Positions 1 through 64,000 of a stretch of 64,000 bases of DNA are shown here, piece by piece. Within the stretch, counting starts at the first letter, position 1. Each line of letters starts with the position of its first letter. The stretch is from Alicyclobacillus acidocaldarius subsp. acidocaldarius Tc-4-1 (lineage in GTDB: Bacteria > Bacillota > Bacilli > Alicyclobacillales > Alicyclobacillaceae): positions 1,034,765-1,098,764 of the forward strand of contig NC_017167.1 of the NCBI RefSeq assembly GCF_000219875.1, written 5' to 3'. The notes beneath the pieces are model-generated. The model was not told the DNA's origin, made no database searches, and worked only from the letters and a program-made list of their open reading frames with translations. The position numbers and the translations under genes are program-made.

Positions 1-1545
1 CTGGAAGACGTTGGCCTCGTGAAACTCGACCTCTTGTCCCTCCGAACCATGGCAGCCGTGGAAGGGGCGCTCCGCCTCGGGACGGCGCGCGCGGTCGACT
101 ATGATCGCATTCCCATGGACGATGAAGCCACGTTTGCCTCCATTCGCCGCGGGGACACCATCGGCGTCTTTCAGTTGGAGAGCCCCGCGCAGCGGGCGCT
201 GCAGGTCCGGCTTGGCGCGGAATCCCTGGAGGACCTGGTGGCGAGCGTAGCGCTCATTCGCCCCGGACCCATCCAGGGCAATATGGTCGATCCGTTCCTG
301 GCTCGCCGGCGCGGACTGGAGCCTGTGAGTTACCTTCATCCGAAACTTGAACCTATCCTCGGCAAGACCTACGGCGTGGTGCTGTTCCAGGAGCAGGTCA
401 TTGAGATTGCCATCGCCATCGCGGGATTTACGCCGGGCGAGGCGGACGAACTCCGCCGCGTGATGAGCCATGCGCGCAGCCACGCTGAAATGGAGCAAAT
501 TGGCGAGCGATTCGTCCAGAAGGCCGTGCGCCAGGGTGTGCCGCTCGAGACCGCGAAGACCCTCTTTTCCTACATCCGCGGCTACGCGAGTTACGGATTT
601 TGCGAAGCGCACGCGGCGGCATTTGCCACTACGGCCTACAAGACGGCCTATCTCATCGAACATCATCCCGCGAGTTTCTTCGCGGCGGTGTTGAATCAAT
701 TGCCCATGGGGTATTATCCGGCGCACGTGATCTGCGCGGAAGCTCGAAGGCGCGGCGTTCGCATTCTGCCTGTCGACATCCAGGAGAGCGACTGGGACGC
801 GAGTGTTCCCGAACCGGACGCGATACGCCTCGGATTTCGGCTCATCCGTTCATTCTCGGAGCGCGTGGCGCGCGCACTCGTCGAAGAGCGGCAGGCTTCT
901 GGCCCCTTTCGAAGCCTTGCCGACGCGGTGATGCGCCTGCCCCAGGCGGACGCCCTTCACTTCGAGCGCCTGATCCGCGCAGGCGCATTCGATCGCGTCG
1001 AAACCCGGGATCGCCGAGAGCTTCTGTGGCAGCTTCCAAGGTGGCTCGCGCTTCGCAAAGAGCGATATCTGGCGCTTTTCGACACCATGGCCGCGCCAGA
1101 CCGAGCGGAGGGCACGGTTCGCCTCTCACAAAGCATGCCGCCCATGAGCTTGGCCGAGCGCATTGCCGACGAGTATTCGGTGCTGGGCGTCGGCGTGAGC
1201 GGGCATTGGCTGTCGCTGTATCGGGAGGCATTGCGAGACGAGGGGTATTGTACGCTGGCGGAGGCGGGCGAGAAGCCGGAGGGTGCGAGGGTCAAGGTGG
1301 CTGGGCTTTCGATCCGTCCGCATCGACCCCCGACGAAAAGCGGAAAAACGGTCGTCTTCTTCACCTTGGAGGATGAGACCGGGCTCGCGGATGCCGTGAT
1401 GTTTGAGACCGTGTACCGCCGCGAAGGGGCCGTGTTGTTCACGCCATTCGGGAGATTGATTGGCCTGTCGGGCTTCATCGAGCGGCGCGGAGGGCTCAAG
1501 GCGCAAATCCGCGTCGAGCACGTCTGGACGCTCGCATCCGGCTGA
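1..1545 (+). CDS. Error-prone DNA polymerase III alpha-type subunit (ImuC/DnaE2-like), 3' part
   Basis: The reading frame is open from the first base, so the 5' part lies outside the window; about 514 codons remain. The visible part covers the end of the polymerase core, including SYGFCEAHAAAFATTAYKTA, the helix-hairpin-helix region and a C-terminal OB-fold (VFFTLEDETGLADAVMFE). The stretch LNQLPMGYYPAHVICAEARR followed by LPVDIQESDWDA, and the short C-terminus, resemble translesion ImuC/DnaE2 polymerases more than replicative DnaE. That assignment rests on remembered family features. A replicative DnaE is the alternative. Its role would be DNA synthesis, probably across damage. No imuA or imuB lies downstream. 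Confidence 0.75.
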   Translation: MEDVGLVKLDLLSLRTMAAVEGALRLGTARAVDYDRIPMDDEATFASIRRGDTIGVFQLESPAQRALQVRLGAESLEDLVASVALIRPGPIQGNMVDPFLARRRGLEPVSYLHPKLEPILGKTYGVVLFQEQVIEIAIAIAGFTPGEADELRRVMSHARSHAEMEQIGERFVQKAVRQGVPLETAKTLFSYIRGYASYGFCEAHAAAFATTAYKTAYLIEHHPASFFAAVLNQLPMGYYPAHVICAEARRRGVRILPVDIQESDWDASVPEPDAIRLGFRLIRSFSERVARALVEERQASGPFRSLADAVMRLPQADALHFERLIRAGAFDRVETRDRRELLWQLPRWLALRKERYLALFDTMAAPDRAEGTVRLSQSMPPMSLAERIADEYSVLGVGVSGHWLSLYREALRDEGYCTLAEAGEKPEGARVKVAGLSIRPHRPPTKSGKTVVFFTLEDETGLADAVMFETVYRREGAVLFTPFGRLIGLSGFIERRGGLKAQIRVEHVWTLASG

Positions 1546-1655
1546 AAGGCGCTTGGAACCGTCCGATTGGCTTACGATATTGAAACTCATACCATGGAAA
1601 ACAGGAAGCGGTGGGCGCGTGCCGAATGGAAGATCCGTGAATTCCAACACGCGAG

Positions 1656-2765
1656 GTGAACCTCTTGCACACGCGCCCCCGCTTTTTTGTACATTCCGCC
1701 ATCCGCCGATGGCTGCGCCTGCCTTTTCGCCGATGGCGCACGCTCACGCTCACCTCCTTGCTCTCCGCTCTTCTCACAGGATGTGGCCTGTGGCCCGTCC
1801 CAGCCGAGCAGGGAGAGAAAACGCCGGCCCCCGTGAAGCTCTCGGACGGGCGGGCGCTTCTCTGGAGCGGTGACATCAAACAGCAGGCGCTCGCCATGAT
1901 CCGCGCAAGCCGCCATCGGCTCTACGTGGACATCTACGAGTGTTCGGATCCGGATCTGCTGCATGCCCTAATCGCGGCCAGACGCCGCGGCGTCGAGGTT
2001 CGCGTGGTGCTCGACGCCACCGAGAAGCACTCGATGGCCGTCGCGCTGCCCACGCTCGCGAGGGCCGGCATCGACGTCGCGCCCATCCGCATCAAGCAGG
2101 GGATTGATCACGTCAAGATGATCATCGCGGACCGCGACGTCCTCATCGGCGGGATGAATTTCGGCGCCGACAGCTGGGCCAATCACGATGCGTCGGTGAA
2201 TTTGCCCGGACGCGCCGAAATCTTTCTCCCGATGTTCGTGTGGGACGCGGCGCGAGCCCACGGTGAGACCGCCGAAGCGCCGGAAGATCGGGCTCCGCTC
2301 ATCTCGGACCGCGATATCGGTCCGTCTGTTCTCCGCGCGATTCGAGGCGCGCGGCGCGAGATCGACATGGAGGCCTTCAATCTGACGGACGAAGACGTGG
2401 TGAACGCGTTGCGATGGGCGGTCGCGCGGGGCGTGTCGGTGAACATCCTCGTGGATCCGTCCCAGTCTCGCAATCGCACCGCCGTGGAGGCGTTGCGCCA
2501 AGCGGGTGCTTTGGTACGATATTACCGTCCCTACGGGGGCGAGTTGCTGCACGCCAAAATCTTGGACGTGGATCACGGCACTTTCTTCATCATCGGGAGT
2601 TCCAATTTCACGCACCAGGCGTTCACGTACAATCACGAGGCGGATGTGGAACTCATGCGCGTCCCGGCGTTTGCCGAGGCTTTCGAGTCGGATCTGCACC
2701 GTCAGATGGCGCGCGGGAGCTCTTATCCCATTCGCGAAAAGGTGGCATCATGGGACGAGTCCTGA
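1656..2765 (+). CDS. Phospholipase D-family lipoprotein
   Basis: A 369-residue protein with two HKD motifs, H152-x-K154-x4-D159 and H299-x-K301-x4-D306, the paired active site of the phospholipase D/cardiolipin synthase superfamily. The basic N-terminus, a hydrophobic segment and LTGC (Cys43) look like a lipoprotein signal, so it is probably anchored outside the membrane. It starts at GTG. It overlaps the next gene, a PAP2 phosphatase, by 16 bases, so the two are probably co-translated; both fit phospholipid or undecaprenyl-phosphate chemistry. The substrate is unknown: cardiolipin synthesis, lipid hydrolysis and nuclease activity are all possible for this fold. Confidence 0.85.
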   Translation: MNLLHTRPRFFVHSAIRRWLRLPFRRWRTLTLTSLLSALLTGCGLWPVPAEQGEKTPAPVKLSDGRALLWSGDIKQQALAMIRASRHRLYVDIYECSDPDLLHALIAARRRGVEVRVVLDATEKHSMAVALPTLARAGIDVAPIRIKQGIDHVKMIIADRDVLIGGMNFGADSWANHDASVNLPGRAEIFLPMFVWDAARAHGETAEAPEDRAPLISDRDIGPSVLRAIRGARREIDMEAFNLTDEDVVNALRWAVARGVSVNILVDPSQSRNRTAVEALRQAGALVRYYRPYGGELLHAKILDVDHGTFFIIGSSNFTHQAFTYNHEADVELMRVPAFAEAFESDLHRQMARGSSYPIREKVASWDES

Positions 2766-3349
2766 AGATCTGGTCGCTCATCGAGCGCGCTGACTGGCGC
2801 GTCCTCCGCTGGTGCGAACGGCTCTGGGGGCGCTCGCCCGCGTTCGACGCGGCGATGATGGCAAGTGCGCTCTACACGCCCTTCGTGATGCTGGCGATCA
2901 TTGCCATCGCCGCTTCGGGCTGGCTCGGGCAAGCCCGCTCCGCGGCAGCTTTTTGGGCGGCGGCAGCCAGCGTGGCCGCGGCCGTGATGGTCCGCGTCGC
3001 GCATGAGCCCATTAGCCGCGCGGCTCGGCGGCCCCGCCCCTTTGAGGTGGAACCCATGCGAGTGCTGGTCGAACACGAGCCGGGAGAATCGTTCCCCAGC
3101 AACCACGCGGCTGGCGGCTTCGCGCTGGCTGTAGGCGGATGGCATCTCGGCGCGGTCGCCTACGTGATGCTGGCCCTCGCCATCTGGTTGGCGGTCGCGC
3201 GCATCTACTGTGGACTTCACTATCCGAGCGACGTGATCGCCGGCGCGGCGAGTGGAGCGGCGGCAGGATATGTGTGCAGTTTTCTCCAATGGACTTATCG
3301 CGAGCCGCTGATGCACGCGCTGCCGGGTATGGATCCCGGAGGGCGGTGA
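2750..3349 (+). CDS. PAP2-family membrane phosphatase
   Basis: A 199-residue multi-pass membrane protein with the acid-phosphatase motifs of the PAP2 family: RRPRPFE (motif 1), PSNHA (motif 2, catalytic His) and ARIYCGLHYPSDV (motif 3). Relatives remove phosphate from phosphatidic acid, phosphatidylglycerol phosphate or undecaprenyl pyrophosphate. The start is the ATG inside the last codons of the upstream phospholipase D gene (16-base overlap), which suggests translational coupling. The substrate cannot be read from the sequence. Confidence 0.88.
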   Translation: MGRVLKIWSLIERADWRVLRWCERLWGRSPAFDAAMMASALYTPFVMLAIIAIAASGWLGQARSAAAFWAAAASVAAAVMVRVAHEPISRAARRPRPFEVEPMRVLVEHEPGESFPSNHAAGGFALAVGGWHLGAVAYVMLALAIWLAVARIYCGLHYPSDVIAGAASGAAAGYVCSFLQWTYREPLMHALPGMDPGGR

Positions 3350-3414
3350 AGAATGAGATCCCTTCCGTAATGCAGACTACCTTTTGGACCATCGATGGAT
3401 GGAGGGAGTCTCGC

Positions 3415-3804
3415 ATGCGCATTGTCCGACCGATTTGCGCTGTGGCTGTGGCCCTTTCCTCTCTCGCCGCGGCCACACTCGTCCAGGCCTCGTGCGCCGT
3501 GGTGTCGGCCCGCCCCATTCAGGTGACATTGCGGGATGGCGGGATCGAACCGCGCGAAATCGATGTCACGCAGGGCGCCACGGTCGACATCGTCGTGCGC
3601 AACGCAGGCACGCAGATTCACAATTTCGTCGTTCCAGACTTTTACGTGTTCACGCAGAACTTGCAGCCGGGAGAAACGGTCAGGGTTTCATTCGTGCCGG
3701 ACAAAACGGGAAAGTTTCGCTACTACTCGGATCGGGACGGAATTCCGGAAGCAGGGATGGAGGGGACGATGAAGGTAGCATCTCAGCCGGGGTCGTCGCC
3801 GTGA
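3415..3804 (+). CDS. Secreted cupredoxin-like protein with degenerate copper site
   Basis: A 129-residue protein with an N-terminal signal sequence (residues 1 to about 27) and one cupredoxin-like beta domain. The family's first ligand is present (His69 in TQIHNF) and so is the methionine near the end (Met115 in EAGMEG). The usual Cys and second His of a type-1 copper site are missing, and FRYYSDRDG stands in their place. It may therefore bind copper poorly or play another periplasm-facing role. The start ATG follows a GGAGGGA site at about 3401-3407. It lies between the PAP2 gene and osmC in the same direction. Confidence 0.7.
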   Translation: MRIVRPICAVAVALSSLAAATLVQASCAVVSARPIQVTLRDGGIEPREIDVTQGATVDIVVRNAGTQIHNFVVPDFYVFTQNLQPGETVRVSFVPDKTGKFRYYSDRDGIPEAGMEGTMKVASQPGSSP

Positions 3805-3805
3805 G

Positions 3806-3834
3806 GTGACGCCGGGCGAAATCGGCGCTACAAT
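3806..3834 (+). promoter_or_regulatory. Probable sigma-A promoter of the OsmC gene
   Basis: GTGACG (3806-3811) and TACAAT (3829-3834) are separated by 17 bases and lie 21 bases before the OsmC start. The match to TTGACA/TATAAT is moderate. Confidence 0.5.
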
Positions 3835-3855
3835 AGGCGGGAAGGGGGCGAGAGC

Positions 3856-4311
3856 ATGGAGATGAAAGTGGTGGGCAAGTGGCTCGGCCAGCGCCATTTC
3901 CAGGCTGACGGGCCATCCGGCAACACCATCTACATGGATGCCAAAAAGGAAGACGGAGGAACGGGACAAGGCAACCGCCCCATGGAACTCCTGCTCATGG
4001 GCGTCGTCGGATGTACCGGTATCGACATCGCCATGATTATGGAGAAAATGAGGGTTCCGCTACAGGGCCTCGAGATTGAAGCGGTGGGGGAGCGGCGAGA
4101 GGAGTATCCGCAGGCTTTCACTCGCATCCATCTGACGTACCACATGACGGGAGACGTCCCGCCAGCCAAGGCCTGGCGCGCCATTCGCCTTAGTGAACAG
4201 AAGTACTGTTCGGCGATTGGATCCCTAAAGGCTGAGGTCATCCCGCACCTCGTGCTCAATGGCCAGGAGGTGCCCCCGCTCGACGTCGTGGTGGACGGCC
4301 AGCCAGATTAA
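3856..4311 (+). CDS. OsmC/Ohr-family protein
   Basis: A 151-residue protein with the two cysteines of the OsmC fold, in GVVGCTG and QKYCSAIG. In OsmC/Ohr proteins these reduce organic hydroperoxides. The spacing and the PMELLLMG motif match the YhfA-like OsmC group, whose substrate is less certain than that of Ohr. The start ATG has a GGGGG site and its own predicted promoter. Its TAA stop overlaps the stop of the opposing HIT gene, so the two share a 4-base convergent end (4308-4311). Confidence 0.88.
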   Translation: MEMKVVGKWLGQRHFQADGPSGNTIYMDAKKEDGGTGQGNRPMELLLMGVVGCTGIDIAMIMEKMRVPLQGLEIEAVGERREEYPQAFTRIHLTYHMTGDVPPAKAWRAIRLSEQKYCSAIGSLKAEVIPHLVLNGQEVPPLDVVVDGQPD

Positions 4312-4652
4312 CCTGGCGGCCATCCGAGTTGTCGCCCGCCTAATAGATGATAGTGCAGATGCGGAACTGTCTGCTGGCCGTGTCGGCCGATGTTGGCGAC
4401 GAGGCGATACCCGTCTTCTGCGACGCCCGCATCTTCGGCGATGATCGGAATGACGCTGTGGAGATAGCCCAGCGTCTCGCGATCTTCCGGCTTCACCGCC
4501 TGCGCTGATTCGATGTGGCGCTTCGGAATGATGAGGATGTGCACGGGGGCCTGCGGGCGAATGTCGTGAAAGGCGAGGACGTGATCGTCCTCATACACTT
4601 TGTTGGCAGGAATATCGCCAGCAACCAATTGGCAGAAGAGGCATGAGCTCAC
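4308..4652 (-). CDS. HIT-family nucleotide-binding protein
   Basis: A 114-residue histidine-triad protein: CLFCQLVAGDIPA at the N-terminus (two Cys of a likely zinc site) and the catalytic HLHYHLLGG near the C-terminus. Members hydrolyse AMP- or nucleotide-linked substrates (Hint or Ap4A hydrolase type). I chose the GTG at 4652 because GGAGGG lies 6 bases before it; a longer frame to 4691 lacks such a site. It stands alone on this strand between osmC and dat. Confidence 0.9.
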   Translation of the reverse strand: MSSCLFCQLVAGDIPANKVYEDDHVLAFHDIRPQAPVHILIIPKRHIESAQAVKPEDRETLGYLHSVIPIIAEDAGVAEDGYRLVANIGRHGQQTVPHLHYHLLGGRQLGWPPG

Positions 4653-4807
4653 ATCGTTCCCTCCTCGTCGGGCCTCATGACGATTATACAATGGCGCGCC
4701 AACGCGTGCCCAATGAAATGCATCGCAGGAAGTACGAGAAGGGGTCCGAACGACAGGGGCGCGAGCCGGCCTCGCTTGTCATTCACAGGAGAGAAGAGGG
4801 ATGGCAG

Positions 4808-5737
4808 ATGGCGGTGATCGGATATTTCAACGGGCGGTGGATGGATCCGGCCGAGGCGTGCGTGCCGCTCGACGAGCGCGGCCACCAGTTTGGCGACGGC
4901 GTCTACGAAGTCATTCGGGCCTACGGCGGTCGGCCGTTCCTGCTCGACTGGCACGTGGAGCGGCTGTTTCAGAGCATGAAGGCGCTTCGCATCCGGCCGC
5001 CGTTTGATCCGGGAGCGTGCAAGGAGTTGATTCACGCGCTCATGGAGCGGAGCGGAGAATCGGAGGCGGCGATTTACCTACAGGTCACCCGAGGATCGGC
5101 CGTGCGCAATCATCTGTTTCCCGAACCTTCGGTCGAAGCGAACGTTTCTGCGACGGTTCGGCCCGTGAAACCTGGCACCAGCGAAGCGAAGCCGGGGCGG
5201 CTGCTCCTGCTTCCGGATGAGCGGTGGCTGAATCCGTGGATTAAGTCGCTCAACCTGTTGCCCAACATCATGGCCAAGCAAACGGCGCACGACGCCGGGG
5301 CCGACGAGGCGCTCCTCGTGCGGGACGGCTATATGATCGAGGCCGCGAGCTCCAACGTGTGGTTCGTGGTGAACGGCGAACTCGTCACCGCCCCGGCGGA
5401 TCGGTATATCTTGGCAGGTATCACGCGCCGGTTCGTGCTGGAGATGGCGCGCGATCTCGGCATTCCGGTCCGAGAAGAGAAGCTGCCGCGCGCGCGCCTG
5501 GCGGACGTGGATGCCATCTTCCTGACGGGGACGATGACCGAGGTGTACCCTATCGCGTCTGTGGTGGAACACCCGGACATTCCTTGTACCGTCATCTCGG
5601 CCGAACGTCCTCCGGTGCGAAACGTGGCTCCGGAGCAAGTTCACGAGGTGTGGACGGCGAGGGACCTCGAGCTCGTCGAGCGGCTCCGGGCTGCATTTGT
5701 GGAACGCGTGCGCGCATGGGCAGGTGCCATCGCCTGA
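4808..5737 (+). CDS. dat: D-amino-acid aminotransferase (class IV)
   Basis: A 309-residue fold-type IV PLP enzyme. FGDGVYEVIRAYGGRPFLL near the N-terminus, the PLP lysine in WIKSLNLLPNIMAKQ and EAASSNVWFV are typical of D-alanine/branched-chain class IV aminotransferases; the first motif favours D-amino-acid transaminase, which supplies D-Glu and D-Ala for peptidoglycan. The ATG at 4808 follows an AGGAGA site at about 4789. A MazG-like gene follows 27 bases downstream in the same direction. Confidence 0.85.
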   Translation: MAVIGYFNGRWMDPAEACVPLDERGHQFGDGVYEVIRAYGGRPFLLDWHVERLFQSMKALRIRPPFDPGACKELIHALMERSGESEAAIYLQVTRGSAVRNHLFPEPSVEANVSATVRPVKPGTSEAKPGRLLLLPDERWLNPWIKSLNLLPNIMAKQTAHDAGADEALLVRDGYMIEAASSNVWFVVNGELVTAPADRYILAGITRRFVLEMARDLGIPVREEKLPRARLADVDAIFLTGTMTEVYPIASVVEHPDIPCTVISAERPPVRNVAPEQVHEVWTARDLELVERLRAAFVERVRAWAGAIA

Positions 5738-5764
5738 CTCAACGCAGCGAAGGAGCGTGGAAGG

Positions 5765-6070
5765 TTGCAGCGAAAGACGCTGTCTCTGCCCAAACTCGAG
5801 CGGCTCACGCCGACGCTCGAGTCGACGATGCTCAAAATCACCGAGGAGGTCGGGGAACTCGCTCAGGCCATCGGCAAGTTCCGCGGCCTCTCGGGCGAAG
5901 AGACGCGCATGCCGGACGAGGAAGTCGTCCGCGCCATCGTGACCGAACTCCTCGACGTCGCGCAGACCGCGACGTCCATGATGTTTGTCATCGAGGATCT
6001 GTACGGCATCGACATCGAGCGAGAGGTCGAGCGGCATATCGAGAAGCTTCGGCGCAAGGGCTATCTGTGA
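5765..6070 (+). CDS. MazG-like nucleotide pyrophosphohydrolase-fold protein
   Basis: A 101-residue all-helical protein. EEVGELAQAIGK and ELLDVAQT supply the ExxE and ExxD acidic pairs that bind magnesium in the MazG/all-alpha NTP pyrophosphatase superfamily. This size fits the small MazG-like group thought to clean up non-canonical nucleotides. It starts at TTG, with AAGGAG 10 bases upstream. A strong hairpin follows the stop. Confidence 0.8.
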   Translation: MQRKTLSLPKLERLTPTLESTMLKITEEVGELAQAIGKFRGLSGEETRMPDEEVVRAIVTELLDVAQTATSMMFVIEDLYGIDIEREVERHIEKLRRKGYL

Positions 6071-6079
6071 TCTGCGGCG

Positions 6080-6104
6080 GTGGGCACCCGCGCCGGGTGC
6101 CCAC
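6080..6104. terminator. Hairpin between convergent genes
   Basis: A perfect 11-bp stem (6080-6090 with 6094-6104) and a 3-base loop lie between the MazG-like gene and endonuclease IV, which point at each other. No T-run follows on either strand, so it may be a stabilising or weak bidirectional terminator hairpin. Confidence 0.55.
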
Positions 6105-6126
6105 ACCCGAGTGCGCGAGGCTCCGC

Positions 6127-6975
6127 TTACGCGCGGTCGAGGAGCAGGTCGATTTCCTCCTTGTACTTGCCTTCCGGCGTCTCGAGGATCTGGGGGATGC
6201 CCTTGAGCGCCGGATGGTGGACAATGCGCTTGAGCGCCTCCAGGCCAAGCGTCCCTTCGCCCACGTTGGCGTGCCGATCCTTGCGCGAGCCGAACGGATG
6301 TTTCGAGTCGTTGATGTGGACCACCTTCAGGCGATTCAGCCCGAGGACGCGATCGAACTCGGCCAAGAAGCCGTCGAAGTCGTTCACGACGTCGTAGCCG
6401 TAGCTGTAATTGTGGCACGTGTCGATGCAGACGCCGAGGCGGTCCTCGTGCTTGACGCGGCTGATGATGTCGGCGATTTCCTCAAGGCTGTTGCCGACTT
6501 TGGATCCGTCCCCCGCCATGGTCTCCAGGCATAGCCACAGCGACTCGTCTCCCGTGAGGATCTCGTTCAGCGCGTCGGCAATTTGCCGGATGGCAAACGA
6601 TTCTCCCTCGCCGACGTGGGAGCCGGGGTGCATGACGATGTAGCGGAATCCCAAATACTCCACCCGTTCAATCTCCTCGCGCAATACATCCATGCCGTAC
6701 TGTCGCGTCTCCGGCTTCGGGCTCGCCAGATTGACGAGGTACGACAGGTGCACGACGGGATCGTGAATGCCGTGTTCCCGCATCAAGGCGAGGCCCTCGT
6801 CCCGGTGAAACGTCTCGATGGGACGCGCCTTGCCGCCCCGATTGCTGCGGGTGTAAATCATAAACGTGTTGGCGCCGTACGAGATGGTCTCCTCCACGGC
6901 CGCCAAAAGTCCCGTCCCGGCGACGGAGACGTTTGCGCCGAGCAGGATGCCCTCGAAGCGATCTTCTTCGCGCAT
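6127..6975 (-). CDS. nfo: Endonuclease IV (AP endonuclease)
   Basis: A 282-residue TIM-barrel DNA repair enzyme. The zinc-binding motifs are all present: MHPGSHVG, LCLETMAG, CIDTCHNYSYGYD, HINDSKHPFGSRKDRHANVG and ILETPEGK. It cleaves DNA 5' to abasic sites in base excision repair. The length is normal for the family. It ends convergently against the MazG-like gene. Confidence 0.95.
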   Translation of the reverse strand: MREEDRFEGILLGANVSVAGTGLLAAVEETISYGANTFMIYTRSNRGGKARPIETFHRDEGLALMREHGIHDPVVHLSYLVNLASPKPETRQYGMDVLREEIERVEYLGFRYIVMHPGSHVGEGESFAIRQIADALNEILTGDESLWLCLETMAGDGSKVGNSLEEIADIISRVKHEDRLGVCIDTCHNYSYGYDVVNDFDGFLAEFDRVLGLNRLKVVHINDSKHPFGSRKDRHANVGEGTLGLEALKRIVHHPALKGIPQILETPEGKYKEEIDLLLDRA

Positions 6976-7098
6976 ACTTCAACCCCCGTCCTACCATCTC
7001 GCCCTATCGTAACACACGAACTTGGCGCTGGCACGGGCGGCTGCGTACATACCTTGCCCCGGATGCGACATACTAGGCTGGCAGCGAGGAGGATGGCC

Positions 7099-8397
7099 AT
7101 GCATGCAAAGCCGTTTCGCTTGCCGGCCTTGGCCTGGTGGCTTCTCATCGTCGGCGCGCTGTTTCAGCTTTCCATCAGCCTGTCTAACACGTTCGTCAGC
7201 ATTTTTCTCTTCAAAGTCGACCGCTCCTTCTCCGCCATCGCCTGGTACCATCTGCTCGTCTTTGCCACGCTCCCCGTCACATTCGTCCTGGCGGCGGCCA
7301 TCGCGCGGCGCACGTCGACGGCCATGTCCCTGCGGATTGGCATCGCGCTCTACGCGCTCTTTTTCGCCGTCGCGCTGATGGTGGGCGAGGAAGCGGCGCA
7401 CATGCCCGAGTTGCTCGGCGTGCTCACCGGCCTGGCGGAGGGCTTTTATTGGCTTGCGTTCGACGTGTTGAGCGTGGAATACACGGACCGCGAGGGTCAC
7501 GAGCCGTTCTTTGGCCTGTTCGGCGTGCTCACCTCCGTGGCGAACGTCATCGCTCCGCCCGTCGCGGGCGCCCTCATCAGCCGGGAGGACGCGTACTTTG
7601 GCGGGCTCACGGGCTATCATGTGGTCTTCGGCATTTCGTTCGCCCTGTTTGTGGTCGCCACGCTCGTGAGCCTGCGTCTGAAGAGCGCGCGACTGGCCGA
7701 GCTTCGGCTCTGGGAGGGATTTCGCTCGCTTGCGCAGGAGCCGTGGCGGCGCGTCGTCCTTGGTTCGGCCGCGTACGGTGTGCGGGAGGGCGTCTTTATG
7801 TTTCTGCTTGGCCTCCTGTTCTACATCGTCACCGGCAGCGAAATGAAACTCGGCGAATTCCTGCTGTTGCAGGGCGCGCTCTCGTTTCTCGCGTTTTACG
7901 CCGCAGGGCGCTGGTCGGGTCGCTTCCGCTGGCGACTGTTTCTCGTGGGAGCCCTCGGCATTCTCGGCGCCAGCATCGCGTTTCTATGGTCCATCACGAC
8001 GGTGACGCTCATCGTCTACGGCGTGCTGGCGGCGGCCGCGTTTCCCTTGTTTCTGGTCCCGCTGCAGGGCTACGTGTTCGACGCCATGCACACGCTGGCC
8101 GACGACGACGTGCCGTCCATTACGCACATCGTCGTCAGGGAGTGGCTCGAGAACGCCGGCCGCATCTTGGGCGTGGTCGCCTATTTCGTCGTGGCGTCGT
8201 TTGAGACGACGCGTCAGGTGGGCGGATTTGGGTGGCTCGCGTTTGCGCTCGGCTTCATGCCGATGGTGACCGTTGCGCTGATTCAGCCCCTCGAATCCCG
8301 GATTTTCGGGCCGCGATCGCGCCATCAGCGGTTTCGACTTGGCGACAACGAGGAGAGCCACACGTCGGCGAAGCGGCGGGCGAGGCCGACGCCCTGA
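7099..8397 (+). CDS. Major facilitator superfamily transporter
   Basis: A 432-residue protein with about 12 hydrophobic segments and a basic cytoplasmic tail. The overall pattern is MFS, close to YqgE-type permeases of Bacillus; no substrate can be named. Two ATGs occur in frame. AGGAGG (7087-7092) abuts the first (7093) and is 6 bases from the second, so 7099 is the better start. It is monocistronic, with divergent nfo upstream. Confidence 0.82.
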   Translation: MHAKPFRLPALAWWLLIVGALFQLSISLSNTFVSIFLFKVDRSFSAIAWYHLLVFATLPVTFVLAAAIARRTSTAMSLRIGIALYALFFAVALMVGEEAAHMPELLGVLTGLAEGFYWLAFDVLSVEYTDREGHEPFFGLFGVLTSVANVIAPPVAGALISREDAYFGGLTGYHVVFGISFALFVVATLVSLRLKSARLAELRLWEGFRSLAQEPWRRVVLGSAAYGVREGVFMFLLGLLFYIVTGSEMKLGEFLLLQGALSFLAFYAAGRWSGRFRWRLFLVGALGILGASIAFLWSITTVTLIVYGVLAAAAFPLFLVPLQGYVFDAMHTLADDDVPSITHIVVREWLENAGRILGVVAYFVVASFETTRQVGGFGWLAFALGFMPMVTVALIQPLESRIFGPRSRHQRFRLGDNEESHTSAKRRARPTP

Positions 8398-8448
8398 CGT
8401 GGCGAGACCCGCTCCTCTGCCAAGGGTCGCCAGCGCATGGGAAGCGAT

Positions 8449-8454
8449 TATAAT
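8449..8454 (+). promoter_or_regulatory. Likely -10 box of the ymfF-ymfH operon
   Basis: A perfect TATAAT lies 29 bases before the GTG start. The -35 region at 17-base spacing (GTCGCC) is poor, so the promoter call rests on the -10 box and its position. Confidence 0.4.
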
Positions 8455-8483
8455 GGGTTTGATGAGTGCGAAGGAGTGATCGC

Positions 8484-9779
8484 GTGGAATCCTTTCAAAC
8501 CCTGGACGCGGGCCGGTGCCAGGTGCACACGCTGCTTCATCCTGCGTTTCGGACGAAGGAACTTTCGCTCAGGTTTCATCTGCGGATGGCGCGCAATCGC
8601 GTCACCGAGGTCGCGATGCTTCCCGCCGTGTGGATGAACGGAACGCGCAGTCTCCCGAGCTATCGGCAGATTGCGCTTGCAACGGACCATCTCTACGGGA
8701 CCCATATCCGCGCGTCCATCAGCAAGCGCGGCGGCTATCACATCGTCGAGGTGGGCGCGAGCGTCCCGGACGTGCCGGGCGAGGACGAGGCGGCGCTCGT
8801 GGATCGAGCGCTGGATCTCGTCCTGTCGCTGGCGCTCGATCACGCCATCGGCGCGGGAGGGTTTGCCGAGGCAGCTGTGCAACGCGAGAAGGAATTGCAC
8901 CGCCGGCGAATCCGCGCGGTCCGAGATGACAAGGCGGCGTATGCGCTGCAGCGATGCCATCAGATTGTCTGTCGCGGCAGGCCGGCAGGGCTGCCGCGGC
9001 TTGGCTTTGAGGAAGACGTGGAGGCTCTCCTGCCGGATCGGCTGTACGAGGTCTACCAGCAGGTTCTCGCGCAGGCCGAGGTGCACGCCTACGCCGTGGG
9101 CCAGTTCCGCGATATGGCCGGCCTCGCGGCGCGGGTGGCGGATCGGCTGGCGAAAGCGCTGCCAACCAAGCCCGCGATGCGCGCGGACGAGGTAGATCGC
9201 GACGTCGTCTTGCCAGCGGAACTGCGCGACTTCGAAGAGGTCACCGAGGCTGAGGACGCGCAGCAGACGCAATTCGATCTCGCCTTTGCCTCCGGCGTCG
9301 GGTTCGGCGACGACGAGTACCCTGCGCTCGTGATGATGAACGGCGTGTTCGGCGGCTTTGCGCATTCGAAGCTTTTCATGAGCATCCGCGAACGCCGTTC
9401 GCTCGCGTACAGCGTGTGGTCATTCGTCGATGCCGCGACCGGGTTGCTCACGGTGTACGCGGGCATCTCGGCCGACAAGCGAGACGAGGTGCGTCAAATC
9501 CTGGAGGCGGAGCTCGAGGCTCTGCGGCGCGGAGAAATCGAGGCGAGCGAGTGGCAGGAGACGCGCGCCACGCTGCGCAATCAGTATCAGCAGATGTTGG
9601 ATCAGCCGGCCATGCTGATCGCTTGGCATCACCACGCGGTCATCGCAGGCAGGGATCGGACCATCCCGGAGATGATCGAGTCCGTCGACCAGGTGCGCCC
9701 CGAGGACGCGGCGGCATTGGCTACCGCGCTTCGGCCTGTGTGCCTCTATGTCCTCGAGGGAAGGGGGAGCCGCACATGA
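8484..9779 (+). CDS. ymfF: M16-family inactive subunit YmfF (EF-P modification-associated)
   Basis: A 431-residue M16 peptidase-fold protein lacking the HxxEH zinc motif, as expected for the non-catalytic partner of a pair. The next gene, overlapping by ATGA, carries the intact motif. This order matches Bacillus ymfF-ymfH, which have been linked to 5-aminopentanol modification of elongation factor P. The GTG start has AAGGAG 7 bases upstream. The SDR gene ymfI, often next in Bacillus, is absent here. Confidence 0.85.
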   Translation: MESFQTLDAGRCQVHTLLHPAFRTKELSLRFHLRMARNRVTEVAMLPAVWMNGTRSLPSYRQIALATDHLYGTHIRASISKRGGYHIVEVGASVPDVPGEDEAALVDRALDLVLSLALDHAIGAGGFAEAAVQREKELHRRRIRAVRDDKAAYALQRCHQIVCRGRPAGLPRLGFEEDVEALLPDRLYEVYQQVLAQAEVHAYAVGQFRDMAGLAARVADRLAKALPTKPAMRADEVDRDVVLPAELRDFEEVTEAEDAQQTQFDLAFASGVGFGDDEYPALVMMNGVFGGFAHSKLFMSIRERRSLAYSVWSFVDAATGLLTVYAGISADKRDEVRQILEAELEALRRGEIEASEWQETRATLRNQYQQMLDQPAMLIAWHHHAVIAGRDRTIPEMIESVDQVRPEDAAALATALRPVCLYVLEGRGSRT

Positions 9780-11065
9780 GCGACGCTCGGCACGTTTCAC
9801 TTGAACTGCCGTTTGAAACGCGCACCTTCAGACTCGAAAACGGGCTCGTGGTCACCCTGATGCCGCGCCCTGCGCTCCATCAGACGTACGCCATGTTCGC
9901 CACCCGATACGGGTCGGTCGATCGCGCCTTTCGGACGGACGGCAAAGTGCATGAGATGCCCGACGGAATTGCGCACTTTTTGGAACACAAGATGTTCGAG
10001 GATCCCGAGATGGACGTGTTCGCGCGCTTCGCTGCCCATGGGGCGTCGGTCGATGCCTACACCACCTTCGATCACACGGCGTACTATTTCTCGGGCACGG
10101 GCGAGATCGCCAAGCACGTAGGCACGCTGCTCGACTTTGTCCAGTCCATCCACCTGACGGACGAAAACGTCGAGAAGGAGAAGGGCATCATCGCGCAGGA
10201 GATTCACATGGTGAACGACCACCCGGATCGCAGGGCCTATATGGAACTGCTCCGCGCGATGTACCACGTCCATCCGGTGCGCATCGACATCGCCGGCACC
10301 GTCGAATCGGTGCAGGCCATCACTAAGGAACAACTTCTGCTTTGTTACGAAACCTTTTACCACCCATCCAACATGGTGCTCGTCATCGCTGGCGGTTTTG
10401 ACGCGGACGAGATCGCCCACGTCATCGAGGAAAACCAGGCCAAGAAGTCGTTCGAGGAGCCGCCTAGCATCGAGCGCCTGTACCCAGAAGAACCGCCGAC
10501 GCCTGCGCGATCCCGTCATTGGGTGCATTTCCCGGTTCAGCAGCCCCGCCTCCTCGTCGGCTGGAAGGAGGCAAACGGGGCGAGTGGGTCGAATTTGATT
10601 GAACAGGACACGGCGATGACGATTCTGCTGGAGGCGCTCTTCGGTCCTACCTCGGCGTTTTACCAGAGCCTGCTGGACGAAGGGCTCGTCGACAAAGGCT
10701 TCTCCGCGGGCTACCAGTTGTCGAATACGTTCGGGTACACCTTGGTCGGCGGGAACACGCCGCATCCCGACGTGCTGGCCGAGCGGATCCAGTCGCATCT
10801 CGCGCGCGAGCGCGAGCGCGGGATCGACGAGGAGGCGTTTGAACGGGCTCGCAAAAAGATCATGGGCCGGGTGCTGATGAGCTTAGATCAGAACGCCTTT
10901 CTCGTCCGCAACTGGGTCGCGTACGTTCTCCGCGGCGCGGAGGCGTTTGCCTTTGCCGACGTGATCGCCGTGCTCCAAACCATGACGCTCGAACGTGCGA
11001 ACGCACGCTTGCGGGAGCATCTGCGCGACGACAACATGGTGATAAGCGCGGTCGTGCCGTCCTGA
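9776..11065 (+). CDS. ymfH: M16-family zinc peptidase YmfH
   Basis: A 429-residue M16 metallopeptidase. H67-F-L-E70-H71 is the inverted zinc motif, with the third ligand in the following EKEKGIIAQEI helix. Its start overlaps the ymfF stop as ATGA, so the two are translationally coupled and probably form a heterodimer. Relatives process peptides or act in the EF-P 5-aminopentanol pathway; the substrate here is inferred from the pair, not seen. Confidence 0.87.
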   Translation: MSDARHVSLELPFETRTFRLENGLVVTLMPRPALHQTYAMFATRYGSVDRAFRTDGKVHEMPDGIAHFLEHKMFEDPEMDVFARFAAHGASVDAYTTFDHTAYYFSGTGEIAKHVGTLLDFVQSIHLTDENVEKEKGIIAQEIHMVNDHPDRRAYMELLRAMYHVHPVRIDIAGTVESVQAITKEQLLLCYETFYHPSNMVLVIAGGFDADEIAHVIEENQAKKSFEEPPSIERLYPEEPPTPARSRHWVHFPVQQPRLLVGWKEANGASGSNLIEQDTAMTILLEALFGPTSAFYQSLLDEGLVDKGFSAGYQLSNTFGYTLVGGNTPHPDVLAERIQSHLARERERGIDEEAFERARKKIMGRVLMSLDQNAFLVRNWVAYVLRGAEAFAFADVIAVLQTMTLERANARLREHLRDDNMVISAVVPS

Positions 11066-11087
11066 GCGGCGCAAAGGATGAGGGCGT

Positions 11088-12059
11088 GTGTTCTTGAGGC
11101 GAAAAAGGAGTCGGACGTTCATGTGGATGTTGGCCATCCTCGTAGTTGTGGCGGCGGTGGCTGCGCTGTTGTACGCGCTCTATCGCCGGATGACGGCGGA
11201 CTGGCCGCGGCCGAAGAGGCGAATGCCGGAGCACAGGCCCAAGCCAGATGCGTGGCGTGAGGAAGGACTTTACCTCTCCTGGCTGGGGCACTCGACGGTG
11301 CTCATGCAGATGGACGGCGTCCGCATCCTGACCGATCCGGTTCTGTTTCCACGCGTCGGGGTGCGGGCGTTCGGTTGGACCTTTGGCCCCAGGCGCCATG
11401 TGGACTGCCCCATCCGGCCTGAAGCGTGTGGACCGGTCCAGCTCGTCCTCCTGTCGCACGCCCACATGGATCACCTGGATCACGCGAGCCTACGGCGCGT
11501 GGTGACGAGGCAGACGGTGGTCGTGACGCCGCGAGGCACGGGTTACCTCGCCCGGTGGCATGGGCCGAAGGCCGTGTACGAGATGAGCCCGGGCGAGGAA
11601 ATTCGGCTGGAGGATGGGACGGAGATCGCGGCCATCGAGGTCCGGCACTGGGGCAGCAGGTATCCGTGGAACCGAAACATGGGCTATCAGGGCTACGTGG
11701 TTCGGCGGGGGCCGTGGTCGGTGTTTTTTGCCGGCGACACGGCGGCGACGGATCTCTCCGCGGTCAAGCAGTACGAGCCGCAGATCGCGTGCATGCCCAT
11801 TGGCGCGTATGCACCCGCGCCGTTTGAGAACGCCCACTGCACACCGGAACAGGCTTGGGACATGTTTCTTCAGACGGGCGCCCAGGTCTTCGTTCCCATT
11901 CATCACGACACGTTCGTCCTTTCGCGCGAGCCCGTGGACGAGCCGCTTCAGCGGCTCATGGCCGTGGCCGACGGCGATAGGGTGTGGCCCATGCGGCATG
12001 GCGAGGTCTATTACGTGAAGTCACCCAAATCTATCGAGAAACCGAAGCGGCTCGATTGA
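11088..12059 (+). CDS. Membrane-anchored metallo-beta-lactamase-fold hydrolase
   Basis: A 323-residue protein with one N-terminal transmembrane segment (WMLAILVVVAAVAALLYAL) and a UlaG/NAPE-PLD-like metallo-beta-lactamase domain. The metal motif is SHAHMDHLDH, followed by the expected downstream ligands in FFAGDTA and PIHHDTF. The NAPE-PLD-type group hydrolyses phosphodiesters, but no substrate is known for this protein. Two starts are possible: GTG at 11088 or ATG at 11121 (AAGGAG 10 bases upstream); the second still contains the membrane segment. Confidence 0.82.
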   Translation: MFLRRKRSRTFMWMLAILVVVAAVAALLYALYRRMTADWPRPKRRMPEHRPKPDAWREEGLYLSWLGHSTVLMQMDGVRILTDPVLFPRVGVRAFGWTFGPRRHVDCPIRPEACGPVQLVLLSHAHMDHLDHASLRRVVTRQTVVVTPRGTGYLARWHGPKAVYEMSPGEEIRLEDGTEIAAIEVRHWGSRYPWNRNMGYQGYVVRRGPWSVFFAGDTAATDLSAVKQYEPQIACMPIGAYAPAPFENAHCTPEQAWDMFLQTGAQVFVPIHHDTFVLSREPVDEPLQRLMAVADGDRVWPMRHGEVYYVKSPKSIEKPKRLD

Positions 12060-12154
12060 CGAACCCCCTGATTTGTCAGTACATTCGATCCCAGAGGTTC
12101 TAGAGTTGAGCCTGGCGAGGGCGGGCTCGCGCACCGTCACAAAGGAGAATGAAC

Positions 12155-13228
12155 ATGGAACATAGCGTCCGCCCGGGTTGGCCGGGCATTTTGGAGGTCT
12201 ATGCAAACTTTCTTCCCGTCACCGAACACACGCCGCGGCTGACGTTGCACGAGGGGAACACACCGCTCGTCTACGCGGACAAGCTGAGCGAGCGGCTCGA
12301 GTGCCACGTGTACCTCAAGTTCGAAGGCGCGAATCCGACGGGATCGTTCAAAGACCGGGGCATGGTAGTTGCAGTGGCCAAGGCCAAGGAGGCGGGCAAG
12401 CGCGTCGTCATCTGTGCCAGCACGGGGAACACCTCTGCGTCGGCGGCCGCCTACGCAGCGCGCGCGGGGCTCGAGGCGGTCATCCTCATCCCGCACGGCT
12501 ACGTCGCGCTCGGCAAACTGGCGCAGGCCGTGCAGTACGGCGCTCGCATCGTCGCCATTCGCGGAAATTTCGATCAGGCGCTTGCCATCGTGCGCGAGGT
12601 CGCGGAACCGCTCGGCATGGAAGTGGTCAATTCCATCAACCCCTACCGCCTCATGGGCCAGCAGACGGCGGCGTTCGAGATCTGCGATGCCCTTGGACGC
12701 GCGCCCGACGCGCTCTACATCCCCGTGGGCAACGCCGGCAACATCTCGGCCTACTGGATGGGATTCACGCGCTATTACGAGGAGAAGCGCATCCATGCGC
12801 GCCCCAAGATGTTCGGCTTCGAGGCCGAGGGCGCGGCGGCCATCGTGCGTGGAGAACCGATTGCGCATCCGGAGACCTTTGCGACGGCCATTCGCATCGG
12901 CAACCCGGCGTCCTGGGACAAGGCGATCCGGGCCGCCCAGGAATCCGGTGGCGCCATCGACTGCGTGACGGATGATGCCATCGCCGAGGCGTACCAGCTC
13001 ATCGCGCAGGAAGGCGTGTTCGCCGAGCCGGCTTCGGCGGCCAGCGTCGCGGGGCTGTTGAAGCGCCACCGCGAGGGCGGCGTGACCCGCGGCGAGACCG
13101 TGGTGTGCGTGCTGACGGGAAACGGTTTGAAAGATCCAGACAGCGCCATGCGCCTCGCCTCGCAAGAGGCCCTCGTCGTGGATGGCGATCCCGACGCGGT
13201 GCGGCGGGCGCTGGGTGGGCTGTCATGA
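12155..13228 (+). CDS. thrC: Threonine synthase
   Basis: A 357-residue fold-type II PLP enzyme that turns O-phospho-homoserine into threonine. The PLP lysine is K66 in GSFKDRG, the substrate loop ASTGNTSAS follows, and GNAGNIS and LTGNGLKDP are present. It is the short (class III) threonine synthase. I chose ATG 12155 because AAAGGAG is 7 bases upstream; ATG 12149 is only one base from it. It overlaps thrB by ATGA. The usual third gene, hom (homoserine dehydrogenase), is not next to it. Confidence 0.95.
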
Positions 13229-14196
13229 GCCCGGGTGACATGCGCCGCTCGGTCACGGTCCGCGTGCCGGCGACCACGGCCAACCTGGGCCCCGGCTTCG
13301 ACTGCCTGGGCATGGCGCTTCAGCTGTACAACACCTTCACGCTCCGCCTCGGCGAGCCATTCGCCGTTCGCGTGAGTGGGGAGGCGGCCGAAGTTTTGCC
13401 GAAGACCGAGGACAACGCGGTTATCCAAGCCATGGACCGCCTGTTCGCGGAGGCGGGAGTCTACCGTGGCGCGTTGCCGCCCTTCGCCCTCGAGGTAGAC
13501 AATCAGATTCCGGTGTCGTCCGGGCTTGGCTCCAGCGCATCGGCGATTGTGGCCGGCCTCGTGCTTGCCAATGCGCTCCTCGAGGAGTACGCGCCGGATC
13601 GAAAGCTGGGCCGTGATCGCCTGCTGCGGCTCGCGACTGAGCTCGAGGGGCACCCGGACAACGTCGCGCCCGCGCTTCTGGGCGGCGGCGTGCTGGCATT
13701 TCACGATCGCGCGGGCCTTCGCACGGCGGAAGTGCCGATTCCTCCGAATCTGCGCTTTGTGGCGGCGACGCCCGAATTCGCGCTGCCGACCGAACTCGCG
13801 CGCCGCGTCCTGCCGAAAGCCTATCCCCGGGACGAGGCCGTGGAAAACGTGGCGCAGTGCGCTCGATTGTTGCTGGCGCTGCTCAAGCCCGATCTCGACC
13901 TTCTCCGCGGAGGCATGCTGGATTACTTCCACGAGCCGTACCGCAAGCCGCTCGTGCCTGGAGCGGACGAGGTCGAGCGGGCGGCCATGGCTGCAGGCGC
14001 ATACGCCGTCACGCTGAGCGGCGCAGGACCCACGCTGCTCGCCTGGTGCAAGCCGGACGTGGCCCTTCGCGTGGCGGATGAGATGACGCTCGCGTGGCGC
14101 AACGCAGGCACGCCGTGTCGGGCGCTCGTGCTGCGGCCGGTGCACGGTGAGACACGCGCGCATTGGAAGTTTGAATCAACAGGAGACGAGGTGTGA
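13225..14196 (+). CDS. thrB: Homoserine kinase
   Basis: A 323-residue GHMP kinase that phosphorylates homoserine, the step before thr[13 protein letters not shown] is the ATP-binding glycine-rich loop, [17 protein letters not shown] the N-terminal motif, and [11 protein letters not shown] the C-terminal GHMP motif. ATG overlaps the thrC stop (ATGA), and its own stop overlaps the next gene's GTG start, so three genes are translationally linked. Confidence 0.95.
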
Positions 14197-14627
14197 AGAT
14201 GGATATTCGAGAATTAATACCGAACACTTTGATGGCATACTTGGGGATGGAAGTAGTGGAGGCGTCGAAGGAGCGGATCGTTATGACGATGCCCGTGGAT
14301 GCGCGTACGCACCAGCCCATGGGACTTTTGCACGGTGGTGCGAGCGTGGCGCTTGCCGAATCGGCTGCCAGCCTTGGTGGCGCGCTAAATGTGTGCGACG
14401 ATGGGAAAGTAGTGGTTGGAATGGAGATTAATGCTAACCATATCCGTCCACTACGCGAAGGTGTGGTCAAGGCCATTGCGGAGCCCATCCATCGTGGATC
14501 GTCGACGCAGGTGTGGCAGATCCGGATTGTGGACGAGCGCGATCGCCTGGTGTGCATTTCCCGTTGCACCCTTGCCGTCATTCAAAATCGCGGCCGGATG
14601 CAGAAGGCGTGGCCTACAGAAGTGTGA
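14193..14627 (+). CDS. PaaI-family hotdog thioesterase
   Basis: A 144-residue hotdog-fold protein. HQPMGLLHGGASVALAES carries the catalytic region (HGG and the Glu in the following helix) of PaaI/YbgC-like acyl-CoA thioesterases. The GTG start at 14193 overlaps the thrB stop and has AGGAG 7 bases upstream; ATG 14199 is the alternative. The link to threonine synthesis is by position only. The gene is followed directly by insertion-sequence debris. Confidence 0.85.
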   Translation: MKMDIRELIPNTLMAYLGMEVVEASKERIVMTMPVDARTHQPMGLLHGGASVALAESAASLGGALNVCDDGKVVVGMEINANHIRPLREGVVKAIAEPIHRGSSTQVWQIRIVDERDRLVCISRCTLAVIQNRGRMQKAWPTEV

Positions 14628-14772
14628 GAGATCACTGGGCACACTGGCTGTTCATTGTGCCAGATGCTAAATGGCATAGATTGAAGCTAGAGTTTGAACT
14701 TTCTAGTATTGAGTCAATACAGTGGACACCCAAAACCGAGGATATATAAAGTTTCCTGGCGCTGTCCCGTCC

Positions 14773-14882
14773 GTGCTTGACATGGAGCCTCTGCGGGCAT
14801 GATGGCGCGTCGTTACCAGCCGAGCGGACGCTCGCCGAAGGAGAAAGCCAGGCTATCATGCCCGCCTCTTCATATCAAGCAC
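14773..14882 (-). repeat. IS3 3'-end palindrome, copy a
   Basis: A 110-bp imperfect palindrome. The outer arms GTGCTTGA and TCAAGCAC pair, an 11-bp inner helix (GCGGGCATGAT with ATCATGCCCGC) follows, and a small central hairpin is built on GAGCG/CGCTC. The orfB stop codon (TGA, complement of 14875-14877) lies in the outer arm. Related copies are at 15807-15917 and 61015-61126. Confidence 0.75.
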
Positions 14883-15087
14883 TCGCTTCGTCCGTCGAGT
14901 CGCCGCTTGCGCTGGCACCTGTCAACCGGTTCTCGAAGTATAGGTATTCGACTTCGTCGGGCGTCCGATAGCCAATAGCAGCGTGGATCCGTTGTCGGTT
15001 GTACCAGATTTCGATGTACTCGAAAATCCGTCGGATCGCTTCGGCTCTTGTCTTAAACGGAAGTTCACTCGAGGCCGACGCCAGAAT
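14875..15087 (-). pseudogene. IS3 orfB transposase, C-terminal fragment
   Basis: The last 70 residues of an IS3 OrfB integrase. SELPFKTRAEAIRRIFEYIE and WYNRQRIHAAIGYRTPDEVE are the usual C-terminal helices around the catalytic Glu region. It is cut at the 5' side by unrelated DNA at 15088. It is close to, but not the same as, the intact copy at 60120-61022. Confidence 0.85.
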
Positions 15088-15135
15088 CCCAGTCCCGGCA
15101 AGGAGTTTACGCCTTTTTGGGATGAATGATTCTGG

Positions 15136-15342
15136 CTACTTCAGTTTGACCCCCAAAGCGTCGAGGATTTTTCGCTGCTGCTCGTTTGGTTCGGTCAGCT
15201 GCTGGAAGACCTGTCCTGCGAACTCAACGGTGTTTTGCTGAATCGAATGCAGCCGTTCCATCACAAGCTTGAAGCTCCCGTACTCGTTCTCGTCCTCCTC
15301 CCGAAGCGGGCGCAACTTTTTCGAGAACTCTGAAAAAGTCAT
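15136..15342 (-). CDS. Small protein of unknown function, IS-associated
   Basis: A 68-residue, charged, helical protein; I do not recognise it. It is divergent from the DUF6788 gene at 15408, and about 65 bases separate them. The intergenic part, but not this frame, is repeated inverted at about 62550-62632, so the two genes may belong to one mobile element whose ends are lost. Confidence 0.35.
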   Translation of the reverse strand: MTFSEFSKKLRPLREEDENEYGSFKLVMERLHSIQQNTVEFAGQVFQQLTEPNEQQRKILDALGVKLK

Positions 15343-15407
15343 TGTTCATTGGGCGATTTCACGGTATTCTTATATGTGTATAACACATCGGATTGGTGGT
15401 GATCCCT

Positions 15408-15724
15408 TTGTCTAAAAGAAGCATCCTCGTCCTACATCGAAATCGTCAACAGCAACACTTGCTCGCTCATCTCGATGGAGCGATCGCTGGCTCACTTGTC
15501 GAAACCTACCGCACTTGTGGCAAACCCAATTGCATCTGCCATTCCGGGCAAAAACACGGGCCGTACTACCTGCTGACGTGGTCGGAGAATGGCCGGACGC
15601 GTACCTGCCACGTCCCCGCCGAGAAAGTGGATGCCGTACGCACTGGGGTTGAGCGTTTTCGCGCCGCGCGAGAGGCGCTACAGAAACTGGGCGAGTACAA
15701 TCGCCGTCTGATGCTGGAGGACTG
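15408..15724 (+). pseudogene. DUF6788-type zinc-finger protein, interrupted by IS3
   Basis: About 105 codons remain. GSLVETYRTCGKPNCICHSG supplies a CxxxxCxC-type cluster, and GPYYLLTWSENGRTRTCHVP follows; this pattern matches the small transposon-associated DUF6788 family. The frame is cut at 15724 by the end of an IS3 element and runs on into it until 15836, giving a meaningless tail. TTG 15408 is the likely start (GGTGAT upstream). A shorter inverted copy is at 62462-62549. Confidence 0.6.
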
Positions 15725-15806
15725 TGGTGTTAAGTCAAGTTTGTGGACACCCCAAAACCGAGAATGTTGTTCAATGTGCACGGATCGGCGTCGATATTGG
15801 CGGTCA

Positions 15807-15917
15807 GGGCTTGACATGGAGCCTCTGCGGGCATGACTTCGCGTTTTGTGCAGCCGAGCGACGCTCGCCCTCGTAAAGCCTGCCAGGCTATCATGCCCGC
15901 TTCTCCACATCAAGCCC
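15807..15917 (-). repeat. IS3 3'-end palindrome, copy b
   Basis: A 111-bp imperfect palindrome between the orfB stop and the right end of element A. The outer arms are GGGCTTGA and TCAAGCCC; copies a and c have GTGCTTGA and TCAAGCAC, so position 2 of the helix has changed on both strands (T-A to G-C). The inner GCGGGCATGA helix and the central GAGCG/CGCTC hairpin are kept. Confidence 0.75.
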
Positions 15918-15942
15918 TTCGGTATGAGCGGTTATCTCGTCC

Positions 15943-16767
15943 TCAACCCGTATTCGCAAAATAACACCGCTCCCATTCGTCCGGGGTATGGTATCCGATG
16001 GATGCGTGGATTCGCTTTCGGTTGTACCAGACTTCGATGTACTCAAAAATCCGCTGGATGGCCTCCGCACGCGTTTTGAATCGCTCCAGATAGATGAGTT
16101 CCCGCTTGAGAACGCTGTGAAAGGATTCCATGCAGGCATTGTCATAACAGTTTCCCTTTCGACTCATGCTTGGCACCATACCATACGCTCGTAGGCGATC
16201 TTGATACTCGTGCGACGCGTATTGGCTACCGCGATCCGAATGATGGAGCGTGACACATCCTTCTCTGCGCCGTCCTCGTCGATAGGCCTGATCAAGTGCG
16301 TCCAAGCAAAGTTCTTTCGTCATGCGTGCATCCGCACGCCATCCGACGATCTTTCGAGTATACAAGTCCTCCACGCTCGCCAGATACACCCACCCCTCGT
16401 CGGTCGGGATGTACGTGATATCGGCCATGTACACCTGACCGGGGTGCTCCGTCACAAAGCGTTGGTCGAGCACGTTCTTGTGCACAGGATACGTGTGTTG
16501 TGACGCCGTGGTGGCCTTGTGCTTGCGCACCGTCCGGCTTCGGAGGCCGTGCTCTTTCATCCAACGCGCCACGGTCTTTTGAGCAATGCGTTCTCCTTCT
16601 CGACGAAGAAGTGCCGTAATCTTCGGACTGCCGTACAAGCGCCTGGACTCCACAAACAACTCGTGAATCCGTCGAATCAAGCGCTTGCGTCGCTTCGCAC
16701 GTTGGCTTTCCGGGCGTTTGCACCAGGCGTAATACCCGCTCCGAGAAACCCGTAGGAGTTGGCACAT
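15943..16767 (-). CDS. IS3 element A OrfB (DDE integrase part)
   Basis: A 274-residue IS3 OrfB. An HTH-like start (LLRVSRSGYYAW) and an integrase core with D in YMADITYIPTDE, D in LHHSDRGSQYAS and E in CMESFHSVLKRELIYLE make a complete DDE triad. It would be made as an OrfAB fusion by -1 frameshifting. A CCC run near the end, where copy 2 has CCCC, ends this copy four codons early (278 residues in copy 2). Confidence 0.88.
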   Translation of the reverse strand: MCQLLRVSRSGYYAWCKRPESQRAKRRKRLIRRIHELFVESRRLYGSPKITALLRREGERIAQKTVARWMKEHGLRSRTVRKHKATTASQHTYPVHKNVLDQRFVTEHPGQVYMADITYIPTDEGWVYLASVEDLYTRKIVGWRADARMTKELCLDALDQAYRRGRRREGCVTLHHSDRGSQYASHEYQDRLRAYGMVPSMSRKGNCYDNACMESFHSVLKRELIYLERFKTRAEAIQRIFEYIEVWYNRKRIHASIGYHTPDEWERCYFANTG

Positions 16768-16814
16768 CTTCTGAACCGAAAGCTCGGAGCGGTGTGCATG
16801 GATCCAAGCGAAGG

Positions 16815-17103
16815 CTACTTCCGGTCGTGCGTGAAGATGCGCACAGCTTTTTTTAGGATCTCGTTCTCCTCGCGCAAACGTCGGTTTTCCCGCTCCAAAT
16901 CGCGTTGGGCTTGTGCATCCGGGCGCAGGTGTCCACTTCCAACAAAGGGGTGATCGGGATCCTCACGATACTTGGCGATCCACCCATACAAGCTCTTCGG
17001 GGAAATCCCGAGATCACGAGCCACTTCGCTCGCCGGTCTGTCACTCTCGAGCGCCAACTCTACTGCGTGCAGTTTTAAATTCTTTGTCGTACTTCTGTGT
17101 CAC
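16815..17103 (-). pseudogene. IS3 element A orfA, frameshifted
   Basis: The helix-turn-helix transposase subunit (LALESDRPASEVARDLGISP, then SLYGWIAKYRED), equal to the intact 95-residue copy at 62102-62389 except for one extra T in the run at about 17081-17084. That shifts the frame around codon 9. Only a frame from Met at 17057 remains open. A slippery A7G run (16848-16854) lies near its end. Confidence 0.8.
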
Positions 17104-17175
17104 AAGGGCTCACCTCGAATTCAACTTATTTTTACATTCTCGATTCGCCCTGTCCACAGTTTGATCCTAACATCA

Positions 17176-17955
17176 CCTTTCAACTTCGCCTCGAAGTATT
17201 GGCGCTCGACGTCATCGGGCGTCCGATACCCAACTGCACCGTGGATCCGTTGTCGGTTGTACCAGATTTCGATGTACTCGAAGATCCGTCGGATGGCCTC
17301 AGCTCGCGTCCGGAATCTCTCTAGGTACACGAGTTCTCGCTTGAGCACGCTGTGGAATGATTCCATACAAGCATTGTCATAACAATTCCCTTTCCGACTC
17401 ATGCTTGCCGTCATCCCATAGGCTCTGAGCCGGTTCTGATACTCATGCGACGCGTACTGGCTTCCACGATCCGAATGGTGCAGGACAACGCCGTCGCGTT
17501 GCTGCCTGTGTTTGTGTGCTTGCTCCAACGCGCGGATGCAGAGCTCTTTGGACATCCTCGCACCTGCGTTCCAACCCACAATCTTACGGCTGTACAGATC
17601 TTCAACGCTGGCAAGATACACCCAGCCTTCATCTGTCGGAATGTACGTGATATCTGCCATATAGACCTGTCCTGGCCGTTCTGCCACAAAGCGTTGATTG
17701 AGGACGTTCTCATGCACGGGATGACGATGCTTCGAATCGGTTGTCGCTTTGTACTTGCGTACGGTACGACTCCGAAGCCCGTGCTCTCGCATGAGACGCG
17801 CTACCGTCTTTTGTGCGATGCGTTCCCCGTCCCGACGTAGGAGCGCTGTGATCTTTGGACTCCCATACAATCGACGAGATTGCAGGAACAGCTCATGAAT
17901 GCGACGAATCCGTCGCTTCCTGCGCTTGGCCCGAAGACTTTCGGGCCGTCCGCGC
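17176..17955 (-). pseudogene. IS3 element B orfB, truncated at both ends
   Basis: About 260 codons identical in protein to residues of the intact OrfB at 60120-61022 (YGSPKITALLRR through YFEAKLKG). The DDE core is complete, but the N-terminal HTH part and orfA are missing (cut at 17955 by IS256 debris). The last codons are replaced by the end of element A at 17175. Its direction is opposite to that of the intact copy. Confidence 0.85.
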
Positions 17956-18402
17956 GGTAGTGTCTCGTCAAGTGGTGGAATTTCACCGTGCGTGTCTCAT
18001 GTGTGACATGGTCGGCTTTGACCCTTGGGAACCTTATCGACCGCCTTCACGCTTCGTCAAGGGACGCTTCGCTCGCCCCTCGGGCGCCCTTGACGGAGCG
18101 CTCGCCGGTCGATTCTAAGTCGTTAGGGCCAAAGCCTCGATGTGCGTGGGTTAGCACCACCTCGCCTCATGTGTCTATTTTTGTAACAGGGCTGCCGCTG
18201 CGAGCTGGGGCTTGTTCGGTTTGAGCTTGGCCATCGACTCCAAGCTGAAGTACCGCCGTGCCACGAGCCACTCTTCGTGTTGCTCCTGCAAAATCGCGCC
18301 TGCCAGTCGCAACACCGCGTCCCGGTTGGGGAAGATGCCCACGACGTCCATCCGCCTCCGCATCTCCCGATTCAGGCGCTCCAGCGGATTGGTCGAGCAG
18401 AT
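17956..18402 (-). mobile_element. IS256-family relic 1 (3' end)
   Basis: It starts near a terminal sequence (about 17958-17990) and contains about 185 bases of non-coding DNA with a stem CGTCAAGGG/CCCTTGACG (about 18054-18094), then the transposase C-terminus on the minus strand. IS66 cuts it at 18403. About 220 bases (18117-18336) recur inverted at 25722-25941. Confidence 0.7.
18175..18402 (-). pseudogene. IS256-family transposase, C-terminal fragment
   Basis: About 75 codons containing [19 protein letters not shown], the family signature, then [12 protein letters not shown] and the end of the protein. All catalytic residues lie upstream and are lost. The apparent open frame runs a few codons into the IS66 end, which is fortuitous. 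Confidence 0.85.
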
Positions 18403-18483
18403 GTAAGCGTCAACCGAACCATACCTTGCGCATCGCATTCACGAAGACGCCCTGCCGTCAATCGGGCAGGGCTTTTGTAATTT

Positions 18484-20109
18484 TCAATTTCTCACTCGAA
18501 TCCCATCAGGGAGCCCTTCTGACCAAGGCAACAATGCCTCGAACGCCGCTTCATCCTTGAGGTCCATGTTCGGCATCCGTTCAAAGAGATACGTCAAATA
18601 CGCGGTCGGATTCAGTCCATTCTCCTTCGCTGTCTCCACGATGCTGTATGTCACAGCACTGGCCCGTGCTCCTCGCGGCGTATTGGCAAAAAGCCAGTTC
18701 TTCCGTCCGATCACAAACGGCTTCAATGACCGCTCGCATCGGTTGTTGTCGATCTCCAAATGCCCGTCTTCGACGTACCGAATCAGCTTGGGCCACTGCT
18801 TCAGGCCATAATTCACCGCCCGTCCTAACGCGCTCTTCGGCAACATCTGCTGTTCCTGCTTTTCAAGCCATGCCAAAAACGCGTCCAGGATGGGCTTACT
18901 TTTGGCCATCCGCACACGTTGTCGCTCTTCGGCGCTTGCGTTCTTCAGCTTCTTCTCCACCGCATACAGCGCGTTGCAATACGACAATCCTTCTTCGGCA
19001 GCCGTCTTGCCCTTTCGCTCCTTGGGAGGCACTGCCTTTAGGGCTTCGTCAAACTTTCGCCGCGCATGTGCCCAACATCCTACAAGGGTGACATCCGGCA
19101 AGCCCTCATAGCCCGCGTATCCATCCACGTGCAGATACCCTTGAAACCCTGCCAAGAACCGTCGCGGATGCTCCGCGCTCCGCGTTTCCTGGTAGTCGTA
19201 CAGGACCATAGGCGGTCCGTCCATACCGCTCCGGTACACCCACATGTACGACTGGGTCTGCGCCGCGCGCCCGGCTTCATGCAACACTTGCAGAGTCGTT
19301 TCGTCCGCATGCAGATAGCGCTGAGCCAGGAGCACTTGGCGAAGTTTCGCATAGAGCGGCTCTAACCACGTCTCCGCCGCGTGCACCACCCAATTCGCCA
19401 GCGTTTGGCGGGACAGCGGATACCCGTGCCGCGCAAACTGTTGCTCTTGCCGGTACAATGGCATCCCGTCGACGAACTTCTTCGTCATCACGTATGCCAC
19501 CGCTTCTGGCGTCGCGAGACTCTTCGCCTGCACCGGCCTCGGCATCGGCGCGCGCACCACAGGGGTCTCCACGTCCTGCGCTTCACAGTGCCGGCAGGCG
19601 TACACGTACCGCACGTACTCGACTTTTTTCATCTGCGCCGGGATGATTTTCACGCGTCGCGTGATCTCACGGCTCATCTCGTGAAGCTCACCCGCACATT
19701 TCGAGCAGACTCGCTCGTCATCTGACAGTCGGTATTCGACGACCTCGTCTGCTTCGCCCTGATACAGCCAGGCGTCACGCTCCCGTGCCGCACGAGGCTT
19801 CCGGCGCTCATACGTGATGGTCTCCGTCTCCACGCCTTCCGACGTCACTTCTGCATCGGCTTCCCCGGTCTCTTCCGAAGGTTGGGCGTCCGCCTCGACT
19901 TCGGCTTCGTTGAACAACGGGAGCTGGACGCTGTCCGACTCAGCCGGGGTCTTGCGCCGCTTTTCACTGGAAGCCCCAAACAGACGATGACGGAGCAGAT
20001 GGATCTGCTCCTCCAGGTAGGCCACCTGTTGGCGCAATTGCTCCTTTTCTCGCTGAAGGGCTTCGTATTCTTGTTCGGTCATGAGGATGGTGCCGTTCTC
20101 CTGCGTCAT
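18484..20109 (-). CDS. tnpC: IS66 transposase TnpC
   Basis: A 541-residue IS66 transposase: an N-terminal coiled coil (EALQREKEQLRQQVAYLEEQ), an LFGASSEK motif, a zinc-finger-like region (CSKCAGEL, CRHCEA), a DDE core with YLHADETTL, HVDGYAGYEGL and DNNRCERSLKP, and the IS66 C-terminal domain (GLNPTAYLTYLFERMPN). Full length for the family; it catalyses transposition. Confidence 0.95.
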   Translation of the reverse strand: MTQENGTILMTEQEYEALQREKEQLRQQVAYLEEQIHLLRHRLFGASSEKRRKTPAESDSVQLPLFNEAEVEADAQPSEETGEADAEVTSEGVETETITYERRKPRAARERDAWLYQGEADEVVEYRLSDDERVCSKCAGELHEMSREITRRVKIIPAQMKKVEYVRYVYACRHCEAQDVETPVVRAPMPRPVQAKSLATPEAVAYVMTKKFVDGMPLYRQEQQFARHGYPLSRQTLANWVVHAAETWLEPLYAKLRQVLLAQRYLHADETTLQVLHEAGRAAQTQSYMWVYRSGMDGPPMVLYDYQETRSAEHPRRFLAGFQGYLHVDGYAGYEGLPDVTLVGCWAHARRKFDEALKAVPPKERKGKTAAEEGLSYCNALYAVEKKLKNASAEERQRVRMAKSKPILDAFLAWLEKQEQQMLPKSALGRAVNYGLKQWPKLIRYVEDGHLEIDNNRCERSLKPFVIGRKNWLFANTPRGARASAVTYSIVETAKENGLNPTAYLTYLFERMPNMDLKDEAAFEALLPWSEGLPDGIRVRN

Positions 20110-20158
20110 GCCCTAAGCATTCGACGGCCTAGATCCGATTCCTGCTGAGGTGGCCTAC

Positions 20159-20521
20159 TTAAATCGCAGAACGGACATGCACAGCTCGATGCGCTTTCGG
20201 CTGCTCGAGCGGCAGGCCATCCAGGAGCCAGTTCAGCTCTCGCCGTGTGATCACCATGGTCTTGGCATCTCCTGTCTCTGGCCAATCGAATCGACCGCGC
20301 TCTAAGCGCCGATAGTACAGCCAAAAGCCGTTGTGCGACCAGTGCAAGATTTTGAGCTTGTCCCGTTGCCGATTGCAGAAGACAAACAGGCATGGCGAAA
20401 ACGGATCGAGTTGAAACGACGCCTGAACGAGTGCGGCGAGTCCGTCAATGGATTTGCGCATGTCTGTGGCGCCACAGGCGAGATACACGCGGTGATCCGA
20501 AGTCCAGTCGAAGGCTAGCAA
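20159..20521 (-). CDS. tnpB: IS66 accessory protein TnpB
   Basis: A 120-residue IS66 Orf2 protein with the typical YLACGATDMRKSIDGLAALV and FCNRQRDKLKILHWSHNGFW motifs. It is needed with TnpA and TnpC for IS66 transposition; its biochemical role is unclear. It starts at TTG, 7 bases inside tnpA, so translation is coupled. Confidence 0.93.
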   Translation of the reverse strand: MLAFDWTSDHRVYLACGATDMRKSIDGLAALVQASFQLDPFSPCLFVFCNRQRDKLKILHWSHNGFWLYYRRLERGRFDWPETGDAKTMVITRRELNWLLDGLPLEQPKAHRAVHVRSAI

Positions 20522-20847
20522 ACATGCATCACGAGCCGAATGAGCTCAGCAAGTGTCGACGCGTCATAGCCGGGACGGACGTCAATCTCGACCGAACCAA
20601 TGCGCAGGGTCAGGGGCGAACGGCCTGCGTCCGAAGGTGAAGAGGTTGTCACGACCGACACGAACGTCGTGTCATGCGTGCCAGGTGCGGTTTCGTTTCG
20701 TAGTCGGCGAAGCCAGTACCAGAACTGATGGGGTTTCAGACCGTGCTCAGCGCAAAACTGACTGGCGGACTGGCCGCTGTCGTAGAAGGCAGCGATACGT
20801 TCACGCCAAAGCTCACGACGCTCCTGGTGAGACATGTGCTCTCGCAT
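20515..20847 (-). CDS. tnpA: IS66 protein TnpA (HTH)
   Basis: A 110-residue IS66 Orf1 protein with a helix-turn-helix (WRERIAAFYDSGQSASQFCAEHGL) and the family's HQFWYWLRRLR. ATG 20847 has a GGGAGGG site just upstream. A longer in-frame extension to 21030 would run through the element's end, so I rejected it. Confidence 0.88.
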   Translation of the reverse strand: MREHMSHQERRELWRERIAAFYDSGQSASQFCAEHGLKPHQFWYWLRRLRNETAPGTHDTTFVSVVTTSSPSDAGRSPLTLRIGSVEIDVRPGYDASTLAELIRLVMHVC

Positions 20848-20930
20848 ACAAGAACCCTCCCGTGGCTTGATGATGACATTTTTCAAGCGACGAGAGGATG
20901 AAAGCCATGTGGGTCTCAGTTTACGCTTAC

Positions 20931-21219
20931 GGACATCCGTCCCATGTATCACCGGAAGGACGAGCGCATTCGGTCGCATGTGCTGCTTTGCTGGCTGGCC
21001 TTGTTGTTGGTGCGCATCGCGGAGGTCCAAACTGGGCGGACATGGTCAGACATCCGCTCTCACATGCAAGCGATGCACCGGGTGACGAAGAGCACGCTGG
21101 AAGGGATTGTCGTGCAGCGGACAGAGACGACAGAGGCGCAGCGGGAGATCCTGCGAGCCTTGAGGATCAAGGAACCACCGAGGATCCTGAAGGTAGAACC
21201 TCGAGCAAGAGGGCTGTAG
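20931..21219 (+). pseudogene. IS1634-family transposase, C-terminal fragment (copy 1)
   Basis: The last about 95 codons (RPMYHRKDERIRSHVLLCWL to the end), nearly identical to the C-terminus of 23509-24789 (one residue differs near the end). The 5' part is cut off by IS66 at 20930. The non-coding tail to 21308 is also shared with the other copy. Confidence 0.85.
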
Positions 21220-21308
21220 ACACTACGCGAGTTATCCACAGGTCCCACGAACCCGCGTCGGCCATGGGTTCGTGGGACTTTGTATGACTACCAAGTGTCG
21301 AAGTCGGG

Positions 21309-21710
21309 CCTCGGAAAGACACCTTTGTGTGCCCAGGACGGAAGGAGACGAGCGGAAAAACGCCTTTCAAAGGCGGGTTTCTGTACTACTTTTCGCAAAC
21401 CGATTGCCAAAACTGCCCATTGAAAACCGCGTGTCTGGGAAAGAAGGAAACCCGGAAGCGAGTGTATCTCAGCGACCGGGTTCGGGAGTCACTTCAGAGC
21501 CAGCGAAGTTTACGGCGAGCATTGCACGACCGGAAGGCCATCGAACGCACATTTGGCGAGTTGAAACAATGGCATGGCCTGGGACGCGCACGCTACCGCG
21601 GCAAGTGGCGTGTAGCCATCCAAGTGTATCTCACGTTTTTGGTTGTGAACGTGAAACGGATCGTCAACCTGATCCAGGGTCGAGCATCGAAACCCGTCCC
21701 TGCTTCGTAA
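21309..21710 (+). pseudogene. IS1182-like transposase, C-terminal fragment
   Basis: About 130 codons with a Cys cluster (CQNCPLKTACLG) and the C-terminal DDE glutamate region RKAIERTFGELKQWHGLGRA, a pattern of IS1182-type transposases. The 5' part is replaced by the end of IS1634 copy 1 at 21308. The frame is open without a proper start; GTG 21327 is only the first start-like codon. Confidence 0.75.
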
Positions 21711-21858
21711 TGTGCTAAGGATGGTCAACGGAACAAATCGACGGAAATACGAACCAGCCCCACTCATTCAGCCTTCAACCACAGGTATCCGACCACACGG
21801 ATTTCTGATTGGCTCCCCTGATCCCGCGAAATTCCCCACTTTTTCAGAGCTCTCGATC
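21711..21858. other. IS junction DNA without a gene
   Basis: The 3' tail of the IS1182-like fragment and a stretch of unknown origin. CTTTTTCAGAGCTCTCG (about 21840) recurs once at about 62617. I see no coding frame or promoter. Confidence 0.5.
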
Positions 21859-21909
21859 TTGGGGAATTCTCAACCGATGTTATTGGGGATTTTACAACCG
21901 ATGTTGACA
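21859..21909. repeat. IS21-type end with 24-bp tandem repeats
   Basis: Two 24-bp repeats (21859-21882 and 21883-21906) of the form TTGGGGA-TT--CAACCGATGTT end in TGTTGACA at 21909. Multiple terminal repeats are typical of IS21-family ends. A related end lies at about 25655-25721 after istB. Confidence 0.65.
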
Positions 21910-23390
21910 GCAGCGTCATACTGGCTCAGATCGGGCATGTGCCCGTGAATCTCCACCGGGGTGTGCGATTCCACCAACGGTTCAGGCCGAAACTCGGGGT
22001 GTTTCATGGCGTATAGCGTGTGCTCGAGGACAGCCTCCGGGCTGAAGTGCCCCGCCAACGTATCGAGCGCCGCGCCTATCTCGGCCATCTCGTGGCTCTC
22101 CAGCAGGCGACGAACGAGGGCGATACGGGCCTTTCTCAGCTCGGCATCCTCCACCCGTATGAAGGCGCGTACCGAAGAAGGCATGTATCTTGCCAGGTCC
22201 GAGTACATCACGGACCGAGGTTTCCTCCGGTATCCGTCGAATACGGTGGTCCACTCAATCGTAATGGGCTTGTCCGCATAAGGCCGTGGAAGCTTCCCTA
22301 GGAGCCGGTACTCCCCGTCGCTCGACAAGACCTCGATTTCATCCCACTTCACTTTCAGCAGCACCGTCTCCAGCCCTCGGCACTGAGGCAACGGGTAGGT
22401 GGCTTTCTCGAACCGCAGTTCCCGGTACTTGTTCAGACGGGCAGCCTCCAGGCGGAACACCTCGAACGGCGTGGCCGGTAACGCGAGCAGTTTTGAACGC
22501 TCCTTTTCCCACAGGTCGGCAATACGCTCATGCTTGGCGTAATGCGGGCGTTCCATATCAGCCTCTGACTTACGGGCCAGATGCTCCTCCAGCTCGGTGT
22601 CGGTATCGCACACGGGAGGGGGGACGAGCCAATTCCGACGGCTGTATCCCACCTTGTTCTCCACATGCCCCTTCTCATGCCCGCTGTACGGGTTGCAGAA
22701 CTCCGGCTGGAACCGGTAGTGGGCTGCGAACCGAAGGAACTGGTCGGTGAACGTCCGCCCGCCGTCCTTGTCAATGGAGACGACCGCCGCCGACAGATTG
22801 TCGAACCAGATCTTGCTCGGAACACCTCCTATCCGCCCGAAGATTCGTTTCATCGCCTCCAAAAAGCACTCGGTGTTCTCCGCACGCACCGGGAAGGCGA
22901 ACGCGGCATTGCTAAACGGGAAGGACATCACAAGCACCTTCCGCTCGACCAACTGTCCAGCCTGTCCTACGTAAGCCGTTCCAAAGTCCACCTGTGCCTC
23001 GCCACCGGGGTGCTCCAGCCGCTCGTAGGATTCGGCACGCTCGAGCTTGAGTTCCTTGCGCCGCTGGGCCACGTACCGCTCGACGGTTCGACGCCCGCCC
23101 TCGAACCCGTGCTCCTCACACAGCCGGTCAAAGATTCGCTTGGCTGTGTACCGTTGCTTGCGGGGCAGCGCCTGCTCCTCCGTCAGCCATGTATCGATGA
23201 TGTCAAGGTACGGGCCGAGAACGGGATGCCGTTTCCTGCGCCGCCGCAGGGGCTCATTCCAGTCGTCCTTGGTGGCGTATTTCTTGGCAGTACGCCAGTT
23301 GATTCCCAGGGACCTGGCAATTTCGGAAATCGAACAGTCCCCATTCTCGTAGAGAAACTTGATATACTGCTGCTGTGGCACTTTCAACAT
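21870..23390 (-). pseudogene. istA: IS21 transposase IstA, C-terminus replaced
   Basis: A 506-residue frame containing nearly all of IstA: an N-terminal HTH (SISEIARSLGINWRTAKKYA), the integrase core (EAQVDFGTAYV, KIWFDNLSAAVV, FCNPYSGHEKGHVENKVGY) and the C-terminal region to PDLSQYD. After that, codons come from an IS21 terminal repeat (21870-21909), so the native end and the usual downstream istB are lost. The catalytic core is intact. GCACTTTTACGTTGCGGTGT-type repeats near 23490-23525 may be its upstream end. Confidence 0.8.
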
Positions 23391-23508
23391 CCTCTCTCAT
23401 CTCCCCAGGATTCCTAGACAAACCCTAGGGTAGAGTTGGAAGAGTGGTGTTGCAAGTGCCTATTCACTATCCGCAGGCACCGCACCAAGTCTGCACTTTT
23501 ACGTTGCG

Positions 23509-24789
23509 GTGTTCTGCACTTTTATTATGCGCTATACAAAGCTGGCCATGGAAGAATGGGTCGACCGTGAAGTGGCTCTCCCTGGGATGACCGAGTTGGA
23601 CGTGTGGCAGGCATATCGGGCTATGGACTTTCTCCTGGATGTGGCGGAAGACCTGCAGTACGAGGTCTTCCGGCGAGTGAGTGATCTCTTGAACCTGGAC
23701 GTGGACCTTCTGTTCTTTGACACGACCTCCACGTACTTCGAGACGGAGGACGAGTCTGACGACGGCCTGCGACGCAAGGGGTATTCCAAAGACCATCGGC
23801 CCGATTTGCCTCAGGTGGTGATCGGGCTTGCGGTGACGCGGGAGGGCATCCCCGTGCGCTGCTGGACGTGGCCTGGCAACACAGCGGACATGAGCGTGGT
23901 CGAGGAGGTCAAACAGGACCTCATCGGTTGGCGGCTTGGTCGCGTGATCACGGTCGTGGATCGAGGTTTCGTCTCAGAGAGCAATTTGCGGATCCTGCAA
24001 CGCGCCGGGGGTCACTACATCGCTGGGGAGAAGATGACCTCCGGGAAACCAGCGGTGGAAGCGGCGTTGGCGCACCCTGGACGTTTTCGTGAGGTTCGCC
24101 CCAACTTGAAAGTGAAGGAGGTCGTGGTGGGAGACGGAGAGGCCCGGGTCCGTTACGTGTTGGCGTTCAATCCCGAGGAAGCCAAACGCGATGCGGCGCG
24201 CCGAGAGGCGATGTTGCGCGAGCTTCGGATGGAGTTGGAACGCCTCAAAGAGCTTCAGGGCGAAGCGCACACGAAGGCCCACTGTCGGCTTGCGAGCCAT
24301 CCAACGTTCAAGCGCTATCTGAAACAGGACCGATGGGGAAACCTGCGGATTGACCCGGAGGCTGTGCGGCAAGCGGCTCATCTGGATGGGAAGTACCTGA
24401 TCCGCACCTCAGATGACACGCTGTCCGTGGACGATGTGGCGCTGGGATACAAGCAGCTTTTGATGGTGGAGTCAGCGTTTCGTACCCTGAAGACGACGTT
24501 GGACATTCGTCCCATGTATCACCGGAAGGACGAGCGGATTCGGTCGCATGTGCTGCTTTGCTGGCTGGCCTTGTTGTTGGTGCGCATCGCGGAGGTCCAA
24601 ACTGGGCGGACATGGTCAGACATCCGTTCTCACATGCAAGCGATGCACCGGGTGACGAAGAGCACGCTGGAAGGGATTGTCGTGCAGCGGACAGAGACGA
24701 CAGAGGCGCAGCGGGAGATCCTGCGAGCCTTGAGGATCAAGGAACCACCGAGGATCCTGAGGGTAGAACCTCGAGCAAGAGGGCTGTAG
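23509..24789 (+). pseudogene. IS1634-family transposase, 5'-truncated (copy 2)
   Basis: 426 codons carrying the DDE core (LLFFDTTSTYFETE, ITVVDRGFVSE, LLMVESAFRTLKTTLDIRP). IS1634 transposases are usually about 550 residues, so the N-terminal 100-130 residues are missing; the junction is near 23525, beside IS21-type end repeats. Bases 24504-24878 are a near-perfect direct repeat of 20931-21308. Confidence 0.8.
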
Positions 24790-24878
24790 ACACTACGCGA
24801 GTTATCCACAGGTCCCAGGAACCCGCGTCGGCCATGGGTTCGTGGGACTTTGTATGACTACCAAGTGTCGAAGTCGGG

Positions 24879-25646
24879 CTGGGCTTGAAGCGAGCTGCTG
24901 CCGTCTTGCCGGCATGCGTGGAGTGGGCCGCCGGGCAAGAGGCGACCTATGTCGCATTTCTCCAGCGTTTGCTGGAGGCTGAGCAGGAGGAGCGGCACAG
25001 CCGGGCCATGCAGGCTCGGCTGCGCTTGGCGAACTTCCCGTTCCACAAGACACTCGCCGACTTCGACTTCTCGTTCCAGCCATCTGTGGATGAGCGCCAA
25101 ATCCGAGAGCTCGCAACGCTAACGTTTGTCCAAGAATGCGGAAACGTGATTTTCCTAGGGCCTCCAGGGGTGGGAAAGACGCATTTGGCCGTGGCCCTCG
25201 GCATGGAGGCGATTCGCCAGCGGATGAGCGTCTACTTCGTCACCATGCAGAAACTCGTGAGCGATTTACGCCGAGCCTACCAAGAAGGGCGGCTGGACAG
25301 GCGGCTCCGAGTCTATACGCAGCCAAAGATTCTGATCTGTGATGAGGTGGGCTACTTGCCTCTTGACGCGCTCGACGCCGCGAACTTTTTCCGGCTGGTC
25401 TCAGAGAGGTACGAGCGAGGGTCGTTGCTCATCACGTCCAACACGAGTTTCACGAATTGGGGAACGCTCTTTGGCGACCAGGTCCTGGCTGCCGCCTTAC
25501 TCGACCGTTTGTTGCATCATGCAACGACCGTGAATATCCGTGGCAACAGTTACCGCATGAAAGACAAGCTGCGAGCTGGCGTTACGCACGGATTCTCGGC
25601 AACAAGAGACGAAGCGAACACATGTGTGGGGAACGAATCGCGATGA
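24879..25646 (+). pseudogene. istB: IS21 helper ATPase IstB, 5'-truncated
   Basis: About 254 codons with Walker A (FLGPPGVGKTHLAVALG), Walker B (LICDEVGYLPLD) and sensor motifs (LLITSNTSF) of the IstB/DnaC-like AAA+ ATPase. The first roughly 20 residues of the family are replaced by the IS1634 end at 24878. It lies on the opposite strand to istA, so the two are not one operon. Confidence 0.85.
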
Positions 25647-25721
25647 TTTTGGGGAATCGAATCCGCTGTTTTTGAGGAATCGGGCGCGATTTTTTTGGGG
25701 AGTTTTAATCCGCTGTTGACA

Positions 25722-25941
25722 GCATCTTCCCCAACCGGGACGCGGTGTTGCGACTGGCAGGCGCCATTTTGCAGGAGCAACACGAAGAGTGGCTCGTGGC
25801 ACGGCGGTACTTCAGCTTGGAGTCGATGGCCAAGCTCAAACCGAACAAGCCCCAGCTCGCAGCGGCAGCCCTGTTACAAAAATAGACACATGAGGCGAGG
25901 TGGTGCTAACCCACGCACATCGAGGCTTTGGCCCTAACGAC
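25722..25941 (+). pseudogene. IS256-family transposase relic 2
   Basis: The C-terminal about 54 codons ([20 protein letters not shown] onward, stop at 25885) and 56 bases of tail, nearly identical to the inverse of 18117-18336. It is cut upstream by an IS21 end (TGTTGACA, 25714-25721) and downstream by the IS4/IS5-like element at 25942. Confidence 0.8.
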
Positions 25942-27411
25942 TGAGCCTTTGGCAGAATCACGAGGCCTTGTGTAGCAAGGGTTTTTCGAGCACAAAGAAG
26001 GACTTCACCCCAGCTTGAGAGAAAGAAAATGGTATGCACCAAACCATTTCAAGGGGGCGAAGTCCAACGTGTACATTCGACAGACATGGCTCTTTTCCTT
26101 TGACGAATGGATGGAAATTGACCCTTCGGAGCGGCGTGAACGTTTTTTCTCCGCACTCGATCTCGGCCCGTATACCGCGAAGCTGAGAAGTTCGACACCC
26201 CAAGGGACCAAACCCATCTCTCGCGAAGCCATCTTGCGCGCATTTCTCGCAGCACCCCTTGAGGGCATTTCGACCTTCACGCAGCTTCACCGACGTTTGG
26301 AGAGCGATTTGCGCTTCCGTTACCAGTGCGGTTTCTCCCTTCACAAACCTGTTCCGTCCGTCTCCACCCTAAGCCGCGTCTTTCAGGCCATCGTGGACAA
26401 AGGGGTTGCGGCGACGCTATTTGCCGAGTTGGTGCGTCAATGTCGTGACGAAGGGCTCATCGAGGGCGAACACGTCGCCATCGACAGCACGGCCATCCAT
26501 GCGTATGAGCGCAAACACCCACGCTCAGGGGTCCAGCCCACAGACCGTGCGAACTGGGGCGCGAAGTTCGACGCCTTCGGCAACAAGTTGGCGTGGTTTG
26601 GTTACAAAGTGCATTTGGCTGTGGATGCGAAAAGTGAACTTCCCATGGCGCTCACGGTAACGCCAGCGAACGTCTACGATGGAGAGATGGCCATTCCCTT
26701 GATGGAGGAGCTCCATCGCCAAGATTGGCGGATTCGCTTCGTGTTGATGGATGCAGGATACGACCAGACGAAAAACTATGAAGCCGCTCGCGCGTTGGGC
26801 GGTCAGGCTATCATCCCGCTGAATCGCCGGAATGAGAAAGAGCCGCCGGAAGGGATGGATTTCGACGGCACGCCCCGCTGCACGATGGGGTACCGAATGA
26901 CGTATTGGGGCGTCCATAACGCCTGGCTCAAGTTTCGCTGTCCGCACGCGACAGGATATGTCGATTGCCCGCTTGGCATGGCAGCCTGTTCTGCATCGAA
27001 CTATGGCATGGTCGTGAAGAAGCACATCGATGAGGACGTCCGTCGATACGCGAATCCACATCGCGGCTCTCGCACATGGAAGATGCTCTACGCTGAACGG
27101 AGCGCAGTGGAACGCTGCTTCGCGCGGCTGAAAGAGTGGCTGACGCTTGACGGCGTGCATGTACGTGGCATCGAGAAAGTCACCGTACATGCGTACATCC
27201 ACGCGATTGTGCTCTTGGCATCTGCTCTGGCGATGCATTGGACGAATCGCATCGAGCAAGTGGCTTAACCTGATGATTCGAACGAACACCACCGAAGGGG
27301 CGTGATCTATCCACACAACAGAAAAGGATTTTTATGGCATGTGTTATCTTTCACGAGAAGAATGCGTCGTTTTCGCTCGCGCTGCAAAAGGCTCATTCTG
27401 CAAAAGGCTCA
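25942..27411 (+). mobile_element. IS4/IS5-like element, apparently complete
   Basis: 1470 bp. The left end TGAGCCTTTGGCAGAAT (25942) matches the right end, complement TGAGCCTTTTGCAGAAT at 27411. The right-end motif CTGCAAAAGGCTCA is present twice, 16 bases apart (27382-27395 and 27398-27411). No target duplication is evident between the two flanks. Confidence 0.75.
26069..27268 (+). CDS. IS4/IS5-superfamily transposase
   Basis: About 399 residues: an N-terminal DUF772-like region (AFLAAPLEGISTFTQLHRRL) and a DDE core with HVAIDSTAIHAYE, FVLMDAGYDQTKN and ERSAVERCFARLKEWLTL. I chose GTG 26069, which follows AGGGGGCG; the frame is open to a TTG at 26015. It looks intact and could be active. 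Assignment to IS5 or IS1182-type subgroups is uncertain. Confidence 0.85.
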   Translation: MYIRQTWLFSFDEWMEIDPSERRERFFSALDLGPYTAKLRSSTPQGTKPISREAILRAFLAAPLEGISTFTQLHRRLESDLRFRYQCGFSLHKPVPSVSTLSRVFQAIVDKGVAATLFAELVRQCRDEGLIEGEHVAIDSTAIHAYERKHPRSGVQPTDRANWGAKFDAFGNKLAWFGYKVHLAVDAKSELPMALTVTPANVYDGEMAIPLMEELHRQDWRIRFVLMDAGYDQTKNYEAARALGGQAIIPLNRRNEKEPPEGMDFDGTPRCTMGYRMTYWGVHNAWLKFRCPHATGYVDCPLGMAACSASNYGMVVKKHIDEDVRRYANPHRGSRTWKMLYAERSAVERCFARLKEWLTLDGVHVRGIEKVTVHAYIHAIVLLASALAMHWTNRIEQVA

Positions 27412-27513
27412 TACAAAAAAATCTCCCATGGTACTGGATTGAGCTGATCATCAAGCACGGGGAGGCCGAATGCCATGTCTGATTGGCTTACGCTTACGAT
27501 TGTGCATCGACTC

Positions 27514-28200
27514 TCACGGCGGCTGCGGGGATTCGACACGAAGAGAAGCGGCTGCTGCAGCCGAATTGGGATATTTGGCGAGTCCTTGCAGCAAAGCGAG
27601 GGTTGGTCCTGTGGCAGGTACTTCTCTTGACTCAACTAGCTGTAATGTGGCTCTCACCGAAAGCCATACAGCGCTGTCCACTTCGGAGTCATGTACATGT
27701 GGCTCTTCGACATTGTGCGCGTGATATAGATAAAAGCGCGTGTCAAAACGAATTGGCTGAGTCGGCGGCGTCACAAAACGGGCGACGCGACGGAGCTTGG
27801 TGAGCTGAAACCTCAGGTGCCGCTCGATCATCCACTTGGCTAATCCGGAGTCGTCATTACACAGAGACGCTTGCTGATCGGGCGACAGCTGCGCGTCGTA
27901 CACAACCATCTGTGACCTCTCGCAGACGCTGCATACCCAACCTATTTCCTCGGCCGTTTCCCGCAGGGCGGTAATCGCGAGAATTTGGTCTTCATCATCC
28001 TCGGCCGCCATGGGCATACCAATTGATGACTGAGCGAGATGGTGGTCGCTTTCGCATGTGGCGCCACCGGGGAAAGCCAGGAATCCAGGCAAGAACCGCA
28101 TCGTCTTCGCACGCCGGATGACAAGCACCTCAACGCCGTCATTTGGCGCTTTTCCGTCTCGAATGACCACGAGCGTGGCCGCCTTTCGAATCTCCATCAT
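27514..28200 (-). CDS. Nudix hydrolase (NUDT7/NUDT19-like, with insertion)
   Basis: A 228-residue Nudix protein. The box is split: FPGGATCESDHH near residue 45, then an insertion of about 25 residues, then ALRETAEEIGW. Such a long insertion resembles eukaryotic NUDT7/NUDT19-like coenzyme A hydrolases, but the substrate is unknown. Its start overlaps the gatD stop as ATGA, so it is the third gene of a murT-gatD-nudix operon. Its 3' end lies about 100 bases from the IS4/IS5-like element. Confidence 0.82.
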   Translation of the reverse strand: MMEIRKAATLVVIRDGKAPNDGVEVLVIRRAKTMRFLPGFLAFPGGATCESDHHLAQSSIGMPMAAEDDEDQILAITALRETAEEIGWVCSVCERSQMVVYDAQLSPDQQASLCNDDSGLAKWMIERHLRFQLTKLRRVARFVTPPTQPIRFDTRFYLYHAHNVEEPHVHDSEVDSAVWLSVRATLQLVESREVPATGPTLALLQGLAKYPNSAAAAASLRVESPQPP

Positions 28201-28964
28201 GGCGATCCCGCCTCCTCCTTCAGCATGGGCGCCACCTCGTTCATCCGCAGGGACACGAAGGCGGCCCGGGCTTCCCGCTCCAGCCGGTCGTCCAGCGGCT
28301 CGAGGTGATCCGGCAGATGGGCGTAGGCCAGGGCGTCGCGCAGCACCGCATCCGCCAGCGCCGGGTTTTTCGGCAGAAGCGGGCCGTGCACGTAGGTGCC
28401 CCAGATGTTCAGATGGCGCAGGCCCTCGTGGCCGCTTACCCCATCGTTGCCGTGTCCGTAAACGACGCGCCCGAGCGGCCGATGGCCGTGGCGCGTGCGC
28501 CCACCGTGGTTTTCAAATCCGACGATCACGCCAACCTCATCGCTCCACACGGCGATGTTGCCAATGAGCCGTGGCCCATCGGGGCTCGCCTCGGTCACCA
28601 TCTCCACGAGGCCGATGCCGTGGACCTTTTCGCCGCTCGGAAGTTGGTAGTATTCGCCGAGGAGCTGATAACCGCCGCAGATGGCCAGAACCGGAAGACC
28701 ATCCTGCACGGCACTCCGAAACGCCGGCGCGCAGGCCCGCAGCTTTTCCGCGACAATCGCCTGCTCGCGGTCGGACCCGCCCCCCAGGAGTACGAGGTGA
28801 TAGCGCGAGAAGTCCGGGACCTCGCTGTGCGTCACGCGCGCCACTTCGACTTCGTAGCCGCGCCATTCGAGCCGTCGCCGAAGCACGGCGATGTTGCCGC
28901 GATCGGCATAGAGATTCAGCAGATCAGGATACAGATGTGCGATACAGAGCGCCTTGCGGCTCAT
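28197..28964 (-). CDS. gatD: Lipid II isoglutaminyl synthase, glutaminase subunit GatD
   Basis: A 255-residue class I glutamine amidotransferase-like protein. The nucleophile is C96 in LAICGGYQLLG and the His is in TYVHGPLLPKN. With MurT it amidates the D-Glu of lipid II to D-isoglutamine on the inner face of the membrane. ATG 28964 has GAAGGG about 7 bases upstream (28970 is also possible). It overlaps murT by about 41 bases, which fits an obligate complex. Confidence 0.93.
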   Translation of the reverse strand: MSRKALCIAHLYPDLLNLYADRGNIAVLRRRLEWRGYEVEVARVTHSEVPDFSRYHLVLLGGGSDREQAIVAEKLRACAPAFRSAVQDGLPVLAICGGYQLLGEYYQLPSGEKVHGIGLVEMVTEASPDGPRLIGNIAVWSDEVGVIVGFENHGGRTRHGHRPLGRVVYGHGNDGVSGHEGLRHLNIWGTYVHGPLLPKNPALADAVLRDALAYAHLPDHLEPLDDRLEREARAAFVSLRMNEVAPMLKEEAGSP

Positions 28965-30315
28965 GCTCATCCCTTCTTTCTGAGAGCCAGCGGGCCGCGG
29001 GATGCAAAAGCGTATACGTCACGAGCGCATGCATGGCGGCGCCTGTGGCGGAACTGTGGGAAAGCCCCTCGTAGAGCGCCGCTTCTAAGTCGGGTTGGAC
29101 GCGGATCCGCGATTCCGCAAGGCCCGCGTATTTCAGCCGGAGCGCCACGTCGTGCGCGCGAAAACCCGTGGTGACGACGGCCGTCAGGTGGGGGTCCTCC
29201 GCGAGCAGTTCGAAGTCCGCGTCCCAAAGCCAAGACACGTCCCGCCCGTCGGCCGCGAGGTCGTTTACGCCAATGACGAGGACCTTATCCCTTCCATCCG
29301 ACACCACGGTATCCAGGACGCTGTCACAGCCGGTGGGATTCTTGATCAGGTGAAGGGTCACAGGCGCCTCGAGGTCGAAGCGCTGCATGCGTCCCTCGGG
29401 CGGCTGGTACGCCCGAAGCCCCCCGTGGATGGCGTCGCCGGTGAGGCCGAGCGCCCGCGCCGCAGAGGCGGCTGCGAGCACGTTATAGGCGTTGTACAGG
29501 CCGGAAACCGGGAGATCCAGCAGGAGGTCCGGCAACCCTTCTTCGGAGAACCGCAGGAACCCGCCCTGGAGTTCTCCCTGAAACGCGGGGTGCGGGCGAA
29601 CGAAGTCGCAGCCTTCGCACTGATACAGGCCGAGCTGGCCGTACCAGAACCCCTCGTATCGAAGCGGCCGTCCGCACATCAGGCAGAACTGGCCGTCGCG
29701 CATTTGCTCGCGCCGGGGCGATCTCGCCGTGCCTCGAGCCATACCGTAGTAGATCGTCTGGCGCGAGGAGCGCAGGCCGAGATACCGGCAGAGCGGATCG
29801 TCCCCATTCAGGACGAGTGTCGCCTGCGTCTTTCGTATCCCTTCCAACAGCTTTGCCAGGGTGCCATCCAACTCACCGTACCGGTCCAACTGATCGCGAA
29901 ACACGTTCGTCACGACGATCACGGCCACCGGCAGGTCCGGTGCGACCGCCGGCAGCGTCGCCTCGTCGATCTCCAAAACCGCCGTGTCCGCGGATAGCCG
30001 GCCTGTCCAAGAACAGGACCGCAAAAACGCCGTGGCAATGCCTTGGGCGAGGTTCGCGCCTTTGTGGTTGGTGACCACGGGTTCGCGTTCGGCCACCATG
30101 CTCGCCAGGAGGGCGGTCGTGGTCGTCTTCCCGTTGGTGCCGGTGACCGCGATGACGCGCTTCACCTTTCCACCAAATCGCCGGATGAGGCCGGGTGAAA
30201 TGCGGAGCGCCACTTTACCCGGCAAACTGGTGGCGTCTCTGCCGCGCAGCCTGAGCACCCACAGGACGAGCTTGCCGATCCAGATGCCGAGCATAAGGGC
30301 ATGCATCCTTTCCAT
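28924..30315 (-). CDS. murT: Lipid II isoglutaminyl synthase, Mur ligase-like subunit MurT
   Basis: A 463-residue Mur ligase-fold protein with the ATP loop AVTGTNGKTTTT, a four-Cys zinc ribbon (FCLMCGRPL and YQCEGCDF) inserted in the middle domain as in MurT, and the C-terminal MurT domain (LVIGVNDLAADGRDVSWLWD). It activates the D-Glu carboxylate of lipid II for GatD. The start is uncertain: ATG 30315 has a poor ribosome site; ATG 30294 lies 12 bases after GGAAAGG. Confidence 0.93.
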   Translation of the reverse strand: MERMHALMLGIWIGKLVLWVLRLRGRDATSLPGKVALRISPGLIRRFGGKVKRVIAVTGTNGKTTTTALLASMVAEREPVVTNHKGANLAQGIATAFLRSCSWTGRLSADTAVLEIDEATLPAVAPDLPVAVIVVTNVFRDQLDRYGELDGTLAKLLEGIRKTQATLVLNGDDPLCRYLGLRSSRQTIYYGMARGTARSPRREQMRDGQFCLMCGRPLRYEGFWYGQLGLYQCEGCDFVRPHPAFQGELQGGFLRFSEEGLPDLLLDLPVSGLYNAYNVLAAASAARALGLTGDAIHGGLRAYQPPEGRMQRFDLEAPVTLHLIKNPTGCDSVLDTVVSDGRDKVLVIGVNDLAADGRDVSWLWDADFELLAEDPHLTAVVTTGFRAHDVALRLKYAGLAESRIRVQPDLEAALYEGLSHSSATGAAMHALVTYTLLHPAARWLSERRDEHEPQGALYRTSVS

Positions 30316-30423
30316 GTCGCAGATGGGGTCCGTGGACAACGTCGCGCCCAACGGTTTTCTCCCGTGGATTATACTATATTTTGATCGCCCGGGCTTGCCG
30401 CCCGACGAAGGAGGATGTACAGC

Positions 30424-30789
30424 TTGTACCATTTGTACGGTTACCGGCGTTGCTCGACATGCCGGAACGCGCAGGCGTTCCTCGAGCGCCTGGGCGCCGA
30501 CGTGTCGTTTCACGACATCGTCGAACATCCGCCCGACGTGGCCACCCTGCACACGTGGCTCGAAGCCGTGGGGGGCGACATCCGGTCGCTCGTCAACACC
30601 CGCGGCGAGGTGTATCGGAGGCGGGGGCTGAAAGAGGTGGCGTGGCCGGTGGACACTTGGCTCGAAGAGATGCATCGAGACGGAAAACTCATCCGCCGCC
30701 CTGTGCTCGTGACGCCTTCTGAACGGGTCATTGTGGGCTTCGACGAGGCGGCCTACCGCGACGCCGTGGCCGAGGAGCAGGCGCCATGA
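30424..30789 (+). CDS. Spx/ArsC-family protein (YffB/MgsR type)
   Basis: A 121-residue thioredoxin-fold protein with an N-terminal CSTC redox motif (GYRRCSTCRNA) and the ArsC/Spx core (SLVNTRGEVYRRRGL, RRPVLVTPSERVIVGFDE). The family includes arsenate reductases and RNA polymerase-binding regulators; which applies is unclear. I chose TTG 30424: AAGGAGG (30408-30414) abuts ATG 30415 but sits 9 bases before the TTG. It overlaps thpR by ATGA. Confidence 0.82.
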   Translation: MYHLYGYRRCSTCRNAQAFLERLGADVSFHDIVEHPPDVATLHTWLEAVGGDIRSLVNTRGEVYRRRGLKEVAWPVDTWLEEMHRDGKLIRRPVLVTPSERVIVGFDEAAYRDAVAEEQAP

Positions 30790-31379
30790 AGCGACGCCTC
30801 TTCTTCGGGCTCGAGTTACCTGGCTCCTGGAAGGACGAGATTGCAGAGCGATGCGCGTCCATTCGGCAACAGGGCCAGGTCGTCGCGCGCAACTGGTCGC
30901 GCAAGGAGATGTACCATTTGACCGTGTTGTTCCTTGGCGACGTCGACTCGGCCGATCTCGATCGCGCCTTCCTGGCGGGAGCGCGAGCCGCCGGCCAGCA
31001 GGCGCCGTTCCGGCTCACCACGGGTCCGTTCGGCAGGTTCCTCCAAAGCCGCGTGTTCTGGCTTGGGCTCGACGAGGTCGAATGCAATCTTGCCGAGCTC
31101 ACCGCACTCTACCGGCGCGTGCGAGCGGCCACTGAGGAGGCACTGCCGAGCGTGCGCCTGGAAGACAGGCCGTATCGCCCTCACATCACGCTCGCTCGGG
31201 AGCTTCGCCATTACGCGGAACCCGAACTCGTGGCACCGAAGCCCATGAGTCACGAGTTCACGGAGTTATGTCTGTTCGAGTCAACCCGCGAGAGCGGACA
31301 ACTCGCCTATCCCATTATCCGGCGCTTCCCATTTTCCGGCGCCTCCGTGATTCGTACGCCAGAAGGCCGAGGGCGTTGA
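30786..31379 (+). CDS. thpR: RNA 2',3'-cyclic phosphodiesterase (ThpR/LigT)
   Basis: A 197-residue 2H phosphoesterase with both HxT motifs, YHLTVLFLG and YRPHITLARE. It opens 2',3'-cyclic phosphates on RNA or acts on similar small substrates. Translation is coupled to the upstream Spx-like gene (ATGA). Its 3' end overlaps the convergent metallo-beta-lactamase gene by 65 bases. Confidence 0.9.
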   Translation: MKRRLFFGLELPGSWKDEIAERCASIRQQGQVVARNWSRKEMYHLTVLFLGDVDSADLDRAFLAGARAAGQQAPFRLTTGPFGRFLQSRVFWLGLDEVECNLAELTALYRRVRAATEEALPSVRLEDRPYRPHITLARELRHYAEPELVAPKPMSHEFTELCLFESTRESGQLAYPIIRRFPFSGASVIRTPEGRGR

Positions 31380-32292
31380 GCGTGAGGTCCAACTGGATAG
31401 CTTGTGGGCGGAAGACCGAGGCGTCCAATCCGAGTTCGCCCAGCCTCTCTCGGACGATGTCGGCCTGCGCCTGGACGAGAGCTTCGGGGGACGGATGATC
31501 GTCAAAGGTCCTCTCAATGAGCTCGCGGAACCTGTCGGCATAGTACACGGTTTCCCGAAGGGCCTCGTCCTTGGGCGAGGGGCCGAAGTGCGCCTGATAC
31601 ACCGTCTCCATCGGCAGCTTCGCGAACATCTCGCACGTCCGGTGGACGGCTTCCGGATCAAAGTCTACCGGTGAGGTGGAGGGCATCACGAACTCGTAGG
31701 GAAAGCCCGTGAACCCCTTGACGAACCGGAGCCCCGCGCTGTCTCCCGTGAAAATGCCGTTGGAGACCGGATCCACGATGGCGAAGTGATGGCTCGCGTG
31801 TCCCGGCGCATCGAGGAACTGCAGGCGCCGCTCTCCAATCACGAGCTCGCTCTCGTGGGGCATCGCTTGAACTTGTTCGGCCGGGACGGGTTCGAGAGGC
31901 CCGAAGAGTTGGTCGAGCCGCTCCCCGTACACCTCGCGGGCGCCCTGATAGAGGCGGGACGGATCGATCAGATGCCGTGCGCCACGCGGGTGGACGAGCA
32001 GCTTGGCCTGCGGCGCCAGCTTCATGAATTGGCCCGCGCCGCCCGCATGATCGAGGTGAACGTGCGTCACGGCGACGTAGGCGAGATCCGTCGGCGTGAG
32101 GCCCAGAGCGCGTAGCCCCGCGAGCAGCGCATCGTGCGACCGGGCGGAACCGGTTTCAATGAGCAGAGGCTCGCGATCGCGCACGAGATAGGCACACGTG
32201 CGGTAGCGCATGCCGAGTTCCATGAGGTCAATCAGAAAGACTCCGCGCGCGATCTCGACAGGCTGTGGGTACGACGCATGCTGTCCTTCCAT
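31315..32292 (-). CDS. Metallo-beta-lactamase-fold hydrolase
   Basis: A 325-residue MBL protein: metal motif THVHLDHAGG, then DAPGHASHH and FTGDSAGLRF supplying further ligands, and AHFGPSPKDEAL near the C-terminus. The pattern fits the broad glyoxalase-II-like hydrolases, with no certain substrate. ATG follows GGAGGTAAG, which overlaps the ftsW stop, so it is probably the second gene of an ftsW-MBL operon. Confidence 0.85.
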   Translation of the reverse strand: MEGQHASYPQPVEIARGVFLIDLMELGMRYRTCAYLVRDREPLLIETGSARSHDALLAGLRALGLTPTDLAYVAVTHVHLDHAGGAGQFMKLAPQAKLLVHPRGARHLIDPSRLYQGAREVYGERLDQLFGPLEPVPAEQVQAMPHESELVIGERRLQFLDAPGHASHHFAIVDPVSNGIFTGDSAGLRFVKGFTGFPYEFVMPSTSPVDFDPEAVHRTCEMFAKLPMETVYQAHFGPSPKDEALRETVYYADRFRELIERTFDDHPSPEALVQAQADIVRERLGELGLDASVFRPQAIQLDLTLNALGLLAYESRRRRKMGSAG

Positions 32293-32305
32293 GATTTCTT
32301 ACCTC

Positions 32306-33709
32306 CTAGCGCTTGTGGCGGCGAAAGGGTCCGCCAGGTTTTCGCGATCGTTCGTCGCGCCGTTTCGTGGCGGCCGCTTCACGGCTCGCTCGCCAAGTGA
32401 GCGAGATGGGGCGATCCGCCTGATTCAGGGACGCCCCACGGCTCGTCGCGTCGGCTTTTCGAAACGGGCTCGTCCGAAAGCTCGACAGGCGCGCCACCGG
32501 CGCACGCCCGGAAGACCGCCTAGACCGGTCCGTGGCGTCCTGACGAGTGGCTCGGATCTCGTCGACCGAGATGATGTCGGCGAGGGAGTCCTCCTCCGGC
32601 AACTCCAGTTCGGTCTCGCGTGAAACGCTGAGCAAAATCCCCATGGCAGCTAGATTCATGACGAGGTCCGTGCCGCCGTAGCTGATGAACGGGAGGGGAA
32701 TCCCTGTGACCGGCAGGAGCCACGTCACGGCGCCAAGGTTGATGAGCGCCTGCACGATGATGGACGCGGTGAGCCCAATCGCGAGGAGCGATCCGAACCT
32801 ATCGCGCGCGTATCGTGCGATGTGAAAGCCTCGCCAAATGACGACAGCGAAGATCGCCAAAAGCCCGAGATCGCCGAGCCATCCCCATTCTTCGGTGAAC
32901 ACCGCGAAGATAAAATCGGTGTAGGCCTCCGGCAGGTAACCCGTGGCGGAGATGCTCGAGGCAAACCCGCGACCTGTCAGTCCCCCATTGGCAATGGCCG
33001 TGAGGCCCTGAATGAGTTGATAGCCGGATGATTTCGGATGTTGAAACGGGTGAAAGAACGCCACGAGGCGGCTCGAGCGGTATTCGGCCATGCGCGCGCC
33101 CAGGAAACCCACCACCACAGCCGTACCCAGGGTGATCCCGAGGGGTTTCCCTGGAACGCCTGCCGCGAACAGGAGCACCATGGCGGTCAGGAAGATGCAG
33201 AGCGCCGTGCCCATGTCGGGTTCGATGAACACGAGCACAATCGTCACAGCCACCATGACCATGGCCGGCCTGAAGGTCCGCCGGAGATCACGCAAAATGG
33301 GAAGTTTTCTCGTCAGTAAATAGGACAGGTACACCACGAGAACCATCAGCGCGATCTCGGACGGCTGGATGTGGACACTGGTGGTGCCAATCCATCGCGT
33401 GGCGCCTAGACTCCGGTGACCGATGCCTGGCACCATCACAATGACAAGGAGGCCAAGCGCGGCAAGCATCATCTTGGGCGCGTGTTGGTACCAGAAGTGA
33501 TAAGGGATGAACGTGCACAAGCCCATGGCGGCAAGACCTAGGATGGCCGCCGCGAGCTGCCGAATGGCGAAGTGGTCCGGGGAGAGACCTTGGTGAATGT
33601 CGTACACCATGCTCGCGGAGTACACCGTCACCACGCCAATGCCGGTCAACATGAGGACCGCGACGAAAAGCACGTAATCCGGTTGATGCCGCTCGGTCCG
33701 CACGTCCAC
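32306..33709 (-). CDS. ftsW: SEDS peptidoglycan glycosyltransferase (FtsW/SpoVE-like)
   Basis: A 467-residue polytopic SEDS protein with about 10 membrane segments. FIEPDMGTALC, LTGRGFASSISATGYLPEA, TDFIFAVFTEEWGWLG and LPVTGIPLPFISYGGTDLV are family signatures. SEDS proteins polymerise lipid II with a partner class B penicillin-binding protein. An Arg-rich cytoplasmic tail of about 80 residues is unusual. FtsW against SpoVE or RodA cannot be settled from sequence alone; a RodA-like paralogue lies about 1.3 kb away on the other strand. Confidence 0.85.
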   Translation of the reverse strand: MDVRTERHQPDYVLFVAVLMLTGIGVVTVYSASMVYDIHQGLSPDHFAIRQLAAAILGLAAMGLCTFIPYHFWYQHAPKMMLAALGLLVIVMVPGIGHRSLGATRWIGTTSVHIQPSEIALMVLVVYLSYLLTRKLPILRDLRRTFRPAMVMVAVTIVLVFIEPDMGTALCIFLTAMVLLFAAGVPGKPLGITLGTAVVVGFLGARMAEYRSSRLVAFFHPFQHPKSSGYQLIQGLTAIANGGLTGRGFASSISATGYLPEAYTDFIFAVFTEEWGWLGDLGLLAIFAVVIWRGFHIARYARDRFGSLLAIGLTASIIVQALINLGAVTWLLPVTGIPLPFISYGGTDLVMNLAAMGILLSVSRETELELPEEDSLADIISVDEIRATRQDATDRSRRSSGRAPVARLSSFRTSPFRKADATSRGASLNQADRPISLTWRASREAAATKRRDERSRKPGGPFRRHKR

Positions 33710-33786
33710 ACCCCGCTTTGCGCTGTCTAGGCTATGTCCTCATTCGACAGCTTACGGCCATTCCCTCCTAGAAGGCAAGGGGTGCC

Positions 33787-34101
33787 TCACCACCAGTGAA
33801 TCCCGATGGCAGTGATCCCAAGAATAGCGGCGAGCGGGATGGCGAGGTGCCACGGGCTTTGCGGTCCTCCGGGCGGCCCGTACGGGTTTTGCGGGGGGCC
33901 GGGAGGCATGCCGTGAGGGCCGGGACCAAACAGGCCGCGCGGATGGTCGAGTGACGGGATGGGCGCGTCTGCGCGCACCGCGTTTCGCAGGATGAGATGA
34001 TGCCGCGTCACGTGGACCACCACGCCTTGAAACGATCCGAAATGCGTGTGGCAATGGACGTGGCGACCCAAGTATGCACGGACTTCGCGAAGCGTAAGCA
34101 T
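33787..34101 (-). CDS. Conserved-looking small protein, His-rich with Pro/Gly-rich linker
   Basis: A 104-residue protein; I do not recognise the family. The N-terminal half ([20 protein letters not shown], then [10 protein letters not shown]) is His-rich with beta-strand periodicity, a Pro/Gly-rich linker follows ([20 protein letters not shown]), and a hydrophobic end ([17 protein letters not shown]) could insert into the membrane. AGGAGG precedes the ATG. It is divergent from the GDPD gene. Confidence 0.6.
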
Positions 34102-34180
34102 AGGTGAACGCCTCCTTTCTCGATTACGTTACGGGGCATCCGTCCGCTTTGGCTGGGCGGTTGCACCGATGGAGAGCGCC

Positions 34181-35008
34181 GTGAAAAAATTCCTTGAAGG
34201 GCGGATGCACATGGTTGGGGCGCAGCGCCCGCGAGTTCGGATCTTCGCACACAGGGGCGCGAGTCGCGAGGCGCCTGAAAACACGTTGCTGGCGTTCCAA
34301 ATCGCGCTGCGCCAAGGGGCAGACGTGATCGAGACGGATGTCCACTGGACGAAGGACCGAGAACTGGTCATCTGTCACGATGAGCGCATTGATGCAATCT
34401 CGGACGGAGCGGGCGCTATTGCGGACATGACCTACCAGGAACTCTTGCGTTACGACTTTGGATATCGATTCACGCGCGATGGCGGCAGAACGTACCCGTA
34501 CAGGGGATGTGGAATTCGCATTGCGACGCTGCGCGAGGCGCTGCGCGCGTTTCCGGGCGTCCATTTCAACGTGGACTTGAAACCGAAGCGCGCTCTTGTC
34601 GGTCTATTTCTGCGGATGCTTGAGGAAGAGGATGCGCTTGAGCGCGTGACGCTGGCTTCCTTTCATCATCGGACGCTTGTGGAAGCCCGAGCGCGCTGTC
34701 CTCGGCTCAGGACGAGCGCTTCACCCCTGGAGGTGGCGCGCTTGTTGGCGATGACGCGCGCGGGGTGGGCGTTCGGCGGGCGGGCGAGGATGCCTTTCGA
34801 CGCCGTTCAAGTGCCGATTCGCCAACATGGCGTTCGGGTGGTGACGCCTCGATTCGTCGAGTTTGCTCACCGATGTCACTTGGAGGTCGACGTGTGGACC
34901 GTCGATGATCCGCGTGTGATGCAAGATCTCATTCGGCAGGGCGTGGACGGCATTGTCACAAATTCGCCGCAGATCTTGCAAAAGCTCCTGCTGGAACTGG
35001 AACAATAA
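34181..35008 (+). CDS. Glycerophosphodiester phosphodiesterase
   Basis: About 275 residues of GDPD TIM barrel: [18 protein letters not shown] (catalytic His and metal site), [19 protein letters not shown] (second His) and a C-terminal VDVWTVDD / [10 protein letters not shown]. It hydrolyses glycerophosphodiesters to glycerol-3-phosphate and an alcohol. Possible starts are ATG 34169, GTG 34181 and ATG 34211; I prefer GTG 34181 because GGAGAG precedes it. Confidence 0.9.
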
Positions 35009-35051
35009 ACGTGACATCATGGGGTTGTTTGTACGGGGAGGAGGGTGGCGC

Positions 35052-36260
35052 GTGGAGTCGGTTCGTCGCGAATGGAAATACTTCGACATCACGGTCGTCG
35101 TGGTCCTCTCGCTGCTCGCTGTGTACGCCTGTCTTGCGATTCACGCAGCAACTGCGGGCAACCACAGCGCCAACATCCCGTCCCACGTGATGAGCAAGCA
35201 GATTGCTTACGAAGTGCTGGGATTTGTCGCGCTGTTTGCCGGCGCGTTGATGGATTATCGGTGGCTTCGGAAGGCGCACTGGTGGCTCTGGGGCATCTCC
35301 TGTGTGCTATTAGTGGCCGTGTTTGGGTTTCCGGCCACCATGGGCGCGCACTCGTGGATTTCGTTTCACTCCTTCTCCTTCCAGCCTTCCGAGCTGGCCA
35401 AGGTCGCCATCGTCGTGTGGTTGGCGAAGTACATGGCGGACGTGGAGGAAGCGGAGGTACCGGACTATCGCCTTCGCAAGCAGTGGATCTTTTTGCCCAT
35501 TGTTCTTGTGCCGTTTGCGCTCACCTTTAAGGAGCCGGCGCTTGGACAAGCTCTCGTGATGATCGCCATCTTCTTGACGATGTATAGCGTGTTCGCCCGC
35601 CGCGGGCCGTACGCCGTGCTGATGTTCTTCGTGCTCGGCGTGATCGCGCTTGGCGTCCTGGCGACGACCGTCTTCACGAAGCAGACGCTCGCCTTCGTGG
35701 ATGTGCTTATGAAACACCACATCCTGAAGGGATACCAGGCGTATCGCATTCTCACTTGGGTCGACCCGAATTTCAGTCAAGACAAGTACGGCTACAATAT
35801 TCACATGGCGCAGACGGCCATCGGCAGCGGTGAATTGTTTGGCGAAGGGTACGGCAAGGGGGTGCTCACGTCGGGAGGTTGGGTGCCGAATCAGTGGACG
35901 GACTATATCTTTTCCGCCATCGGCGAGGAGTTCGGCTTTGTCGGCTCGGCCATCCTCGTGCTTTTGTTTCTGATTCTGTGCCATCGGCTCATCCGTATCG
36001 CCCAGACGACCACGGATCCGTTTGGCATGTACATCGCCGTCGGGATCGTCGGGATGTTCGCGTTTCAGGTCTTTGAGAACATCGGCGCAGACATGTACAT
36101 GAGCCCGTCCACCGGCATCACGCTGCCGTTCATCAGCTACGGGGGCACGTCGCTGTTGGTCAACTACTTCGCCGTGGGCATCGTGTTGAGCGTCGGGCTG
36201 AGGCGCAGGCGCACACGCCTGCAGGCCCAATTCGAGACAAGCAAGGGGCGATTGGCGTGA
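35052..36260 (+). CDS. rodA: SEDS protein RodA-like
   Basis: A 402-residue polytopic SEDS protein: SFQPSELAKVAIVVWLAK, FKEPALGQAL, YNIHMAQTAIGSGELFGEG, QWTDYIFSAIGEEFGF and TGITLPFISYGGTSLLVNY. The spacing and the GKGVL-type loop resemble RodA (elongation) more than FtsW. The GTG start has GGAGGAGG 8 bases upstream. Its stop overlaps the start of the aminotransferase gene (GTGA). Confidence 0.85.
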   Translation: MESVRREWKYFDITVVVVLSLLAVYACLAIHAATAGNHSANIPSHVMSKQIAYEVLGFVALFAGALMDYRWLRKAHWWLWGISCVLLVAVFGFPATMGAHSWISFHSFSFQPSELAKVAIVVWLAKYMADVEEAEVPDYRLRKQWIFLPIVLVPFALTFKEPALGQALVMIAIFLTMYSVFARRGPYAVLMFFVLGVIALGVLATTVFTKQTLAFVDVLMKHHILKGYQAYRILTWVDPNFSQDKYGYNIHMAQTAIGSGELFGEGYGKGVLTSGGWVPNQWTDYIFSAIGEEFGFVGSAILVLLFLILCHRLIRIAQTTTDPFGMYIAVGIVGMFAFQVFENIGADMYMSPSTGITLPFISYGGTSLLVNYFAVGIVLSVGLRRRRTRLQAQFETSKGRLA

Positions 36261-37432
36261 CATTTCGTCTGGCGAATCGGATTGTGCGATTGCCGGAACA
36301 GTTTTTCTCCGGATTGACGAGGCGTGTGGCCGCGTTTCAGCAGGCGGGTTATGACGTCATCAACCTCGGGCAAGGAAACCCGGATTTGCCCACCCCGTCG
36401 CACATCGTGGAGGCCCTTCGCGACGCGGTCCTAGACCCCGCCACGCACCGATACCCTCCCTTTCGCGGGCTGCCGGAGCTCAAGGAGGCAGCGGCGGAGT
36501 TCTACCAGCGCACCTACGGCGTGGCGCTGGATCCGGAGCGGGAGATTGCTATTCTTGTGGGCGGCAAGACGGGCCTCGTCGAGGTTGCGGAACTCTACCT
36601 CGAAGCGGGCGACGTGGCGCTTGTGCCGGACCCGGGTTACCCCGACTACCTGAGCGGCATCGCGCTCGCCGGTGCAGAACCCTACGCGCTTCCCATCACC
36701 GCTTCGAACGGTTACGTTCCTGATCTCGACGCCGTGCCCGAAACGGTGTGGGAGCGCGCGAAGGTGTGGTACCTCAATTATCCGAACAATCCCACCGGCG
36801 CCGGCACCACGGCCGCATTCTTCGAGCGGGCGATTGAAAAGGCGCGCGATCACGGCGTGCTCATTGTGCATGACTTCGCGTACGGCGCCATTGGCTACGA
36901 TCACCACCGCCCACCTTCCTTCCTGCAGATGGAAGGCGCCAAGGAAGTCGGGATCGAGATCTACACGTTGAGCAAGACCTTCAACATGGCCGGTTGGCGC
37001 GTGGCGTTCGCGGCGGGCCATCCGGAGGTCATTGAGCACATCAACCTGATTCAAGATCACTACTACGTGTCCATCTTTGCCGCCGTCCAGCGCGCGTCCA
37101 TCGCCGCGCTGCGTGGACCGGCCGACGAGATCGAGGCTCTGCGCCAGACCTACCAGCGCCGGCGGGACGCGTTTCTCAACGCGCTCCGATCCGCCGGCAT
37201 CGAGGCGCCCTCGCCTCAGGGGTCATTTTTCTGCTGGATTCCGCTGCCCGAGGGCATATCGTCCGTGGCATTTGCCGAGCAACTGCTCGAGCAGGCGCAC
37301 GTCGCGGTCGCCCCGGGAAGAGGGTTTGGCGAACATGGGGAAGGGCATGTGCGCGTGGGCCTGCTCGCGCCAGAAGACCGCCTCGTCGAGGCGGCCGAGC
37401 GCATGGCGCGGTTCTGGACACAACGGTTTTAG
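36257..37432 (+). CDS. mtnE: PLP aminotransferase, MtnE-like
   Basis: A 391-residue class I/II aminotransferase. INLGQGNPDLPTPSHIVEAL, LNYPNNPTGAGTT, VHDFAYGAIGYD, YTLSKTFNMAGWRVAFAAG (PLP Lys) and VAPGRGFGEHGEGHVRVGLL match Bacillus MtnE (YkrV), the last step of methionine salvage. No other mtn gene is nearby, so its role could be another transamination. Start GTG overlaps the rodA stop. Confidence 0.8.
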   Translation: MTFRLANRIVRLPEQFFSGLTRRVAAFQQAGYDVINLGQGNPDLPTPSHIVEALRDAVLDPATHRYPPFRGLPELKEAAAEFYQRTYGVALDPEREIAILVGGKTGLVEVAELYLEAGDVALVPDPGYPDYLSGIALAGAEPYALPITASNGYVPDLDAVPETVWERAKVWYLNYPNNPTGAGTTAAFFERAIEKARDHGVLIVHDFAYGAIGYDHHRPPSFLQMEGAKEVGIEIYTLSKTFNMAGWRVAFAAGHPEVIEHINLIQDHYYVSIFAAVQRASIAALRGPADEIEALRQTYQRRRDAFLNALRSAGIEAPSPQGSFFCWIPLPEGISSVAFAEQLLEQAHVAVAPGRGFGEHGEGHVRVGLLAPEDRLVEAAERMARFWTQRF

Positions 37433-38319
37433 GGGCGCTCCGGCCCCTCGCCGGGCTGGGTGTGGCTTCGGAACTTGTCCGCGAGCTGGATGAGCCACAG
37501 GTGATGGTACGGCTCCTGGTATAGGACGGGCTCAATCCGACGATCCGCGGGCCCAATCTTGTACATCCAAATGGTCGTCTGCTGGCGAATCCCTTCGTGC
37601 ACGCGAATGCCGAGGTGGATGGAATCCCGGTACCCATCTTTGTACGCAATGGCGCCCAACTGCCCGTGAAGTTCGGCCACCATGGGCCGGTACTTCGGAT
37701 TGCGGATGACCGGCGCGTCGAACCAAGGTGTGTAACCCTGAGCATCCGTCTTGAACCGCTGCTCGGTTTCGATGAGGGCGACTTCAGCACCGTCGATGGG
37801 CTCCTTGGTTCTCCCGTCGATCACTCGGATCCGAAGTTTCGCGGTTTTCCGCGTATAGCCCCACGATTCCGGGCCCGCGGGCTGGTCATTGCCTTGTGCT
37901 GCCGGTGAAGGCGGCGGAACGGGCTTGGGCGTCGCGGGTGACGCCCCGCTCGAGGCGTTCGGCTTCGCCTGACCTGCGCTCGATCCGCTCGATGGATTCG
38001 AGGCTTTTGGCTTGCTCCCGCTTGGGTTCGGTTGCACCGGGACCTTGCCGGGCCCAGGCTTGCCGTTCCCCGCGTCTCGCGCGCGAGGTTGGGGTGCGGG
38101 CGCCTCGCTCACTGGAGGTTTCGCTCGCGGGGCCGCCTCGGTGCGCTGTTCCACAGTCTCAATGTCGGCTGGCGCCATCGCCGCGATGGCGCCGTGCAGC
38201 GCCCGCGCATGCGCGTGCCGATGGATGCCCATCTGCGGTTGGGTCGGGATGGCCATTGCAATGGCGCTGGCGAAAAGCGATGCGACCATCACGCTTCGCT
38301 TGGACGGATATCGTTTCAT
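37429..38319 (-). CDS. Secreted Pro-rich protein with carboxypeptidase-regulatory-like domain
   Basis: A 296-residue protein: signal peptide (RSVMVASLFASAIAMAIP), a low-complexity Pro/Ser/Lys/Gly linker of about 100 residues, then a beta domain (KLRIRVIDGRTKEPIDGAEV, KDGYRDSIHLGIRVH) resembling carboxypeptidase-regulatory-like folds. I do not know its role. It starts 48 bases after the SpoIID-like gene stops, on the same strand, so the two are probably co-transcribed. Its stop overlaps the convergent aminotransferase by 4 bases. ATG 38319 has GAGGG 8 bases upstream. Confidence 0.6.
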   Translation of the reverse strand: MKRYPSKRSVMVASLFASAIAMAIPTQPQMGIHRHAHARALHGAIAAMAPADIETVEQRTEAAPRAKPPVSEAPAPQPRARDAGNGKPGPGKVPVQPNPSGSKPKASNPSSGSSAGQAKPNASSGASPATPKPVPPPSPAAQGNDQPAGPESWGYTRKTAKLRIRVIDGRTKEPIDGAEVALIETEQRFKTDAQGYTPWFDAPVIRNPKYRPMVAELHGQLGAIAYKDGYRDSIHLGIRVHEGIRQQTTIWMYKIGPADRRIEPVLYQEPYHHLWLIQLADKFRSHTQPGEGPERP

Positions 38320-38367
38320 GGCGTATCCCTCGTTTCTCAAACGATGGTTGGCGGTCAGTCGGCGCCA

Positions 38368-39006
38368 TCACGGCAAGCGCATGAGGGCCCTGTTCTGGTA
38401 GTAAAATTGCAGGATCTGCAGGTAGTTCTGGCCACGCCTCGCCCAGTATTCCGAGCCCCACTGGGCCATCTTCTGTGCGTTGCGGTACTGCCAGTTCGGA
38501 TCGTTTTCGTAACCAGCGGAATAGTTGAGTTCCGCGATCTCGCCGTTCGGTTTGGTATACGCGAGTTTCTGAATGGCCTGAAACGCTGCGTTGGTCGTCG
38601 GCTGACTCGACATCTCCTGAAAGTGCTGGAAGTTCGTCGTGTTGTCGACGTCAAACGTGAAGCCGTCGATGGTGACCGGATGCAGATGGTGGTACCAAGC
38701 GAACATCTTCACAGCCATGGCACCGGCTTTGAGGGCCTCGGGATGCCAACTCGGGAACCACTCATTGGGCAAGACATCTTCACAGTAGGTCGTGAACGGA
38801 ACGGCTTCCACGTACATGATCCGCCCGCGCGGATCCGGCTCGCCGCTCGGATTGTTTTCCCGGATGGCGACGCGGATCACCGACGGAAGACTGGTGTTGT
38901 AAATCGTCTGGGCCGCCTCGACGCGAGGCGCCGGGAGGATCGGTGTGAGAGCAGCGAATGCGCCGCTTGCGCACAGTAGGCCGACAGTCCGTTGTACTCT
39001 TGTCAT
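38368..39006 (-). CDS. SpoIID/LytB-domain secreted protein, short form
   Basis: A 212-residue exported protein (signal peptide to about residue 32). SLPSVIRVAIRENN, YVEAVPFTTYCEDVLPNEWF and SWHPEALKAGAMAVKMFAWY match the core of SpoIID-type lytic transglycosylase domains. SpoIID is about 340 residues, so this is a shortened member. The Glu of CEDVLPNEW may be catalytic by analogy. Likely role: peptidoglycan remodelling. It is followed by the Pro-rich secreted protein. Confidence 0.7.
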   Translation of the reverse strand: MTRVQRTVGLLCASGAFAALTPILPAPRVEAAQTIYNTSLPSVIRVAIRENNPSGEPDPRGRIMYVEAVPFTTYCEDVLPNEWFPSWHPEALKAGAMAVKMFAWYHHLHPVTIDGFTFDVDNTTNFQHFQEMSSQPTTNAAFQAIQKLAYTKPNGEIAELNYSAGYENDPNWQYRNAQKMAQWGSEYWARRGQNYLQILQFYYQNRALMRLP

Positions 39007-39082
39007 GACCTGTCCCCTCGCGAGATGTGGTCGTTTTTCTTACTTTTCCCCGCCCTCCGCCGAACATGCGCCGGTGGCATAT

Positions 39083-39111
39083 GTGACACATCCAGGTGGA
39101 GCGGGTACAAT
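39083..39111 (+). promoter_or_regulatory. Probable promoter of ywhD
   Basis: GTGACA (39083-39088) and TACAAT (39106-39111) are 17 bases apart and lie 68 bases before the ywhD start, in the divergent gap between the SpoIID-like gene and ywhD. Confidence 0.5.
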
Positions 39112-39178
39112 GAGTCTTTAGAGTTGTGAGCGACGTTCGCGGCCAACCGGGCCGACGGATTCCATGGGGGGATGTCGG

Positions 39179-39649
39179 ATGCAGAAACTGAGTCTCACCG
39201 GCCAGTCGAAGCAACCGCACGCGTCGGATGATCAGCTGAAGGGCATCTCGGCAGTCTTGATGGATGGCGATGAGATCTTCATCGATAACAACGCCATCCA
39301 CGCGAAAAGCCGCGTCGAGTTGGGCGTGCGGTTTGTCGGATCGCTCGAGGAGGTGCCCCATCCGAGGCGGATTGTCGGGCTGTGGATCAGCTTGAAGCGA
39401 TTCGAGCATGGCATGGGATTCAATGGAGTTCAGGCGTTTGAAATGTGGATTGACAGCGATGCGCAGCTTGGGTACAAGAAACTCGCGGACCACGTGAACG
39501 CTATGGACAAGGCTGTAAAGGGCAAAGCGGATTTGAGCCTCTTAAGCCCGGAGCAAATCGAAAAGTTCGCCGCCTTCTTGCGCGGACTTCGCCCGGATCT
39601 GTGGGACAACGCATCCCCAGCCTTCCGAGAAGCTTTCTCCGCCGCGTGA
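39179..39649 (+). CDS. ywhD: YwhD-family protein
   Basis: A 156-residue protein matching the uncharacterised Bacillus YwhD family: an FIDNNAIHAKSRVELGVRF core, the AFEMWIDSDAQLGYKKLADH motif and HVNAMDKA. Function unknown. ATG follows a GGGGGG site about 8 bases upstream. speA follows 45 bases downstream in the same direction. Confidence 0.8.
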   Translation: MQKLSLTGQSKQPHASDDQLKGISAVLMDGDEIFIDNNAIHAKSRVELGVRFVGSLEEVPHPRRIVGLWISLKRFEHGMGFNGVQAFEMWIDSDAQLGYKKLADHVNAMDKAVKGKADLSLLSPEQIEKFAAFLRGLRPDLWDNASPAFREAFSAA

Positions 39650-39694
39650 AGCGGCCGGGCCGCGGTCCCATGTCGGCAAGGAGGGATGTCTCCG

Positions 39695-41149
39695 TTGAAC
39701 CAAAATGAGACCCCATTGTTTGATGCACTGTTGCGACACGTGGCGCGCAATCCGCGCCAGTTTCACATTCCAGGGCATAAGAAGGGCCGCGGCATGGATA
39801 GCCGCTTCCGCGCGTTCGTGGGAGACAACGCGCTCGCGCTGGATCTTATCAACATTGCGCCGCTCGACGATCTCCACCACCCGACAGGGGCCATCAAGCA
39901 CGCGCAGGAACTCGCAGCGGAGGCGTTCGGGGCCGATTACACGTTTTTTTCGGTCCAAGGCACGTCCACGGCCATCATGACGATGGTCATGGCAACCGTA
40001 GTCCCGGGGACAAAATCCCTGGTGCCCCGCAATGTCCACAAGTCCGTCTTGACGGCGCTCATTCTCGCGGACGCCAAGCCGGTCTTTCTTCACCCGGAGG
40101 TGGACCGCGAGTTCGGCATCTCGCACGGGCTGTCCGTCGAGACCGTGTCGCGCGCGCTCGAGGAGCATCCCGACGCGCGCGCCCTTGTGGTGATCAATCC
40201 GACCTATTTCGGCATTGCGGCCGATCTCGAGCGCATTGTAGAGGTGGCGCACAGCGTCGGCGTCCCTGTGCTTGTGGACGAGGCGCACGGCGTGCACATC
40301 GGTTTCCATCCGGATCTTCCGCTGTCCGCCATGCAGGCGGGCGCCGACATGGCGGCCACCAGTGTGCACAAGCTCGGCGGTTCGATGACGGGATCGAGCG
40401 TCCTGAACGTGCGCGAAGGGATGATCGACCCTCGGCACGTGCAGGTGGTGCTGAGCATGCTGACCACCACGTCGACGTCGTATCTTCTGCTCGCTTCGCT
40501 CGACGTGGCGCGCAAGGAATTGGCCATTCACGGGCGCGAGCGGCTGGATTACGCCATTTCCCTCGCCAACAAGGCGCGGCGGGCGATTCAGGCCATTCCT
40601 GGGCTGCGGTGCCTCGACGAGCGCCAGCTCGTCTCAAGCGCCACCTACGCGCTCGATCCGACCAAGCTGACCATCTCCGTGCGCGATCTCGGCCTCACCG
40701 GATACGACGTGGAGCGCATCCTGCGTGAGGAGTACAACATCGAGGTCGAGTTGAGCGACTTGTACAACATTCTGTGCATCATCTCGTGGGGCGACACGGA
40801 GGAGGATATCGAGGCGCTCATCCAGGCACTCGAGGCCATCGCGGATCGCTACGGCCACGGCGCAGTGCGCGAGCACCAGCCCGTCACGCTGCCCTCGATG
40901 CCCGAGCTGCGGATGACGCCGCGTTCCGCGTTCTACGCGCCGACGGAGGTCGTGCCGCTGCAGCAAGCTGTGGGGCGGACTATGGCGGAGATGGTGATGG
41001 TGTACCCACCCGGCATTCCCATCCTCTTGCCTGGCGAAGTGATTACGCAGGATAATATCGACTATATCGAAGCCAATCTGCGGGCCGGACTGCCCGTGCA
41101 GGGCCCTGACGACCCCGAGATCCGTATGATCAAAGTCGTCCGCGAGTGA
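39695..41149 (+). CDS. speA: Arginine decarboxylase (Orn/Lys/Arg decarboxylase family)
   Basis: A 484-residue fold-type I PLP decarboxylase with HIPGHKKGRG at the N-terminus, LVDEAHGVHIGF, the PLP lysine in TSVHKLGGSMTGSS and a C-terminal YPPGIPILLPGEVIT. It matches Bacillus SpeA, which makes agmatine for polyamine synthesis; lysine decarboxylase is an alternative. AAGGAGG abuts ATG 39686 but lies 10 bases before TTG 39695, which I prefer. Confidence 0.9.
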   Translation: MNQNETPLFDALLRHVARNPRQFHIPGHKKGRGMDSRFRAFVGDNALALDLINIAPLDDLHHPTGAIKHAQELAAEAFGADYTFFSVQGTSTAIMTMVMATVVPGTKSLVPRNVHKSVLTALILADAKPVFLHPEVDREFGISHGLSVETVSRALEEHPDARALVVINPTYFGIAADLERIVEVAHSVGVPVLVDEAHGVHIGFHPDLPLSAMQAGADMAATSVHKLGGSMTGSSVLNVREGMIDPRHVQVVLSMLTTTSTSYLLLASLDVARKELAIHGRERLDYAISLANKARRAIQAIPGLRCLDERQLVSSATYALDPTKLTISVRDLGLTGYDVERILREEYNIEVELSDLYNILCIISWGDTEEDIEALIQALEAIADRYGHGAVREHQPVTLPSMPELRMTPRSAFYAPTEVVPLQQAVGRTMAEMVMVYPPGIPILLPGEVITQDNIDYIEANLRAGLPVQGPDDPEIRMIKVVRE

Positions 41150-41178
41150 GCGTCCGGCCGCGCGTGGGAGGAGTTTCT

Positions 41179-41649
41179 ATGGCTCTGGAAGTCGGCGTGA
41201 AGGCGCCTGAGTTCTCGGCGGAGTCCGACTCGGGCGAGACGGTCAAGCTGTCGGATCTGCGCGGAAAGGTCGTGGTTCTCTACTTCTATCCCAAGGACGA
41301 TACACCGGGCTGCACGCAGGAGGCCTGCGCGTTCCGCGATCTCAAGTCGCGGTTCGAGGAGGTCGGTGCGGTCATCTACGGGGTGTCGAGGGACGACGTG
41401 CGCTCGCACGCGAAGTTTCGGGACAAGCACGGCCTGAACTTTCCGCTTCTCTCGGATCCGGACGGCCAGATCTGCCAGGCGTACGACGTGCTCAAGGAAA
41501 AAAACATGTACGGCCGCAAGACACTCGGCATTGAGCGCACGACCTATGTGATCGATCGCGACGGCGCCATCGCGGCCGTGTTTCCAAAAGTCAAGGTCGA
41601 CGGGCATGCGGAAGAGGTGCTCGCGAAGGTCCGGGAAATCGCGGGCTGA
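41179..41649 (+). CDS. bcp: Peroxiredoxin BCP
   Basis: A 156-residue thioredoxin-fold peroxiredoxin. The peroxidatic Cys is in YPKDDTPGCTQEAC, and the second Cys five residues on acts as resolving Cys in BCP proteins. It reduces hydrogen peroxide and organic peroxides with thioredoxin. The ATG follows GGGAGGAG. It lies between speA and the ErpA-like gene. Confidence 0.93.
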   Translation: MALEVGVKAPEFSAESDSGETVKLSDLRGKVVVLYFYPKDDTPGCTQEACAFRDLKSRFEEVGAVIYGVSRDDVRSHAKFRDKHGLNFPLLSDPDGQICQAYDVLKEKNMYGRKTLGIERTTYVIDRDGAIAAVFPKVKVDGHAEEVLAKVREIAG

Positions 41650-41674
41650 AACGGGGTACGAGAAGGCGTATAAT
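41646..41674 (+). promoter_or_regulatory. Promoter of the ErpA-like gene
   Basis: CTGAAA (41646-41651), a 17-base spacer and a perfect TATAAT (41669-41674) begin in the last codon of bcp and end 21 bases before the ErpA-like start. Confidence 0.6.
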
Positions 41675-41694
41675 AGAAGCTGGAAAGGGAGGCG

Positions 41695-42054
41695 ATGACG
41701 ATGATTTCGCTGACCGAGCAAGCTGCAGAGCGCGTCCGCACGCTCCTGGAGTCGCAGGCGTCGGGGGAGGATGCGCTGCGCATCTATACCAAACCGGGCG
41801 GCTGCACAGGATTCACATACGGCCTCGCACTTGACAACGAGAAGCCGGGCGATGTGGTGACGGTGCAGCACGGCGTCAAGCTTGTGGTGGATCCGGAGAG
41901 CCTGGAACTCATCGACGGATCCGAGATCGACTACGTGGATGATCTCACGGGACAAGGCTTCAAGATCAACAACCCGAACGCCACGCAAATGTGCGGCTGC
42001 GGTTCAAGTTTCCGCACCGCCACGCGTGCGGGGCAGCCGGGATCGTGCAATTGA
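41695..42054 (+). CDS. Iron-sulfur cluster assembly protein, HesB/IscA/ErpA family
   Basis: A 119-residue A-type carrier protein with the three conserved cysteines in GGCTGFTYG and QMCGCGSSF. It carries or inserts Fe-S clusters into target proteins. It starts at ATG 41695 with AAAGGGAGG upstream and has its own promoter. A 12-bp hairpin follows (42061-42092). Confidence 0.92.
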   Translation: MTMISLTEQAAERVRTLLESQASGEDALRIYTKPGGCTGFTYGLALDNEKPGDVVTVQHGVKLVVDPESLELIDGSEIDYVDDLTGQGFKINNPNATQMCGCGSSFRTATRAGQPGSCN

Positions 42055-42060
42055 GCTGGA

Positions 42061-42092
42061 CGGGCTGACCGAGGGCGTCTTCGGTCGGCCCG
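42061..42092 (+). terminator. Hairpin terminator after the ErpA-like gene
   Basis: A 12-bp stem (42061-42072 with 42081-42092, one G-T pair) and an 8-base loop start 6 bases after the stop. It is followed by TTG rather than a strong T-run. Confidence 0.6.
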
Positions 42093-42125
42093 TTGCCGCG
42101 TAGGTCGACGTTTGGAGGGCGCCAC

Positions 42126-43373
42126 GTGTTCGAAAAAGTTCTCAAAGATCCCGTTCACGACGAGATCCTGTTTGACGATCCCCTCCTGTGGGCGCTGGTG
42201 AACGTACCGGCGTTTCAACGCCTTCGGCGCATCCGCCAGCTCGGGACCTCGTTTCTGACGTTTCACGGCGCGGAGCATTCCCGATTCGCCCATTCCTTGG
42301 GTGCGTACGAGACCATGCGCCGGGTGCTGTACCACCTGCAGCGAGAATGCGGCTGGCCGACCGACCCGCGCGAAATCCGGCTCGCTCTGGCCGCGGCACT
42401 TCTACACGATATCGGACACGGCCCCTTTTCGCACACGTTCGAGTCGGTTCTTGGCGTCCAGCACGAGGCGTGGACGCATCGCATCATTCTGGAAGATCCC
42501 GCGCTCCGGTCCGTGCTCGACGGTGTGGACGACGAATTCGCGCTCGATCTCGTCCGCGTCCTTCGTCGCGAGAGCCGGTATCCGGCCGTGGAGTCGCTCA
42601 TCTCGAGCCAGCTCGACGTGGATCGGATGGACTACATGCTCCGGGACGCCGAAGCCACGGGCGTGTCGTACGGTTTGTTCGAACTCGCCAGGCTCATCCG
42701 CTCACTGACGTATTGGGACGGGCGCATCTACGTGAAACGTCAAAATCTCCACACGGTGGAACAGTACCTGTTGGCGCGATACTTTATGTACGTTCAGGTC
42801 TACCTGCACCCGGTCACGGTGGGAAGCGACGTCCTCGTCGAAAATATCCTTGTGCGCGCGAAGGATCTCGTTGCGCAGGGAGAGCGGATCGCCATGCCGG
42901 AGCCCCTCAGGCGCGTGCTTCAGGGCGACATGGAGGATGTGTCGTGGTACATCCGGTTGGACGAGTCCGTCTTGTTGTACGCCTTTCACACGTTTGCGGA
43001 AAACCCGGATCCCATTCTACGCGATCTCGCCGAGCGCTTCCTCCACCGCCGTCTGTTCGCGCCCGTGGTGCGCCAGGGATCGACGCCGGTGGACGATCTC
43101 GCACTGTTGCGCACCACGGCGAAGGCGATGGGCTTTCACCCAGACTACTATGTCTCGCTGCGCGCGTGTAAGATCCCGGGATATGACGTGATTGGTCAGG
43201 GACTGCTCCTGCGGGATGAAAGCGGCCGCGTCGAGGATCTCAGCCAGGCGTCCAAGCTCATCCGGACGCTCGTGCCAAGCCAGGAAGAGCGGCTGTTTTT
43301 GCCGAAGGAGATGCTGGATCCGTCCAATCCTCTCTCGGCGCGCGTCCGCTCCATCGCTTATTCCGCTCTTTGA
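42126..43373 (+). CDS. HD-domain phosphohydrolase (YwfO-like)
   Basis: A 415-residue HD-superfamily protein. FQRLRRIRQLGTSFLTFHGA, HSRFAHSLGAY, LLHDIGHGPFSHTFE (HD motif) and QLDVDRMDYMLRDA (last Asp) give a complete metal site of the dGTPase-like/YwfO family. YwfO-type proteins act on (d)NTPs. GTG 42126 follows GGAGG by 7 bases. Its end overlaps dedA, on the other strand, by 16 bases. Confidence 0.88.
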   Translation: MFEKVLKDPVHDEILFDDPLLWALVNVPAFQRLRRIRQLGTSFLTFHGAEHSRFAHSLGAYETMRRVLYHLQRECGWPTDPREIRLALAAALLHDIGHGPFSHTFESVLGVQHEAWTHRIILEDPALRSVLDGVDDEFALDLVRVLRRESRYPAVESLISSQLDVDRMDYMLRDAEATGVSYGLFELARLIRSLTYWDGRIYVKRQNLHTVEQYLLARYFMYVQVYLHPVTVGSDVLVENILVRAKDLVAQGERIAMPEPLRRVLQGDMEDVSWYIRLDESVLLYAFHTFAENPDPILRDLAERFLHRRLFAPVVRQGSTPVDDLALLRTTAKAMGFHPDYYVSLRACKIPGYDVIGQGLLLRDESGRVEDLSQASKLIRTLVPSQEERLFLPKEMLDPSNPLSARVRSIAYSAL

Positions 43374-43951
43374 TCGGATCGGCGGCGGAACCAGAACCAG
43401 ATCAGCGCAGCCACAAGGATGGCGGCGCCGACGTACGTGAAGGGCTTGACGTGATCGGCTAGGAGCTGCCAGTGCTTGTTCAGCTGGTAACCACCGTACG
43501 CGAGCGCGAGGTTCCACACGAACGATCCGAGCAGGCTGAAGAGGACAAATCGCGCGAGGGACATCCGCGCAAAGCCCGCGGGCAGCGACACGAACGTGCG
43601 CACGGCGGGCACCATGCGGCCGAAAAAGACCGTCGCTTCACCGAAGCGAAGGAACCAGCGTTCTGCGCGCTCCAGGTGGCGGGGCGTGAGACCGACGTAG
43701 CGGCCGTAGCGAAGGACGAAGGCCCGCCCTGCGTAGTTGCCAATGGCGTACGCCACGAGGCTGCCCACCACATTGGCCACCGCGGCCACTGCGACGGCAG
43801 GCCAAAAGCCGAGAAGGTGCCGATAGGCGAGGAAGCCGGCGAGCGGCATCACAACCTCAGAGGGAATGGGGATGCAGCAGCTCTCGAGGGCCATCAAGAC
43901 GAAGATGCCGAGAAGGCCATGGTGGATCACAAGCGTAGTCAGATGCGACAC
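43358..43951 (-). CDS. DedA-family membrane protein
   Basis: About 197 residues, with 4-5 membrane segments. ESCCIPIPSEVVMPLAG, FGRMVPAVRTFVSLPAGFARM and the basic C-terminus are DedA signatures. Some DedA proteins are undecaprenyl-phosphate or lipid flippases. GGAGG abuts ATG 43957 and sits 6 bases before GTG 43951, so the latter is likely used. Confidence 0.9.
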   Translation of the reverse strand: MSHLTTLVIHHGLLGIFVLMALESCCIPIPSEVVMPLAGFLAYRHLLGFWPAVAVAAVANVVGSLVAYAIGNYAGRAFVLRYGRYVGLTPRHLERAERWFLRFGEATVFFGRMVPAVRTFVSLPAGFARMSLARFVLFSLLGSFVWNLALAYGGYQLNKHWQLLADHVKPFTYVGAAILVAALIWFWFRRRSDQRAE

Positions 43952-44080
43952 GTTCATCCTCCGTTCCTTGAGCGTTGGGCGGACAGACCTGTCTCCCATG
44001 GTACCTGGTTTGCGCCACAACTCAAGGACCCTGTCGGATGAGGCCGAGTTCAAACCGAGCTTGTCCAGGCGCAGAACGGG

Positions 44081-44401
44081 TCATCCGTTCTGCGCGGCGC
44101 GCCCGAGCGTCGCAAGCGCTTCACGCATCGGCATGCCGGCATGAATCCCGAGTTCCTCGGCGGCCTGGGTTTGGCTCTCGACAGGCGCCGCGAGCAATTC
44201 CTCCAGCGTGCGAACGCCCGTCGCGCGCATGGCCACGACGTTTCGATCCCGCAGTTTGGTTCGCAAAAGTTGGACGTCCAGCGCCCCGCACATCGCGTAC
44301 CCCACGGAATTCACAATGACGAGGAGCGTCGTCTTCGGCAAATCTACCTGCACCGCAGCGAAGGGATATCCTTCAATCCACATGGGCTCCACGCGCACCA
44401 T
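44081..44401 (-). CDS. DUF1805-family protein (YunC-like)
   Basis: A 106-residue protein matching Bacillus YunC/DUF1805: VQVDLPKTTLLVIVNSVGYAMCGALDVQLL is diagnostic. No function is known. ATG has GGAGGAGAG about 10 bases upstream. It is divergent from the M42 peptidase gene. Confidence 0.8.
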   Translation of the reverse strand: MVRVEPMWIEGYPFAAVQVDLPKTTLLVIVNSVGYAMCGALDVQLLRTKLRDRNVVAMRATGVRTLEELLAAPVESQTQAAEELGIHAGMPMREALATLGRAAQNG

Positions 44402-44533
44402 CCCGCATCTCTCCTCCTCGCGTTCTCTCCATCGTATGAGCCGAAAGTGCCAAGGGTGCGCGCGCGTTGTCCCATCGAGGTTGTGATATCATGAGTGGCG
44501 GTGTCAGATTTGGCGCAGAGGGGAGAGTCATCG

Positions 44534-45616
44534 ATGCATCCACATGTTGAAGTGTTGCGCGATCTCTGCGACGCCCACGGGATCTCGGGTTACGAATCCG
44601 GCGTCCGCAAGCTCTTCGAGGAGCGCCTCAGGCCGCTTTCCGAGGAATTGTTGCGAGACCGCACAGGCGGCGTGGTCGGACGCAAAACCGGTGACCCAAA
44701 TGGGCCCAAGGTGCTCATTGCGGGCCACCTCGATGAAATCGGCTTCATGGTGACGCACATCACGTCGGAGGGCTTCCTGAAATTCCAGCCCATCGGCGGA
44801 TGGTGGTCTCAGGTCGTGCTGTCGCAGCGCGTCATCGTGCAGACGCGCAAGGGGCCGCTGCTCGGCGTCACGGGCTCGAAGCCTCCTCACGTTTTGTCGG
44901 CGGACGAACGAAAAAAGGTGGTTGAACTGAAGGATGTGTTCGTGGACATCGGGGCCACGAGCAAGGAGCACGCCGAGGAAATGGGCGTGCGGCCGGGCGA
45001 CGCCATCGTCCCGTACAGCCCGTTCACGCAGCTCGGCAATCCGAAGATGTATGTGTCGAAGGCGCTCGACAACCGACTTGGCTGCGCCACCGCGCTCTGC
45101 GTGCTCAAGGAACTGCAAGGGCAGTCCCACCCGAACGTTGTGTTTGCGGGCGCCACAGCTCAGGAGGAGGTTGGCCTGCGCGGCGCGAAAACGCTCGTTC
45201 ATCTAGTCGATCCCGACATCGCCATCTCCATTGACGTGGGTGTGGCCGGCGATACGCCCGGGATTGAGAGCGGGGAGCGCCAGCACCTCGGCGACGCCGG
45301 CAAGGGCCCGCTGCTCATGATTTACGATCACTCCATGATCCCGAACAATCGCTTCCGCGATTTTGTGCTGGACATCGCCGCAGCGGAAAACATCCCGGTT
45401 CAGCTCAGCAGCCTGGCGGGGGGCGGTACGGACGCAGGGGCGTTCCACCTGCACGGCATCGGCGTGCCGAGCGTCAACATCGGCTTCGCGACGCGCTACA
45501 TCCACAGCCACAACGGCGTCGTGCACGAGGACGACTATCTGCAGGCGATTCAGCTCGTCACGGCCATGGTCAAGGCGCTGGACAGGGATATGGTCACCGA
45601 AATTCAGGCGTGGTAA
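44534..45616 (+). CDS. M42-family aminopeptidase (glutamyl aminopeptidase/YsdC-like)
   Basis: A 360-residue M42 metallopeptidase. Metal ligands are visible in VLIAGHLDEIGF, SKALDNRLGCA, TAQEEVGLRGA, SIDVGVAGDTPG and the last His in RYIHSHNGVVHEDD. M42 enzymes are large tetrahedral dodecamers that remove N-terminal residues from peptides. The start ATG follows GGGGAGAG. Confidence 0.9.
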   Translation: MHPHVEVLRDLCDAHGISGYESGVRKLFEERLRPLSEELLRDRTGGVVGRKTGDPNGPKVLIAGHLDEIGFMVTHITSEGFLKFQPIGGWWSQVVLSQRVIVQTRKGPLLGVTGSKPPHVLSADERKKVVELKDVFVDIGATSKEHAEEMGVRPGDAIVPYSPFTQLGNPKMYVSKALDNRLGCATALCVLKELQGQSHPNVVFAGATAQEEVGLRGAKTLVHLVDPDIAISIDVGVAGDTPGIESGERQHLGDAGKGPLLMIYDHSMIPNNRFRDFVLDIAAAENIPVQLSSLAGGGTDAGAFHLHGIGVPSVNIGFATRYIHSHNGVVHEDDYLQAIQLVTAMVKALDRDMVTEIQAW

Positions 45617-45682
45617 AGTGAAGAATGGACAGTCCGCGAGGCGCCGGTGACTCGGCGCCTCGCTTCTCGAGGAGGCCCCGGA

Positions 45683-46165
45683 ATGCCCGATCTTCTGCAT
45701 TTTCTGCAGGGCTTGTGGGGAAATACCGCGCTGATGGCTGCCATCTGCGCCATCGTGGTGACCCAAATTCTGAAGGTCCCCATCCATTATGTGACAACGC
45801 GAGCCTGGGATTGGAGCCGCGCCTTTGGGGCGGGGGGCATGCCGAGTTCCCACTCGGCGGGCGTGGTGGCCCTTGCCAGCGCGCTATGGTTTGTCGTCGG
45901 CCCGGGGTCACCCATTTTCGCCGTCGCCGTGGTCTTCGCCGCCATTGTCATGTACGATGCCGGCGGCATTCGGCGTCACGCCGGCGAGCACGCCGTCCTT
46001 TTGAACCGCATCGCGATGGAATTCTCCCAGCGGTCGGAGTCCGCCGTCGCAGGGCAGGCCGAAGGCGAACGCCTCAAGGAGATCCTCGGGCACGAACCGG
46101 CCGAGATCGTCGTGGGCGGCCTGATTGGCCTCGTTATCGGTATTGTGTTTGGCAGGTGGTGGTAA
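45683..46165 (+). CDS. Divergent PAP2-family membrane protein (DUF212/YuiD-like)
   Basis: A 160-residue membrane protein. [19 protein letters not shown] and [18 protein letters not shown] are the two conserved blocks of the DUF212 'acid phosphatase-like' family. The gene ends 1 base before a Nudix gene start, so they form an operon. GGAGG precedes ATG by 7 bases. No substrate is known. Confidence 0.87.
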
Positions 46166-46166
46166 C

Positions 46167-46643
46167 GTGGAGGGCGAGGGGTTTGCGCCAGCCAAGCATC
46201 TGACCTTCGATCCCGCCCTGCGCGATCCCGCGCCGCACTCGGTGCTCGTGTTTGCGAGGCTGTTCGACGGCTGCGTGTGGGTTCGCCATCACGCGCGGGG
46301 CTGGGAGCTTCCCGGGGGCAAGGTGGAGCCGGGTGAGACGCCGGACGCCGCAGCGCGGCGCGAAGCGTTTGAAGAGGCGGGCGCTCTGCTCGAGAACCTC
46401 GACTGGGTTGCCCAGTATACCATTGTCCTGCGCGACGGCTCCGAGGCGAGCAAATGGGTGTATCTCGCCGACGTGCACGACGTGAAGGCTCGGCCCGCGA
46501 CGTCGGAGACCACGGCGGTGCGCCTCGTGCCTTGGATTTTGGGTCTACAAGGGTTCCCGTGCACCGATCGCAGCCCGTTTGTTCAGGATGACGTATTCGC
46601 GAGGCTTTTTTCGGAGGTTGCCTCGCGTTTTCAAGTGAGGTGA
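46167..46643 (+). CDS. Nudix hydrolase (YtkD/MutT-like)
   Basis: A 158-residue Nudix protein with a perfect box [44 protein letters not shown] and WVYLADV recall YtkD, which cleans 8-oxo-dGTP from the nucleotide pool. The GTG start has a weak AGGTGG site. It sits between the DUF212 gene and a HepT-like gene in one transcription unit. Confidence 0.85.
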
Positions 46644-46647
46644 GACG

Positions 46648-47079
46648 GTGTTTCTGACAAAGGATCATAAGCGGCAAATTGAGGCGTGGCTCGAAGCCCT
46701 CAGCGCTCGGGCCGCGTGGTTGGAGGATTTGGCCGAGCGGGAGGACGCGTGGGAAGAAGATCTCACGTGGCAGCTCGCCGCCGAGCGCGCGCTGTGGACG
46801 AGCGTCGAGTACGTCACCGACATCGCCTCGCTCATCATCGACGCGCTTGTGATGCGCGATCCCGGCGGCTACGCCGATATCGTCAAAGTCCTCGTCGAGG
46901 AAGAGGTCCTCGACGCTCGGTGGTTCGATGTCTTCACCGGCGTGATCGACTTCCGATCTCGCCTGCTTCGCGATCACGCCCGCATCACGCCGAAGGACGT
47001 GCGCGAGGCCGTCTCGCGCTACGCGGATCTGTTCGCTCCCTTCATGGACCAGATTCGCGCGTTTTTGCGCAACCACTAG
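46648..47079 (+). CDS. HepT-like/DUF86 protein
   Basis: A 143-residue all-helical protein resembling DUF86/HepT (YutE-like): RALWTSVEYVTDIASLIIDA and FRSRLLRDHARITPKDV. HepT nucleases or AMPylation targets carry RxxxxHxY; here FRSRLLRDHAR has the Arg and His but not the Tyr. The usual MNT antitoxin partner is not next to it, so it is probably not a toxin-antitoxin pair. GTG start. Confidence 0.65.
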   Translation: MFLTKDHKRQIEAWLEALSARAAWLEDLAEREDAWEEDLTWQLAAERALWTSVEYVTDIASLIIDALVMRDPGGYADIVKVLVEEEVLDARWFDVFTGVIDFRSRLLRDHARITPKDVREAVSRYADLFAPFMDQIRAFLRNH

Positions 47080-47606
47080 ACGTCGTCGAGATCGTCCGGG
47101 ATGTACACGGTCACCCGGCAGTTGCGCTTCACCCCAAACTGCAAGGCATGTTTCCGCGACGGCATGAGCACGTCGATGTGATGGCCTCGAATGGCACCTC
47201 CCGTGTCTTCCGCGATTCGCCAGCCCACGCCCTCGATGTAGAGCAGGCTGCCGTAGGGGATCACCGCCGGATCGACGGCAACGGTCCGTCCGATCACGGC
47301 GGGCCGCCCGGTGCTCGTCACCCCGAAGCCGGGATCGCCAGGGTCCTTTCCGGTGGAGAAGCGATCCAGGTTGTAGGCCGTGACGACAAACGTGTCGGTG
47401 AGCTTCCGACACCGGCGAATGTCGTAGCTGCGGCCGAACACCGTGATGGCCTCCGGCTCGGATCGCCACGACACCGACTGCGCGTGGGCGGTCGCGTGCG
47501 CCTGCTTCGCCACCGTCGTTCCGCGCGCCGGCGCGGCGCTCGAGCACCAACAAGCGGCTGCACAGACGAGTGTGAGGCACATACCTATGCATCGGGATCG
47601 GTTCAT
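47076..47606 (-). CDS. Secreted 3D-domain protein (YuiC/YocH-like)
   Basis: A 176-residue exported protein: signal sequence, then TDTFVVTAYNLDRFSTG, VAVDPAVIPYGSLLYIEGVG and EDTGGAIRGHHIDVLMPS, the 3D (double-psi barrel) domain of MltA/YuiC/RpfB lytic enzymes. The conserved aspartates (DTG, DVL) are present. Likely role: peptidoglycan cleavage. It is convergent with the HepT-like gene (4-base overlap). Confidence 0.85.
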   Translation of the reverse strand: MNRSRCIGMCLTLVCAAACWCSSAAPARGTTVAKQAHATAHAQSVSWRSEPEAITVFGRSYDIRRCRKLTDTFVVTAYNLDRFSTGKDPGDPGFGVTSTGRPAVIGRTVAVDPAVIPYGSLLYIEGVGWRIAEDTGGAIRGHHIDVLMPSRKHALQFGVKRNCRVTVYIPDDLDDV

Positions 47607-47667
47607 GGTTGTAAGATGTGCATAGAAGGGCAAATTATGCAACGCAAGGGGGCTATAGAATGGATGG

Positions 47668-47701
47668 GCCCGGCCGAAGCGAATGGTCATCGCGGCCGGG
47701 C
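47668..47701 (-). terminator. Hairpin after the NlpC/P60 gene
   Basis: A 9-bp GC-rich stem (47668-47676 with 47693-47701) and a 16-base loop begin 12 bases after the NlpC/P60 stop. There is no T-run, so the call is moderate. Confidence 0.5.
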
Positions 47702-47712
47702 GACTGTAGGGT

Positions 47713-48255
47713 TCAGGTGTACATTTGTCGAACAGCCGACAGGTGCCGATACCAGTACGATCCCGGCCGCACGCTGAGGAAGCCGACGCGTCCTAGCCCG
47801 CCGCCGCACTGGATCATTTCTCCGTTGCCTGCGTAAATCCCGACATGCCCGCCGTCGTCGAAGATGAGCAGGTCGCCAGGCTTCAGGTCGCTGTACGGGA
47901 CGCGCCAGCCTACTTCGAGGTATTGAAGGCGTGACGACGTCGTAAAGCGATACCCGAGAGCGTGGTGATAGACGTACTCCACAAAGTTCGAGCAGTCGAA
48001 TCCGTACTGACCGCGGTCTTCGTTGTGCCCCCAGATGTAGGGCGTGCCGATCTTGCTTTCGGCCACCTCCAGGACCGCCTGCGTTTTCTGTTGGTAAGAC
48101 GCGTTTTCTGAAGCGAGAGGTCGAATGGACGGATCGAGATGAACCCCAGGGGGCAACGAAGTTTGCGCGAGGGCAGTGCAGCCGCCCATGGTCAGCGTTG
48201 CAAGAGTGGCGGCCGTCGCGGCAATCGCTCCAAGGGACGTTCGTTTCGGCAGCAT
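47713..48255 (-). CDS. NlpC/P60 cell-wall endopeptidase, probable lipoprotein
   Basis: A 180-residue protein: signal with a possible lipobox (TMGGC), then an NlpC/P60 domain with the catalytic Cys in YGFDCSNFVEYVY and His in DGGHVGIYAG. The third position is GEMIQCGGG, where most members have His. It would cut peptidoglycan peptides. AGGAGGAG lies before ATG 48255. The gene is preceded by a ydaO-type c-di-AMP riboswitch, a known control of such enzymes. Confidence 0.88.
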   Translation of the reverse strand: MLPKRTSLGAIAATAATLATLTMGGCTALAQTSLPPGVHLDPSIRPLASENASYQQKTQAVLEVAESKIGTPYIWGHNEDRGQYGFDCSNFVEYVYHHALGYRFTTSSRLQYLEVGWRVPYSDLKPGDLLIFDDGGHVGIYAGNGEMIQCGGGLGRVGFLSVRPGSYWYRHLSAVRQMYT

Positions 48256-48264
48256 GCTTCTCCT

Positions 48265-48395
48265 CCTGTAGCCTCCGAGGTTAGTTGACGGGTTCGGGTG
48301 GAAGAGTCCCCCTATGCGCACGAGGCGCAATTCACCCCTGGGCATCAAGCCCGCTTGTCCCCCGTACCTGCGTTTCGCAGGATTCGGCGTAATCT
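48265..48395 (-). promoter_or_regulatory. ydaO/yuaA-type c-di-AMP riboswitch
   Basis: On the minus strand the leader of the NlpC/P60 gene holds the conserved core in order: CGCCGAATCCTG, a short hairpin, GGTACGGGGGAC, CCAGGGGTGAA, AGGGGGACTCTTC, CCCGAACCCGTCAACTAACC and TCGGAGGC, then AGGAGG and the start. These are the ydaO consensus blocks. This RNA class binds c-di-AMP and usually turns off cell-wall hydrolase genes. The call is from remembered consensus; an Rfam search would settle it. Confidence 0.88.
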
Positions 48396-48641
48396 TGGTG
48401 TGAGTGGTGCACTGAAAGCGTAACAGGAAGCGCAAGCTCATTCATTACGAGAATCATGGATCAGGCGGAGGATGAATGCCTTAAAAGGAAGAGCCACAGG
48501 TAAATTGGTTTCTTCGATACGGTTCCTTGTGGAAAGTCAAAGGGTGATCTTGGAGGTTGGGAACTTCACGGAACTCCGCGGAACATCATCAAGCGACTGA
48601 CGCGAAGGGACATCGGGACATCATACGGGGGCCAAAGCAAA

Positions 48642-48664
48642 GGCCCCGACTCGACGTCGGGGCC
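48642..48664 (-). terminator. Terminator after the repeat-containing secreted protein
   Basis: A perfect 9-bp stem (48642-48650 with 48656-48664) and a 5-base loop start 16 bases after the stop on the minus strand and are followed by TTTGCTTT. Bases 48396-48640 upstream of the riboswitch hold no gene that I can support. Confidence 0.7.
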
Positions 48665-48680
48665 ATGGAGGAACTGCGCT

Positions 48681-49511
48681 TCACGCGTTGGAAGCCGTAT
48701 TGGAACCGGTTGTCGACGATGTCGGTTGCCCGCCTGGCAGATGGGCGCCTGAAGGATGGGGGAGCGTGCCGTTGACCCAGTCCGTGATCCACGTGTCGAT
48801 CCGCCCCAATATCGCCTGTGCCTCGCTCGCGGTGATCTTTCCATTGGAAACGGCTTTTTGGATGTCGGCTTGCGCCGCATTCTCGAGGTCGGAGATGAGC
48901 GTTGACGTGGAGACGCCCTGTGCCGCAGCTATCTCGGCGAGGGTTTGCCCCTTACGCAAATCGGCGATGAGCGACGAGGTCGACAGGTGCAAGTCCTGCG
49001 CGGCAGTCGCAATCAACTCTCGGCGCCACACGCCGGCTCCGCGCGGACGCACCTTGTCCCATCCAGCCGGCCACTTTCCGTTCACCCACGCTTGAATGGC
49101 GAGATCGACCTTCGATTCGATTTTCGAAGCTTGTGCGCTCGTGAGGGTTCCGTTCGCAACGTCGGCTTGAATGTCTGACTGGGCCTTGCTTTCGAGATTC
49201 GAGATAAGCGTGGACGTAGAGATACCCGCTTGCGCGGCGAGCTGTTCCATCGTCTTGCCTTCTCGCCAGTCCTGGCGAAGAGCGGTTGGGGTGAGATGGA
49301 GTTCCTGTGCCGCTTCGCTCACAAGGTCTTGCCTCAGCGTGCGGAAGATTTGACGATCCGCGCGCACCGGCGATCCCGATTGCTCGCTGGCTGCGCGCAC
49401 AGATTCGTGACCGCGGTCAACCGCTGCAAAGACCACACCGCCGCCCGCGGCGAGGGTCGACAGCACAGCGGCAGAACCAACAAGGGCCTTCCGGTGCAGG
49501 AACATTGGCAT
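48681..49511 (-). CDS. Secreted protein with an internal duplication
   Basis: A 276-residue protein with a signal sequence and two copies of an about 85-residue helical repeat (about 66-150 and 168-250). Both contain LxxxAAQ-LHL, a GKT/GQT segment, GxSTSTLIS-LE, AQxDIQ, NGx-T and WVNG. It ends in a Ser/Thr-rich tail. I do not recognise the family; the repeat recalls short helical domains of Bacillus exported proteins. GGAGG is 8 bases before ATG 49511. Confidence 0.6.
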   Translation of the reverse strand: MPMFLHRKALVGSAAVLSTLAAGGGVVFAAVDRGHESVRAASEQSGSPVRADRQIFRTLRQDLVSEAAQELHLTPTALRQDWREGKTMEQLAAQAGISTSTLISNLESKAQSDIQADVANGTLTSAQASKIESKVDLAIQAWVNGKWPAGWDKVRPRGAGVWRRELIATAAQDLHLSTSSLIADLRKGQTLAEIAAAQGVSTSTLISDLENAAQADIQKAVSNGKITASEAQAILGRIDTWITDWVNGTLPHPSGAHLPGGQPTSSTTGSNTASNA

Positions 49512-49604
49512 CGTTGCCACCTCCGTACCGAAACTGGAATAAGCGCGGTACGGTTGTAACGTAACACACCATGCTTGAAATCCGCTTGAAGCTTGGCTCG
49601 TGCC

Positions 49605-50051
49605 TCAGCTCACCCACCAGGGATCCCGGATGCAGGATTGGAGCACCATCTCCAACTGCTGAGATGACACGCGGTAGGGAACGTTCTTTTTCCGCTTGTG
49701 CCGGACCATTTGGACCATGCCGTCCCCGTAGAGGTACGCGGTGAACTCATACATCCGCTTACCCTCTTTGACGCGGATAAAAATCGGATTGTAGTTGAGT
49801 TCGGGGATCATCCCCCGCTCAAACAGGAAATCTGCCTGGTTAAATGCGTGAAGAAACCGGTCGCGATCACGTCCACGTAGTTCCGTTCCGTACACGTTGA
49901 CCGATGTCACACGGGAGACATCAAACGTTGGATGGATGGACAGCGACGAAACGAGTCGGTTGACCCATATGCTTGGCGGTGTCAGTGCAAAAGCCAGAAT
50001 GGGGAACGCGACGGCGGCAGCATATACAACCCACTGCGGAATGGCTGGCAA
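49605..50051 (-). CDS. Hypothetical membrane-anchored protein
   Basis: A 148-residue protein. One N-terminal membrane segment (VVYAAAVAFPILAFAL) is followed by a soluble domain with RDRDRFLHAFNQADFL and KRMYEFTAYLYGDGMVQMVR. I do not recognise it. TTG start with GGGGAG 7 bases upstream. It lies between the duplicated secreted protein and a tRNA pair that points the other way. Confidence 0.5.
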   Translation of the reverse strand: MPAIPQWVVYAAAVAFPILAFALTPPSIWVNRLVSSLSIHPTFDVSRVTSVNVYGTELRGRDRDRFLHAFNQADFLFERGMIPELNYNPIFIRVKEGKRMYEFTAYLYGDGMVQMVRHKRKKNVPYRVSSQQLEMVLQSCIRDPWWVS

Positions 50052-50184
50052 CCCGGATCTCCCCTTGTTGATGAACTCGCCTTGACGATATTATAGCGCT
50101 CGGGGCGCGGCCATTTGTATCGAAATTTCCGGGACCGGCGCTACCTTTGTGACGTTTTGTGGAGTTGTAGAGCCCTTGGAGGAG

Positions 50185-50214
50185 TTGACACGCGTCTCAA
50201 CGTCGATGTAAAGT
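50185..50214 (+). promoter_or_regulatory. Promoter of tRNA-Gly/tRNA-Ser
   Basis: TTGACA (50185-50190) and TAAAGT (50209-50214) are 18 bases apart, 26 bases before the tRNA-Gly 5' end. Confidence 0.6.
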
Positions 50215-50240
50215 ATAGCTGCGTTCAGACGTGGACATAT

Positions 50241-50315
50241 GCGGAAGTAGCTCAGGGGTAGAGCATCGCCTTGCCAAGGCGAGGGTCGCGGGTTCGAATC
50301 CCGTCTTCCGCTCCA
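50241..50315 (+). tRNA. tRNA-Gly (GCC)
   Basis: A full cloverleaf with acceptor GCGGAAG/CTTCCGC, GGTTCGAATCC in the T arm, encoded CCA and anticodon loop TTGCCAA. Confidence 0.97.
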
Positions 50316-50353
50316 TTTGGAGGGGAGGTTTGGCCTCTCCTTCGTTGTCATGT

Positions 50354-50443
<90 letters not shown>

Positions 50444-50450
50444 ACAAACT

Positions 50451-50487
50451 CAAAAATGGCGAGCGTTTTGAGCCCTCGCCATTTTTG
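50451..50487 (+). terminator. Strong terminator after tRNA-Ser
   Basis: A perfect 13-bp stem (50451-50463 with 50475-50487), rich in A at the 5' side and T at the 3' side (ATTTTTG), begins 7 bases after the tRNA. Confidence 0.85.
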
Positions 50488-50488
50488 G

Positions 50489-50520
50489 TTCACTCGCAGT
50501 TATGTTCACTCGCAGTTATG
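50489..50520. repeat. Tandem 16-bp repeat
   Basis: TTCACTCGCAGTTATG occurs twice, back to back (50489-50504, 50505-50520), directly behind the tRNA terminator. No function is evident. Confidence 0.8.
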
Positions 50521-50661
50521 CCTCTTTCTTCTGCCCCCCTTCTGCCTATTGCCCTCTGCGAGGCTCGATGGAACAGTGGAAGTCCCCGGATTTGCTCCTG
50601 CGTTTGGGCCCTGATACACTGGGGCTGTCCGAGTCTGCGCAGGCGATAGAGGAGTGTCCCA

Positions 50662-51267
50662 ATGGAACCAACCGAAAATCAAGCGTTATCGTCGCAAGGA
50701 TTGCACGATCGCCATACCGATCATGTCGCTGCGACATACAAGACCTATGTCGACGCGGAAAAGGCGGTCGAAATGTTACTAGAAAGGCAGATCCCGGCGG
50801 TGCATATTTCATTAGTCGGGAAGAATTTCTCGATCGAAGATCGCCCGCTTGGCTTCACGACCATCCGCGGCGTGGCCAAGGAAGGCAGCAAATTTGGCGC
50901 CTTGTGGGGCGGTATGCTCGGCTTGCTCCTGGGCTTCACCGTGTTTTTCGCGCCGGTGACGGGGCCATTGCTCCTTTTCGGACCCATCGCGTACGCCTTA
51001 ACCTCGGCGGTGGAAGGAGCCTTGTTTGGCGGGCTGGCTGGATTGCTCGTCGGCTGGGGCCTGAAGCACGAAAAAGCGGTCCAATTCGAGCGCTCTATCA
51101 AAGAGGGCGAGTACCTGGTGATGGTCAGCGGACCGTCTGACCTCGTGGCCAAGGCTTACTACGCGCTTCAACAAACGAATTGCACGCAAATTGAGATGTT
51201 TGACAACAGCAGTGTTCCGGAAGACGGGCGTTCGGCTCCGTCAACGGAAAAGCCTGCGGAAGCCTGA
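50662..51267 (+). CDS. General stress protein-like (YflT domain) with glycine-rich membrane segment
   Basis: A 201-residue protein. The N-terminal YKTYVDAEKAVEMLLERQIP and VHISLVGKNF match the general-stress-protein 17M/YflT-like domain, then a glycine-zipper double membrane hairpin (FGALWGGMLGLLLGF, ALFGGLAGLLVGW) and a C-terminal ferredoxin-like half (EYLVMVSGPSDLVAKAYYAL). Role unknown, probably stress-related. ATG follows GGAG about 10 bases upstream. Confidence 0.7.
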   Translation: MEPTENQALSSQGLHDRHTDHVAATYKTYVDAEKAVEMLLERQIPAVHISLVGKNFSIEDRPLGFTTIRGVAKEGSKFGALWGGMLGLLLGFTVFFAPVTGPLLLFGPIAYALTSAVEGALFGGLAGLLVGWGLKHEKAVQFERSIKEGEYLVMVSGPSDLVAKAYYALQQTNCTQIEMFDNSSVPEDGRSAPSTEKPAEA

Positions 51268-51300
51268 TCCTGTTTCATGCGAATGCGCTGCGCAGACTCG

Positions 51301-51373
51301 GACTCGATTCAAGTCGAGTCGCTGGCGCGCCGGGCCCGTGGTCATCCAAGGTTAGTCAGTGCACGGGCCCGGC
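51301..51373. terminator. Two hairpins between convergent genes
   Basis: A 7-bp hairpin (51301-51307 with 51314-51320) and a perfect 12-bp GC-rich stem (51329-51340 with 51362-51373) sit between the stress protein and the esterase, which converge. The long stem probably ends transcription from both sides. Confidence 0.65.
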
Positions 51374-51380
51374 AAGCGCC

Positions 51381-52277
51381 TTACTCCGGAATTTTCTCTT
51401 TCATGAAATCTCCGATTTCTTTAAGCGCCTCGTCCGCTTCCGGGATTGGGAAGCTGTGAAATACGTGCCACATGTCCTCCCAGATATGCACTCGCGCCTC
51501 CACGCCAGCCTGCCGCAGCTTTTCGTGCAGTCTCACGGAGTCGTCGAGAAGGCATTCGTCGTGACCCACGTGAATGAGGATGGGGGGTAATCCAGTCAGA
51601 TCCGCGTAAAGCGGCGACACTAGCGGATGTGTCAATTGTTCCGGACTGCAGTACAAGAGCGGCGCCTTGCGGATCCCTTCGGGTTCAAGCCAAGGGTCGT
51701 ATGCGGCTCGCGATTCCATCGATGGCCCTGTGCCCGCTAAATCCGTCCAAGGCGAGAGGACTGCGGCGCACGCGGGAAGCGGTTTGCCGGCATCGCGCAG
51801 CGAGACGAGCGTGGCGAGCGTCAGACCACCTCCAGCGGAGTCTCCGGCGATGGCGATTCGGTCTGGTGCGATGTCTTGTGCGAGCAGGGATTCGTACGCT
51901 TTCACGGCGTCCTCCACTGCGGCTGGAAACTTGTGTTCGGGGGCAAGTCGGTACTCGATGAGGGCGACGCGCGCTCCCGACGCTTGAGCGAGCCGCCACG
52001 CCAGGCTTCGGTGGGATTCACAGCTGCCCATGTAGTACGCACCGCCGTGCAGGTACAGCATGACCCGCGTCGTGGGCTCGTCGGCTATCGCAACCCATTC
52101 GCCGGGCACGCCGCCGAACGACGTTCGCTCCACCCTCACGTTTTCGGGCTTAGGAATGGTCCGGCCCATTTGATCCAGGCCAGCTCGCTGTGCTTCTAGG
52201 CTGAGTTCTGCGGGGTTCTGTGATGCGCGCATTTGTTGCAACATCGATCGAACGGAAAGCGCCTGTGGGCTAGGCAT
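51381..52277 (-). CDS. Alpha/beta hydrolase, HSL-family carboxylesterase
   Basis: A 298-residue esterase. YLHGGAYYMGSCESH (oxyanion hole HGG), AGDSAGGGLTLA (nucleophile Ser), IHVGHDECLLDD (Asp) and EDMWHVFHSF (His) form the catalytic set of hormone-sensitive-lipase-type esterases. It hydrolyses short-chain esters. ATG follows AAAGGAGG by 8 bases. Confidence 0.92.
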   Translation of the reverse strand: MPSPQALSVRSMLQQMRASQNPAELSLEAQRAGLDQMGRTIPKPENVRVERTSFGGVPGEWVAIADEPTTRVMLYLHGGAYYMGSCESHRSLAWRLAQASGARVALIEYRLAPEHKFPAAVEDAVKAYESLLAQDIAPDRIAIAGDSAGGGLTLATLVSLRDAGKPLPACAAVLSPWTDLAGTGPSMESRAAYDPWLEPEGIRKAPLLYCSPEQLTHPLVSPLYADLTGLPPILIHVGHDECLLDDSVRLHEKLRQAGVEARVHIWEDMWHVFHSFPIPEADEALKEIGDFMKEKIPE

Positions 52278-52373
52278 GGGAACGCCTCCTTTGTAAGCGG
52301 TATCACTTTACTAGCTAGAATATCACATTGCTCAAATGCTGACGATCCCGCCCGCGTATGGAGATACCCATGG

Positions 52374-53663
52374 TCAACCGTGCGGGCGGATCGCATGTTT
52401 GAACCGATGCCGTAACCAGAGACAGGACGGACCAGCAAAGACAGAGAACAAAGGCATGAGAGGGTAGCGGAACCGGTCCCACGCGGGGAAGAAGAAAAAG
52501 AAGCACGTGTAGTAGACGATGAAAGTCAGAAGAAGCGCAGACCACCGGCGAGCATCCCGATGTCTCCTCCACGTATAGGCGATGCCGAGCAAGCTCAGGC
52601 ACATCAGTACCCAATACGCCACGGTCGTGCATGCATCAATGGCGTGAAGCCATGAATGAAACCGGACGGACATGCGGAAGGTGTACCAATTCGCATTGAC
52701 GTCGTTCTTGTACAAGTCAAAGATCTTGATCCATCCGTTCAAGAAGGTCTTCCAGGGATGGTGCAAGATGTATTGCTCGGCGAGATGTTCTCCAAGTTCG
52801 TTTTTCGTGATTTCGTTGGTCACTTGTACTAAGGGATTGACGTACGGGTTGTACGACCACCAGTAGCCGCCGTTGACGTGAACACCTTGCCACAAATTTG
52901 TGCCGCCGTTCGTCGATACGAGGACGAAGTGGCCCATAGCGATACGATTTCGAAGGGTGACGGGCAGGATCGCGACAAACATGAAAATAGCCACGCAGAG
53001 GACGCGAAGAAGGGCGCGGGCCGCCCGCGACGCCATCCGCATGGCGGGTGATGTGCCAGCGGGGTTGGCCATCCACCACTCGTACACGAACAAAAAGGCG
53101 GGAAACGCCAAGGGGATGGGCCGGACATCGCAAGCGAGCCCCATCATCGCACCTGCCACGGCCAGCCATCGAAATCTGGGTGGACCGCTCGCCCCTCGCA
53201 CATAAAGGACAAAGAACAGCATGAGGAGGAGCGTGAACAATTCTTCGGAACCCAAGACGCTGTTCCATAGAATCTGGCTTGGCAGGCAGGTGTACGCCAC
53301 TGCTGCGCACGTGGCGTATCTCCAGTCCTGGAACAGCATGCGGGTCAACGCATAAATCAGGCACACGATGCCCGTCGACAGGAGAACGTTCACCGCGAGA
53401 CCGATCCTGACGGACGGTCCTGTCACACGGTAGATCACGGACAGAAAAAACGGCCAGCCGATGGGCCAATAGGCCGTCGGATGCCCCATCCAGTTGTAGC
53501 CCTGGTTGTGGGCCAGTTCAACCGCGCGCTCATAGTACCAAGCGAAATCCGCCTGCTGCGCGGGGTGCATGAAAGAGATCCACGCGAACCTCAGCACGAG
53601 GTTGACGGCGATGAGAATGGCCATCGCACGTCCGTCCCGACGCAAACTCGCACTGCCTATCAT
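52374..53663 (-). CDS. ArnT/PMT-like membrane glycosyltransferase
   Basis: A 429-residue protein with about 10 membrane segments. The acidic first loop ADFAWYYERAVELAHNQGYN and WPIGWPFFLSVIY resemble ArnT/PMT-type (GT39/83) lipid-sugar transferases, and NSVLGSEELFTLLLM follows. Donor and acceptor are unknown. AAGGAG lies 9 bases before ATG. The gap to the divergent ALDH gene (53664-53948) holds no gene; I see no clear promoter. Confidence 0.75.
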   Translation of the reverse strand: MIGSASLRRDGRAMAILIAVNLVLRFAWISFMHPAQQADFAWYYERAVELAHNQGYNWMGHPTAYWPIGWPFFLSVIYRVTGPSVRIGLAVNVLLSTGIVCLIYALTRMLFQDWRYATCAAVAYTCLPSQILWNSVLGSEELFTLLLMLFFVLYVRGASGPPRFRWLAVAGAMMGLACDVRPIPLAFPAFLFVYEWWMANPAGTSPAMRMASRAARALLRVLCVAIFMFVAILPVTLRNRIAMGHFVLVSTNGGTNLWQGVHVNGGYWWSYNPYVNPLVQVTNEITKNELGEHLAEQYILHHPWKTFLNGWIKIFDLYKNDVNANWYTFRMSVRFHSWLHAIDACTTVAYWVLMCLSLLGIAYTWRRHRDARRWSALLLTFIVYYTCFFFFFPAWDRFRYPLMPLFSVFAGPSCLWLRHRFKHAIRPHG

Positions 53664-53948
53664 GTGCGCTTGCTCCTTTCCACGCTGTCCCCAATCCTAG
53701 CGCAAATCCGGCAAAGTTTCGAGCTTGGAACAGATTTGTGGGTTACCTCAGGCATTCCAAGCGATAAGATGAGGTCAAAAAAGCGAAAGATCCCTGGACA
53801 CGCGATGAAAAATACCCAGACTCGTATTCTGTAAAATTGGAATTGCATGGCGAATCGTAGGCGGGATCGTGCAAGCGCTATCATCGCCGGATCGCCGTGG
53901 TGAGACAGAGTGCCCACTCGCGCAGAACGCCAAGAGAGGTGAGACAAA

Positions 53949-55424
53949 GTGTCGAGCACAACCGCGGTGAAGTATGGCCAATGGAACAAACTGTACCTTG
54001 GAGGAGAGTGGAGGCCTGGGACGAGCAGCAGGACGGTGACGGTTCGCAATCCGTACAATCAGGAGGTCCTCGCGGAGCTTCCGCTGGCATCGGTGCAAGA
54101 TATCGATCTGGCTTATCGAAAAGCCCAGGCGGCACAGCAAGCGTGGGCTGAGGCGAGTGCATTCACGCGCGCCGAGGCGATGGAGCGCGCGGCCGCCATT
54201 CTCACGCAGAGGAAGGCCGAGATCGTGCGCTACCTGGTCGAGGAGACGGGAAGTTCCCATCTGAAGGCGAGCATCGAGGTGGATGCTTCCATCGGCGATA
54301 TCAAACTGGCCGCCGAGTATGCGCACAAAATGACCGCTGTCATCCTTCCCTCGGCCATTCCGGGCAAGGAAAATCGCGTGTATCGCACCCCCGTCGGAGT
54401 CGTGGGCGCTATCACGCCGTGGAATTGGCCGTTTTACCTCAGCATCCGCGTGGTGGCCCCGGCCCTTGCGACGGGGAACGCCATCGTCCTCAAGGCGGAT
54501 TCTCAGACGCCCATCACTGGCGGGCTTCTCGTGGCTGAGTTGTTTGAACAGGCGGGGCTTCCACCCGGGCTGTTGAGCGTGGTGGTAGCCGATCTCGACG
54601 AGATTGGCGACGCGATGGTCGAACATCCGATTCCGCGGGTGATCTCGTTCACTGGATCCACGGCTGCAGGCCGACATATCGCTGAGGTCGCGGCGCGATC
54701 GCTGCGCAAGGTAGCGCTCGAGCTCGGCGGGAACAACGTGTTCATCGTGCTGGACGATGCGGACGTCGACCGGGCGGTCGCCGCAGCTGTGTTCGGGAAA
54801 TATCTGCACCAAGGCCAGATCTGCATTGCGACGAATCGCATGATTGTCCACCGCAAGGTGTACGATGAGTTTGTCGAGAAGTTCAAGGCAGCTACCGAAA
54901 AGGTGAAGGTCGGCGATCCGGCAGACTCCGAGACGGTGATTTGTCCCCTCATCAACGAGCGCCAGGCGAAACGGATCATGGGCCTCATCGACGAGAGCGT
55001 AAAGATGGGGGCGCGCCTCGTTTTGGAGGGGAAGCTCGAAGGCCAGCTCATGTACCCCTACATCCTGGCCGATGTGACGAACGACATGCCTATCGCGAAA
55101 AACGAGATCTTTGGTCCGGTGGCGGCGATTCTGCCTGTGGACAGCGAGGAAGAGGCCGTGAACGTGGCAAACGACTCGGACTATGGACTGTCGGGCGCGG
55201 TGTTCACGGGAGATCTCGAGCGTGGCATTCGCGTCGCCCAGCGCATCGTCACAGGGATGATCCATGTCAATGACCAGACGGTCAACGTGGAATCCAACGT
55301 ACCGTTTGGGGGAGAAAAGGCTTCCGGCATCGGCCGTTATTGCGGCGAATGGGGCATCGAGGAGTTCACGACGCTGAAGTGGATTTCTGTGCAGAAGGAG
55401 CCCAGGGAGTATCCGTTTTCGTAA
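53949..55424 (+). CDS. Aldehyde dehydrogenase (YfmT-like)
   Basis: A 491-residue NAD(P)-dependent ALDH: ITPWNWPFYLS, ISFTGSTAAGRH, catalytic Glu in LELGGNN and catalytic Cys in QGQICIATNRM, with VPFGGEKASGIGRY at the end. It is closest to benzaldehyde/vanillin dehydrogenase-type enzymes (YfmT), but the substrate is not fixed. GTG start after GAGAGGTGAG. Confidence 0.93.
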   Translation: MSSTTAVKYGQWNKLYLGGEWRPGTSSRTVTVRNPYNQEVLAELPLASVQDIDLAYRKAQAAQQAWAEASAFTRAEAMERAAAILTQRKAEIVRYLVEETGSSHLKASIEVDASIGDIKLAAEYAHKMTAVILPSAIPGKENRVYRTPVGVVGAITPWNWPFYLSIRVVAPALATGNAIVLKADSQTPITGGLLVAELFEQAGLPPGLLSVVVADLDEIGDAMVEHPIPRVISFTGSTAAGRHIAEVAARSLRKVALELGGNNVFIVLDDADVDRAVAAAVFGKYLHQGQICIATNRMIVHRKVYDEFVEKFKAATEKVKVGDPADSETVICPLINERQAKRIMGLIDESVKMGARLVLEGKLEGQLMYPYILADVTNDMPIAKNEIFGPVAAILPVDSEEEAVNVANDSDYGLSGAVFTGDLERGIRVAQRIVTGMIHVNDQTVNVESNVPFGGEKASGIGRYCGEWGIEEFTTLKWISVQKEPREYPFS

Positions 55425-55561
55425 ACCTGTGTGACAGGATGACGAAGCGGTAGAACGCGGACCGATGCTGTCGTGATGGCGCCAAGGCCGCCAGAAAAAA
55501 AGCCCTCATGTTTCTCGCGGCGTGGGGAAACCTCAAGGGCGATCACGAGGAGGTGTCCGAC

Positions 55562-55753
55562 ATGGATCTTCAGCGCGCGAAGGAAATCGCTTCGTCGCCC
55601 GTGATGGCCCACGTCACACACGAGGGCCATCAGGTGTACATTCAGTCGGTGGATGAGGAAACCCAGAAGGCCAGAGTGTATCATCTCAAGAACCCGGACC
55701 ATCGCTACGAGGTACACGTGCGCGATTTGACGGAGCAACACGTGGTGCATTGA
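55562..55753 (+). CDS. sspH: H-type small acid-soluble spore protein
   Basis: A 63-residue protein (MDLQRAKEIASSPVMAHVTH at the start, then GHQVYIQSVDEET) matching SspH, a minor spore coat/core protein. It shows the host makes endospores. GGAGG is 9 bases upstream of ATG 55562. The leader contains a possible hairpin of 55509-55548 (GCCCT/AGGGC and GTTTC/GAAAC). Confidence 0.9.
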   Translation: MDLQRAKEIASSPVMAHVTHEGHQVYIQSVDEETQKARVYHLKNPDHRYEVHVRDLTEQHVVH

Positions 55754-55816
55754 CCTTCTGCGGAGCGCCGGCGTAGACTTAACAGCCGGCGCTCATCGCT
55801 TTGCATGGCCATCAGC

Positions 55817-56902
55817 TTAGCGCAGGAGAGATTTCACACGCTCCATCTCCTGCACGAGTTCCTGCACCCTTTTCGCTGCAGGCATGGGCTTGGCCATGGG
55901 GTAGCCCTGTCCCGCCCACAGCGACATTCGTTCGGCATCTCCCAACACAGCCGCGCGGCGGCGAATCGGCTGAGTCAGGGTGTTCTGAAGCGGGTACGGC
56001 GGAACCTGTATCCCTGCTCGTTCCACCGCTTCCATGAAGGCGTTGCGAATGCCTCGCGCAGGTCTGCCTGAGAAACTCCGCGTCAAAGCCGTGCCGCGAT
56101 CCCGCCACTCCATGACGGCTCGTTTGTACGCCGGGTGGGCGCCGCTCTCGTCCGTCACCAGGAAACTTGTCCCCATTTGCACCGCGATTGCACCCAACGC
56201 GAGGCACGCGACAATGCCTCGGCCGTCCATGACGCCGCCCGCCGCGATGACCGGAATGCGGACGCGATCGACCACTTGAGGCACGAGCGCCATCGTCCCG
56301 ATGAGCCGGGTTTCGTCGATGGGCAGGAAGGAGCCCCGGTGGCCACCGGCCTCATATCCTTGCGCGATCACGGCATCACAGCCTGCTTGCTCGAGCGCCG
56401 CGGCTTCCTCCGGCGTGGTGGCCGTGCCGATGACGCACGCGCCCGCTGCTTTCCACCACCGTATGGTGTCGGCGTCAGGACAGCCAAATGTAAAGCTTAG
56501 GATGGGCACGCGCTCTTCTAGGATGACGTCCACCTGAGCTTCGAACGCGGCGAGCGTTGGCATATGAGGGTCGATGCCGTCGATCTCGTCCGCCAGTGCC
56601 GGATCGTCCAACCACTCGCGCAGCCATGTCTTCATCGCCATGATAGTATGGTTCGCGTCTCCCTTGGGGTCCTCCGGGATAAACACGTTGACACCGAACG
56701 GGGCGTCCGTCAACGCCCGCACGCGGCGAATGGCTGCCCGCGTCTCTTCGGGGGACAGGTACCCCACGCCGAGGAAGCCGAGACCTCCCGCGTCGCTCAC
56801 GGCCGCGACCAGTTCGGGTGTCGACGGGCCTCCGGCCATCGGTGCGGCGAAAATCGGGTGGCGCACGCCCAGAGCCCGAAGCCACTCGTTCGTTTGAGCC
56901 AT
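55817..56902 (-). CDS. Nitronate monooxygenase / enoyl-reductase II-like flavoprotein
   Basis: A 361-residue FMN TIM-barrel protein. IFAAPMAGGPSTPELVAAVS, DAVIAQGYEAGGHRGSF and IPVIAAGGVMDGRGIVACLA are the FMN-binding motifs of the NMO/2-nitropropane dioxygenase family; GYEAGGH carries the catalytic His. Class I NMO is most likely. GAAGGAGGG precedes ATG 56902. Confidence 0.88.
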   Translation of the reverse strand: MAQTNEWLRALGVRHPIFAAPMAGGPSTPELVAAVSDAGGLGFLGVGYLSPEETRAAIRRVRALTDAPFGVNVFIPEDPKGDANHTIMAMKTWLREWLDDPALADEIDGIDPHMPTLAAFEAQVDVILEERVPILSFTFGCPDADTIRWWKAAGACVIGTATTPEEAAALEQAGCDAVIAQGYEAGGHRGSFLPIDETRLIGTMALVPQVVDRVRIPVIAAGGVMDGRGIVACLALGAIAVQMGTSFLVTDESGAHPAYKRAVMEWRDRGTALTRSFSGRPARGIRNAFMEAVERAGIQVPPYPLQNTLTQPIRRRAAVLGDAERMSLWAGQGYPMAKPMPAAKRVQELVQEMERVKSLLR

Positions 56903-57135
56903 GGAATCCCTCCTTCGCCCTGTGAGGCGCATGGAACCAGATGGTGTTCAGTGTATACCTCTCCGGCCGGCGGGGCAAAATGTGAGCACAGGAGGTTGAT
57001 GTGCCGCGAGAACGGACGCATTGGCGTGGTTCGGTGGCGTGTCAACAGCCTTTGCAAAAGGGGCGGCCGAGAGGCTGCTCCTTTTGTCTGTGCACGGCCA
57101 TCGCGCTCTGGTGCTAATCTTGCAACCTTCTCTAC

Positions 57136-57164
57136 TTGTCGAAGAGTTCTGTCTGTTCTATGAT
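57136..57164 (+). promoter_or_regulatory. Promoter of gnd
   Basis: TTGTCG (57136-57141) and TATGAT (57159-57164) are 17 bases apart, 51 bases before the gnd start. Confidence 0.6.
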
Positions 57165-57215
57165 GAGGGCGATCCGCCGCGTGAGCGGAACTCGGACAGA
57201 CAAGGAGTGGAGAGC

Positions 57216-58649
57216 GTGGCAGAAGCACAGGTAGGCGTGATAGGTCTTGCGGTCATGGGCAAAAACCTGGCCCTGAATATCGAGAGCCGAGGCTTCACGG
57301 TTGCTGTGTACAACCGCACGGCCTCGAGAACACAGGAACTTGCGGAAGAGGCGAAAGACAAGAAGATGATACCGACCTACTCGCTTCAGGATTTCGTCGC
57401 CTCGCTTGAGCGCCCGCGGCGCATCATCCTGATGGTCCAGGCTGGACGCCCCGTGGACGAGGCGATTTCGCAACTCGTGCCGCTGCTCGAGCTCGGAGAC
57501 GTGATTGTCGACGGGGGGAATTCGTACTTCGAGGACACGCGGCGGCGGCACAGGGAGCTCGAGGAAAAGGGCATTCTCTTCATCGGTACAGGCATTTCCG
57601 GCGGCGAAGAAGGGGCGCTGAAGGGACCTGCCATCATGCCGGGCGGCAGCCGGGACGCGTACGCGCTCGTCGAGCCCATTTTGACGGCCATCGCCGCGAA
57701 GGTGGGCGAGGATCCTTGCTGCACCTACATCGGCCCAGACGGCGCAGGCCACTATGTGAAGATGGTCCACAACGGCATCGAATACGGCGACATGCAGCTC
57801 ATTTGCGAGGCGTATCACCTGCTGAGCGAGGTCCTCGGCCTGTCCGCCGACGAGCTCCACCACGTCTTTTCGGAGTGGAACAAAGGCGAACTCGACAGTT
57901 ACCTGATCGAAATCACCGCGGACATCTTCTCGAAGCGCGATCCGGAGACTGGGCGGCCCATGGTCGACGTCATCCTCGACACGGCCGGACAAAAAGGAAC
58001 TGGCAAGTGGACGAGCCAAAGCGCCCTCGATCTCGGCGTGCCCCTCACGATGATTACCGAAAGCGTCTTCGCCCGCTTTTTGTCGGCCATGAAGGAGGAA
58101 CGCGTGGCCGCGAGCAGGGTGCTTCCCGGCCCCGAGCGGCCTCGGGAATCGCTCGATCGCGACGCGTTCATCGAGGATGTCCGCCGCGCGCTTTACGCGA
58201 GCAAGATCTGTTCGTACGCGCAAGGCTTCGCCCAACTGCGCCAAGCGTCGCAGGAGTACGGGTGGAATCTCAATCTCGGCGCCATCGCGATGATCTTCCG
58301 CGGCGGCTGCATCATCCGGGCCCGCTTCTTGCACAACATCAAGGAGGCTTACGACCGGAATCCTGATCTTCCAAACTTGCTTCTGGATCCTTACTTCCGG
58401 GCGTTCATTGCGTCGTACCAGGATTCATGGCGCCGCGTCGTGGCGACTGCCGTCGCTTACGGCGTGCCTGTTCCTGCGTTTGCGAGCGCGCTCGCGTACT
58501 ACGACAGCTATCGCTCGGAGCGGCTGCCCGCCAACCTGCTGCAGGCGCAGCGAGATTACTTCGGTGCACACACGTTTCGCCGGACCGATCGCGATGGCGT
58601 GTTCCACTTCCACTGGCTGAGCGGCGAGCCCATGTTGACGGAAGTCTGA
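57216..58649 (+). CDS. gnd: 6-phosphogluconate dehydrogenase, decarboxylating
   Basis: A 477-residue long-form enzyme of the oxidative pentose phosphate pathway that makes ribulose-5-phosphate and [25 protein letters not shown] is the nucleotide fold, [20 protein letters not shown] and [18 protein letters not shown] form the active site, and [16 protein letters not shown] lies in the helical domain. The GTG start at 57216 has AAGGAG 8 bases upstream. A terminator hairpin follows at 58689. Confidence 0.96.
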
Positions 58650-58688
58650 GCCTGCTCTTTCCACTCCGTGGATACACATCGGCCCGGT

Positions 58689-58721
58689 CCCTGTGGGTCT
58701 GCAAAAAAATCACCCACAGGG
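58689..58721 (+). terminator. Terminator of gnd
   Basis: A 10-bp stem (58689-58698 with 58712-58721) encloses an A-rich loop and is followed by GCTTGCGTTTT. It lies 40 bases after gnd and just before the tRNA cluster promoter. Confidence 0.65.
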
Positions 58722-58723
58722 GC

Positions 58724-58752
58724 TTGCGTTTTCTCGAGAACCGTGATACATT
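58724..58752 (+). promoter_or_regulatory. Promoter of the six-tRNA cluster
   Basis: TTGCGT (58724-58729) and TACATT (58747-58752) are 17 bases apart, 55 bases upstream of tRNA-Arg. Confidence 0.55.
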
Positions 58753-58807
58753 ACTCAACGTCGACTTCGTCAGTGACGCGATGAGCGGAGACGAGCGACA
58801 GAGACGC

Positions 58808-58884
58808 GTGCCCGTAGCTCAGTTGGATAGAGCGTTTGACTACGAATCAAAAGGTCGGGAGTTCGAATCTCTCCGGGCACGCCA
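58808..58884 (+). tRNA. tRNA-Arg (ACG)
   Basis: Acceptor GTGCCCG/CGGGCAC, anticodon loop CTACGAA, encoded CCA. Confidence 0.97.
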
Positions 58885-58891
58885 TGTGATT

Positions 58892-58974
58892 CCCGGAGTG
58901 GCGGAATTGGCAGACGCACACGACTCAAAATCGTGCGGGAAACCGTGCCGGTTCGAGTCCGGCCTCCGGGACCA
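58892..58974 (+). tRNA. tRNA-Leu (CAA)
   Basis: A class II tRNA with acceptor CCCGGAG/CTCCGGG, a variable arm and anticodon loop CTCAAAA (CAA), encoded CCA. Confidence 0.95.
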
Positions 58975-58996
58975 ACGCTTGACGGGGAGACCATGT

Positions 58997-59072
58997 GGGG
59001 CTATAGCTCAGTTGGGAGAGCGCCAGAATCGCACTCTGGAGGCCAGCGGTTCGAATCCGCTTAGCTCCACCA
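58997..59072 (+). tRNA. tRNA-Ala (CGC)
   Basis: Acceptor GGGGCTA/TAGCTCC (one G-T pair), anticodon loop ATCGCAC (CGC), encoded CCA. Confidence 0.93.
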
Positions 59073-59075
59073 CAT

Positions 59076-59150
59076 TCCTCGATAGCTCAGCGGTAGAGCA
59101 TCCGGCTGTTAACCGGAGGGTCGTAGGTTCGAATCCTACTCGGGGAGCCA
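59076..59150 (+). tRNA. tRNA-Asn (GTT)
   Basis: Acceptor TCCTCGA/TCGGGGA (one G-T pair), anticodon loop CTGTTAA, encoded CCA. Confidence 0.96.
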
Positions 59151-59209
59151 ACGCACTCCCCGTCAAGCGAGGCAATCTTCACATGTGGATACCCGCAATT
59201 GAGTGAGAT

Positions 59210-59284
59210 GGGCGGTTAGCTCAGCGGGAGAGCACTCGCCTCACACGCGAGGGGTCGGCAGTTCGATCCTGCCACCGCCCACCA
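59210..59284 (+). tRNA. tRNA-Val (CAC)
   Basis: Acceptor GGGCGGT/ACCGCCC, anticodon loop CTCACAC, encoded CCA. Confidence 0.95.
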
Positions 59285-59291
59285 TTTTTAT

Positions 59292-59368
59292 GGGCTCATA
59301 GCTCAGTCGGCTAGAGCGCACGACTGATAATCGTGAGGTCGGTGGTTCGAGTCCACCTGGGCCCACCA
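59292..59368 (+). tRNA. tRNA-Ile (GAT)
   Basis: Acceptor GGGCTCA/TGGGCCC, anticodon loop CTGATAA (GAT), encoded CCA. It is the last gene of the cluster. An integrase relic follows 90 bases downstream on the opposite strand, so the 3' end of this tRNA is a likely attachment site. Confidence 0.96.
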
Positions 59369-59378
59369 CATACCTACG

Positions 59379-59427
59379 AGAGAAACCCCGAAACTGCTTG
59401 CTATAAGCGGATTTTCGGGGTTTCTCT
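59379..59427 (+). terminator. Terminator of the tRNA cluster
   Basis: A perfect 15-bp stem (59379-59393 with 59413-59427) ends in TTTCTCT and starts 11 bases after tRNA-Ile. Confidence 0.8.
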
Positions 59428-59458
59428 ATACATCGTAGTGACAAGGAAGTTACAAGTC

Positions 59459-59761
59459 TCAATCAGACAAGGAATGCAAGCGGCGCGCTTGCATCATGGT
59501 CTTCAGTTTTTCCATCGCTTCACGTTGCATTGCGTCAGTGACATGAGCATAAATGTCGGCTGTGATGGTGATTGAACCGTGGCCTAGTCGTTCGCTCACG
59601 ATCTTCAGATCCACGCCACTCTCGAGCAGCCACGTTGCGTGGGTATGTCGAAGTCCGTGAAATGAAACTGGCGGGAGTTGAAGCTCCTTTCTTGCGGTTT
59701 GAATTGCGTTATTCCAACTGTTTGGGGAAGGTAATGGCGTTGCAGGAAGACGAACAACAAA
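59459..59761 (-). pseudogene. Tyrosine-recombinase (phage/ICE-type integrase), C-terminal fragment
   Basis: About 100 codons of an integrase C-terminus: SFHGLRHTHATWLLE (Arg and His of the active site), IVSERLGHGSITITADIYAH (second His and catalytic Tyr) and a charged tail that ends normally. The gene is cut at 59761 by IS3 element B. Its position behind tRNA-Ile fits the attachment-proximal integrase of an integrated element now otherwise lost. Confidence 0.88.
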
Positions 59762-59832
59762 TGGTAGTTAGGTTAAAACAGTGGACACAGCGAATCGAGA
59801 ATGTAAGAATAAGTCGATTCGAGGTGAGCCAC

Positions 59833-60120
59833 GTGACACAAAAGTACGACAACGACTTTAAACTCCATGCTGTTCAACTCGCTTTGGAAGGCCACAAGCC
59901 AGCAAGTGAAATCGCACGCGATCTCGGGATATCTGTGAAGAGTTTGTACGGGTGGATCGCGAAGTATCGCGAAGATCCTGAAACCCCGTTCGTCGGAAGC
60001 GGAAACCTGAGACCAGAAGCGAAAGCGATGCGCGATCTGGAGTGGGAAAATCGCCAATTGCGAGAGGAGAATGAGATCCTAAAAAAAGCCATGCGCATCT
60101 TCACCAACGACCGGAAGTAG
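59833..60120 (+). CDS. IS3 element B OrfA
   Basis: A 95-residue HTH protein (FKLHAVQLALEGHKPASEIA, then RDLGISVKSLYGWIAKYRED) with a leucine-zipper-like end (LEWENRQLREENEILKKAM). GTG start. It binds the IS ends and contributes its N-terminus to the OrfAB transposase. Confidence 0.9.
   Translation: MTQKYDNDFKLHAVQLALEGHKPASEIARDLGISVKSLYGWIAKYREDPETPFVGSGNLRPEAKAMRDLEWENRQLREENEILKKAMRIFTNDRK
60081..60088 (+). promoter_or_regulatory. Programmed -1 frameshift run of element B
   Basis: A7G (60081-60088) near the end of orfA, where the orfB frame is open in -1. Such A-rich slippery runs make the OrfAB transposase in the IS3 family. Confidence 0.65.
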
Positions 60121-61022
60121 TGTATGCCTGGATCCACAAGCACCGCTCCGAATTTCCGGTTCAGAAGATGTGCAAAGTCCTCGGTGTATCTCGGAGCGGC
60201 TACTACGCATGGCGCGGACGGCCCGAAAGTCTTCGGGCCAAGCGCAGGAAGCGACGGATTCGTCGCATTCATGAACTGTTCCTGCAATCTCGTCGATTGT
60301 ATGGGAGTCCAAAGATCACAGCGCTCCTACGTCGGGACGGGGAACGCATCGCACAAAAGACGGTAGCGCGTCTCATGCGAGAGCACGGGCTTCGGAGTCG
60401 TACCGTACGCAAGTACAAAGCGACAACCGATTCGAAGCATCGTCATCCCGTGCATGAGAACGTCCTCAATCAACGCTTTGTGGCAGAACGGCCAGGACAG
60501 GTCTATATGGCAGATATCACGTACATTCCGACAGATGAAGGCTGGGTGTATCTTGCCAGCGTTGAAGATCTGTACAGCCGTAAGATTGTGGGTTGGAACG
60601 CAGGTGCGAGGATGTCCAAAGAGCTCTGCATCCGCGCGTTGGAGCAAGCACACAAACACAGGCAGCAACGCGACGGCGTTGTCCTGCACCATTCGGATCG
60701 TGGAAGCCAGTACGCGTCGCATGAGTATCAGAACCGGCTCAGAGCCTATGGGATGACGGCAAGCATGAGTCGGAAAGGGAATTGTTATGACAATGCTTGT
60801 ATGGAATCATTCCACAGCGTGCTCAAGCGAGAACTCGTGTACCTAGAGAGATTCCGGACGCGAGCTGAGGCCATCCGACGGATCTTCGAGTACATCGAAA
60901 TCTGGTACAACCGACAACGGATCCACGGTGCAGTTGGGTATCGGACGCCCGATGACGTCGAGCGCCAATACTTCGAGGCGAAGTTGAAAGGTGTCGGTGC
61001 AGATGGCCAAGTGAGTGCTTGA
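60120..61022 (+). CDS. IS3 element B OrfB
   Basis: A 300-residue integrase part with the DDE triad (YMADITYIPTDE, VLHHSDRGSQYAS, ACMESFHSVLKRELVYLE). It starts in overlap with the orfA stop and is normally produced as an OrfAB fusion. Its TGA stop lies inside the outer arm of the 3' palindrome. Apparently intact. Confidence 0.92.
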   Translation: MYAWIHKHRSEFPVQKMCKVLGVSRSGYYAWRGRPESLRAKRRKRRIRRIHELFLQSRRLYGSPKITALLRRDGERIAQKTVARLMREHGLRSRTVRKYKATTDSKHRHPVHENVLNQRFVAERPGQVYMADITYIPTDEGWVYLASVEDLYSRKIVGWNAGARMSKELCIRALEQAHKHRQQRDGVVLHHSDRGSQYASHEYQNRLRAYGMTASMSRKGNCYDNACMESFHSVLKRELVYLERFRTRAEAIRRIFEYIEIWYNRQRIHGAVGYRTPDDVERQYFEAKLKGVGADGQVSA

Positions 61023-61126
61023 CGTGGAGAGGCGGGCATGATAGCCTGGCCGGTCTTCCAAGGGCGAGCGTGGCTCGGCTGCGGTCAAACGCGACATCAT
61101 GCCCGCGGAGGCTCCATGTCAAGCAC
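61015..61126 (+). repeat. IS3 3'-end palindrome, copy c
   Basis: A 112-bp imperfect palindrome, 5'-GTGCTTGACGTGGAG to CTCCATGTCAAGCAC-3', with the inner GGCGGGCATGAT helix and a central GAGC/GCTC hairpin. It overlaps the orfB stop and ends 76 bases before the IS end. Confidence 0.78.
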
Positions 61127-61217
61127 GGCCGAGGCAGCGCATCGCGCAGGAAATCTTGTACATTCTCGGTTTTGATGTGTCCACTGTATTGACTCAATAC
61201 CACTTCGGTATGAGCGG

Positions 61218-62054
61218 TTATCTCGTCCTCAACCCCGTATTCGCAAAATAACACCGCTCCCATTCGTCCGGGGTATGGTATCCGATGGATGCGTGGATTC
61301 GCTTTCGGTTGTACCAGACTTCGATGTACTCAAAAATCCGCTGGATGGCCTCCGCACGCGTTTTGAATCGCTCCAGATAGATGAGTTCCCGCTTGAGAAC
61401 GCTGTGAAAGGATTCCATGCAGGCATTGTCATAACAGTTTCCCTTTCGACTCATGCTTGGCACCATACCATACGCTCGTAGGCGATCTTGATACTCGTGC
61501 GACGCGTATTGGCTACCGCGATCCGAATGATGGAGCGTGACACATCCTTCTCTGCGCCGTCCTCGTCGATAGGCCTGATCAAGTGCGTCCAAGCAAAGTT
61601 CTTTCGTCATGCGTGCATCCGCACGCCATCCGACGATCTTTCGAGTATACAAGTCCTCCACGCTCGCCAGATACACCCACCCCTCGTCGGTCGGGATGTA
61701 CGTGATATCGGCCATGTACACCTGACCGGGGTGCTCCGTCACAAAGCGTTGGTCGAGCACGTTCTTGTGCACAGGATACGTGTGTTGTGACGCCGTGGTG
61801 GCCTTGTGCTTGCGCACCGTCCGGCTTCGGAGGCCGTGCTCTTTCATCCAACGCGCCACGGTCTTTTGAGCAATGCGTTCTCCTTCTCGACGAAGAAGTG
61901 CCGTAATCTTCGGACTGCCGTACAAGCGCCTGGACTCCACAAACAACTCGTGAATCCGTCGAATCAAGCGCTTGCGTCGCTTCGCACGTTGGCTTTCCGG
62001 GCGTTTGCACCAGGCGTAATACCCGCTCCGAGAAACCCGTAGGAGTTGGCACAT
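61218..62054 (-). CDS. IS3 element A OrfB (copy 2)
   Basis: A 278-residue DDE integrase part, identical to copy 1 except for the last four codons (GLRTR end), which differ because of a CCCC against CCC run. Without the right terminal repeat this copy could not transpose by itself, but its protein could act on other copies. Confidence 0.9.
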   Translation of the reverse strand: MCQLLRVSRSGYYAWCKRPESQRAKRRKRLIRRIHELFVESRRLYGSPKITALLRREGERIAQKTVARWMKEHGLRSRTVRKHKATTASQHTYPVHKNVLDQRFVTEHPGQVYMADITYIPTDEGWVYLASVEDLYTRKIVGWRADARMTKELCLDALDQAYRRGRRREGCVTLHHSDRGSQYASHEYQDRLRAYGMVPSMSRKGNCYDNACMESFHSVLKRELIYLERFKTRAEAIQRIFEYIEVWYNRKRIHASIGYHTPDEWERCYFANTGLRTR

Positions 62055-62101
62055 CTTCTGAACCGAAAGCTCGGAGCGGTGTGCATGGATCCAAGCGAAG
62101 G

Positions 62102-62389
62102 CTACTTCCGGTCGTGCGTGAAGATGCGCACAGCTTTTTTTAGGATCTCGTTCTCCTCGCGCAAACGTCGGTTTTCCCGCTCCAAATCGCGTTGGGCTTG
62201 TGCATCCGGGCGCAGGTGTCCACTTCCAACAAAGGGGTGATCGGGATCCTCACGATACTTGGCGATCCACCCATACAAGCTCTTCGGGGAAATCCCGAGA
62301 TCACGAGCCACTTCGCTCGCCGGTCTGTCACTCTCGAGCGCCAACTCTACTGCGTGCAGTTTAAATTCTTTGTCGTACTTCTGTGTCAC
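62102..62389 (-). CDS. IS3 element A OrfA (copy 2)
   Basis: An intact 95-residue HTH protein (KEFKLHAVELALESDRPASE onward, then the ENRRLREENEILKKAVRIF zipper). The reference for the frameshifted copy 1. Confidence 0.9.
   Translation of the reverse strand: MTQKYDKEFKLHAVELALESDRPASEVARDLGISPKSLYGWIAKYREDPDHPFVGSGHLRPDAQAQRDLERENRRLREENEILKKAVRIFTHDRK
62135..62141 (-). promoter_or_regulatory. Programmed -1 frameshift run of element A
   Basis: On the coding strand CTAAAAAAAGC, a 7-A run followed by G, sits near the end of orfA as in element B. The same run is in copy 1 at 16848-16854. Confidence 0.6.
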
Positions 62390-62461
62390 AAGGGCTCACC
62401 TCGAATTCAACTTATTTTTACATTCTCGATTCGCCCTGTCCACAGTTTGATCCTAACATCA

Positions 62462-62549
62462 GTGAGCCAGCGATCGCTCCATCGAGATGAGCGAGCAAGT
62501 GTTGCTGTTGACGATTTCGATGTAGGACGAGGATGCTTCTTTTAGACAA
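62462..62549 (-). pseudogene. DUF6788-type gene, 5' fragment
   Basis: About 29 codons (LSKRSILVLHRNRQQQHLLA, ending HLDGAIAGSL) identical to the start of the gene at 15408, cut by element A. Upstream bases (to about 62632) equal the inverse of 15325-15410, then diverge. Confidence 0.7.
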
Positions 62550-62655
62550 AGGGATCACCACCAATCCGATGTGTTATACACATATAAGAATACCGTGAAA
62601 TCGCCCAATGAACAATGACTTTTTCAGAGCTCTCGTCTTACCTGAGCGATATCGG

Positions 62656-62897
62656 CGGCGCTTACGCACGACCAACGGTGTCGAACGGCTCAACGAAGAG
62701 ATTCGGCGCCGCGAGCGGGTCATTCGCATCTTCCCCAACCGGGAATCGGCGATCCGTCTGCTGGGGCGTTACTGATGGAAATCGACGAAGAATGGACGAC
62801 AGGGCGGAAATATTTCAACATGGACGAGCACGAGGCATGGAAGAAGGCGCAACAGGCCTGGAGAGAATCAGCTCAGGCTTGTGCAGCAACGGCCTAA
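62656..62897 (+). pseudogene. IS256-family transposase relic 3, frameshifted
   Basis: The C-terminal part TTNGVERLNEEIRRRERVIR continuing to IFPNRESAIRLLG, then a one-base loss in the G run at about 62763 shifts the frame; the rest (LLMEIDEEWTTGRKYFNMDE) continues in the next frame to a stop at 62897. The element end (ACACGATCTCGGACTTGAC) follows at about 62935-62956. It differs from relics 1 and 2. Confidence 0.8.
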
Positions 62898-63041
62898 GCG
62901 CTCACCGCTCCATTCGCCAAAGAGGGCAATTTTACACACGATCTCGGACTTGACCTTCTGGCGTCGGCCTCGAGTGAACTTCCGTTTAAACACTGGAGAG
63001 GTGCGAAGGCACCCTCTAAGTTTATTGACGAAAAGATTGGG

Positions 63042-63080
63042 TATTGACATGCAGCTTTATACTTACCTATACTGTCAATA
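63042..63080 (+). promoter_or_regulatory. Promoter with bracketing inverted repeat before the solute-binding protein
   Basis: TTGACA (63044-63049) and TATACT (63068-63073), 18 bases apart. The inverted pair TATTGACA (63042-63049) and TGTCAATA (63073-63080) covers the -35 and the downstream edge of the -10, a likely operator. AGGAGG at 63100 and GAGGGGG before the start follow. Confidence 0.6.
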
Positions 63081-63180
63081 AGTAACCGTTTTCATGAAAG
63101 GAGGGTAACGGACCCGAATACATCGGAACTAGGTATTCTGTCAAATGTGGTCTCGAGTACACATGTGAGGGGGAAACGAT

Positions 63181-64000
63181 ATGCGTGCGAAGAAGATTAG
63201 ATATGCCACAATGGCTGCGTCCGTAGCGGTGGCGGGAATAGTGGCTTCTGGATGTGGAACGAATGGCGCCTCGAACTCAAGTATTACGCAGACGCGACAG
63301 GAGAGCGCGTCAACTCACCAGCCTGTGACGATTACGGTGGCTGCGTGGAATGATGCTGCAGACTCCTTGAGAGCAGAGATTCCTGGATTTGAGAAGAAGT
63401 ACCCATGGATTAAGGTGAACGTAGAATACGTGGATACGGCCTATCAGAAGGTCATTCCAGAGCTTGTTGCTGGGGACGCTCCAGATATTATTCAGGTACA
63501 GCAACGAGATTTTCAGACGTTTCTCCATAAGTTTCCTGGGGATTTTGTGGATTTGAGCCCCTATATGGGTTCAATTAAAAATCATATCGCTCCTGTCGCG
63601 CTGGATGTAACGCTGCAGAACGGTCAAATCTATGCCGCGCCGTGGGATCTGGGGCCAGCTGCATTGTATTATCGGAAAGATCTTTTTCGCGAAGCGGGCA
63701 TTAATCCAAATTCAATCAAGACGTGGGCAGACTACCTCGCTGCAGGAAAGAAGTTGGTGGCTCATTTCCATGGGAAGGTCAAAATGCTAGCAGAGAACAC
63801 ATCGGAACCAAGTCAAGGTATACAGACCACTCTTATGATTTTGGTCAATGAGCTTGGTGGAAGCTATGTGAATCGTAATGGGGATATCGACTTCTTGAAT
63901 CCTCAACTCGAGAAGGCCATGAGTGTGATTCAGCAATGGGGCAAGGCGGGTATTGTGGCGGATGCTCCAACTTGGAACGATGGTATCGCTGCCTTTGCAA
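63181..64000 (+). CDS. Extracellular solute-binding lipoprotein of a sugar ABC transporter, 5' part
   Basis: 273 codons before the window ends. A signal with the lipobox ASGC (Cys25) is followed by a family 1 solute-binding domain: EIPGFEKKYPWIKVNVEYVD, ELVAGDAPDIIQVQQRDF, YAAPWDLGPAALYYRKDLF and TWADYLAAGKKLV. It would bind a sugar or oligosaccharide outside the membrane for an importer whose permeases presumably lie downstream. GAGGGGG precedes the ATG. It is clearly more AT-rich than the genes on the left. Confidence 0.92.
   Translation, partial: MRAKKIRYATMAASVAVAGIVASGCGTNGASNSSITQTRQESASTHQPVTITVAAWNDAADSLRAEIPGFEKKYPWIKVNVEYVDTAYQKVIPELVAGDAPDIIQVQQRDFQTFLHKFPGDFVDLSPYMGSIKNHIAPVALDVTLQNGQIYAAPWDLGPAALYYRKDLFREAGINPNSIKTWADYLAAGKKLVAHFHGKVKMLAENTSEPSQGIQTTLMILVNELGGSYVNRNGDIDFLNPQLEKAMSVIQQWGKAGIVADAPTWNDGIAAFA

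What the first reader, a model, noticed from the sequence alone, without database searches (positions are those of the whole stretch)
48265..48395. c-di-AMP riboswitch controls an NlpC/P60 gene
All conserved blocks of the ydaO class are present in the leader of the NlpC/P60 gene. c-di-AMP, tied to osmotic and cell-wall stress, would then govern this hydrolase; the neighbouring 3D-domain gene (47076-47606) could be read through from it, as no strong T-run terminator separates them.
Basis: partly seen in the sequence, partly recalled or inferred. Interest (0 to 1): 0.55.

Follow-up and report, generated by a model that had tools for sequence, protein, structure and literature searches.

The report
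c-di-AMP switch blocking hydrolase translation
The leader of a cell-wall-cutting enzyme gene holds a real c-di-AMP riboswitch whose knot carries the ribosome-binding site, so the messenger probably switches off translation of that one enzyme rather than transcription.

Summary
RF00379 (c-di-AMP riboswitch) matches window 48399-48255, minus strand, full length, 77 bits (gathering 38). The match ends on the start codon of a secreted-looking NlpC/P60 hydrolase.

Its mechanism differs from the usual terminator switch. No terminator-like site lies between aptamer and stop codon. Pseudoknot P7 pairs loop CUCUUCC (48306-48300) with GGAGGAG (48266-48260), the Shine-Dalgarno sequence, so ligand should block ribosome loading. 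Fourteen of 15 genus genomes have an SD-fused aptamer before an NlpC-like gene. In NlpC-linked leaders loop and tail co-vary (0 of 2000 shuffles). Corynebacterium glutamicum nlpC is the precedent.

Read-through to the 3D gene is doubtful: hairpin and promoter-like block are conserved between the genes.

Beyond the finding: 37 of 49 SD-fused genus copies precede NlpC- or SleB-like hydrolases, 0 of 51 others. A core change, CAGCUAAC to CAACUAAC, marks the hydrolase type; searched alone in 398 Bacillota genomes it gives 33 loci outside this genome, 30 SD-fused, against 12 of 85 sampled CAGCUAAC loci. Five actinobacterial hits and two Heliobacterium leaders keep G, so it marks a lineage, not the mechanism.

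The parts
48255..48399 (-). c-di-AMP riboswitch aptamer, full RF00379 match including the 3' tail
   Evidence: 77.0 bits, model 1-134 of 134
48386..48389 (-). P1, 5' strand CGCC
   Evidence: structure line of the alignment
48270..48273 (-). P1, 3' strand GGCU (outermost C-U pair not standard)
   Evidence: structure line of the alignment
48300..48306 (-). P7 pseudoknot, loop strand CUCUUCC
   Evidence: 7 pairs with one G-U; P7 duplex -11.4 kcal/mol
48260..48266 (-). P7 pseudoknot, tail strand GGAGGAG, which is the Shine-Dalgarno sequence of nlpC
   Evidence: duplex with a typed 16S 3' end -11.0 kcal/mol
48285..48285 (-). aptamer-core A (CAACUAAC) that marks the Bacillota hydrolase type; the Rfam consensus has G
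48365..48365 (-). A of the non-standard A.G end pair of P2 (partner G48275); 56 of 61 non-hydrolase copies have a standard pair here
   Evidence: structure line
47713..48255 (-). NlpC/P60 (C40) hydrolase, 180 aa, signal-peptide-like N-terminus (by eye), ATG at 48255-48253
   Evidence: PF00877 65.1 bits; motifs DCSNF and GHVGIY read in the translation
48642..48664 (-). terminator-like site behind the upstream gene (48681-49520), so the nlpC transcript probably starts between it and the aptamer (inference)
   Evidence: 9 pairs, 8 G-C, T-rich tail
47668..47701 (-). hairpin between nlpC and the 3D gene (9 G-C pairs, 16-nt loop), no T-run
   Evidence: G+C hairpin kept in six genomes, own included; a different stem at the same place in three more distant ones
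47612..47641 (-). promoter-like block before the 3D gene (TGCATA, 17 nt, CATCTTA), 5 nt from its conserved ATG
   Evidence: for conservation; the likeness to a sporulation (SigG) promoter is recalled, not tested; the sigma-70 scan does not list it
47076..47606 (-). 3D-domain gene downstream, start codon without an SD
   Evidence: PF06725 63.6 bits

Best explanation
A c-di-AMP riboswitch that works as a translational off-switch for one secreted NlpC/P60 cell-wall hydrolase. When c-di-AMP is high, the aptamer folds around two ligands (known for the class) and its P7 pseudoknot closes; the tail strand of P7 is the Shine-Dalgarno sequence GGAGGAG, so the 30S subunit cannot load. When c-di-AMP is low, P7 opens and the hydrolase is made. 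Shown here: class membership, the position of the SD inside P7, the absence of a terminator-like site, conservation of the arrangement, loop-tail covariation. Inferred: ligand binding, direction (off), size of the effect, and that mainly the first cistron responds.
For: RF00379 at twice the gathering score. Start codon 15 nt after P1, SD within P7. No terminator-like site on the minus strand from aptamer to nlpC stop. The genome encodes two diadenylate-cyclase domains (PF02457, 154.4 and 101.1 bits). Fourteen of 15 genus genomes carry an SD-fused aptamer before an NlpC-like gene. Of 55 NlpC relatives in genome contigs, 24 have an RF00379 hit upstream on the match strand; in 24 of 24 a start codon lies 12-20 nt after P1, and in 23 of 24 the best-scoring P7 overlaps the SD. 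Matched loop-tail pairing beats shuffled pairing: 84 distinct pairs z 12.2, SD-fused 40 z 8.1, NlpC-linked 28 z 5.1, 0 of 2000 shuffles each. P7 (-11.4) and SD:anti-SD (-11.0 kcal/mol) are about equally strong, as a switch needs. C. glutamicum nlpC: with raised c-di-AMP only the first reporter fell and transcript did not change; its authors proposed CTCC pairing with the RBS GGAG (PMC9960051, passages).
Against: No binding or expression data. One strongly conserved core nucleotide differs (G to A, 48285) and the P2 end pair is A.G, so affinity or specificity could differ. Folding without pseudoknots gives an open SD for a 183-nt stretch with this leader (0.73-0.95 unpaired over GGAGGAG), 0.69 for another cut of the same leader, but a median of only 0.35 over the 56 SD-fused copies, so the free state is not equally open everywhere. 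The shuffle control does not remove relatedness. Heliobacterium NlpC leaders have only 4 P7 pairs. In 10 of 56 SD-fused copies, many of them SleB-like, P7 ends beside the SD motif chosen by the script instead of overlapping it. For Streptomyces rpfA transcription termination is reported (PMC10117811, passages).
Confidence: 0.82

Rival explanations
1. Transcription attenuation as in B. subtilis kimA (ydaO): ligand-bound aptamer lets an intrinsic terminator form before the gene.
For: Mode of the class prototype (PMC9960051 introduction, passage). Some copies that are not SD-fused do carry a strong hairpin plus T-run before the gene, e.g. four before Usp-like genes.
Against: The aptamer match ends on the start codon, so there is no room for a terminator; the scan finds none on the minus strand from the aptamer to the nlpC stop. 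The 24 NlpC-linked loci have the same tight spacing.
Confidence: 0.05
2. Off-switch, but through Rho-type termination, polymerase pausing or faster mRNA decay after ribosome exclusion, so that transcript level also falls.
For: S. coelicolor rpfA: no canonical terminator, reported as Rho-independent, yet transcript rises without the riboswitch (PMC9960051 discussion; termination reported in PMC10117811).
Against: In C. glutamicum nlpC transcript did not change. No Rho or decay site was tested here.
Confidence: 0.1
3. The riboswitch also sets the level of the downstream 3D-domain gene through a shared transcript.
For: Same strand and about 110-130 bp apart in 9 of 15 genus genomes; no T-run terminator between them.
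Against: Conserved hairpin between the genes, another stem with a short T stretch in A. hesperidum-type genomes, and a conserved promoter-like block directly before the 3D ATG. Translational control should not reach a second cistron.
Confidence: 0.12
4. The hydrolase-type aptamer has changed ligand or response (core G to A, A.G pair), for instance another cyclic dinucleotide or an on-switch.
For: The core change is in 44 of 48 hydrolase-linked copies and 1 of 61 others.
Against: The other conserved blocks fit RF00379. SD-fused hydrolase aptamers with the ordinary G exist (Heliobacterium; Kocuria), so the change is not needed for this arrangement. A review table of ligand contacts (PMC7288161, passage) could not be mapped onto this position with certainty.
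Confidence: 0.06

Closest known systems
Corynebacterium glutamicum nlpC (cg2402) c-di-AMP riboswitch, PMC9960051
   Same: ydaO-type aptamer before an NlpC/P60 gene, no canonical terminator, translational effect, proposed pseudoknot between aptamer and RBS GGAG (passages)
   Different: Other phylum, operon of seven genes; its core letters were not seen. In the five hits from three Actinomycetota plasmid records examined here the core is CAGC, not CAAC
Bacillus subtilis kimA (ydaO) c-di-AMP riboswitch
   Same: Same aptamer class
   Different: Acts by a terminator and controls a potassium importer (as told in PMC9960051)
Crystallised ydaO riboswitch of RNA-Puzzle 12 (4QLM), PMC5393176
   Same: Its 108-nt sequence has the same loop-tail pseudoknot (CUCCUUCG with CGAAGGAG, read by eye from the sequence)
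   Different: CAGCUAAC core; the passages read do not treat the tail as an SD
Streptomyces cell-wall hydrolase leaders (rpfA; S. lividans SLIV_14380 NlpC/P60), PMC10117811, PMC8079986
   Same: ydaO-type leader before secreted hydrolases, NlpC/P60 among them (passages)
   Different: Transcription termination reported for rpfA

Membership tests
c-di-AMP riboswitch (RF00379, ydaO/yuaA) | Covariance score above the gathering score over the full model | tested here: met
   77.0 against 38 bits, positions 1-134 of 134
c-di-AMP riboswitch (RF00379, ydaO/yuaA) | Conserved core letters | tested here: inconclusive
   Nearly all conserved blocks match, but the conserved G of CAGCUAAC is A and the P2 end pair is A.G
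c-di-AMP riboswitch (RF00379, ydaO/yuaA) | Pseudoknot between the P6 loop and the 3' tail (present in a crystallised member, not part of the Rfam structure line) | tested here: met
   7 pairs here; covariation over the set, 0 of 2000 shuffles
c-di-AMP riboswitch (RF00379, ydaO/yuaA) | Binds two c-di-AMP | not testable with these tools
   Needs in-line probing or calorimetry; the genome does encode two DAC domains
Translational (SD-sequestering) riboswitch | SD is part of a ligand-stabilised helix | tested here: met
   GGAGGAG 48266-48260 is the P7 tail strand; stabilisation by ligand is inferred from the class, not tested
Translational (SD-sequestering) riboswitch | No terminator between aptamer and gene | tested here: met
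   (consensus scan)
Translational (SD-sequestering) riboswitch | Ligand changes ribosome binding, not transcript level | not testable with these tools
   Needs toeprinting, reporters, RT-qPCR
NlpC/P60 (C40) peptidase | PF00877 above its cut-off, catalytic Cys and His motifs | tested here: met
   65.1 against 23 bits; DCSNF and GHVGIY read in the translation, motif roles recalled; the third catalytic residue was not assigned

The most novel reading that the evidence does not exclude
Bacillota hold an old, separate subtype of c-di-AMP riboswitch made for cell-wall hydrolases: a CAACUAAC core, often an A.G end pair in P2, and a P7 whose tail is the SD. It reads the same messenger at the level of translation, perhaps with an affinity or speed of its own, while the ordinary CAGCUAAC type in the same genomes controls mostly transport and other genes, in most cases without SD fusion. 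One messenger would thus set turgor and wall cutting through two tuned forms of one aptamer. Only the association is shown; a tuned response is conjecture.
Probability: 0.3. Interest if true: 0.62.

Novelty: new variant of a known kind. Interest (0 to 1): 0.42.

Why it matters
It explains how c-di-AMP could hold back enzymes that cut the wall while turgor is high, without a protein regulator, and gives comparative support to the RBS pseudoknot that was only proposed for C. glutamicum. The core-letter rule (A-type before hydrolases, G-type mostly before transporters and other genes in Bacillota) lets an annotator guess platform and target from the aptamer alone, and is testable with one base change.

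Tried and rejected
Rejected: terminator switch at this locus (no room, no site). Rejected as chance: the single sigma-70-like match at 47731-47703 (0.5 expected by shuffles), because its second hexamer is not kept in relatives. Rejected: the CAACUAAC core as a requirement for translational control, since Heliobacterium (L146, L189) and Kocuria (L319, before a C40 peptidase) have SD-fused hydrolase leaders with G, four hydrolase-linked copies among the 48 (G001, G004, G016, G019) have G, and five of the 12 G-type phylum loci called SD-fused look secreted by eye (L265, L273, L277, L286, L295). Not decided: whether the core letter touches a ligand; a contact table in PMC7288161 could not be mapped.

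Led nowhere: a WalR or SigI site before nlpC judged by eye; two structure papers of 2014 and the 2013 class paper are not held; a paper search for ydaO with Alicyclobacillus gave one paper on KdpD, seen in the listing only. My first loop-tail script used a wrong anchor and its numbers are replaced.

Limits of the counts: the SD-fused rule (SD-like motif and a start codon within a set distance of P1, ORF of at least 75 or 80 aa) is loose. Of 49 SD-fused genus copies, 12 had no phmmer hit to the two query hydrolases: three look like LysM/SLT proteins (Pfam counts SLT in three), one seems a start called in the wrong frame before a SleB-like gene, six lie in what look like leaders of MFS genes (two match MFS families), one is Usp and one MreB-like; these last eight may be wrong start calls. 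In one search I set the hydrolase label by hand (48 of 109: the 37 phmmer ones, the three LysM/SLT and the misframed one, and seven loci from other families that I had chosen because they lie beside NlpC matches). The G-type sample is 30 fetched by the tool plus 55 that I picked from the other listed places, about one per genome; the A-type set is all 33 places outside the own genome, but holds close relatives (22 distinct N-termini among the 30 SD-fused). Three A-type loci (L220-L222, one family) gave no SD-fused start by the rule although P7 pairs. Patterns were exact, so other core variants are missed. Fisher values ignore relatedness.

Full report
WHAT IS THERE. cmscan puts a full-length RF00379 match at window 48399-48255, minus strand, 77.0 bits against a gathering score of 38, E 3.9e-16. 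The last base of the match is the A of the ATG (48255-48253) of a 180-aa NlpC/P60 protein (PF00877, 65.1 bits). The nearest named relatives of that protein in genome contigs are in Alicyclobacillus sendaiensis, mali and fructus (90-94%, which may leave out the own genome), so the window is Alicyclobacillus; the species is not told. The own genome has four RF00379 copies and two diadenylate-cyclase domains.

ANATOMY. From the sequence: P1 ends at 48270; then ACA, then GGAGGAG (48266-48260), then AAGC-ATG. GGAGGAG is complementary to CUCUUCC (48306-48300) in the P6 loop, 7 pairs with one G-U. The same loop-tail knot can be read in the crystallised ydaO RNA (sequence in PMC5393176, passages read). 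The knot's tail strand is the SD. The SD is mostly open in the pseudoknot-free fold of this leader (0.73-0.95 unpaired, or 0.69 in another cut), but only 0.35 in the median over 56 SD-fused copies. On the minus strand of 46500-49600 the terminator-like sites lie at 48664 (before the leader), 47412 (inside the 3D gene) and 49453/49452; none lies between aptamer and nlpC stop.

COMPARATIVE TEST. RF00379 occurs in 15 of 15 genus genomes, 100 places, and in 58 of 61 genomes of the wider sample, own included. I examined all 100 genus places plus nine from other families, seven of them chosen because they lie beside NlpC matches (four own copies and one other came as loci); all 109 could be anchored. 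By rule, 49 of 100 genus copies are SD-fused and 51 are not. Of the proteins after the fused ones, 37 of 49 match this NlpC protein or the own LysM/Hydrolase_2 protein by phmmer; of the others 0 of 51 do (Fisher 2.7e-17, relatedness not corrected for). Pfam counts: fused, LysM 19, Hydrolase_2 17, NLPC_P60 17 of 49; not fused, ribosomal L19 14, ABC 10, MFS 9, Usp 5 of 51. Fourteen of 15 genus genomes have an SD-fused aptamer before an NlpC-like gene; G004 does not.

Genome contigs: 24 of 55 NlpC relatives have RF00379 upstream on their strand. In 24 of 24 the start codon is 12-20 nt after P1. In 23 the best-scoring P7 overlaps the SD; in L150 (Alicyclobacillus suci) the scorer preferred another pairing although CUCCC with GGGGG is possible; in Heliobacterium chlorum and mobile P7 has only 4 pairs. 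Loops and tails change together (CUCUUCC/GGAGGAG, UUUCUUCC/GGAGGAAA, AUCCC/GGGAU, ACCUC/GAGGU, CCUUUG/CAAGGG). Against shuffled partners the mean pairing score is higher in every set: 84 distinct pairs 15.49 against 12.15, z 12.2; SD-fused 40, z 8.1; not fused 44, z 6.6; NlpC-linked 28, z 5.1; 0 of 2000 shuffles each. Relatedness is not removed by this control. P7 is therefore general to the class here (with exceptions, see Noticed in passing); what is special is that its tail is the SD. In 10 of 56 SD-fused copies the script's SD lies just beyond P7, e.g. the SleB-like type AACGAG-AGGATG.

A CORE LETTER THAT MARKS THE TYPE. CAACUAAC instead of CAGCUAAC is in 44 of 48 hydrolase-linked and 1 of 61 other copies (the label was set by hand). 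The end pair of P2 is A.G in 37 of 48 hydrolase-linked copies and in none of the other 61. I then searched by pattern, blind to genes, in 398 genomes of the phylum: CCGAACCCGNCAACTAACC in 29 genomes, own included, and CCGAACCCGNCAGCTAACC in 112. All 33 A-type places outside the own genome were examined: 30 SD-fused, with 22 distinct N-termini; Pfam LysM 21, Hydrolase_2 15, NLPC_P60 14 of 33 proteins. Of G-type places 85 were examined: 12 called SD-fused, of which five look secreted by eye and the rest doubtful; most frequent families are radical SAM (23 of 84 proteins), amino-acid permeases, octopine-dehydrogenase-like proteins and sulfate transporters; 3D-domain proteins 5; NLPC_P60 is not among the 25 of 65 families shown. 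Fisher 4e-15 for SD fusion by type. P7 beats shuffles there too (z 5.5 and 8.3). The A.G pair is weaker as a mark outside the genus: 11 of 33 A-type and 3 of 85 G-type. Before this, a longer A-type pattern in 149 genomes gave four places outside the own genome, all RF00379 (71.5-97.2 bits) and all SD-fused before hydrolase-like proteins judged by eye; the same four places recur in the 33. Against a general rule: all five RF00379 hits in three Actinomycetota plasmid records have CAGC; one of them, in Kocuria rosea, ends 5 nt before an annotated C40 peptidase and its tail GGGAGG can pair with its loop UCUCCC by eye (the genes after the other four were not examined). Heliobacterium has G. So the letter marks a Bacillota subtype, not the mechanism.

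THE 3D GENE. It follows nlpC on the same strand within about 110-130 bp in 9 of 15 genus genomes. Between them six genomes, own included, keep a G+C hairpin with a changing loop, and three others a different, longer stem with a short T stretch. TTGCATAA and, some 15 nt on, ACAT-N-TTACAACCATGAAC are kept in the six, and a looser form in all nine, with no SD before the ATG. I read this as an own promoter with a very short leader; the likeness to a SigG promoter is recalled and untested. Since the switch acts on translation, a joint transcript would not carry the control anyway (inference; precedent).

LITERATURE. PMC9960051 (passages): C. glutamicum nlpC riboswitch, translational, RBS pseudoknot proposed, stated there as not shown before for the class. 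PMC8079986 (passages): S. lividans ydaO leaders before secreted hydrolases, one NlpC/P60. PMC10117811 (passages). PMC9481103 (passages): 77 c-di-AMP doublets. I saw no report of the core-letter rule, or of these Alicyclobacillus riboswitches, in the listings of searches. The 2013 class paper and two 2014 structure papers are not held, a third 2014 paper was not asked again, and the 2010 survey was not looked up, so this is weak evidence of absence.

VERDICT. A clear class member by aptamer, in an arrangement with one experimental precedent, and one of a Bacillota hydrolase subtype that I have not found described.

Noticed in passing
L001 1501-1633 (own genome C1:1286356-1286488): A c-di-AMP riboswitch of one loop type stands upstream of rplS (L19) in 15 of 15 genus genomes (L19 matched by Pfam in 14); in 11 of 15 a terminator-like hairpin lies about 210-240 nt after P1, and in the own genome a small ORF precedes it. 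What it controls is unclear.
   Followed up: partly
G006:C34:89487-89632, G003:C36:89043-89188, G011:C3:86647-86791, G012:C1:3739942-3740087, G005:C4:17448-17592, G004:C1:786427-786571, G008:C1:964896-965040, G007:C85:62388-62533: RF00379 aptamers before ABC-transporter ATPase-like genes without a convincing P7: the P6 loop is different and the tail shows no good complement. Possibly another platform.
   Followed up: no
L035, L036, L037 (G008, G007, G004): Tandem c-di-AMP aptamers about 350-500 bp apart before Usp-like genes, the second with a terminator-like hairpin. Doublets of this class are known (PMC9481103, passages).
   Followed up: no
L090 (G001:C1:4338300-4340150): Two divergent c-di-AMP aptamers about 150 bp apart, one before an NlpC-like gene, one before an MreB-like gene.
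   Followed up: no
L002 1501-1900 (own genome C1:708908-709040) and relatives: Aptamer with SD and ATG directly behind it, but the frame is a short or doubtful ORF before an MFS gene: leader peptide or wrong start call.
   Followed up: partly
window 47606-47690: The longest 3D reading frame starts in the intergenic hairpin; conservation points to ATG 47606, with no SD, as the start.
   Followed up: partly
window 46648-47079 and 48681-49520: A HepT-like protein (PF01934, 48.9 bits) convergent to the 3D gene, and upstream of the riboswitch a protein with internal repeats seen in its translation and only a weak HTH_40 match.
   Followed up: no
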